Source of the DNA: Candidatus Dadabacteria bacterium
GTDB lineage: Bacteria > Desulfobacterota_D > UBA1144 > Nemesobacterales > Nemesobacteraceae
Length of the DNA: 32,000 nt
Assembly (NCBI GenBank): GCA_028823955.1
Contig: JAPPFE010000014.1
Span: 1 to 32,000 of the forward strand
Direction of reading: 5' to 3'
How positions within the stretch are numbered: the stretch's first letter is position 1; the number at the start of each line of letters is the position of its first letter. Positions 1 through 32,000 of the stretch are shown here, piece after piece. Under the pieces are notes generated by a model, which was not told the origin of the DNA, did no database searches, and saw nothing but the letters and a program-made list of their open reading frames with translations. Both the position numbers and the translations under genes were made by a program.

Positions 1-2
1 AT

Positions 3-59
3 GCTTACGTCACAACTTATCCCTTTTTGATTGAAAATCTGCCGAAGTCAGGAAAATGA
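3..59 (+). other. Upstream reading-frame fragment, probable front part of the glycosyltransferase
   Basis: An open frame enters from the left edge and stops at a TGA at 57-59, overlapping the ATG at 56-58. Its last residues read LPKSGK. If one base is added in the A run at 53-56, they continue directly into MILTVSRL of the next frame, giving the usual linker-to-strand sequence that opens the C-terminal domain of GT4 glycosyltransferases. I therefore read this as the front part of the same gene rather than a separate gene. A genuine 4-bp ATGA overlap between two genes is the alternative. Confidence 0.4.
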
Positions 60-610
60 TTCTTACCGTCTCGAGGCTCACTCGGGGAAAGGGACAGGAC
101 AAGGTAATAGAAGCCCTCTCCGCCGTAAGGGAGAAGTACACAAACTTCAGGTACGTAATCGCCGGGGAGGGACGTTACGAAAAAGCTCTTAGGGATCTGG
201 TGGCAAGCAAGCGGCTTGGGGACAGGGTTGTTTTTGCCGGATCGGTACGCCACGAAGACGTGTGGATCTTCTATGACGCGTGCGACATTTTCGCAATGGT
301 TAACCGGACGATACCGAGCGAGGAGAACATCGAGGGACTCCCAAACGTCCTGATCGAGGCTGCTGCAAGGGGAAAGCCTATAGTCACGGGAGTTGACGGC
401 GGGGGCAAGGAAGCCGTCGAGCAGGGAAGGAGCGGCTACGTTACGGACGGAAACAACGTTCCAAGAATCGCGCAATATCTCGTAGAACTTCTTTCTGACG
501 AAGACAAAAGCAGGGAATTCGGGGCCAGGGGAAAACAGAAAATGCTTGAAGACTTCACCGAGGAGGGAATGATCGATAAGTACCTCGGAGTAATCGGCTA
601 CCGGGCATAA
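56..610 (+). CDS. Glycosyltransferase family 4, C-terminal donor-binding domain (5' part out of frame and outside the window)
   Basis: This 184-residue product is only the C-terminal Rossmann domain of a GT-B fold glycosyltransferase (Glycos_transf_1). It begins at the typical strand MILTVSRL followed by RGKGQDKVIEAL, and carries the GT4 donor-site motif EGLPNVLIE (E-x7-E) near residues 98-106, followed by ARGKPIV and a GG-K-E-A segment. Complete GT4 enzymes are about 350-400 residues, so the acceptor-binding N-terminal half is missing. The sequence just upstream in another frame joins well, which points to a one-base frameshift in the A run at 53-56, either real or a sequencing error. The enzyme would transfer a sugar from a nucleotide-sugar during cell-surface glycan synthesis; donor and acceptor cannot be told. 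It converges on the flippase with a 20-nt gap, in keeping with a polysaccharide locus. Confidence 0.8.
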   Translation: MILTVSRLTRGKGQDKVIEALSAVREKYTNFRYVIAGEGRYEKALRDLVASKRLGDRVVFAGSVRHEDVWIFYDACDIFAMVNRTIPSEENIEGLPNVLIEAAARGKPIVTGVDGGGKEAVEQGRSGYVTDGNNVPRIAQYLVELLSDEDKSREFGARGKQKMLEDFTEEGMIDKYLGVIGYRA

Positions 611-630
611 TATGGATCCGTCTCAGGAAG

Positions 631-1941
631 TTACCCCAGATACTCACGGCTGAATTTCCGGGCAAGATAAACGGTCGCCAGAAAATGCCCGAATTCCACG
701 ATCAGATAGGCGATGCCGGCTCCGAAATACGAATACTCTGGAACCAGCAAAAGCAGCAAGACCAAGTATGTGAGGACTTTAAACGTGCTGACCGCGGTCC
801 TAAGTCCAGGTCTTCCGATCGCAAGGAGCATCGGCGTGAGCCAGAACGTTCCGCCCGTAAAAAGAACGGCCACGGCGAGCACCCTCATGGTATTGGAGGC
901 AGGCACGTACTGGTCACCGAAAATAAGGCTTATCAGTTGTTCCGTGAAGAGAAGTACTATAATAAGGACTGGGATTACAAGCTTAAGCAGGCTCCTAACC
1001 GAGAACTTCAAGATTTCGGCAAATTTGTCGTAGAGGTTTGACGTTGAAAAACTCACGAGTCTCGGGAAAATGGCCTCGTGCAGGGGATCCGTAATCCTGT
1101 TAACCACCTTGATCACGGCCCTTGCTATCTTGTAAAGCCCCGCCGCACCGCTTCCAAAGAAATAACCTAGGATCAAAACGGCCACTTTTCCTTCGTTAGC
1201 GATCGTAAGCGTGGCGTTAAAGCTCGTGTTAAGCAGAAACCAAGTTATCTCCCTCATCCTGCCGGAGAGAAGTCCTACTTTTGAGGAAAGCCAGGTGTGA
1301 AGTCCCTTGTCCCTCAGCATTCTGTTCACAACTATCTGGGTAAGCACGAACTCAAAGAAGGAAACCGCCACATAGGCAACTAGCACGCCCTTTATTCCGT
1401 AACCCATATACAGCGCCGCAAGCACGGAACTAAGTTTGAAAACCGCTTTTGCCGACTGCACGAAAACTATCGTCTTGAACCGGTCAAACACCCTGAAAAG
1501 CGCTTCCGACGTGGTGTTGACGCTTGCGACTACGAGAGTCAGGGAAAAGATCAGAACTAAATCGAAACCATCCTGAGACTTTATGAATATGTCGTTTGCC
1601 ACCCCGGCAAGCAGCAAACATACCCCAAAGGCCAGCAGACCCCCCGCGGCATCGACCATGTAGGAGAACTTTATCATCGACAGGGCATGTTCCAATTCTT
1701 TTTTCTCGAGGAACTCACCCACATATCTAACGACGGATTCCCATACCCTGAAATCCACAAGCGAACTCACTACCTTAACGTAGGCTATGATAAGGGTAAG
1801 CAGACCGAAGAGTTCGAGGCCGAGCACTCTTGCCAGAACGATCATTTCAACTATATTGGCAGCGGAGGGAACGGATTTGGCGACAACAAGCCAGGACACA
1901 TTTTTCATGAATTGTCTTTTTTCTGCTCTGAGTTCACTCAT
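631..1941 (-). CDS. Wzx-like lipid-linked oligosaccharide flippase (MATE/MOP superfamily)
   Basis: A 436-residue polytopic membrane protein with 12 or more hydrophobic segments. It opens with the pattern of polysaccharide-exporting Wzx proteins: a short basic stretch (KRQFMKN) followed by SWLVVAKSVPSAANI and a helix ending ARVLGLELFGLL. Such proteins flip undecaprenyl-linked oligosaccharides across the inner membrane before polymerisation or ligation. I chose the ATG at 1941 because it overlaps the TGA of an upstream same-strand frame as ATGA, with AGGA just before it. A GTG at 1962 would add seven residues but has no convincing ribosome site. Length is slightly short of the usual 450-500. 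The substrate cannot be predicted, and the converging glycosyltransferase supports a glycan role. Confidence 0.85.
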   Translation of the reverse strand: MSELRAEKRQFMKNVSWLVVAKSVPSAANIVEMIVLARVLGLELFGLLTLIIAYVKVVSSLVDFRVWESVVRYVGEFLEKKELEHALSMIKFSYMVDAAGGLLAFGVCLLLAGVANDIFIKSQDGFDLVLIFSLTLVVASVNTTSEALFRVFDRFKTIVFVQSAKAVFKLSSVLAALYMGYGIKGVLVAYVAVSFFEFVLTQIVVNRMLRDKGLHTWLSSKVGLLSGRMREITWFLLNTSFNATLTIANEGKVAVLILGYFFGSGAAGLYKIARAVIKVVNRITDPLHEAIFPRLVSFSTSNLYDKFAEILKFSVRSLLKLVIPVLIIVLLFTEQLISLIFGDQYVPASNTMRVLAVAVLFTGGTFWLTPMLLAIGRPGLRTAVSTFKVLTYLVLLLLLVPEYSYFGAGIAYLIVEFGHFLATVYLARKFSREYLG

Positions 1942-2174
1942 GTTCCTGGAATATGGAAACACTTTCTGTCATCTGTATACAGCAGACAGACAAATTGTCT
2001 AAGCACCGCTTCGGGCTTTTTGGCAGTCTCGCTTTCTGCTTTTGAGAACAGCACGGGTCGCCCGGATAGTTTCTTCGTCTTTACCAAAAGTGTTTCCGCA
2101 ACTTTAAAGCCGTATTGCATAATAAAAGAAGTAAAGTAATAGTAAACCTGACCCTGTACATCTCCATCAAGCAC
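1938..2174 (-). pseudogene. C-terminal remnant of an unidentified gene once coupled to the flippase
   Basis: This 78-codon frame starts at a GTG and remains open back to a TAA at 2184-2186. Its TGA (1940-1938) overlaps the flippase ATG as ATGA, the usual arrangement of translationally coupled genes. The C-terminal 55 or so residues (QYGFKVAETLL...RPVLFSKAESETAKKPEA) read like the tail of a real soluble protein, but I do not recognise the family. There is no convincing start or ribosome site, and the foreign transporter gene begins on the other strand at 2277. I infer that the rest of this gene was lost when that segment arrived. It could instead be a chance frame. Confidence 0.4.
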
Positions 2175-2276
2175 GAAGCGGGGTTAAAGGAAGGCAAAGT
2201 TGAAGCTGGGTTATCACAGCCAAGGCAGTTTTCGCTACCCTTCAGGCCTGCACTCATACAACGGAAGAAATATTTA

Positions 2277-3161
2277 ATGCGAGCAACACTTATAGGATTT
2301 AGCGCAATCCTTATGTGGTCGCTACTGGCCCTTCTGACGGCCTCATCAGGGGAAGTGCCTCCCTTCCAGCTTGCCGCAATGTGTTTTTCGATCGCCGCTT
2401 CCATCGGACTGATCGCGCTTGCCGCAAAGCCGTCGGGCTTTCGCAATCTGCGCCAACCCTTGCGCATATGGTGTCTCGGTGTTGGAGGGCTATTCGGCTA
2501 TCATTTTTTCTACTTCACCGCCCTGCGGAATGCACCGGCTGTCGAAGCAAGTCTGATCGGTTATCTCTGGCCCCTGCTGATCGTCGTCGGGGCAGCGTTC
2601 CTTCCCGGAGAGCGGCTCGGCTGGCACCACATAACAGGCGTACTGGCTGGTCTGGCGGGGACAGTACTGATTGTTTCGAAAAACAGCCTTTCTTTCGATG
2701 ACAGCTTTGCCTTCGGTTACAGCGCGGCGCTGCTTTCCGCTTTTACCTGGTCCGCCTACTCGCTTCTGTCACGGCGGTTTGGCGCGGTTCCGACCGATGT
2801 CGTCACCGGATTCTGCGCAGTAACAGCCTTTTTTTCACTTATCTGCCATCTGGCGCTGGAACAGACGGTCTGGCCGCAAGGAACCGGACAATGGCTAGCC
2901 GTCGCAGGCCTTGGACTGCTACCGGTTGGGGCAGCATTTTACGCTTGGGACTTTGGCGTTAAACACGGCGATATCCGGGTCCTAGGCTCTGCGAGCTATG
3001 CAGCGCCGTTGCTTTCAACCTTAATACTTGTTGCATCAGGTGTAGGCCAAGCCGACTGGCGCATCGCCCTTGCCTGCGTTTTGATCACTGGAGGCGCCGT
3101 GGTGGCCGCAAAGGATCTGTTGTTTGCATCAACCTGCAAGGAAGCAAAGGTAGGAAAATGA
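2277..3161 (+). CDS. DMT-family (EamA) exporter, probably horizontally acquired
   Basis: A 294-residue protein with about ten hydrophobic helices arranged as two EamA repeats. Recognisable pieces are the first helix MRATLIGFSAILMWSLLALL, LRNAPAVEASLIGYLWPLLI, GVLAGLAGTVLIV and, in the second half, GASYAAPL-type and LITGGAVVA segments. It resembles the YddG-like aromatic amino acid/metabolite exporters of Proteobacteria. The start at 2277 has GGAAG upstream at 2263-2267 and places helix 1 at the N-terminus; in-frame sequence back to 2115 is not transporter-like. Isoleucine is coded mostly by ATC/ATT, and CTG, GCG and CGG are frequent, unlike neighbours that favour ATA. This and its position inside a broken polysaccharide locus suggest transfer, perhaps from an alphaproteobacterium. 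The exported substrate is unknown. Confidence 0.85.
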   Translation: MRATLIGFSAILMWSLLALLTASSGEVPPFQLAAMCFSIAASIGLIALAAKPSGFRNLRQPLRIWCLGVGGLFGYHFFYFTALRNAPAVEASLIGYLWPLLIVVGAAFLPGERLGWHHITGVLAGLAGTVLIVSKNSLSFDDSFAFGYSAALLSAFTWSAYSLLSRRFGAVPTDVVTGFCAVTAFFSLICHLALEQTVWPQGTGQWLAVAGLGLLPVGAAFYAWDFGVKHGDIRVLGSASYAAPLLSTLILVASGVGQADWRIALACVLITGGAVVAAKDLLFASTCKEAKVGK

Positions 3162-3194
3162 TGCGGATATTCAAATACAGCCTCAATTCACCAC

Positions 3195-3269
3195 AGTTTG
3201 GCAGCCTGATGTTCCGAGCCCCTCAGCATTTATATATACTTTGGGAATTATTTAGAGTCCTGCCAAACT
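3195..3269. repeat. Perfect 10-bp inverted repeat spaced by 55 bp
   Basis: AGTTTGGCAG at 3195-3204 is exactly matched by CTGCCAAACT at 3260-3269. The spacer is AT-rich in its second half (TTTATATATACTTT) and has no coding potential. It lies 33 bp after the foreign exporter and 80 bp before xerC. It may be a mobile-element end or remnant, a regulatory site, or a long hairpin. No transposase lies nearby. Confidence 0.6.
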
Positions 3270-3349
3270 CTACAGTTCCTGATTTTTCTTCCCGCTTCTA
3301 ATTTCTTATCCACTGCTAACAATACTTTTTTATCCCTTGTCCAAAGCAA

Positions 3350-4249
3350 ATGAGCGTATATATTTCAGAAGAGATGAACGAACTGCTCGAAAGCTTCATA
3401 AAGCACCTCTCGGACGAAAGAAACTACTCGGAGCACACCGTAAAGGCCTACAGGGGCGATCTTGAGAATTTCCACGATTTTCTCTTAAAGGAAAAGAAAA
3501 AAATTGAGGACGCGGACATTGCGACAATAAACGCATACGTCTCAACGCTCTACGGAAAAAACTCCCCCTCCTCAGTCGAGAGAAAAGTATCGGCGATAAG
3601 ATCTTTTTTCTCGTATCTGGTAAGAAAAGGCCTCGCAGCGCAGAATCCCGCAAAACTCGTGCGCACCCCTAAAAAGGAAAAGCACCTCCCAGTGTTTTTA
3701 AGCGTGGACGAGGTGTTCAATCTGGTCGACGTAAAGGATTCTGAGAAAAATCCGCTTCGCGTACGCGATAGAGCGATTCTTGAGCTTCTTTATTCAAGCG
3801 GCCTTCGTGTAAGCGAACTTGCGGGAACCACGCTCGCCGACCTCAGCATGGGAGAAGCGATAATAAGGGTTCGCGGGAAAGGAAGCAAGGAGAGAATCGT
3901 TCCCGTGGGATCAAAGGCACTTTCCGCTCTCGGGAAGTATCTTGACATAAGAAAAACGCTGAAACCCGCATCCGACCATATATTCCTGAACTCTCGGGGA
4001 GGCGGAATAACCACAAGAAGTCTGGCGCGGATAATAAAAAAGTACGGCCTAGTATCGGGGATATCGAAAAACGTGAGTCCCCACGTACTTAGACACTCGT
4101 TTGCCACCCACCTGCTTGCGGGCGGCGCAGACCTTCGGGCAATCCAGGAGATGCTCGGTCACGCGAGTCTCTCGACGACCCAGAGATACACCCACCTCTC
4201 GGTCGAGCGGATAATGGAAGTGTACGACAAGACTCACCCGAACGCCTAG
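3350..4249 (+). CDS. xerC: Tyrosine recombinase XerC/XerD type
   Basis: A 299-residue site-specific recombinase, the usual length for XerC/XerD, which resolve chromosome dimers at dif. The N-terminal SAM-like core-binding domain spans about residues 8-95 (FIKHLSDERNYSEHTVKAY). The catalytic domain has all expected residues: R153 in GLRVSEL, K177 in RVRGKGSK, H245 and R248 in HVLRHSFATHLL, H271 in LGHASLSTTQ and nucleophile Y280 in RYTH. XerC and XerD are hard to separate by eye; the call rests on position immediately before hslVU, the order seen in the Bacillus codV-clpQ-clpY operon. The first ATG is used, and an ATG at 3374 is a possible alternative. hslV follows after 27 nt. Confidence 0.93.
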   Translation: MSVYISEEMNELLESFIKHLSDERNYSEHTVKAYRGDLENFHDFLLKEKKKIEDADIATINAYVSTLYGKNSPSSVERKVSAIRSFFSYLVRKGLAAQNPAKLVRTPKKEKHLPVFLSVDEVFNLVDVKDSEKNPLRVRDRAILELLYSSGLRVSELAGTTLADLSMGEAIIRVRGKGSKERIVPVGSKALSALGKYLDIRKTLKPASDHIFLNSRGGGITTRSLARIIKKYGLVSGISKNVSPHVLRHSFATHLLAGGADLRAIQEMLGHASLSTTQRYTHLSVERIMEVYDKTHPNA

Positions 4250-4276
4250 AGGCAACGGGAGAAAGGGGAAAAGATT

Positions 4277-4813
4277 ATGAGCCAATTTCACGGAACCACG
4301 ATACTCTGCGTTAAAAAAGACGGTCGGGTGGCGTTAGGAGGCGACGGCCAAGTAACCATGGGAGCAACCGCGGTAAAGCATAAAGCGAACAAGATAAGAA
4401 AAATGCGCGGCGGGAAAATCTGCGCCGGATTCGCGGGTTCAACGGCAGACGCGATGACGCTTTTTGACAAGTTCGATGGAAAGCTTGAGGAATTCAGCGG
4501 AAGCCTTGAGCGCGCAGCAGTCGAACTCGCAAAGGAATGGAGATCGGACAGAATCCTGAGAAGGCTCGAGGCCCTGCTGATAGTCGCTAACTCTGAAACC
4601 ATGCTCATAATCTCGGGAAGCGGAGACGTAATAGAACCCGATGAGAGCGTGATAGCGATAGGATCGGGAGGTCCCTTCGCCCAGGCGGCAGCTTTGGCGC
4701 TTGCCAAGCACTCGGAGCTCTCCGCCCCGGAGATAGTTAAGCGCTCACTTGAGATCGCAGCCGGAATCTGCATTTACACAAATAGTCACATATCGATAGA
4801 GGAAATAGATTAA
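4277..4813 (+). CDS. hslV: ATP-dependent protease HslV (ClpQ) peptidase subunit
   Basis: The 178-residue peptidase of the HslUV proteasome-like complex, which degrades unfolded substrates in the cytoplasm. The short propeptide MSQFHG is expected to be cleaved before Thr7, exposing the N-terminal threonine nucleophile; HG-TT is the usual processing junction. Counting from that Thr as 1, Asp17 (GGDG) and Lys33 (NKIRK) are both in their family positions. GFAGSTADA and the C-terminal ICIYTN segment also match. An AAGGGG ribosome site lies 8 nt before the ATG. The stop TAA is followed at once by the hslU ATG, so the two are cotranslated. Length is normal. Confidence 0.97.
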
Positions 4814-6163
4814 ATGTCCCAAGAATCCTACCTCACCCCGAGGGAAATAGTATCGGAGCTAGACAAGTACATAGTCGGACAGAACATGGCCAAAAGGGCC
4901 GTGGGCGTGGCACTCAGGAACAGGTGGAGAAGGCAGAAGGTATCGCCCGAGCTTCGCGACGAGATATCCCCAAAGAACATACTTATGATGGGACCCACCG
5001 GCGTGGGAAAAACAGAGATAGCCCGGCGCCTGGCGAAACTTGCCCAAGCCCCCTTCGTAAAGGTCGAAGCGTCAAAGTTCACCGAGGTTGGGTACGTGGG
5101 TAGAGACGTTGAGTCAATGATACGAGACTTAACCGAGATAGCCGTCAACATGGTAACAGAGGAGGAGACCCTTTCGGTTAACACGAGGGCTAGGGAGCTT
5201 GCCGAGGACAAGCTCATTGACCTGCTCGTTCCGACTCGTCCCGTCACTGGGACGGAGGAAGACATGGATGAGACCAAGAGAAAAATGAGCGAGACCAAAA
5301 AGAAGATGAGAAAGCTTCTTTGGGATGGAAAGCTCGACGACAGGGAAGTCGAGATAGAGATAACGGCGAGGACCCTTCCCATACAGGTGTTCAGCCAGGC
5401 GGGAGTTGAGGAAATGGACCCCGGAATCTCGGAGATGATCGGAAGCCTGATGCCCAAAAAATCGAAAGTAAGAAAGGTTAAGGTTCCCGAGGCCATGGAC
5501 ATTCTCACCGAGGAGGAAGCCCGAAGACTGATAGACATGGACAAAGTTACCCAGTTAGCTCTCGAGAGAACCGAGAACTCGGGAATAATCTTCATAGACG
5601 AGATAGACAAGGTCGCCGGAAAAAACGGCGTCTCGGGGCCTGATGTTTCAAGGGAGGGGGTGCAGAGGGATCTTCTCCCTATAATCGAAGGGAGCAGCGT
5701 CACTACGAAGCACGGCATGGTCAGAACCGACCACATACTTTTCATCGGAGCCGGGGCGTTTCACGTCTCAAAACCGTCCGATCTCATACCCGAGCTCCAA
5801 GGGCGCTTTCCCATAAGAGTTGAGCTTGAGGCGCTCACCAAAGACGACTTCATACGGATCCTCACCGAGCCCAAAAACGCGCTCATAAAACAGTACACCG
5901 AGCTTATGAGGACCGAGGACATAAAACTCTCTTTCACTGACGAAGCAATAGAGAAAATAGCCGAAACCGCAGCCGAAGTTAACAGCTCTACCGAGAACAT
6001 AGGGGCAAGGAGGCTTCACACCGTTCTCGAGAAGCTGCTTGATGAGATCTCCTTTAACGCTCCCGATATGAAGGAGAAGAAATTCACCATAGACAAAAGC
6101 TATGTTGAGGAGAAAATAGCCGACATCGTCAAGGACAGGGATCTAAGCAGGTATATACTCTAG
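4814..6163 (+). CDS. hslU: HslU (ClpY) AAA+ unfoldase subunit of HslUV
   Basis: A 449-residue AAA+ ATPase that unfolds substrates and threads them into HslV. It has the N-terminal [17 protein letters not shown], Walker [10 protein letters not shown] at 60-68, the pore-loop motif GYVGRDVE at 93-100, a charged intermediate I-domain roughly at 110-235, Walker [10 protein letters not shown] at 258-266 and sensor regions up to about 440. The C-terminal tail ends LSRYIL, the segment that inserts between HslV subunits to activate the peptidase, so the pair should be functional. It starts on the base after the hslV stop. Downstream, after 61 nt, the Anbu cassette begins on the same strand. Confidence 0.97.
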
Positions 6164-6224
6164 GAAGCTTTTGCATAACCTTCACTTTTAGTTAGGTTTT
6201 TCGAAAAAATTCCTTGGAACCAAG

Positions 6225-7700
6225 ATGAATTTTAAAAACTATGACACGGAAGGCTTTTACGACGAGGTATTCAAGGATAACGCCACCCCGCATGAGTGGA
6301 CCCGCTTTTTAACCGACAGGATAGAAAGCCTCTCAGGCGGAGAGTTGATCGAGAGGCAGAAAGCGGCCGAGATGAACCTGTTCGAGATGGGGGTCACCTT
6401 CACCCTCTACTCGGAGAAAAAGAAGGGCTCCGAGGAGAACATTTTCCCCTTCGACATAATTCCTAGGATAGTGTCTGCCGAGGACTGGGAGCTCATAGAA
6501 AGGGGCCTCAAGCAGAGAATCCACGCGCTTAACCTCTTCATAGACGACATATACAACGACCGGAAGATTCTGAGGGACAAAGTGGTTCCCAAGGAACTCA
6601 TCCTCTCAAGCAGGGAGTTTCGCCTTGACTGCGTCGGTTTTTCCCCGCCGAAGAATATCTGGTGCCATATCACGGGAACGGACCTTATAAGACATTCGGA
6701 CGGAAACTTCTACATCCTCGAAGACAACCTGCGCTCCCCCTCCGGCGTCTCCTACGTGCTTGAGAACCGCGAACTTCTGAAACGCACGTTTCCCAAGGTA
6801 TTCGGCACCGTCGAGATAATGCCCATAAGCGATTACGGGCTCCACCTTCATGACACCCTCCAGTATCTGCTATCTGACAGAACGGCTAACCCCAAGGTGG
6901 TGCTTCTCACCCCGGGGATATATAACTCGGCCTACTTCGAACACTCGTTTCTGGCAAAGGAGATGGGAATAGAGCTTGTCGAGGGAAGGGATCTCGTCGT
7001 GGTAGAGAACTTCGTTTACCTAAAGACCACTAAGGGGCTTGAAAAAGTGGACGTCATATACAGAAGGATAGACGATAACTTCCTTGACCCTCAGGTGTTC
7101 CGCCCGGATTCAGTGCTCGGAGTTCCGGGGCTTTTCGGCGCGTACAAGGCCGGAAACGTCGCCATAGCCAACGCCCCAGGAGGAGGAGTGGCCGACGACA
7201 AGATAATATACGCCTACGTTGAGAAGATAATAAAGTACTACCTGGGAGAAGATCCCATAATCTCGAACGTGCCGACGTATATCTGCGAGGAGGATGAAGC
7301 CAGAAAATACGTACTCGACAATATAGAGAAGCTGGTCGTAAAGCCCGCGAATGAATCTGGAGGATACGGGATAGTGTTCGGACCCAAAGCGACGAAAGAG
7401 GAGCTGGCCCAAGCCAAAAGAGATATAAAAGCGGATCCCAGAAACTACATAGCCCAGAAGACTATGTCCCTCTCCCGTGCTCCCGTGATAGTGGACGATC
7501 ACTTCGAGGGACGCCATGTCGATCTGAGACCCTTCATTCTTTACGGAAAAGAAATATTCGTCCTGCCCGGAGGCCTTACCAGAGTAGCGTTGCGCAAAGG
7601 TTCGATGATAGTCAATTCGTCTCAGGGAGGCGGAAGCAAGGACACTTGGGTGCTTGCTCCCGCAAAGAACGCCGGGGGCAAAGGAGGCAGAAAATCCTAA
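6225..7700 (+). CDS. Circularly permuted ATP-grasp protein (COG2308 type) of the Anbu cassette
   Basis: A 491-residue circularly permuted ATP-grasp enzyme. Family signatures include the N-terminal FYDEVF, the block IIPRIVSAEDWELIERGLKQR near residues 80-100, LEDNLRSPSGVSYVLENR near 170-190, RRIDDNFLDP near 280-290, a GVADDK segment and the C-terminal KPANESGGYG and RPFILYG blocks. ATP-grasp folds join a carboxylate to an amine using ATP, and this family has been predicted to make peptide bonds or tags, though the substrate is not established. A GGAA lies 6 nt before the ATG. Its stop TAA overlaps the beginning of the alpha-E gene, so the two are likely cotranslated. Length is normal. Confidence 0.92.
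   Translation: MNFKNYDTEGFYDEVFKDNATPHEWTRFLTDRIESLSGGELIERQKAAEMNLFEMGVTFTLYSEKKKGSEENIFPFDIIPRIVSAEDWELIERGLKQRIHALNLFIDDIYNDRKILRDKVVPKELILSSREFRLDCVGFSPPKNIWCHITGTDLIRHSDGNFYILEDNLRSPSGVSYVLENRELLKRTFPKVFGTVEIMPISDYGLHLHDTLQYLLSDRTANPKVVLLTPGIYNSAYFEHSFLAKEMGIELVEGRDLVVVENFVYLKTTKGLEKVDVIYRRIDDNFLDPQVFRPDSVLGVPGLFGAYKAGNVAIANAPGGGVADDKIIYAYVEKIIKYYLGEDPIISNVPTYICEEDEARKYVLDNIEKLVVKPANESGGYGIVFGPKATKEELAQAKRDIKADPRNYIAQKTMSLSRAPVIVDDHFEGRHVDLRPFILYGKEIFVLPGGLTRVALRKGSMIVNSSQGGGSKDTWVLAPAKNAGGKGGRKS
7682..7696 (+). promoter_or_regulatory. Shine-Dalgarno AGGAGG deciding an ATC start
   Basis: AGGAGG (7682-7687), a 6-nt spacer and then ATC at the exact position where alpha-E proteins have their initiator methionine. 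The ATP-grasp stop codon lies at 7698-7700, so initiation would occur within reach of the terminating ribosome. Confidence 0.65.
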
Positions 7701-8674
7701 GTCGCGTCGCAGAGTCTATATACTGGATGAGCCGCTACGCCGAGCGCGCAGGGAACACTGCGAGGCTTATAAGCGTAAACCTAGGCCTCGCCATTGACAC
7801 CCATGACTCCGTTGAGCAGGAATGGGACCCCATAGTAAAGGTGACGGGAGACATGGAGCTTTTCAGAAGCCTTTATGACAGCACTACCCGGGAAAACGTA
7901 ATAAACTTCATGGTACTTGACCGCAACAACCCGAACTCGATCATCTCCTGCGTTAACTGCGCCCGTGAGAACGCAAGTTCCGTTAGGGAGATAATCTCTT
8001 CTGAGATGTGGCTTCTAATAAACCGCTTCTACCACAAGCTGAACAGCGACGAAGCCAAGCAGAAGCTGCTCGACAATCCCGGAAAGTTCTGCGAAGTGGC
8101 AAAAGTGCAGAGCCTTCTTTTTCACGGATCCGGGTACATAAGCATATCCCACGGCGAGGCGTGGCATTTCTCAGAACTCGGAAAGCAAATGGAACGAGCC
8201 GACAACACTTCCAGGATACTCGACGTCAAGTACTACACCCTGCTTCCCAAGGCTGAACTCGTGGGAACGTCGATAGACAACATGCAGTGGATAGCCCTTC
8301 TTAAATCGACAAGTGCCCTTGAGACCTACAAGGCGAAGCATCAACAGATATCCATAGGCAACGTGCTCGATTTTCTCATCCTTGATAACCAGTTTCCACG
8401 CTCGATAATCTACTGCGTTGGGCAGGCCGACGAGTCGCTTCACTGCATATCTAACAGTCCTGCCGGCTCCTATAACAACGAAACCGAAAAAGAGATGGGA
8501 AGGCTTCTATCGGATCTTCGGTTCATAAGCGTCGGGGAGATAATACAGCGTGGAATGCACGAGTACTTAAGCAGTTTTCAGTCCCACATAAACGAGGTCG
8601 GAAACCGCATATACGACGATTACTTCGGCTACAGCATAACAGACAGCACCCTTCGGGAGTTTGACAATATCTGA
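7694..8674 (+). CDS. Alpha-E domain protein (DUF403, COG2307) with probable ATC start
   Basis: An all-helical protein of the alpha-E family, the constant partner of the circularly permuted ATP-grasp enzyme. The diagnostic opening is LSRVAESIYWMSRYAERAGNTARLI, and later family blocks include NARENASSVREIIS-like, WHFSELGKQMERADNTSRILD and SALETYKAKH. Family members normally begin M-L-S-R-V-A; here that methionine position is ATC at 7694-7696. A perfect AGGAGG at 7682-7687 sits 6 nt before it, so an ATC start giving 326 residues fits best. The only other option is a TTG at 7646 adding 16 residues of basic, non-family sequence that overlap the upstream gene. Biochemical function is unknown; it is thought to act with the ATP-grasp protein. 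Confidence 0.88.
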   Translation: MLSRVAESIYWMSRYAERAGNTARLISVNLGLAIDTHDSVEQEWDPIVKVTGDMELFRSLYDSTTRENVINFMVLDRNNPNSIISCVNCARENASSVREIISSEMWLLINRFYHKLNSDEAKQKLLDNPGKFCEVAKVQSLLFHGSGYISISHGEAWHFSELGKQMERADNTSRILDVKYYTLLPKAELVGTSIDNMQWIALLKSTSALETYKAKHQQISIGNVLDFLILDNQFPRSIIYCVGQADESLHCISNSPAGSYNNETEKEMGRLLSDLRFISVGEIIQRGMHEYLSSFQSHINEVGNRIYDDYFGYSITDSTLREFDNI

Positions 8675-8686
8675 GAGAGGAAACAG

Positions 8687-9424
8687 ATGACTTTCTGCGT
8701 GGGAATGAGACTAAAAGAAGGGATAATCGGTCTTGCCGACAACCTCATAATAACGGGAAACGAAGCCATACGGGCAAAGAAAGTCACTACCCACAGGACC
8801 GGGGATAAATCGTTTTTCCTTATGACCTCGGGACTTCGCTCCGCGAGAGACAAGACTATTACCTATCTTGACGAGTCCCTTGAGCACTCCCAGGAATCCC
8901 TTGACCGCCTCTACAAGGCAGTGAACATTTTCTCAAGGGAGCTTCGGAGGGTGAAAGAGGAAGACGGTGAGGCTCTTTCCAAATCGGGGTTTACCTTCAA
9001 CATGTACTCCATAATAGGAGGGCAGTTCGAAAACGACCCCGAGCCCCAGCTTTTTCTCGTCTATCCCCAAGGAAACTGGATCAACGTGGGAACCACCTCT
9101 CCCTATGTTATAATAGGCGAGTCGAAATACGGAAAACCGATAATAAAAAGAACCCTTACCTACGACACCAGCCTCGATGTCGCGCTTCGCATCGCATACC
9201 TTGCGTTTGATTCAAGCCGCATAAACGCCATAGACGTCGATTTTCCGATAGACATCGTAGTCTACAGAAGCAATTCATTTTCCCTCGAGCAGTACAGGTT
9301 CAACGAAAACGAACTGGCAGATATATCCGATTGGTGGCAAGAGAGGCTCAGAAAATCGGCCGAGGAAATGCCCGCCGAATGGGTAAGAAAAATTCTTAAC
9401 AAAAGCCCGAAAAGTGCTGCTTAG
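8687..9424 (+). CDS. Anbu proteasome-type peptidase (COG3484)
   Basis: A 245-residue Ntn-hydrolase of the Anbu family, ancestral-type relatives of HslV and 20S proteasome subunits that assemble into open helical rings. After methionine removal the protein starts with Thr1 (TFCVGMRLKEGIIGLAD), giving Asp17, and a Lys-Lys pair at 30-31 that aligns with the HslV Lys33 if a two-residue gap is allowed. The TSGLRSARD segment corresponds to the G-rich substrate loop. Unlike HslV, the sequence continues to a long C-terminal region ending in a charged helix (WWQERLRKSAEEMP). AGAGAGGAAA lies about 5 nt before the ATG. It sits 12 nt after alpha-E and overlaps the transglutaminase gene by 11 nt, the typical cassette. 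Natural substrates are unknown. Confidence 0.92.
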   Translation: MTFCVGMRLKEGIIGLADNLIITGNEAIRAKKVTTHRTGDKSFFLMTSGLRSARDKTITYLDESLEHSQESLDRLYKAVNIFSRELRRVKEEDGEALSKSGFTFNMYSIIGGQFENDPEPQLFLVYPQGNWINVGTTSPYVIIGESKYGKPIIKRTLTYDTSLDVALRIAYLAFDSSRINAIDVDFPIDIVVYRSNSFSLEQYRFNENELADISDWWQERLRKSAEEMPAEWVRKILNKSPKSAA

Positions 9425-10295
9425 CATAGATCACAACACAACTTATTCCTATGGAAAAAAAGTGGTCCTAGCCCCTCACATCGTGAGGCTTTGCCCGAGA
9501 AACGGCGGGGGGCAAATGACTCATATGTTTTCGCTCAGGACGGATCCCCCCGAAGCAGGAAGAAGCGTGAACTCGGATCTTGACGGAAACACTACCGTTA
9601 CCCTATGGTTTATGGGCGAGTTCGACAGTCTTACAATCAATACCAGTTGCGTTGTCGAGACGCTTCGGGGAAACCCTTTTGATTTCATAGTTTCCGACGT
9701 AAGGTTCCTTGATCTGCCGATGAAATACCCTAGCGAGCAGAAGGCAGCTCTTCGCCCGTACCTGGCGGTGAGCAAAAAAACGGCCCTAGCGGTCTCGCCA
9801 CTTCGCGAAACGATTCTCTCGCAGACCATGGGAAAAACCACGGATTTTATTCTCTCGCTCTGTGAACACATACACGATAACTTTCCCCACGTTGTCAGGG
9901 AGCAGGGTGGCCCTTGGTCCGCAGAGAGAACCCTCGGGGAAAAAAGGGGGTCTTGCAGGGATCTCGTGGAGCTTTTCGCGGCCGTCTGTCGCTCGACGGG
10001 ACTTGCGTGCAGGCACGTAAGCGGCTATGCGCTCAGCGCAAGAAGAAAAAAAGGAGACGAGCTTCACGCCTGGGCCGAGGTCTACATACCGGGCGGAGGA
10101 TGGAGAGGCTATGATCCCTCTTCGGGTCTCGCAGTCTCAGACCGTCACGTCGCGGTCGCAAGCGGTCCCACCCACGGCCTCATCGCTCCCGTTTCAGGAA
10201 GTTTCTATGGGGACGGAGCCGAAGTCGAACTCCGGTTCCGTGTAAGGGTAAAAAAGACGGGGAAACGGGAGAAAAAAGCCCTAGGGCTTCTCTAG
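9414..10295 (+). CDS. Transglutaminase-like cysteine protease/transferase of the Anbu cassette
   Basis: A 293-residue protein with the N-terminal beta-sandwich region seen in bacterial transglutaminase-like proteins (IDHNTTYSYGKKVVLAPHIVRLCPR) and a C-terminal transglutaminase core. The catalytic triad is visible: Cys in KRGSCRDLVELF near residue 182, His in ELHAWAEVY near 219 and Asp in GYDPSSG near 235. These folds cleave or form amide bonds, and in this cassette the protein is expected to act on the same peptide substrate as the ATP-grasp partner; that is inference. The GTG start overlaps the Anbu gene by 11 nt and has no strong ribosome site, suggesting coupling. No signal peptide is seen, so it is likely cytoplasmic. 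Confidence 0.9.
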   Translation: MLLSIDHNTTYSYGKKVVLAPHIVRLCPRNGGGQMTHMFSLRTDPPEAGRSVNSDLDGNTTVTLWFMGEFDSLTINTSCVVETLRGNPFDFIVSDVRFLDLPMKYPSEQKAALRPYLAVSKKTALAVSPLRETILSQTMGKTTDFILSLCEHIHDNFPHVVREQGGPWSAERTLGEKRGSCRDLVELFAAVCRSTGLACRHVSGYALSARRKKGDELHAWAEVYIPGGGWRGYDPSSGLAVSDRHVAVASGPTHGLIAPVSGSFYGDGAEVELRFRVRVKKTGKREKKALGLL

Positions 10296-10322
10296 AGGAC
10301 AAAAATCCTACGATGAGTCCTC
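10295..10322 (+). terminator. Weak hairpin after the Anbu cassette
   Basis: GAGGAC (10295-10300) pairs with GTCCTC (10317-10322) around a 16-nt loop, directly at the stop codon of the transglutaminase gene. There is no T run, so it is at best a weak or factor-dependent terminator. Confidence 0.3.
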
Positions 10323-10333
10323 CTTAAAAGTCG

Positions 10334-10362
10334 TGCAATTACAATTTAATTCATGCTATAAT
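10334..10362 (+). promoter_or_regulatory. Extended -10 promoter for the TonB-dependent receptor
   Basis: A consensus TATAAT at 10357-10362 is preceded by TGC, giving an extended -10 (TGnTATAAT). At 17-bp spacing the -35 region is only TGCAAT, a weak match, as expected when the extended -10 does the work. It lies about 90 bp before the chosen receptor start. Confidence 0.6.
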
Positions 10363-10451
10363 GGGGATTTTAGAGGAAGGCCAAAAAAGCCACCGGGCAG
10401 TATTGGTAAATGCAGGTCATGCTATCGAAAAAAAGGGGGGAAGACATCTCA

Positions 10452-12758
10452 ATGGTTCGCAGAAAATTTAAATCCAGGTTAAAAGCACTCTTAGGCACTT
10501 TCGCTGTAGGCGCGGTTCTTACTCTTATAAGCGGCGTCTCGGCAAACGCCCAGGACGCATTCGGCGTAAGCAGCGTCCTGCTTGAGAAGATCACAGTCAC
10601 GGCGCGGAAACGGGAAGAGCCGATTCAGAACGTTCCCCTCTCGGTAACACATTTCAGCTCCGAGCAGATCGACGCTCTTAAGGTAAGGAACCTTGAAAGT
10701 CTTGCTGTAAAGATGCCCAACGTCGCGCTTGACGACATCGGCACCGTTGGGGGAATCGCTAACTTCTCCATTCGCGGACTCGGGATAAACAGCTCCATAC
10801 CGTCCGTTGACCCGACCGTGGGAGTGTTCGTCGACGGCGTGTATTTCGGGGCCAACATCGGCGGCGCCCTGTTCGACACGCTTGATATCGAGAGCATCGA
10901 GGTGCTTAGAGGTCCGCAGGGAATCCTTTTCGGGCGTAACGTGACCGGGGGCGCGATACTCATCAACACGAAGAAACCTGGAGACACTCTGGAGATGTCC
11001 TTTCGCACCTCTTTTGAGGGGGGAGGAGAGAGTCTCAACAGCTACTACATGGGCACGGTGGGAGGCCCTCTGGGCGAAACCGTTAGCGCCAGGATAACCG
11101 CGTACACAAACCAGGATAACGGCTGGTTCAAGAACCTCCACACCGGCAAAGCTTTCGGAGATTTAGACGTCCGAATGGTACGGCCGGTGCTCGTCTGGGA
11201 ACCCACAGACGACCTGAGCTTGGTGCTCCGATACCAGTACGATAGCATCGACGGCGACGGCCCCGCGGCACAGAACCACGCAAACGGATTCGGCGTCTCA
11301 AACGCGGCGGCTAACTTTGACCGAGACAGCCACGACTTCAGCATCAATAATGAAGGCAAAAGAGAAAACGAAGCTCATTTTTTCAGCGCCCAGATGGACT
11401 GGGACGTAGGTTTTGGCAACGGCACGATAACAAACATTTTCGGCTGGCGCGATTCAGAAACCTTCTCGTCAGTTGATCTCGACGCCTCGCCGCTTGAATT
11501 AATGAGCGCGCAGGCATGGAGCCATTACAGGCAGTGGAGTAACGAACTGCGTTACACGGGCAGGTTTTTTGAAAGACTCAATGCTACCGCAGGAGTCTAT
11601 TATTTCAGCAACAAGATCAACTACCACGAGCATCGATCTCTTCTTACCGCCGCTATTGCGGCATCGGGTCTTCCCTTCCCGCCAGGGACGGACGTGTCCC
11701 AGTTCGGAGGCGGAAACTACGACGTTGAAACTCTGGGCCTCTTCCTCTCTCTGGACTATGATCTTACAAGCCAGCTGACGCTCACCGCGGGTACCCGGTA
11801 CACGCGTGACAAAAGAGATGGCGAAATAGCTTTGATTCCCACCAGCAGTCCCCTTGCGCCGCTACCGTCTTGCAATATCGTCGAAGGTCCCGCCTGCGAG
11901 TTTGATTTCATAGATGAGGAGACATGGCACAGCTGGTCGCCCAAGGTCGGCGCCACTTATTACATAAGCGGCGAAGCCAACGTTTACGGACACTGGACCA
12001 GAGGATTTCGCTCCGGAGGCTATAACCTTCGCAACCTTTCGCCCATCCACTCCCCGGGACCGTACGATGAAGAGACAATCGACAGCTTCGAGGCCGGATT
12101 CAAGGTCACAAAAGACCGCGGCCGTCTATACGGAGCAGCCTTCTACAACATGATTGATGACATGCAAAGGGAAATTAACTTTCCCGATCCAGCACTCGGT
12201 ATAGTTCAGTTGATCGACAACACCGCCGATGTTGAGGCCTACGGCTTTGAGCTTGACGGCCTGTTCGCCATAGCGGAGAACCTGTTCGTGATCGGCTCCG
12301 TAGGGTACGTCAATCCCGAGTACACCAAAGTAAAACATGACCTTAATCGAGACGGGACTCTTGACGTAAAAGATCTGGCTTTAGAGCTTCCCCGCGCCGC
12401 GAAGTGGACTTACAGCGTGGGACTCACACACGACACGGGAGCAGCCAGCTGGGGGCGGATGACGTCCCGAATAAGCTACGCTTACCGCGACAAGTCATAC
12501 TTCACCGATGACAACAGGGGCTATATACTGGAGCAGAACATACTTGACGCCGGGATTGACATCATTCCCGCAAACGGCCGGTTCTCAATCGGCCTTTACG
12601 GCAAGAACCTGCTTGACGAAGTCAAGCATGGGGGCGACAGCACGCTGCCCAGCACCTTGGGCCTTCCACCTCTGTCGGCACCTCTTGGCGGCACGTTCTC
12701 ACCGCTTGCAAAAGGCAGGATCTTCGGAGTTCAGCTGACCTACCGGCACAAGAGCTGA
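10452..12758 (+). CDS. TonB-dependent outer-membrane receptor
   Basis: A 768-residue outer-membrane active-transport receptor. A basic signal peptide (MVRRKFKSRLKALLGTF..., ending SANA before QDA) is followed by a TonB box region EKITVTARKREEPIQNVPLSVT, a plug domain (IRGLG, PTVGVFVDGVYF, IEVLRGPQGILFGRNVTGGAI) and a long beta-barrel with YTRDKRDG-like and GFRSGGYN blocks, closing with a final strand FGVQLTYRHKS. The start at 10452 is preferred because GGGGGGAAG lies about 9 nt upstream and the signal peptide then begins at residue 1; an earlier ATG at 10410 adds a 14-residue non-signal extension. The style matches the large iron-complex receptor group common in sphingomonads and sponge or marine bacteria. 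The ligand cannot be told. No tonB, exbB or exbD is in the window. Confidence 0.93.
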   Translation: MVRRKFKSRLKALLGTFAVGAVLTLISGVSANAQDAFGVSSVLLEKITVTARKREEPIQNVPLSVTHFSSEQIDALKVRNLESLAVKMPNVALDDIGTVGGIANFSIRGLGINSSIPSVDPTVGVFVDGVYFGANIGGALFDTLDIESIEVLRGPQGILFGRNVTGGAILINTKKPGDTLEMSFRTSFEGGGESLNSYYMGTVGGPLGETVSARITAYTNQDNGWFKNLHTGKAFGDLDVRMVRPVLVWEPTDDLSLVLRYQYDSIDGDGPAAQNHANGFGVSNAAANFDRDSHDFSINNEGKRENEAHFFSAQMDWDVGFGNGTITNIFGWRDSETFSSVDLDASPLELMSAQAWSHYRQWSNELRYTGRFFERLNATAGVYYFSNKINYHEHRSLLTAAIAASGLPFPPGTDVSQFGGGNYDVETLGLFLSLDYDLTSQLTLTAGTRYTRDKRDGEIALIPTSSPLAPLPSCNIVEGPACEFDFIDEETWHSWSPKVGATYYISGEANVYGHWTRGFRSGGYNLRNLSPIHSPGPYDEETIDSFEAGFKVTKDRGRLYGAAFYNMIDDMQREINFPDPALGIVQLIDNTADVEAYGFELDGLFAIAENLFVIGSVGYVNPEYTKVKHDLNRDGTLDVKDLALELPRAAKWTYSVGLTHDTGAASWGRMTSRISYAYRDKSYFTDDNRGYILEQNILDAGIDIIPANGRFSIGLYGKNLLDEVKHGGDSTLPSTLGLPPLSAPLGGTFSPLAKGRIFGVQLTYRHKS

Positions 12759-12772
12759 CGGACCGGCAATTG

Positions 12773-12784
12773 CGCCCCGGGGCG
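12773..12784. repeat. 12-bp GC palindrome CGCCCCGGGGCG
   Basis: A perfect palindrome 15 bp after the receptor stop codon. It has no loop and no T run, so it is not a standard terminator by itself. It may be a protein-binding site or chance. Confidence 0.35.
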
Positions 12785-12848
12785 ATTATGAGCGGTCGCA
12801 GTCGCGGTGGCTGAAACGAGAATTCCCAGGCGGAAATCCCTTCTCCAT

Positions 12849-12874
12849 CCCTGAGGCGTTTTTGCGTCCTCGGG
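12849..12874 (+). terminator. Imperfect hairpin, possible terminator between receptor and argB
   Basis: CCC-T-GAGG-CG (12849-12858) pairs with CG-T-CCTC-GGG (12865-12874) with one bulged T on each side and a 6-nt TTTTTG loop. It is followed by GATTTCTT rather than a clean T run. A terminator for the receptor transcript is plausible but unproven. Confidence 0.35.
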
Positions 12875-12953
12875 AGATTTCTTGACCCCGGATACTGCTG
12901 TTTTCTTTTCGGCCCCGAAACCCAAATTCTCATATATGATTATCCTTGAAGTG

Positions 12954-12983
12954 TTGTAATAAAAACCCCGGTTGCTATATAAT
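12954..12983 (+). promoter_or_regulatory. Promoter of the argBDF operon
   Basis: TTGTAA (12954-12959) and TATAAT (12978-12983) are 18 bp apart; the overlapping TATATA at 12976 carries a TGC extension. Transcription would start close to 12990, giving a short leader that contains the argB ribosome site AGGAG. No arginine operator was recognised. Confidence 0.6.
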
Positions 12984-13010
12984 GTTTTTTTTCGCAGAAA
13001 GGAGTTTTTC

Positions 13011-13892
13011 ATGAACAGTTCAGCCCAGAGGGCGGAAATACTGGTTGAGGCCCTTCCCTACATAGAGGCGTTTCACGGCAAAACCGTCGTGGTCAAATAC
13101 GGCGGAAGCTTAGCCAAGACGGATCTTTCAAATTTCGTGCGCGACCTCATACTGATGAAGTACGTCGGGATAAAACCGGTAGTAGTGCACGGAGGAGGAC
13201 CCCAGATTCAGGAGTATCTCGACACTATGGGAATAAAATCCGACTTCATAGCCGGACTCCGCGTTACCAGCAGAGAGGTAATGGAAGTGGTCGAGATGGT
13301 GCTTGTCGGAAAGATAAACCAGCAGATCGTAACGTCGATAAACCGCCACCAGATGGAAACGGTGGGGCTCTCAGGCAAGGAAGGAAAGCTTATAAAAGCT
13401 AAAAAGTTCGACCTTCACAAATTCGCCGCCAAACACCGTATAGATATTGCCGAGGACGCAGACCTCGGCTACGTGGGCGAAGTTCAGGAAGTAAATCCCG
13501 AGGTAATCAGGGTGCTTGAAGGCAAAGATATCATTCCGATTATAGCTCCCATAGGGTTGGGGGAGGACGGAACCACCTACAACATAAATGCGGACCACGT
13601 GGCGGGGAAAATAGCGGGAGCGCTTCGCGCTGCAAAGCTCATACTGCTGACCAACGTTGACGGCATCCTAGACAAGAAAGGAAAACTCATATCCTCCGTG
13701 ACTAAAAAGCAGGCTGAGAAACTTATCAGGGACGGGACGATAAACAGCGGAATGATCCCCAAGGTGATGTGCGCGCTTGAGGCTCTGGAAGAAGGGGTCA
13801 GCAAGGTGCACATAATAAACGGGGGAGTAAAAAGGGCTCTCATACTTGAGCTTCTTACAAATCTGGGAATAGGGACGGAGATAACCCTTTGA
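13011..13892 (+). CDS. argB: Acetylglutamate kinase
   Basis: A 293-residue amino-acid kinase that phosphorylates N-acetyl-L-glutamate, the second step of arginine synthesis. Signatures are VVVKYGGS (27-33) for phosphate binding, VVVHGGGPQI (about 57-66), NINADHVAGKIAGAL for substrate and nucleotide contacts, and a C-terminal HIINGGVKRALILELL. It has the N-terminal helix region (ILVEALPYIEAFHGKT) and the GLSGKEG segment found in arginine-inhibited, hexameric kinases, so feedback control is likely. The ATG at 13011 has AGGAG 6-7 nt upstream; a longer frame from 12972 would start inside the promoter. argD follows 11 nt after the stop. Confidence 0.96.
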   Translation: MNSSAQRAEILVEALPYIEAFHGKTVVVKYGGSLAKTDLSNFVRDLILMKYVGIKPVVVHGGGPQIQEYLDTMGIKSDFIAGLRVTSREVMEVVEMVLVGKINQQIVTSINRHQMETVGLSGKEGKLIKAKKFDLHKFAAKHRIDIAEDADLGYVGEVQEVNPEVIRVLEGKDIIPIIAPIGLGEDGTTYNINADHVAGKIAGALRAAKLILLTNVDGILDKKGKLISSVTKKQAEKLIRDGTINSGMIPKVMCALEALEEGVSKVHIINGGVKRALILELLTNLGIGTEITL

Positions 13893-13903
13893 GGTCAGGG
13901 AAA

Positions 13904-15097
13904 ATGGAAGACTCGCGGGGAAAATACCTGATGGAGACCTACAGCCGTCTTCCCATAACGATGCGGAAGGGAAGCGGTTCGTGGCTCTGGGATACGGAAG
14001 GGAAAAAGTATCTTGACTACACGGCCGGGATAGCCGTTAACAACCTCGGGCACTGTCACCCTAGTATCACGGACGCCATAACATCCCAGGCTGCCACTCT
14101 GATTCACACCTCAAACCTCTTTAACATAGAAAACCAGAGTGCACTCTCCGAGATGCTCGTTTCAAACTCGTTTGCGGACAAGGTGTTTTTCTGTAACAGC
14201 GGAACCGAAGCCGTTGAAGGCTCGATAAAGCTCGCCAGGAAATGGGGAGCGCAAAACGGCGGAAAATTCGCGGTCATTTCAACCGAAGGAGCCTTTCACG
14301 GAAGGACTTTCGGGGCGCTTAGCGCCACGGAATCTGAAAAATACAGGGAGGGGTTCTCCCCTTTCCTTGAAGGATTCCACTTCGCTCCCTACGCGGACCC
14401 CGAGGCGATAGCACGCCTGGCCTCGGAGACAAACCCCTGCGCGGTCATTCTCGAACCGGTGCAGGGAGAAAACGGAGTCATCGTTCCGCCCCCCGGGTAT
14501 CTAAAGCAGGTAGAGGAGATATGTGGGAAAAGCGACATGTTGCTCATACTTGATGAGATCCAGGTCGGTATGGGAAGGACGGGAAGACTGTTCGCCTACG
14601 AGCACGAGGACATAAGGCCCGACATAGTGGCGCTCGCAAAGGCTCTCGGCGGCGGAATGCCGTGCGGAGCGGTCCTGGCTAGGGAGGACGTGGCGAAGCA
14701 CTTCACTCCCGGGGTCCACGGAAGCACTTTCGGTGGAAATCCCCTGGCCGCGGGGGCGGCCTGCGCCTCGATCGAAACAATACTTCGGGAAAACCTGCCC
14801 GAAAAAGCGGGAGAACTCGGAGACTATTTTCTTGGCAAGCTTGAAGATGTCCGGAAAAAATATTCCGAGCATATAACAGAGGTAAGGGGAAAGGGGCTTA
14901 TAATCGGGGTTGAGTTCTCAGACGGGACCTTCGCCCGGAACTGTTTTTCGATCTCAGTTAAAAACGGGCTTCTAGTTATACTTACTGTCGAGCGCGTGTT
15001 TCGGATTCTTCCTCCGCTTAACACAAACAAAGAAGAAATTGACTTTGCCGTCGATGTCATAACGAAATCCATCGAGGAGGTGGTTTCTAGTGGGTAG
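13904..15097 (+). CDS. argD: Acetylornithine aminotransferase
   Basis: A 397-residue class-III PLP aminotransferase converting N-acetylglutamate semialdehyde to N-acetylornithine. It shows YLDYTAGIAVNNLGHCHP, SGTEAVEGSIKLARKW for phosphate binding, EGAFHGRTFGAL, the LDEIQVGMGRTG block with the PLP-ring Asp, and the Schiff-base lysine in ALAKALGGGMPCG (about Lys246). The ATG at 13904 is preferred over a TTG at 13889 because GAGG and AGGG lie just upstream and the family N-terminus begins near there. Family members also act on succinylornithine or succinyl-diaminopimelate, but placement between argB and argF fixes the arginine role. Its end overlaps argF by 8 nt. Confidence 0.95.
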   Translation: MEDSRGKYLMETYSRLPITMRKGSGSWLWDTEGKKYLDYTAGIAVNNLGHCHPSITDAITSQAATLIHTSNLFNIENQSALSEMLVSNSFADKVFFCNSGTEAVEGSIKLARKWGAQNGGKFAVISTEGAFHGRTFGALSATESEKYREGFSPFLEGFHFAPYADPEAIARLASETNPCAVILEPVQGENGVIVPPPGYLKQVEEICGKSDMLLILDEIQVGMGRTGRLFAYEHEDIRPDIVALAKALGGGMPCGAVLAREDVAKHFTPGVHGSTFGGNPLAAGAACASIETILRENLPEKAGELGDYFLGKLEDVRKKYSEHITEVRGKGLIIGVEFSDGTFARNCFSISVKNGLLVILTVERVFRILPPLNTNKEEIDFAVDVITKSIEEVVSSG

Positions 15098-16007
15098 GAA
15101 TCTTCTTGCCGTCTCAGATCTTGAAAAAAGCGAGATCAGGGAAATAATCCGCCGCTCTGGCGAACTGAAGGAACTGAAAAAACAGGGCGAGAGCCCAAGA
15201 AGCCTCGCGGGCATGTCAGTGGGTCTTCTTTTTGAAAAACAATCGACCAGAACGAGGCTTTCCTTCGAAGCGGGCCTTTTCGACCTAGGCGCCCGGGGGA
15301 TTTACATGAATCCGGCGGATACCCAGCTCGGAAGGGGGGAAACCATAGCCGACACGGCGAAGATCCTCTCCTCCTACCTCGACGGGATAATAATAAGGAC
15401 GTACGGACAGGAAAAAGCCCTCGAACTCGCGGAGAACTCGACAGTCCCCGTGATAAACGCCCTTACCGACCTTGAACATCCGACGCAGATAATCTCCGAT
15501 CTCTTTTCAATCTCGGAGCAGGGAATAAACCCCGAGAAGTTCAAGCTTGCCTTTCTCGGCGACGGGAACAATATAGCCAATTCCTTCATGGCCGCCTCCG
15601 CGATAATGGGCTTTGACCTTTCGCTTGCGGTTCCCCCGGGATATGAGCCCAACCCGGCGATTATGGGCGAGGTCTCAGAACAAGGAAACTCGGAAATTGA
15701 AGTCACCCACGACCCCGCCTCTGCGGTAAGGGACGCTGACGTGATCTACACCGACGTCTGGGTAAGCATGGGTGAAGAGGGAAAAGGCACCGAGATTTTC
15801 AGGCCTTTTCAGGTAAACGAGAAACTTCTTTCCTCCTGCCGCAAAAAGCCCCTGATAATGCACTGTCTTCCGGCTCACAGGGGGGAAGAGATAACCGCAG
15901 GAGTAATGGACAGTTCCAGCTGCATCGCCTTCACTCAGGCCGAAAACAAGCTTCACGCGGGAAAAGCCATACTTGAATTCTGCCTTCTTGATTACCTCGC
16001 ATCCTAA
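15090..16007 (+). CDS. argF: Ornithine carbamoyltransferase
   Basis: A 305-residue anabolic enzyme making citrulline from ornithine and carbamoyl phosphate. The carbamoyl-phosphate site is FEKQSTRTRLSFE (STRTR at 52-56) with HPTQ at 130-133; the ornithine loop is DVWVSMG (222-228); and the catalytic HCLPAHRGEE begins at 258. The SMG loop and HCLP motif distinguish it from aspartate carbamoyltransferase. The GTG start at 15090 overlaps the last codons of argD, with GAGGAGG about 9 nt upstream. The operon ends here, converging on uvrC after 49 nt. argC, argJ, argG and argH are not in the window. Confidence 0.96.
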   Translation: MGRNLLAVSDLEKSEIREIIRRSGELKELKKQGESPRSLAGMSVGLLFEKQSTRTRLSFEAGLFDLGARGIYMNPADTQLGRGETIADTAKILSSYLDGIIIRTYGQEKALELAENSTVPVINALTDLEHPTQIISDLFSISEQGINPEKFKLAFLGDGNNIANSFMAASAIMGFDLSLAVPPGYEPNPAIMGEVSEQGNSEIEVTHDPASAVRDADVIYTDVWVSMGEEGKGTEIFRPFQVNEKLLSSCRKKPLIMHCLPAHRGEEITAGVMDSSSCIAFTQAENKLHAGKAILEFCLLDYLAS

Positions 16008-16056
16008 AACGCCGACACTTTTCGTTCAGCAGAAAGAAGATGGATTCGCCGTCCGG

Positions 16057-17868
16057 TTAGCGCAGAAACTCCTTTACGTTGCGCGCGGCTTGTTTCGTCA
16101 TGCCCTTTATGGAGGCGAGTTCCTCGGTGGTGGCCCCTTTTATCTTCTCCACGCTTCCGAAATGATTAAGAAGCAGGAGTTTTCTCTTTTTTCCTATACC
16201 CGGAACGCCGTCCATCTGAGAAGCCAGGGTCTTGCCTTTCCTTAACTCCGTGTGGTAGGTGATTGCGAAGCGGTGTGCCTCGTCCCTTACCCTCATCAGG
16301 AAATAAACGCCCTTTTTGTTTGACGAAAAATCGCAAGGTTCGCCCTTTCCATGCACGTAAATCCTGTCGGTCCCGCCCCGGCCCTCGGTTTTCGCTATCG
16401 AGGCAAGATCAAGCTCGTTTTCCACACCGCAGTCCCGAAGCGCCGCGTAGGCGGCATTTAGCTGTCCCTTCCCCCCGTCTATAAGCATGAGATCCGGAAG
16501 ATCCCAGTTATCATCTCCTACCCGAAGAGCCCTCCTGTAAACGACCTCGTACATCGACCGGAAATCATCCTGGCCCGAGGTGGCCGTGATCCTGTACCTT
16601 CTGTACCTGTCCCGCTCGGGCTTCGCGTTTCGGAACCTCACGAGCGAAGCAACCGTCTGGTGCCCCTGGATGTTCGATATGTCGAAGCACTCTATGGCAT
16701 AAGGAACCCGTTTTATCCCGGCCGACTTCCTTATGCCTCGAAGAAGTATGCCCTGCTTGGCCTTTTCCTCGGCTTTTCTCGCAAAACTCTCCCGCGCGTT
16801 TTTCATCGCGAAGCGGACGAGTTCGCTCTTGGCTCCCCTCCGGGGAGTCTCGACGTAAACCCGCTTTCCCTTTTTCTCGGTAAGCCACTCCGAGTACCCC
16901 TCGCGGTCCCTTATGGAAAGAGGCAGGAGAACTCTCTTTGGAATATAGCGGTCAGAGAAATAAAACCTGCCGAGAAATTCCCTCACGCATTCCGCCTCAT
17001 CGCCGTGGGGGCTTTTTACGGAAAAATCGAGCTTGTCAACCACCGAGCCGCCCCTCGAGAGCAGGACGGTAAATTCGTAGTTCTCGGAGTCCCTGTAAAA
17101 ACCCACTATGTCCATGTCTTCGAACCTTGAGGAAGTGACCTTCTCTATCTCAGCGTTTTCCTTAAGACTTACAAGCTGATCCCTGTAGTAGGCGGCGTTT
17201 TCATACCTTCCCTCCTCCGAGGCTCTTTCCATCATCTCCCTGATCATTCTCACCAGTTTTTTTCTCTCGCCCCGAAGAAACGACGCGGCCTGGCCTACGA
17301 GCTCCCCGTAGTCCTCCTCCGAGATCTTGCCCGCGCAGGGGCCCGAGCAAAGCTTCATAAAATAGTTAAGACAGGGGCGGGTGCTGTGCCTTTCGAACTT
17401 GCTCTGGGTGCAGTCCCTGAGAGGAAAAAGCCTGTGGACGAGGTTCACTGTGCTCTTAAGAAATTTGCCCGAGGCGAACGGACCGAAATAAAGCGCCCCG
17501 TCGTCCCGTATTCTCCTCGTGCGCGAAAGCCTGGGGAACCTCTCTCCCACCGAGAGGCGAAGAGACGAAAACGTCTTGTCGTCTTTAAGACGTATGTTGT
17601 ACTTCGGTTTGTGACGCTTTATAAGGGAATTCTCGATGAAAAGGGCTTCGCTTTCCCCCTCAGTCACCACGTAGTCGATCGAGTCTACTTCCCTTACCAG
17701 ATACGGTATCTGCCCCCTGTCGCTTCCCCTCTGGAAATAGGACATCACCCGGGCGCGAAGGTTTTTGGCCTTGCCTATGTAGACCGGGGTACCGCCCGGA
17801 CCCTTCATTATATAGACCCCTGTAGTGGCGGGAAATGATCTGGAGAGTTCAAGAATCTTTTCGTGCAT
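16057..17868 (-). CDS. uvrC: UvrABC system protein C, excinuclease subunit
   Basis: A 603-residue dual-incision nuclease of nucleotide excision repair. The N-terminal GIY-YIG domain reads ATTGVYIMKG...PVYIGKAKNLRARV (first 50 residues) and makes the 3' cut. A Cys-containing linker (PCLNYFMKLCSGPCAGKI, about 165-185) follows, then a UVR motif that binds UvrB (MERASEEGRYENAAYYRDQL), the RNase H-like 5' nuclease domain with CFDISNIQG and LMLIDGGKGQLNAA, and a C-terminal helix-hairpin-helix pair (DGVPGIGKKRKLLLLNHFGS). The ATG at 17868 is chosen; a TTG at 17877 adds three residues, and neither has a clear ribosome site. Length is typical. Confidence 0.96.
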   Translation of the reverse strand: MHEKILELSRSFPATTGVYIMKGPGGTPVYIGKAKNLRARVMSYFQRGSDRGQIPYLVREVDSIDYVVTEGESEALFIENSLIKRHKPKYNIRLKDDKTFSSLRLSVGERFPRLSRTRRIRDDGALYFGPFASGKFLKSTVNLVHRLFPLRDCTQSKFERHSTRPCLNYFMKLCSGPCAGKISEEDYGELVGQAASFLRGERKKLVRMIREMMERASEEGRYENAAYYRDQLVSLKENAEIEKVTSSRFEDMDIVGFYRDSENYEFTVLLSRGGSVVDKLDFSVKSPHGDEAECVREFLGRFYFSDRYIPKRVLLPLSIRDREGYSEWLTEKKGKRVYVETPRRGAKSELVRFAMKNARESFARKAEEKAKQGILLRGIRKSAGIKRVPYAIECFDISNIQGHQTVASLVRFRNAKPERDRYRRYRITATSGQDDFRSMYEVVYRRALRVGDDNWDLPDLMLIDGGKGQLNAAYAALRDCGVENELDLASIAKTEGRGGTDRIYVHGKGEPCDFSSNKKGVYFLMRVRDEAHRFAITYHTELRKGKTLASQMDGVPGIGKKRKLLLLNHFGSVEKIKGATTEELASIKGMTKQAARNVKEFLR

Positions 17869-17890
17869 GAGATGCAAAAAATCAAAAGCA

Positions 17891-17921
17891 ACTATATGTC
17901 GAGATCCAGGAAGCTTTTCAA
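17891..17921 (-). promoter_or_regulatory. Possible uvrC promoter
   Basis: On the minus strand TTGAAA (17921-17916) and TATAGT (17896-17891) each match consensus at five of six bases, but the 19-bp spacing is long. It would leave a leader of under 20 nt before uvrC. Confidence 0.35.
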
Positions 17922-18080
17922 CTCAATCGTCTAGATATATTTTAAATGATTTCGAGAATACTTTTCAGATTATAAAGCTGTAAAAACGGTACTAAGCCAG
18001 CGTGAAAACTGTTGGAGGTCTGTATTGAAAGGAGGAATTCAGGCGGGACAGCCTTTTAATAATTCGTGGTCTCAAGACAT

Positions 18081-19511
18081 CTACTGGAATACTTTATTTG
18101 TTTTTTTCAGCTCGGTTAAAACCACTAAAATCGTAACCAGCGTATTGATGGCGAGTAGTATCAGATCTATGCGTAAACCCATTATCATTTTCGGTACGAG
18201 TCCGAAAAGCGACATTAAAAACACAATCAGGCTGATAACCGTAACAACTGGGATTACGGAATTGAAGGTTCTTCCTTTGCATAGAATCGCGGTAAGAACC
18301 ATAGGTGCCATGAGAGCAGTACCCATGAATCCAGACACAGCAAGAGAGATAATTCCCTGAGAACTCTTCATAGCAACAATGAAAGAGGCTATGCAAAATA
18401 CCAGTATAACTAGTTTCACAAAAACAATAGGGGATACTTTTAACTTCCTGCTAAACCTGCCAAGAGCATTGTTAATCTCAGACCCAAGAGCGAAAAACTG
18501 AGAGTCAGATGTCGACATAGCTGCCGCCAGAATGCCTATCAAGGCAACGGCACCTATAACAGGATTCTGCTCAAGTATCAGTTTGCCGATGAACTCCGGG
18601 CCCGTTTTAGCCGGTATTGCAACTGCACCGTATAAACCAATTATAAGCCCTGCTATCAGAAGCAGGAAGGTGAAAGACGCATGCAAAACCGGGATTTTGC
18701 GTCTCTCGTTCAAACCCTTGAGAATGCTGAGCCTCGAAGTCAACTGAGGTTGCGACACAGGCAGCAGCACAATTGATATAAATCCCGCAATAAGCCACTG
18801 AACCGATAACAATCCCTTGGGACCGGGAGTAGATAACAGTGCAGGTTCCTCCTCCGCCACGGCCTGAACTAACTTTCCAATACCTCCAAAGTTATCCAAA
18901 ACAATAAATGCCATTATCCATATAACGGTAAACAGTACAATTCCCTGAAGTGAGTCACAGTACATAATACCTCTGAGTCCTCCTATGGAAGAGTACAGAT
19001 ACATAAGAAGCAGTATAATGACAGCCCAACTCCACTGGGGAACTTCATAGGGAACAACGTGGGCTAGAATGCCCGACGCTCCCTTTATTTGAATTGCTAT
19101 GTAGGGAACGAGAAATATGACAAGGCCCAGAACATACACGAAAACTCCACGGGAACTAAAAGTTTCACGTAGAAGATCCGATATGCTCCGAAAATCCGTT
19201 GAAGATATCCTTTCCCTTAATTTGAGTGAGAGCCAAAGCGTGAAGACGGCTAAAGCCATATCGGTAACGCCGAGGAATATCCACGTGCCCACGCCGTGCA
19301 CGCGGAAGAAATTGGGCATCCCTATCAATATAAATGTACTGTAGAGGGTAGCAAAAAAGGTTAAGAAGCCAATTATAGTTCCAAGACTGCCGCCCGCAAG
19401 AAGGAATTCGTATTCATCCCCTTTGTTTTTCCTGTTTCCTATGACAGCGAGGGATATCAACACTGCAAGATATACTAGTGCAACTGCAACAAATGCCATT
19501 CCCCTGTTCAT
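18081..19511 (-). CDS. Sodium:solute symporter (SSS family)
   Basis: A 476-residue inner-membrane transporter with about 13 hydrophobic helices, in the SSS/SLC5 fold. Typical pieces are the first helix FVAVALVYLAVLISLAVIG, the cytoplasmic NRKNKGDEYEFLLAGGSLG leading into helix 2, SSIGGLRGIMYCDSLQGIV in the middle and LIGILAAAMSTSDSQFFALGSEI, the family's sodium-site helix with paired Ser residues. The substrate is uncertain: pantothenate, proline and carboxylate carriers share these features. GAGGAAG lies about 8 nt before the ATG. The upstream gene 28 nt away encodes a small DUF3311-like membrane protein, a frequent companion of SSS carriers. The pair is more AT-rich than neighbouring genes and may have been acquired. 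Confidence 0.9.
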   Translation of the reverse strand: MNRGMAFVAVALVYLAVLISLAVIGNRKNKGDEYEFLLAGGSLGTIIGFLTFFATLYSTFILIGMPNFFRVHGVGTWIFLGVTDMALAVFTLWLSLKLRERISSTDFRSISDLLRETFSSRGVFVYVLGLVIFLVPYIAIQIKGASGILAHVVPYEVPQWSWAVIILLLMYLYSSIGGLRGIMYCDSLQGIVLFTVIWIMAFIVLDNFGGIGKLVQAVAEEEPALLSTPGPKGLLSVQWLIAGFISIVLLPVSQPQLTSRLSILKGLNERRKIPVLHASFTFLLLIAGLIIGLYGAVAIPAKTGPEFIGKLILEQNPVIGAVALIGILAAAMSTSDSQFFALGSEINNALGRFSRKLKVSPIVFVKLVILVFCIASFIVAMKSSQGIISLAVSGFMGTALMAPMVLTAILCKGRTFNSVIPVVTVISLIVFLMSLFGLVPKMIMGLRIDLILLAINTLVTILVVLTELKKTNKVFQ

Positions 19512-19539
19512 GTCTATTTCTTCCTCTTATATAAGCAGG

Positions 19540-19746
19540 CTACCCTTGGTCACCGGACGTAAGCATTGCCAAAACAAGCAACACATATATGCAGAGTGAT
19601 ATTCCCAACCCAGCCCAGAGAGTCCTAGGAAGTCCCAGAAAATATGGCTCCGCCACTCCATAGGGAATTACCAGAGGAGTGAAAGACACCGCTGACAAAA
19701 TAGATACCGCCACCCCAAAGAATATCCATCGATTCTTATTACTCAT
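19540..19746 (-). CDS. Small DUF3311-like membrane protein, SSS companion
   Basis: A 68-residue protein with two membrane helices (WIFFGVAVSILSAVSFTPL and LWAGLGISLCIYVLLVLAML) joined by a short loop IPYGVAEPYFLGLP. The order of helix, Pro-rich EP-x-FLG-P loop and helix matches the small DUF3311-type proteins encoded just before sodium:solute symporters. It may assist or stabilise the carrier, but no function is established. The ATG at 19746 is chosen over an earlier in-frame start at 19833, which would add a less typical 29-residue extension. The family assignment is by pattern, so moderate. Confidence 0.65.
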   Translation of the reverse strand: MSNKNRWIFFGVAVSILSAVSFTPLVIPYGVAEPYFLGLPRTLWAGLGISLCIYVLLVLAMLTSGDQG

Positions 19747-20078
19747 GTCTAGAACACAACTGCCTATTAACGTTAGTTCCTGAAGAAACCACCCTACTAA
19801 GTCTACAAAAAAGTTCAAACAAATTAAAACCAACTATAAATCTCTTTGCAATTATAAACAAGTTAAACATGCCGATAACCTCATTACGTATGTAGGTGCC
19901 GTTTTCCTGATATTGATGTAACTGAAAAAATGATTTTGCCATTTGATCCTTTTCGTTATACCCGCAACGGGCAGGGCTAAAAACAATCGAGGCTGACGCT
20001 GCTGGAATTTTCTTTTAGAAAAGCTCGTCTCGCCTTTCTTGATACTTATATTCCCATGCGTTAGGATTTCCCTTAGCC
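19747..20078. other. AT-rich intergenic region between divergent transport and miaB genes
   Basis: No gene is supported here. On the minus strand a TATAAT lies at 19856-19851, a candidate -10 for the symporter pair but without a good -35. A short hairpin CCCG-CAA-CGGG is visible at 19969-19979. The right end carries the miaB promoter described separately. Confidence 0.5.
20039..20067 (+). promoter_or_regulatory. miaB promoter giving a near-leaderless transcript
   Basis: TTGATA (20039-20044, five of six to consensus), a 17-bp spacer and TAGGAT (20062-20067, four of six). Start would fall near 20074, about 5 nt before the miaB ATG, leaving no room for a ribosome-binding site. Confidence 0.5.
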
Positions 20079-21389
20079 ATGAAGACCAATACCCTTTACC
20101 TTGAAACCTACGGTTGCCAGATGAACGAGTATGACTCGGACAGGATACAGAACGCCCTCGGCGCCAGTATCACCGAAAACCCAAAAGAGGCCGACATAGT
20201 TATCGTAAACACGTGCGCCATACGGGAAAAGGCCGATCAGAAGGCCCTCAGCAGCCTTGGGCGCTTCAAGCACCTTAAGGCAAAAAACCCGGAGCTTATA
20301 GTCGGCGTGTCCGGGTGCGTGGCGCAGCTCTACGGAGAGGAACTCATCCGCAGGATGCCGCATCTTGATTTCGTGCTCGGACCCAGGGCAATTCCGCAAC
20401 TTCCGCGGCTTATAGAAGAGATAAAAGAGAAGAAGTCAAGGCCCGTTGAGACGTCCTTCGACGTGCAGGAGCCTTTCGACATCCTCCCATACCACGAGGA
20501 GGGAAAACCCACGGCATTTGTGTCCATACAGCAGGGATGTAACAAAAAGTGCGCTTACTGCATAGTGCCCACGGTAAGGGGCTCCGAGGTTAACAGGCCC
20601 CTCGAGGACATAATCGCCGAAGCCCGGCACCTTATCGCAAAGGGAGTGAAGGAAATAACCCTCATAGGACAGACGGTGAATTCGTGGAAACTCGGCGGGC
20701 TTAAGTTCGGGGACCTGCTTCGGGTGCTCGGGGAGCTTGACGGTCTTGAGAGAATAAGGTTCACGACCTCTTATCCGAGAGACATAACGAAAAAAATGGT
20801 GGAGGCAATGGCAGACGTGCCCAAGGTATGCCGTCATATTCATCTGCCCGTGCAGTCGGGCTCAGACAAGGTGCTGAGGCTCATGAACAGGACCTACACA
20901 AGGGACTGGTACTTAGATTCCGTTAACAGGCTCAGGGACGCCATGCCGGACATAGCCGTGTCTTCTGATATAATAGTAGGGTTCCCCGGGGAAACAGAAG
21001 ATGACTTCGAGGAGACGATGAGCCTTGTCGAAGAAGTGGGGTTTGACAGTTCCTTTTCATTTAAATACTCACCACGCCCCGGAACGGTGGGGGAGGAGCT
21101 TTGGAAATCAGGGGAAAGGGTGGAAGACTCGACGGCAGGCCAGAGGCTCGCGCGCCTTCAGGAATACCAGCGGGCAATTACTCTTGCGAAGAACGCACAG
21201 AGGATAGGCAAATCCGAGCAGGTGCTGGTTGAGGATGCGAGCAGAAACGACTCCTCGTGGCTTTCCGGGAGAACCGGACACAACAGGATAGTCAATTTCC
21301 CCGGAGAAAAAGAGCTTATCGGAAAAGTGGTGGACGTAAGGATAACTGAAGGACTTGCGAATTCGCTTAGAGGACAATATCTGAATTAA
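20079..21389 (+). CDS. miaB: tRNA-2-methylthio-N6-isopentenyladenosine37 synthase (MiaB)
   Basis: A 436-residue radical-SAM methylthiotransferase that adds a methylthio group to i6A37 of tRNAs reading UNN codons. The N-terminal UPF0004 domain has three cluster cysteines, Cys13 (ETYGCQMNEYDSD), Cys46 (NTCAIREKA) and Cys80 (VSGCVAQ). The radical-SAM cluster is C154-x3-C158-x2-C161 in GCNKKCAYCIVPTVRG, and a C-terminal TRAM domain spans about 370-436. The QMNEYDS and IREKA wording favours MiaB over the ribosomal RimO and the MtaB type. The start lies only a few bases after the predicted transcription start. The bifunctional-nuclease gene follows 17 nt downstream. Confidence 0.95.
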   Translation: MKTNTLYLETYGCQMNEYDSDRIQNALGASITENPKEADIVIVNTCAIREKADQKALSSLGRFKHLKAKNPELIVGVSGCVAQLYGEELIRRMPHLDFVLGPRAIPQLPRLIEEIKEKKSRPVETSFDVQEPFDILPYHEEGKPTAFVSIQQGCNKKCAYCIVPTVRGSEVNRPLEDIIAEARHLIAKGVKEITLIGQTVNSWKLGGLKFGDLLRVLGELDGLERIRFTTSYPRDITKKMVEAMADVPKVCRHIHLPVQSGSDKVLRLMNRTYTRDWYLDSVNRLRDAMPDIAVSSDIIVGFPGETEDDFEETMSLVEEVGFDSSFSFKYSPRPGTVGEELWKSGERVEDSTAGQRLARLQEYQRAITLAKNAQRIGKSEQVLVEDASRNDSSWLSGRTGHNRIVNFPGEKELIGKVVDVRITEGLANSLRGQYLN

Positions 21390-21406
21390 CACAGGGAGGG
21401 AGAAAA

Positions 21407-21883
21407 ATGTTTCTTGAGATGAAGGTTTCCTGCATAGTCGCCGACCCGTTTACCGATATGCCTGTCGTCATTCTGAATGAAGAGGAAGGGGAAAGAAGTC
21501 TTCCCCTCTGGATAGGATTCGAGGAGGCAAGCGCAATAGCAATGGAGATCAAAAAAACTCCGAGACCAAGACCCCTTACCCACGATCTTCTGAAAAACGT
21601 AATCGCCGCCACAGGCTATGAGGTCATTGAAATAGAAATCACGGAACTACGGGAAAACACCTTTTACGCCCGCCTTCGTATCAAAAAAGACGGAGAGGAA
21701 CTCCTGGTGGATTCCCGCCCGAGCGACGCCATAGCGATAGCGCTCAGGACCGGGTGCCGTATCATGGTCGACGAAGAGGTGATAAAGGCCGCTCTCAGCG
21801 TAAAAGTCGGGGACAAGGGCCAAAGCGCGGGCGATGTCCTTGAAGACATGCCGGATGAGGATTTCGGCAAGTACAAGATGTGA
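21407..21883 (+). CDS. Bifunctional nuclease family protein (DUF151)
   Basis: A 158-residue protein of the BFN/DUF151 family. Signatures are the opening MKVSCIVADPFTDMPVVIL, the block LPLWIGFEEASAIAMEI with the conserved RPLTHDLL after it, and VDSRPSDAIAIALRTG in the second half; this is followed by an acidic tail. Plant and bacterial members have reported DNase/RNase activity, but the physiological role in most bacteria is unknown. GGGAGGGAG lies right before the ATG, and the gene is 17 nt after miaB, so they probably share a transcript. Its stop is immediately adjacent to the stop of the convergent Cys-rich gene. Confidence 0.92.
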   Translation: MFLEMKVSCIVADPFTDMPVVILNEEEGERSLPLWIGFEEASAIAMEIKKTPRPRPLTHDLLKNVIAATGYEVIEIEITELRENTFYARLRIKKDGEELLVDSRPSDAIAIALRTGCRIMVDEEVIKAALSVKVGDKGQSAGDVLEDMPDEDFGKYKM

Positions 21884-22114
21884 TCAGCGGTTGCGGAGCA
21901 TATACTTTTCAAGGAATTCTCTGTCTCCCTCGATCACCTCGAAAACTTCCCCGCAGCGGTCACACTCTATGTTGATCCGCTTCGGCGGGTAGCTTATCCC
22001 GCAACTCATCACGAACCAGCCGAAAAGAGAGTACCTCTGCTTCGGAACCACCCACGGATCCCCGACGGAGTACCCGCAGGCGCAGATCCTCGCGTCCCGC
22101 GCCTGAGTACTCAT
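21884..22114 (-). CDS. Small Cys-rich, probably zinc-binding protein of unknown function
   Basis: A 76-residue protein with Cys11, Cys13, Cys38, Cys51 and Cys54. The C-x-C near the start and the C-x2-C in ECDRCGEVFEV look like two knuckles of a zinc ribbon. The last 25 residues are charged and probably helical. I do not recognise the family. The frame ends flush against the converging bifunctional-nuclease gene, and codon use (ATA, CGC, GAG) is host-like, which supports a real gene. No strong ribosome site precedes the ATG. It is 39 nt downstream of amt on the same strand and may be transcribed with it. Confidence 0.65.
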   Translation of the reverse strand: MSTQARDARICACGYSVGDPWVVPKQRYSLFGWFVMSCGISYPPKRINIECDRCGEVFEVIEGDREFLEKYMLRNR

Positions 22115-22153
22115 TATTCGTAAACCATGTGCGCGCTGGTTTCCGCCCCCACT

Positions 22154-23479
22154 CTAGATGCCGTAGTAACCCGACTCTCCGTGATCCGTTATGTCAAGAC
22201 CTTCGGTTTCTTCATCCTCGGTGACCCTGAGTCCGACGAGCATGTCAACGACCTTGAGCACTATATAGCTTACTATGGCGGTGTATACAATCGCGAATAT
22301 TCCCCCGTAGATCTGTATGCCTAGCTGCGCCCCTATGTCGAGATCAGCGATCGAACCGCCGAAAGAGGTTGAGGCAAACACTCCCACCAGGATGATTCCT
22401 ACCAGACCTCCGACTCCGTGAACTCCCACGACGTCAAGCGCGTCGTCATAATTGAAACGGAACTTGACATAAGTGGCCGCTATGTAGGCAAGCACGGAAG
22501 ACGCGCATCCTATGACTATGGCTCCAAGCGGTCCCACGGTGCCAGAGGCGGGAGTTATGGCTGCGAGACCCGCGATGGCCCCAGTGGCGAAACCAAGAGC
22601 GCTGGGCTTGCCCGATCTTACGCTTTCAAGGAATATCCAGGTGAGAGCGGCAACGCATGGAGAAATCTGGGTCACGACGACCGCCATGGCCGCCTGTCCA
22701 CCGGCCGCAAGGGCGCTTCCCCCGTTAAATCCGAACCATCCGACCCAGAGCATCGCGGTACCTATCATCGTAAGAGTGAGATTGTGCGGAAGCGCAAGCT
22801 GTCTGGGGTAGCCTCTCCTGGGCCCGACCAGTATCGCTGCCACAAGGGCCGCGGTACCCGCCGTGATATGGACGACTATTCCGCCTGCAAAATCAATCAC
22901 TCCCTTGTCTCCAAAGTAGGAACCCTCCCCTCCCCAGACCATGTGCGCGATCGGGAAGTAACAGAATATCACCCAAAGGGCGGTGAACAGAAGCATAGCC
23001 GAGAACTTCATTCTCTCGGCAAACGCCCCGATTATAAGTGCCGGAGTGATAATCGCGAAGGTAAGCTGGAAGGCGAAGAACAGAACTTCGGGGATCGTCC
23101 CCGAAAGAGTATCGATACCCACACCGTTTAGAAATGCCTTTGAGAAGCCTCCCACGAAGGCGTTCATCCCGACTTCTCCCGCTACCATGCCGGTAGTGTC
23201 AAAAGCCATGCTGTAACCGAAAAACGTCCATATAACCGTTACGACCGCGGTAATGGAAAAGCACTGCATCAGCAGCGAAAGAACATTTTTTTTGCCGACC
23301 AGCCCCCCGTAGAAAAGCGCAAGCCCGGGAATCGTCATGAAAAGAACAAGCGCGGTTGAAGTCAGTATCCAGGCGGTATCGCCCGTATCAAGCTCGCTCG
23401 CCGAAGCGGGGTCGGTAAAAGAAAAAAAAGCTAAAACAAAAAAGAAAACCAAAAGTGAAAGCGTTTTTTTTAAACTCAT
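22154..23479 (-). CDS. amt: Ammonium transporter (Amt family)
   Basis: A 441-residue ammonium channel. It begins with a signal peptide (MSLKKTLSLLVFFF, ending near PASASEL), as in AmtB, followed by 11 membrane helices. Conserved elements are PGLALFYGGLV (51-61), the ammonium-recruiting Asp196 with pore His204 in DFAGGIVVHITAG, the second pore His354 in VGVHGVGG, and a C-terminal cytoplasmic tail EEGLD-like/HGESGY typical of PII-regulated channels. No glnK/glnB gene is adjacent, so the expected PII partner must lie elsewhere. GAGGAGGAGAG lies about 8 nt upstream of the start, after an extended -10 promoter. Confidence 0.96.
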   Translation of the reverse strand: MSLKKTLSLLVFFFVLAFFSFTDPASASELDTGDTAWILTSTALVLFMTIPGLALFYGGLVGKKNVLSLLMQCFSITAVVTVIWTFFGYSMAFDTTGMVAGEVGMNAFVGGFSKAFLNGVGIDTLSGTIPEVLFFAFQLTFAIITPALIIGAFAERMKFSAMLLFTALWVIFCYFPIAHMVWGGEGSYFGDKGVIDFAGGIVVHITAGTAALVAAILVGPRRGYPRQLALPHNLTLTMIGTAMLWVGWFGFNGGSALAAGGQAAMAVVVTQISPCVAALTWIFLESVRSGKPSALGFATGAIAGLAAITPASGTVGPLGAIVIGCASSVLAYIAATYVKFRFNYDDALDVVGVHGVGGLVGIILVGVFASTSFGGSIADLDIGAQLGIQIYGGIFAIVYTAIVSYIVLKVVDMLVGLRVTEDEETEGLDITDHGESGYYGI

Positions 23480-23518
23480 CGCACACTCTCCTCCTCTTAT
23501 TCCATATTCAACCCGCTA

Positions 23519-23527
23519 ATTATATCA
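23519..23527 (-). promoter_or_regulatory. Extended -10 promoter of amt
   Basis: On the minus strand TATAAT (23524-23519) is preceded by TGA, giving TGATATAAT, about 40 bp before the amt start. No good -35 is visible at 17 bp. No sigma-54 GG-N10-GC element was noticed. Confidence 0.5.
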
Positions 23528-23552
23528 CATAATGGGACCGTAGAACGAAACT

Positions 23553-24332
23553 TCAGAATGCCTCATCGAGCATGCGCAACTGCTCGGGGGAAAGTCTCCA
23601 ACCCGAGGCCCCGCAGTTCTCGACCGTTCTCGCCACCGAATCCGCCTTCGGAATTACGATGACGTTCTCCTGGCAAACACACCAGTTAAGGGCAACCTGA
23701 GCCTCCGTCTTCCCGGTCTCGGCCGCTATCCGGGACAAAATTCCGCGCCCGGGACGGCAGAGCCTCCCGGCATCAAGCGGGGTGTAGGCCATCACGGTTA
23801 CGTCGTTATCCAAGCAGTAGGGAAGCAGCTCTTTTTGTATATCCCTTGACCTAAGGTTGTAGAGCACCTGGTTTGAAACTATGGGGTAGTTGGGAAAATA
23901 GTGCTGCGCCTCGCGCATCTGCCTCGCGGAGAAATTGCTCACCCCGACGTAGCTTACGCATCCGCGGTCAACCAGCTTCTCAAGCGCTCTCATTGTCCCT
24001 TCTATCGGATAGACGGGGTTCGGCCAGTGTATCTGGTAGAGATCTATGCAGTCCGTGCCAAGCTTCCCGAGACTTGCCTCGCAGGACCTAAGCACGCTGT
24101 CGTGGGCAAGATTCCTTCCTGAAACCTTCGTCGCTATGATAACCTCGTCTCTGAAGGGACGCACGGCCTCGCCGACTATATCTTCCGTGTAGTACCCCTC
24201 GGCGGTATCTATAAGCGAAGCCCCCAGCTTGATGCCCGCCCTCAGAGGTTCCACTCCCCCCTTGTAGTTCCACGTGCCAAGTCCGATCTCGGGAACGAGA
24301 ACTTCCGTGGTTCCAAGCTTCTTAAAATTCAT
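23553..24332 (-). CDS. Aldo/keto reductase
   Basis: A 259-residue NAD(P)H-dependent oxidoreductase with the TIM-barrel aldo/keto reductase fold. The catalytic tetrad is present: Asp42 and Tyr47 in IDTAEGYYTE, Lys69 in IATKVSG and His102 in QIHWPNP. Other family pieces are IGLGTW near residue 16, GVSNFSARQM near 150 and the cofactor-binding VIPKADSVARTVEN near 228. The substrate is not predictable. The protein ends soon after LRMLDEAF, a little short of the usual 270-280 residues. It lies in a minus-strand run with a nitroreductase 90 nt upstream and amt downstream, with no obvious functional link. Confidence 0.92.
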   Translation of the reverse strand: MNFKKLGTTEVLVPEIGLGTWNYKGGVEPLRAGIKLGASLIDTAEGYYTEDIVGEAVRPFRDEVIIATKVSGRNLAHDSVLRSCEASLGKLGTDCIDLYQIHWPNPVYPIEGTMRALEKLVDRGCVSYVGVSNFSARQMREAQHYFPNYPIVSNQVLYNLRSRDIQKELLPYCLDNDVTVMAYTPLDAGRLCRPGRGILSRIAAETGKTEAQVALNWCVCQENVIVIPKADSVARTVENCGASGWRLSPEQLRMLDEAF

Positions 24333-24422
24333 CCTGCGTAGTCCTTACACTTTGTGCCGCTAAGTCACTCGTCCGAGTGGATGAGCTTGTAGACGGCCGG
24401 TGCGAAAAGTCCCGCAAGCCTC

Positions 24423-24935
24423 TTATCTCGGAATCCTTTTTCCGTAACCGTCCAGATGAAAGGCCTCGTCCGGACTTTTCCTCAACTTTCCGGTAGCGAC
24501 CCGCCTTTTGTCGAAGTAACCGAACGGAAGTACGGTAAGAACATCGAGCTCTTCGGGCACTCCAAGATACCTTTTAAGCTCTTCTGTCTCTATTCTTCCT
24601 ATCCAGCAGGACCCGAGTCCGTGGCTCCACGCCACTAAAACCATGTTCTGCGCAGCCCTAGTGCCGTCGATCTGGTGCCACTTGCTTTGCGGATCCACCA
24701 AAAGCACCACCGCGAAAGCCACCTGCACAATGAAGCTGCCGCTTGTGCAGTACTTTCCCATTTCCCGGAGCATTGCGCGGTCCTTTATAAGCACGAATTC
24801 CCACGGTTGATTGTTGTGGGCACTCGGCGAGAGCCTCCCCGATTCCATGACCTCCATGATGACCTCGTCCGGAACTTCCCCATCGAGGTAACTTCTTACG
24901 GAACTAAGCGATCTTACGCACTCGTAGACGTTCAT
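24423..24935 (-). CDS. Nitroreductase family protein
   Basis: A 170-residue FMN-dependent oxidoreductase of the nitroreductase fold. It starts with a helix and the FMN-phosphate block SLSSVRSYLDGEVPDEVI, followed by LSPSAHNNQPWEFVLIKD (residues 35-52) and, later, AAQNMVLVAWSHGLGSCWIG and LPFGYFDKRR, all typical. Enzymes of this group reduce quinones, nitro compounds or flavins using NAD(P)H; the natural substrate cannot be told from sequence. It is on the short side for the family (170-200). GGAGGGG lies close to the ATG. It is followed by the aldo/keto reductase gene on the same strand. Confidence 0.9.
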   Translation of the reverse strand: MNVYECVRSLSSVRSYLDGEVPDEVIMEVMESGRLSPSAHNNQPWEFVLIKDRAMLREMGKYCTSGSFIVQVAFAVVLLVDPQSKWHQIDGTRAAQNMVLVAWSHGLGSCWIGRIETEELKRYLGVPEELDVLTVLPFGYFDKRRVATGKLRKSPDEAFHLDGYGKRIPR

Positions 24936-25023
24936 AACCCCTCCACCTGCGAAATTGATTTAAGGTTAGTATACCGGCTTTGACCTTACGGCAGAACAGG
25001 GAATATCCACTCTCGACGAGCCC

Positions 25024-25644
25024 TCAGTCTGCCTGTTTCCAGACAAGCCTGGATTTCCCCCTGGTCAAGGAGGCAACCTTCTCTTCAAGGCTCGCGGCGA
25101 CACCGAGAGGTGCTGTGAGGTCGAAGTGAACATCCTCCCCGCGCTCGACGCTCGTTATCGTAACGCCCGATTTCTCAAACAGAATCCGTATGGAATTCTC
25201 ATGCGCGTAGGAAAAAACAAGGTGCCCCGCCCGCACCGGGACATGGTCTTGAAGCTCAAGCTCCCCCAAGGCCGCCCTCAGGGACTCCGTGTATGCCCGG
25301 AGAAGCCCGCCGGGACCGAGCTTTATCCCTCCGAAATACCGGGTTACCACGACCGCTATCTCCCCTATGCCGCTGTGTTCCAGAAGAGTCATCATGGGCC
25401 GCCCGGCGGTTCCCGAGACCTCCCCGTCATCGCCGAAACCGATATCCGTTCCCCCCGGGGCGCAGGCCAAAAACGCATAGCAGTTATGGCTTGCCGTGGG
25501 GTGAAGAGCCCTTACGCTCCCTATGAAATCTTCGGCCTCGCCTCTAGTGCCCGCACGCCCGACAGTAGCTATGAACCTGCTTTTCTTTATAATCCGCTGC
25601 GCCGTCGAAACTCCCGCAGGAACCTGGTAGGAACCATCCTCCAC
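25024..25644 (-). CDS. YigZ/IMPACT family protein (UPF0029)
   Basis: A 206-residue protein of the YigZ/IMPACT family. Diagnostic blocks are KKSRFIATVGR near the start, HNCYAFLA, FGDDGEVSGTAGRPMM and VVVTRYFGGIKLGPGGLLRAYTE. The common DDGEPSGTAG has Val in place of Pro here. The eukaryotic relative regulates GCN2; the bacterial role is unsettled, with links to translation or peptide metabolism suggested. The GTG at 25644 is chosen because GGAGG lies 8 nt upstream and the length then matches the family; the frame can be extended to a TTG at 25695 without family similarity. It diverges from the ABC exporter genes. Confidence 0.9.
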   Translation of the reverse strand: MEDGSYQVPAGVSTAQRIIKKSRFIATVGRAGTRGEAEDFIGSVRALHPTASHNCYAFLACAPGGTDIGFGDDGEVSGTAGRPMMTLLEHSGIGEIAVVVTRYFGGIKLGPGGLLRAYTESLRAALGELELQDHVPVRAGHLVFSYAHENSIRILFEKSGVTITSVERGEDVHFDLTAPLGVAASLEEKVASLTRGKSRLVWKQAD

Positions 25645-25720
25645 GTTATCTGCCTCCGGTCGAAAAAAATACCCTATTCTCGACCGTCCGGGCAAAAACC
25701 GCTCCCACGGATACAGCGGA

Positions 25721-25750
25721 TTACCTTCTGCGGGTTTTTCAATGTATAAT
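25721..25750 (+). promoter_or_regulatory. Promoter of the ABC exporter operon, overlapping the first possible ATG
   Basis: TTACCT (25721-25726) and a perfect TATAAT (25745-25750) are 18 bp apart. The ATG at 25742 overlaps the -10, so if this promoter is used the protein must start further downstream. Confidence 0.45.
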
Positions 25751-27571
25751 GATTTAGCGGTCGCGCGCCGCCTGAAATTTGCTTTTTATCCGATGGGACC
25801 AAGGCTTGGCAGCCGCTTGGTTTTTCGGTCCCGTAAAATATTTGCTCGTATACCATTGGTCAAAAGAACAAGCATTTCCTCCCTTGTTTTACGGTACAGA
25901 TACTCGTTTCTAACCGGTCTTGTCTCTCTCACGCTGGTGGATATGGCGCAGCTATCGGTTCCCATAATAATCCAGTGGATAATAGATGAGCTCACCTTGG
26001 AGAGCGCAGATTTTTCCCTCATAACCAAGTACTCCCTCTACATCCTCGGTCTCGGGCTGCTAATGGCGTTTTTCCGCCTTGGCTGGCGGTACTTCATAAT
26101 GGGCGGGGCGAGGAAAATAGAGTACTCGCTCAGAAACGATTTCTTCGACCACCTCCAGAAGCTTAACTTCGATTTCTTCTCGGCAAGAAAGGTCGGCGAC
26201 CTGATGGCGCACACGGTAAACGACATAGAGACTCTCAAGTTCTCCTGCGGCCTGGGTCTGCTCATAGCGTATGACGGGGTATTCCTGTTTTTTTTCATCT
26301 TCGCCGCGATGGTCTACATCTCTCCCGAGATGGCCTTCTACGCGTTTTTGCCGTTCCCCGCACTCGCCGTCTTCGTATACAAGTTCGGAAACATGATAGA
26401 GAAGAGGTTCCAGCGCTCCCAGGATTCCTTCTCAGAGCTCACCGAGAGCGCAAGGAAGCCGGTCTCGGGAATCAAGGTAGTAAAAGCGTTCGGACTTGAA
26501 CGGGCCGAGGGGCGGGATTTTGAACGTGCAAGCGAAGACTACCTCGAAAAAAACGTACACCTGGTGAAAATCCGCGCAGGATTCCAGCCGTTTATATATT
26601 TCGTACCCTCATTAGCGACGGCCCTGTTTCTTTTCTTCGGCGGAGCAGGCGCAATCGGTACCGAAATAACTCTCGGAGAGTTCTCCGCCATACTCATCTA
26701 CCTGATGATGCTCGCCTGGCCGATGATGGCCATGGGATGGGCAATCGATCTTCTAAAAAGGGGGAACGCCTCGATAAACAGGCTGAACGACATTTTCGCG
26801 GTTGAACAAAAAGACGACACCCGGGCAGGGGAGAAGGACTACGAACTCAAAGGAGACATAAGGTTCTCCGGGGTTTCCTTTTCCTACGGCTCCACTCCGG
26901 CCCTGCGCGAAGTCAACCTTCACATACCCTGCGGGACGACTCTGGGAATAACAGGGCTCGTAGGTTCCGGGAAAACCACGTTGATGAAGCTGCTCATGAA
27001 AATCCACGAGACCGAACCGGGCGCAATAACGGTTGACGGAATCGACATAAGGGGAATATCAAGAAAAAGCCTTCAGGAGACCATCGTCTACGTGCCGCAG
27101 GAAATAACCGTGTTCAGCGGAACGGTTTATGACAACATAACCTTCATAAACCCAAGCATAACCCGCGAGCAGGTGGAGAGAGCCGCCAAAACGGCGGGGA
27201 TATACGAACAGATAATGGAGTTTCAGCAGGGATTCGACACCGTGGTGGGAGAGCGGGGACTCAGCCTCTCGGGAGGACAGCGACAACGCCTGGCCATAGC
27301 AAGGGCCTTGGTGCTCAATCCCGAAATCCTGATACTTGATGACGTGCTTTCATCCCTTGATCCGCAGACGGAGAACACCGTGATAACAAACGTGATAGAG
27401 GCAATGCGCGGGCGCACGGTGGTGATAATCTCAAACAGAATATCCTCCGTAGTCGGGCTCTCGCGGATCGCGGTCATGAAAAACGGAGAGATAATCGAAA
27501 GCGGGGAGCGAAGGGAACTGGTGGAGCAACGCGGAGTTTACTACGCGCTTGAAAGACTGCAGTCTGTCTAA
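25742..27571 (+). CDS. ABC exporter half-transporter with degenerate ATP site
   Basis: A half-size ABC exporter, up to 609 residues, with six membrane helices (about 50-335) and a C-terminal nucleotide-binding domain. Walker A is GLVGSGKTT (405-413), the Q-loop Gln is 453, the signature LSGGQ is 509-513 and Walker B ILILDD is 529-534. The catalytic Glu after Walker B is Asp534 and the switch His is Asn565 (VIISNR), so its own Walker site should hydrolyse ATP poorly. This is the pattern of the non-catalytic half in heterodimeric exporters such as TM287/288, BmrCD and TmrAB. The true start is uncertain: the first ATG overlaps a likely -10, and the ATG at 25793 is a good alternative. The partner gene begins 9 nt after the stop. 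Substrate is unknown. Confidence 0.9.
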   Translation: MYNDLAVARRLKFAFYPMGPRLGSRLVFRSRKIFARIPLVKRTSISSLVLRYRYSFLTGLVSLTLVDMAQLSVPIIIQWIIDELTLESADFSLITKYSLYILGLGLLMAFFRLGWRYFIMGGARKIEYSLRNDFFDHLQKLNFDFFSARKVGDLMAHTVNDIETLKFSCGLGLLIAYDGVFLFFFIFAAMVYISPEMAFYAFLPFPALAVFVYKFGNMIEKRFQRSQDSFSELTESARKPVSGIKVVKAFGLERAEGRDFERASEDYLEKNVHLVKIRAGFQPFIYFVPSLATALFLFFGGAGAIGTEITLGEFSAILIYLMMLAWPMMAMGWAIDLLKRGNASINRLNDIFAVEQKDDTRAGEKDYELKGDIRFSGVSFSYGSTPALREVNLHIPCGTTLGITGLVGSGKTTLMKLLMKIHETEPGAITVDGIDIRGISRKSLQETIVYVPQEITVFSGTVYDNITFINPSITREQVERAAKTAGIYEQIMEFQQGFDTVVGERGLSLSGGQRQRLAIARALVLNPEILILDDVLSSLDPQTENTVITNVIEAMRGRTVVIISNRISSVVGLSRIAVMKNGEIIESGERRELVEQRGVYYALERLQSV

Positions 27572-27580
27572 GGTGTATAA

Positions 27581-29608
27581 ATGAGCGACTTGGAAAGAAA
27601 CAGGAAATCAACTTACGATCTTAAGATCATGGGGTGGATTCTGGGCTTTTTGGGAAAGTACAGAGGTTCCTTTGCCCTGTCCCTTCTTCTGATGATGGCC
27701 ACCGCGGCGCTTGAGATCACGGTTCCCTACCTCATCAAAGTCGCGGTCGATGACCATATTTATCCCACATGGAGCAAGGCCGAGGTAGGGGAAGAAGCGG
27801 AGCGAGCACTCTCGGGACTCGGGGTGGAATCCACGCTTGCCCTTGCGGACGGAGGATTTCTGGTCGATTTCTCAAAGCTCTCCTCCTCGGAGAAAGACAG
27901 AATCGAACGCTCGGGCGTCGAGTTCTCCGAGACAAAATATATCGTGGTCAGCCCCGGGGAATTTGAGGGAGATGAAAAGCAGGAGGTTTTGGGAATAATA
28001 GCCCGAAACGCTTCCCTGTTTGAAGAAACCGAAGGGGTCGCGTTTCTGGCTCACTCAGACCTTGGATCACTCGCCAAAGAGGAAGTGTCGCTTCTTCGCT
28101 CAAAACAGATAAAAAGGCTCAAGACCCTCGCTTTATATGTGGTTTTATCGGTGGTTGGAATTTTCATCTTCACCTCTTCTTTTACCTACATTCTTCACTA
28201 CTCGGGCCAGAAAATAATGCACGACATGCGAAACCACACCCTCTCCCATATACTCTCACTTCCCCAGCAGTACTTCGACCGAAATCCCGTGGGCAGGATA
28301 ACCACACGCGTCACAAACGACGTTAACGCCATAAACGAGATGTACACCTCCGTTCTCATACACTTCATAAAGGACATCATAATCATAATCGGCACTCTGG
28401 TGATCATGTTCAAGATGAACGTCGGGCTCACGCTTATAATCGTCGCGCTTACGGCGTTCCTTACTTTCACGGTATCCATCTTCCGAATGAAGCTTCGACT
28501 GGTGTATAGGGAAATCCGAAGAACCATAGGCAAGCTTAACGCCTTTGTCGCAGAAAGCATGAGGGGAATAGTGCTCCTTAAGCTTTACGGAAAGGAGAAA
28601 AGAAACTTCGAGAAATTCTGGGAGGTAAACACGGAAAACTACAGGGCCAATATACAGCAGCTCTGGGTCTACGTGATTTTCCGCCCTTCCATAGAGTATG
28701 TGGGCATAGCGGCAACCGGGATAATCCTGTGGTACGGGGCGATCGGGGTCATGAACCTTGACCTGTCCCTGGGAGCCCTGCTCGCGTTTCTTTACTACGT
28801 AAGGATGATATTCAAGCCCATCCAGGAACTTTCAGAAAAATTCAATGTCTTCCAGTCCGCCGTTGCAGCCTCCGAGAACCTCTACGACACTCTGGCGGAA
28901 AAATCTGAGGTAAGCGGATCTCTGGTGCCCGCGACAACCGAGGGGTCTCTTGAGTTCCGGGGCGTATGGTTTTCGTATAACGAGCGGGAATGGGTGCTCA
29001 AGAACGCATCCTTTACAGTAAGATCTGGAGAGAGTGCCGCCCTTGTGGGAATCACGGGAGCGGGGAAGACGACCATCGTGAACCTGCTCCTTAAATTCTA
29101 TAAACCCCAGAGGGGCCAGATTCTCTTTAACGGCACAGATATCGAGGAACTGTCAAACAGGTACCTGCGCTCGAACATAACCGCCATCTTCCAAGACCTG
29201 TTTCTGTTCGAAAAGGACATATCCGACGAAAGGGACGAGCGGGATGGTCCGGGAGCCGAACCCGTAAAGCTTTCTTCGGGAGAAACCCAGGCCCGGTCGA
29301 TCGAAAAAGCGGTCAGGAAAAATTCGAAACTTCTTATAATGGACGAGGCAACTTCCCATCTGGACGCGGAAACTGAAAAAAGAATACAGGAAGTGATAAG
29401 AAGCACCGCCGGCTCTCAGACAAGGTTGGTCATAACCCACAAGCTCTCAACCCTAAAGGACGTGGATAACGTAATAGTGATCCATAAGGGGGAAGTAGTG
29501 GAGCAGGGAACTCACGAGAAGCTGATTCAGAACAAAAAGATCTACCACACTCTGTACGAATTTCTGAGAAAAACCGCGGCGGGTCCCCTCCCGGGCTCCG
29601 GCGCATAA
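27581..29608 (+). CDS. ABC exporter half-transporter, partner with catalytic site, periplasmic insert and short helical subdomain
   Basis: A 675-residue ABC exporter half. Between the first helix (31-53) and the second (183-205) there is a soluble insert of about 120 residues, expected in the periplasm and absent from the partner. The nucleotide-binding domain has Walker A GITGAGKTT (490-498), Q-loop Gln538, Walker B LLIMDE (584-589) with catalytic Glu589, and switch His620. The signature is LSSGE (564-568) rather than LSGGQ. Only 26 residues separate the Q-loop Gln from the signature, against 56 in the partner, so much of the helical subdomain is missing, replaced by a charged DISDERDERD segment. 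Together with the upstream subunit this gives one degenerate and one consensus ATP site. Substrate is unknown; lipids, peptides or drugs are all possible. Confidence 0.9.
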   Translation: MSDLERNRKSTYDLKIMGWILGFLGKYRGSFALSLLLMMATAALEITVPYLIKVAVDDHIYPTWSKAEVGEEAERALSGLGVESTLALADGGFLVDFSKLSSSEKDRIERSGVEFSETKYIVVSPGEFEGDEKQEVLGIIARNASLFEETEGVAFLAHSDLGSLAKEEVSLLRSKQIKRLKTLALYVVLSVVGIFIFTSSFTYILHYSGQKIMHDMRNHTLSHILSLPQQYFDRNPVGRITTRVTNDVNAINEMYTSVLIHFIKDIIIIIGTLVIMFKMNVGLTLIIVALTAFLTFTVSIFRMKLRLVYREIRRTIGKLNAFVAESMRGIVLLKLYGKEKRNFEKFWEVNTENYRANIQQLWVYVIFRPSIEYVGIAATGIILWYGAIGVMNLDLSLGALLAFLYYVRMIFKPIQELSEKFNVFQSAVAASENLYDTLAEKSEVSGSLVPATTEGSLEFRGVWFSYNEREWVLKNASFTVRSGESAALVGITGAGKTTIVNLLLKFYKPQRGQILFNGTDIEELSNRYLRSNITAIFQDLFLFEKDISDERDERDGPGAEPVKLSSGETQARSIEKAVRKNSKLLIMDEATSHLDAETEKRIQEVIRSTAGSQTRLVITHKLSTLKDVDNVIVIHKGEVVEQGTHEKLIQNKKIYHTLYEFLRKTAAGPLPGSGA

Positions 29609-29622
29609 CACCTGCCCGGCGC

Positions 29623-30381
29623 CTAAAATACCCGGAGAAGCTTAAGGGCCATAATCCCGACGGCAACGACAAGAGCCATCCTTATGTATTTTTCGCCGCC
29701 CCTTACGGAAAACGTGGCGCCGAACCATCCGCCGACCGAATTTCCCGCGGCGAGACAGATGCCTATGAACCAGCTTATGTTGCCGCTTAGAAAAAATATG
29801 AGGATCGCTGGAATCGTGTAGATAAGCACCACAATCACCTTGTGCGCGTTTACCTTAGCTAGGGATGCTCCCATAAGATGATAAAGAGCCGCCATTATGA
29901 AAAGTCCCACGCCGACCTGGATAAAACCTCCGTAAAAACCTATAAGCACAAGTGCCGGGTAAAGAACCCATCCCCGCCCTGTTTCGCCGCCGCCGAGCAG
30001 CTTGCCGAAAGAATCAACTTTAAGGAAAAAGGATGCGCAGACGAAGATAAGCACGACGGCCAGGATTTTTTCGAAAAGCTCATCTCCCACCCGCACCGCC
30101 GCAAAAGCTCCCACCAAAACGCCGGGGAGGGTGAAGGCCGCGAGCCTGACGCTGGTTTTAATGTCGGCAACGCCCTCTTTTCTGAAGGAAAGAGCCGCGA
30201 AGAAATTCTGAAACAAAATCGCCACCCTGTTTGTTCCGTTAGCGACTGTGGGATCAATCCCAAGAAATATGAGCACGGGAAGAACGATGCTGCTTCCTCC
30301 ACCCGCCATCACGTTTATCACTCCCGCCAGAACGCCCGTGAAAAAAAGCAGAACTAAAGAAAAAAGATCGTATTCTTGCAT
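29623..30381 (-). CDS. TSUP family (TauE/SafE) membrane permease
   Basis: A 252-residue inner-membrane protein with about eight helices, of the TauE/SafE (COG0730) family that exports or imports small sulfur or carbon anions such as sulfite, sulfoacetate or thiosulfate. The signature start is LLFFTGVLAGVINVMAGGGSSIVLPVLIFLGIDPTVANGTNR, with the mirrored second half QVGVGLFIMAALYHLMGASLAKVNAHKV. The ATG at 30381 is chosen since the first helix follows; GGAG lies about 10 nt upstream, and an earlier in-frame start at 30444 adds a polar stretch. It converges on the ABC exporter with a 14-nt gap. The carried anion is unknown. Confidence 0.92.
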   Translation of the reverse strand: MQEYDLFSLVLLFFTGVLAGVINVMAGGGSSIVLPVLIFLGIDPTVANGTNRVAILFQNFFAALSFRKEGVADIKTSVRLAAFTLPGVLVGAFAAVRVGDELFEKILAVVLIFVCASFFLKVDSFGKLLGGGETGRGWVLYPALVLIGFYGGFIQVGVGLFIMAALYHLMGASLAKVNAHKVIVVLIYTIPAILIFFLSGNISWFIGICLAAGNSVGGWFGATFSVRGGEKYIRMALVVAVGIMALKLLRVF

Positions 30382-30478
30382 GTTATTCGGACTCCGGCCA
30401 CGACAGAGGTCAGGAGAAAATTTTTTGCCGCCGCCAACCCGCACCGAAACCCTTTCCGTGAACTGAAAACAAGATTAG

Positions 30479-30510
30479 AGAGAATCGGCATCCGCCGCAG
30501 CCGGTTCTCT
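30479..30510. repeat. Strong hairpin, 11-bp stem, 10-nt loop
   Basis: AGAGAATCGGC (30479-30489) pairs along its whole length with GCCGGTTCTCT (30500-30510) if one G-U pair is allowed. On the minus strand it is followed by CTAATCTTGTTTTC, a poor T run. It lies about 100 nt upstream of the TSUP start. Confidence 0.6.
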
Positions 30511-30592
30511 TGGGTTTTCCCAATCCCCTCGAATGTCATTTAAATGATAACCGAAAGAAATGGCATTAGCCTCCAGAACCTTAATTGGCGGT

Positions 30593-30636
30593 GGTATGCC
30601 AAAAGGCTGTGGGAAATTCGGGTCTCTTGGCACACC
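30593..30636. repeat. Inverted repeat, 10-bp arms with one mismatch
   Basis: GGTATGCCAA (30593-30602) and TTGGCACACC (30627-30636) pair at nine of ten positions around a 24-nt loop. Confidence 0.5.
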
Positions 30637-30642
30637 CCGGCG

Positions 30643-30686
30643 GTTGTTTATCTCCCAAGGGAGTGAACCGGGGGAGAGTTAACAAC
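30643..30686. repeat. Long imperfect hairpin
   Basis: GTTGTTTATCTCCC (30643-30656) pairs with GGGAGAGTTAACAAC (30672-30686) with one mismatch and one bulge, giving roughly 13 pairs. It is only 6 nt from the preceding inverted repeat. Confidence 0.5.
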
Positions 30687-30928
30687 AAGAACAAGGGGGC
30701 AAAACAGAGGTGATTACCAGATTCTTGTCCGTGATTCCACAAAAATTCCAGATGGAGGGGTTTGCGATGTAACGATTTTTCGGGGTTCAGGTTTGTGGAA
30801 CGAGAGCGACGGCCACCCGTATTCCGGCAGTCTCAAAGCCATATTCCCCGATTCAGACGGAACGCGTCGCCGATTTTTCGAAGAGTCACCAGTCCCAGCC
30901 AACCGTGGACACAGCAGTCCTTTCGAGA

Positions 30929-31837
30929 TTAATTTGATTGAAAGCCTCCACTTTGGTACTCTCCAAATTCCCTATAAAACTCATTAATAGAGATACCAAA
31001 CGCTTCCTCAAAAAGATCTTCCCAATTCGATCCATAATCACGGTAAAACTCTACGATTGCCTCAAATCCCCCGTAGTGGTCTACCAGATATTCAGCCCCC
31101 AGCCTTCCGAGAACATACCCAACGTGGCTATCATCTAAGGCAAAGAAATCATCGTTTAGTTCAATAGCTTCAAGGGATTGATCGGAACCTCTTACATAGT
31201 TTATTTCCGCTTGTTTGCTGTAATACCCTGTAGGACCATCCAAAGGTTGCCCAAAATACTCTAAAGCCAACGCTTCTGCGTATCTAGCACTTCCTTCTAT
31301 AAACCAGTAAGGCCTTTCATGATCGGTAGTCTGATAAGCGTGAAAGTATTCATGTGCTATAAGATGTATCAGGTTTCTAGTATTTTCAATGATATGTGAA
31401 CCTAAAAAAAAGATACCGTCACCGTCAAAAGTTCCCCAACTTACCCGCCCGGTAATTCTTCTTTCTTCTTCAATAGAATCACGTACCCATTGAAGAAACT
31501 CCGGTGTTGCCCCTTCACCGTGAAATTCCGTGTATCCCTCAAGAAAATTTTCGTAATCTACATAAGCATGAAAAGTAACATTCTTCCTAAGAGTTACTCC
31601 GTATTCATCCGCATAAAAATGTATTATGCGGTACGTCGTATTTCTAATTTTTTCCTTTTGTTCCTCTGTAACTTCATCCCCAAAAATAAACAGTGGAACA
31701 TCAGGATCTATATTAGTTACCGGCTCTGGCTGTTCTGGCATTACCGGCTGTTCTGGCGCTGAAGAAGTAGAATCACCACCTCCACCGCAACTAGCAACAA
31801 AAAACAGTACAAGAAATAAAGACAAAATCTTTTTCAT
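30929..31837 (-). CDS. Secreted lipoprotein with HExxH metallopeptidase motif
   Basis: A 302-residue predicted lipoprotein. The signal MKKILSLFLVLFFVAS ends at a lipobox VASC with Cys17, followed by GGGG and a Ser/Pro/Glu-rich linker (about 18-48) with a repeated PEQP unit. The globular part has the zinc motif HEYFH (His162, Glu163, His166) and a downstream WFIEGSARYAEA in which Glu181 would be the third zinc ligand, the gluzincin arrangement of peptidase-MA-like proteins. It is therefore probably a periplasmic or outer-membrane peptidase, though activity is not assured. The ATG at 31837 has GGAG 6 nt upstream; the frame extends further but not as a signal. AT-rich codon use sets it apart from the housekeeping genes. 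Specific family not identified. Confidence 0.82.
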   Translation of the reverse strand: MKKILSLFLVLFFVASCGGGGDSTSSAPEQPVMPEQPEPVTNIDPDVPLFIFGDEVTEEQKEKIRNTTYRIIHFYADEYGVTLRKNVTFHAYVDYENFLEGYTEFHGEGATPEFLQWVRDSIEEERRITGRVSWGTFDGDGIFFLGSHIIENTRNLIHLIAHEYFHAYQTTDHERPYWFIEGSARYAEALALEYFGQPLDGPTGYYSKQAEINYVRGSDQSLEAIELNDDFFALDDSHVGYVLGRLGAEYLVDHYGGFEAIVEFYRDYGSNWEDLFEEAFGISINEFYREFGEYQSGGFQSN

Positions 31838-31924
31838 AACTAACTCCGTGAATATGATCTCCGACACGCAAGGGTGCCGGGCCTTGTTCACGGCCAAAAA
31901 GATTTTGACGTTTCACTTATTCCC

Positions 31925-31943
31925 CTAGAACGGGGTTTTTATT
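31925..31943 (+). terminator. Short CCCC/GGGG hairpin with T run
   Basis: CCCC-TAGAAC-GGGG followed by TTTTTATT at about 31922-31943 resembles a small rho-independent terminator on the plus strand, but no plus-strand gene precedes it in the window. A similar CCCT/AGGG pair follows near 31975-31988. Confidence 0.25.
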
Positions 31944-32000
31944 AGGCGCCCCTTGAACATTGAAGTGCACCACCCCTAAAATCAGGGTTTGAGTCCTTAT

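Follow-up and report, generated by a model that had tools for sequence, protein, structure and literature searches.

The hslUV genes and the Anbu cassette

The window, by which we mean the whole stretch of 32,000 nucleotides that was analysed, comes from a Candidatus Dadabacteria bacterium and contains, on one strand, the genes xerC, hslV and hslU, followed after 61 nt by genes for a circularly permuted ATP-grasp protein, an alpha-E protein, Anbu and a transglutaminase-like protein. Coordinates and strands were checked by open reading frames and Pfam/NCBIfam profiles, and the co-directional string of hslUV and a four-gene Anbu set, with the junctions that the earlier note on this DNA had described, was borne out. 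The first gene (3350..4249, + strand, as are all the genes named here) encodes a tyrosine recombinase identified as XerC by TIGR02224 (345.2 bits, cut-off 335.15). Both the HslUV peptidase HslV (4277..4813; TIGR03692, 268.3 bits, cut-off 157.75) and the AAA+ unfoldase HslU (4814..6163; TIGR00390, 656.8 bits, cut-off 362.45) score above the curated family cut-offs. The Anbu cassette is headed by the ATP-grasp gene (CP_ATPgrasp_2/1; PF14403/PF04174; 6225..7700) and continues with alpha-E (PF04168; 7694..8674) and Anbu, a proteasome-like Ntn hydrolase (PF00227; 8687..9424). It is closed by the gene for the transglutaminase-like protein (PF01841 and PF08379; 9414..10295), and all four genes of the known Anbu operon are thus found together. 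From xerC to the transglutaminase gene, the successive junctions are gaps of 27, 0 and 61 nt, an overlap, a gap of 12 nt and an 11-nt overlap.

The string is part of a longer block. Behind a spacer (10296..10409) containing a TATAAT promoter-like site (9/12, equalled by 24 of 300 shuffles), the gene for a TonB-dependent receptor (10410..12758), present in 12 of the 13 genomes of the genus, sits between the cassette and a gene that we take to be argB from its conserved sequence (12972..13892; the ORF finder gives a TTG start, and a later start is likely). Next comes what is presumably argD, named from its sequence features (13889..15097).

The HslV and HslU of the window appear ordinary. Aligned to solved HslV, the peptidase reads MSQFHG-TT, which predicts an N-terminal threonine behind the short propeptide MSQFHG, and HslU ends in DLSRYIL where the solved chain has DLSRFIL, a putative HslV-docking tail. 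The Anbu of the window matches five solved chains, which bear the names Anbu, designed Anbu or peptidase, the best being 5loy (E 9.7e-37, residues 2-229). T2, D18 and K32, the active-site lysine being assigned by eye via alignment to the solved chains, are invariant in the Anbu of 14 Dadabacteria, and there is no propeptide, the threonine following directly on the methionine.

For alpha-E, the mechanically chosen TTG start at 7646 was replaced by a probable AUC start at 7694, which lies behind AAGGAGG and overlaps the stop of the ATP-grasp gene; within the genus, AUC or AUU seems to be the start codon of alpha-E. A -1 frameshift from the ATP-grasp gene into alpha-E is less likely than AUC initiation, because two genomes (G002 and G007) have no A run at the site. 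An AlphaFold2 model of alpha-E (mean pLDDT 86.7) gave no match to the PDB at E <= 0.001 with Foldseek, and with VIA-align its best hit was NasR (Z 9.6, rmsd 5.5, 228 residues), which is in the unspecific range for helical proteins.

Distribution and origin of the linkage in Dadabacteria

The linkage extends over one genus and its sister genus, and it also occurs in a second family. In these families (f1 and f7), hslU and the ATP-grasp gene share a contig in 13 of 16 genomes, the other three being interrupted by contig ends, and the cassette precedes argB in 15 of the 16, the contig of G001 stopping earlier. Whether the order is conserved in the lineage, as the earlier note had wondered, can therefore be answered positively for these genomes. 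A chance neighbourhood, for instance one created by assembly or confined to a single strain, might be read from the left flank, which varies among the genomes compared, but it has a negligible probability; the identical join recurs in many assemblies, including the single-contig genome G007 (1,590,246 bases), and an assembly artefact is rejected on the same grounds.

In four families without Anbu, argB and argD lie almost directly 3' of hslU, the gaps between hslU and argB being 42 (G014), 26 (G016) and 64 nt (G018), and the distances between matches ~62 nt (G022) and ~38 nt (G045). This tight order is not universal, because in family f5, which is mostly devoid of Anbu, 0.9-3.3 kb separates the two genes. 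Six other Dadabacteria (G015, G020, G024, G026, G033 and G035) have the cassette elsewhere. The linked cassettes form one clade in a four-gene tree (0.939), and their hosts form one clade in a five-gene tree (0.914) and also in an argBD tree (0.922). The linked clade is not recovered by the hslUV-only and ATP-grasp-only trees, and Anbu alone gives 0.267; G013 joins f7 in the cassette tree (0.931) but genus g1 in the host tree (0.995). Taken together, the linkage probably reflects an inherited insertion of the cassette between hslU and argB, its ancestral downstream neighbour, in a single event, and a single insertion is moderately supported.

Conservation of the linkage has to be compared with that of its surroundings. 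In the fetched stretches, to which this comparison applies, the order of the ten window genes from argB to 24332 (a small antisense ORF at 12740-13012 is excluded from the count) is kept for 10/10 in G013 and 8/10 in G019. Past 24332 the order is mostly unseen, with 0/6 ORFs in G013, whose contig ends ~5.7 kb further on, and 1/6 in G019. The linkage is a feature of the lineage and not an accident of one genome, retained no better than these ten right-flank genes. As the latter keep their order equally well, we do not accept that the conserved linkage proves coupling to have been selected for.

The junction between hslU and the ATP-grasp gene

The alternative that survives best is that hslVU and the cassette form one extended operon under shared control, co-transcribed as a protein-quality or turnover unit without contact between HslU and Anbu. 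The genes lie on one strand, the linkage has been retained across two families, and the junction measures 60-67 nt in 6 of the 13 genomes of the genus. In the window, the 61-nt junction (6164..6224) holds a partly conserved stretch in which no terminator was found. Its best promoter match is weak (8/12, at a different site from that of the congeners, equalled by 22 of 300 shuffles), and a 9/12 match inside the end of hslU is at chance level. Read-through from hslU into the cassette is therefore possible, and even likely, in the window, where no terminator and only weak promoter matches were seen.

The relatives argue against this arrangement as a general one. In three congeners, 2.4-3.4 kb of foreign genes occupy the junction: AbiE-type toxin-antitoxin genes in G001 (by Pfam) and in G011 (by eye), the latter together with an ORF on the opposite strand, and an HTH/M78 protein with a partner in G008. 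Long spacers of 326 nt (G004) and 248 nt (G009) are found in two others. The partly conserved stretch stays with the ATP-grasp gene in all 13 genomes of the genus, and a promoter-like TTG[T/G]CA-17-TA[G/A]ATT (equalled by 0-7 of 300 shuffles) precedes this gene in 8 of them. Identity in the last six 10-column blocks before the ATP-grasp gene is uneven, reaching 82-84% in three of them but 59-64% in the others; these weaker blocks, which contain the -35-like hexamer, are no better than four-fold sites (64%). In f7, strong hairpins follow hslU, one terminator-like with a U tail (G019, z -3.61) and one without a U tail (G023, z -6.55). The junction of G013, outside f7, showed no terminator and no promoter that was clear.

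The behaviour of argB points in the same direction. A promoter match of 10-11/12 precedes argB in all 22 tested genomes in which it is parted from hslU. Where it abuts hslU, the match is at most 8/12 in four of five genomes, the fifth (G045) reaching 10/12 against the pattern, and argB behind the cassette may accordingly be said to have its own candidate promoter. Across the lineage, the junction is thus not free of terminators, promoters and foreign genes as that of a single operon would be, and, since the near right flank is equally well kept, we regard the extended operon as rather unlikely. The shared control proposed in the earlier note is not supported as a conserved property, and the strong terminator and separate promoter that it named as counter-evidence appear in part: relatives have a terminator-like hairpin (G019) and promoter-like sites, but no terminator was seen in the window.

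Probably two machines at one address

The other proposal made earlier, that HslU might also serve Anbu, found no positive evidence. According to this view, HslU doubles in this lineage as the unfoldase of Anbu, one ATPase feeding two Ntn-hydrolase assemblies. Its appeal comes from the placement of an AAA+ gene next to Anbu, which Fuchs et al. (PMC5666114) describe as absent at the genomic level, and from the superposition of Piasecka et al. (PMC6376114), in which the HslU tail could occupy the groove between Anbu subunits. However, the tail DLSRYIL is present in 23 of the 25 Dadabacteria from which HslU was extracted, whether the cassette is linked, unlinked or absent, and the two exceptions (G018 and G033) have no linked cassette. 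Moreover, 22 Dadabacteria, some with incomplete assemblies, have HslV without an Anbu match, and according to Fuchs et al. the Anbu ring in solution is open.

Co-occurrence also argues against it. Among 386 genomes, 33 had Anbu, of which 27 were Dadabacteria, and Anbu was also found in 3 of 24 genomes of the G260 phylum and 34 of 194 of the G378 phylum, with a profile built from Dadabacteria alone that distant Anbu may escape. HslU exceeded the cut-off in none of the 22 Anbu genomes checked outside Dadabacteria (G085, G103, G260, G261, G367, G378, G404, G406 and 14 of the 32 other positives of the G378 phylum). Pseudomonadota chromosomes lay outside the survey as such, and hslU beside Anbu may occur in them. 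On the other side, Anbu without HslUV was not seen within Dadabacteria, HslU or HslV being detected in all 27 Anbu genomes. At least three PLSDB records, from 20 of 25 Anbu records listed and all 31 HslV records, carry both Anbu and HslV, at distances of ~2.2 Mb (Klebsiella CP125156.1), ~1.6 Mb (Aeromonas NZ_AP026896.1) and ~0.2 Mb (Methylobacterium NZ_LR743510.1). We therefore consider it very improbable that HslU is the unfoldase of Anbu. The same holds for the fuller version, in which HslU serves the closed double ring of HslV as well as an open assembly of Anbu while the ATP-grasp, alpha-E and transglutaminase proteins mark the substrates. The idea of a peptide mark is itself an older proposal of Iyer et al. 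2009, as cited in PMC5666114 and PMC6376114.

In summary, the explanation that we find likely is that the cassette was inserted once and has been inherited since, leaving two separate machines at one address that are at most loosely co-transcribed. A complete Anbu cassette would have entered the xerC-hslV-hslU-argB-argD cluster that was ancestral in Dadabacteria, coming to lie behind hslU and ahead of argB, probably once and before the split of the two families. HslU would partner HslV in an ordinary ATP-dependent protease, and the cassette would act independently, as in other bacteria. The ATP-grasp and transglutaminase proteins may make or remodel amide bonds, assisted by alpha-E, and Anbu, as an Ntn hydrolase, may act on the product of the cassette or on proteins.

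Our literature search, which did not reach Valas and Bourne 2008 and Iyer et al. 2009, found no described link between hslUV and Anbu. The novelty suggested earlier is consequently upheld insofar as two known modules have become neighbours in a new way, but a functional fusion of them is not supported. Set against Fuchs et al. (PMC5666114), this lineage departs from the usual surroundings of Anbu genes and is therefore well suited to testing whether Anbu can accept an unfoldase. The comparative evidence also speaks against taking the neighbourhood by itself for a functional link, which calls for caution in guilt-by-association annotation of Anbu.

Compared with known HslUV (ClpQY) systems having xerC upstream, the window shares the canonical nucleophile and the HslU tail; in the proteins no difference was seen, and it is the downstream neighbour that differs. 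The Anbu of the window resembles, by sequence and provisionally, the Anbu-2 subtype described by Fuchs et al. 2017 (PMC5666114), having by eye Ile and Ala at the positions of its I20 and A29 and likewise conserved arginines near the S1 region. The cassette has the same four genes, on one strand and with tight junctions, as the Anbu operon of Yersinia bercovieri (PMC6376114) and Anbu operons generally (PMC5666114). Its order is ATP-grasp, alpha-E, Anbu and transglutaminase, whereas a Klebsiella record (L086) is annotated as ATP-grasp, an unannotated gap, transglutaminase and Anbu. Unlike the known four-gene Anbu operon, the cassette of the window adjoins hslU.

Gene order between hslU and argB

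The neighbourhood formed by hslUV and the Anbu cassette (ATP-grasp, alpha-E, Anbu and transglutaminase genes, in that order) is real and inherited. The seven co-directional genes reported for the window in the earlier note were borne out, both in their identities and in their junction gaps, which equal the figures in that note. In the window, HslV has a short propeptide followed by Thr-Thr, HslU ends in DLSRYIL, Anbu begins with Met-Thr and matches solved Anbu chains, and the transglutaminase carries GSC, HAW and YDP, which we take to be its catalytic motifs; the downstream genes are presumed to be argB and argD from sequence features. The host assembly is 1.68 Mb long and 95% complete. It was compared with other Dadabacteria, meaning here genomes (G numbers) of the same class, in a sample of 57 (the window's own plus 56), and stretches around hslV and Anbu were taken for many of them. 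Anbu is present in 27 of the 57.

Four families without Anbu have the order xerC-hslV-hslU-argB-argD with hslU near argB; the gap is 42 nt in G014, 26 nt in G016 and 64 nt in G018, and the distance between matches is ~62 nt in G022 and ~38 nt in G045. In three genomes of family f5, also without Anbu, hslU and argB lie ~0.9, 1.1 and 3.3 kb apart (G017, G025 and G027), in f3 1.0-1.5 kb (G015, G020, G024 and G035), and in G026 3.5 kb. A gene between hslU and argB in G024 (L048:7066-7872) matches the chlorite dismutase family in Pfam, and similar ORFs were recognized by eye in five other f3 and f5 stretches, just behind hslU in L054 and between hslU and argB in L044, L046, L050 and L057.

In families f1 (13 genomes of the window's genus, g1, including the window, plus G013) and f7 (G019 and G023), it is the Anbu cassette that lies between hslU and argB. 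A single contig holds hslU and the ATP-grasp gene in 13 of these 16 genomes, and in G005, G012 and G023 contig ends interrupt the string in a manner compatible with linkage; argB follows the cassette in 15, the contig of G001 stopping before it. One more named record, L019, has the same gene string. The cassette lies apart from hslU in six genomes (G015, G020, G024, G026, G033 and G035), ~480 kb away on the same contig in G026; these placement counts leave out the Anbu carriers on short contigs (G028, G030, G032, G034 and G042). A TonB-dependent receptor gene (window 10410-12758) separates the cassette from argB in 12 of the 13 g1 genomes, being absent from G004, and none occupies this position in G013, G019 or G023. 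The transglutaminase gene follows Anbu in Dadabacteria, G260 and G261, and precedes it in G085, G367 and a Klebsiella record (L064, L068, L086).

Probable insertion history

Genomes with linked cassettes, that is, directly behind hslU, group together in the five-gene host tree (0.914) and the argBD tree (0.922), as do the cassettes themselves in the concatenated cassette tree (0.939). The grouping has a support of 0.267 with Anbu alone, and was not recovered in trees of hslUV only or ATP-grasp only. Within the linked clade, G013 falls with f7 in the cassette tree (0.931) and with g1 in the host tree (0.995). A single insertion in the common ancestor of f1 and f7 is the simplest reading, with moderate support; exchange of the cassette between lineages following insertion may also have occurred.

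Gene order from argB to 24332, a run of ten genes in the window, is preserved on G013:C69 (10/10) and G019:C26 (8/10); to the right of 24332 and on the left flank the order is mostly not seen in these two genomes. Conservation is thus general along this chromosome stretch, and retention of the cassette does not exceed that of the genes to its right.

Signals at the cassette boundaries

The hslU/ATP-grasp junction measures 60-67 nt in six of the 13 g1 genomes (G000, G010, G003, G002, G006 and G007), 248 nt in G009, 326 nt in G004, 2,421 nt in G008, 2,521 nt in G001 and 3,389 nt in G011. It contains AbiEi/AbiEii-type genes (Pfam) in G001; G011 has AbiE-like genes, recognized by eye, along with an ORF on the opposite strand. 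In G008 it holds the gene of an HTH/M78 protein and a partner ORF, and an HTH protein resembling that of G008 by eye lies behind hslU at the contig end of G012. On the cassette side of G005 there is an opposite-strand MvdD-like ATP-grasp gene, which with a small upstream ORF is possibly a graspetide cassette. The g1 junction (L024, L030, L032, L035, L039 and L040) looks like an insertion hot spot.

The stretch preceding the ATP-grasp gene is alignable in all 13 g1 genomes, its limit being where the inserts begin. Pairwise identity in its last six 10-column blocks is 82-84% in three and 59-64% in three, compared with 64% at four-fold sites of the ATP-grasp gene. Scored against the E. coli consensus, as were all promoters here, a sigma-70-type match of 9/12 with spacing 17 is present in eight g1 genomes (equalled by 0-7 of 300 shuffles). 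In G011, G012, the window and G010 no site scores above 8 (22-25 of 300), and in G002 none above 7 (71 of 300); in the window, the first hexamer at the corresponding site is one base short, and a 9/12 site lies within the end of hslU, at a density equal to chance expectation. What makes the promoter sites credible is that good ones recur at an equivalent position across many species; these are related, so that their counts are non-independent. Directly after hslU, both f7 genomes have a hairpin, of 12 bp with a U-rich tail in G019 (z -3.61) and of 13 bp without such a tail in G023 (z -6.55); no significant structure was found there in the window (z -0.53) or G013 (z -0.69). In the six tight-junction genomes, including the window, read-through from hslU into the cassette is possible.

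Upstream of argB, a promoter match of 10 or 11/12 occurs in all 22 tested genomes with something between hslU and argB. Where argB abuts hslU, the best match is 8 in G014 and G016, 0 in G018 and 7 in G022; G045 has a match of 10 despite such abutment.

Within the cassette, alpha-E appears to start at AUC in 12 of the 13 g1 genomes (window 7684-7700 and the same place in the 12 congeners) and at AUU in G004, downstream of a Shine-Dalgarno-like purine run. ATG occupies this position in all 11 genomes compared outside g1. The conserved residues LSRVA lie upstream of the first ATG, six g1 genomes have no upstream ATG, GTG or TTG in the open frame (300 nt scanned), and in G004 the AUU and an in-frame stop are only one codon (AAA) apart.

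HslUV and Anbu: one unit or two modules

Three observations speak against HslU serving Anbu. HslU ends in the heptapeptide DLSRYIL in 23 of the 25 Dadabacteria from which it was extracted, whether the cassette is linked or not, the exceptions being DLSKYIL in G018 and DLSHYIL in G033. HslU above the family cut-off was found in none of the 22 Anbu carriers checked outside the phylum, and HslV occurs without an Anbu match in 22 Dadabacteria, several of them less than 90% complete. On the other side, each of the 27 Anbu-bearing Dadabacteria showed HslU or HslV, in G042 (59% complete) with HslU only as fragments.

The earlier note knew of no description of this direct fusion, and none of the papers retrieved by our literature search describes the hslUV-Anbu neighbourhood. 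The best interpretation is that a cassette was inserted into a core cluster, where it has its own signals in much of the lineage and lies next to an unchanged HslUV.
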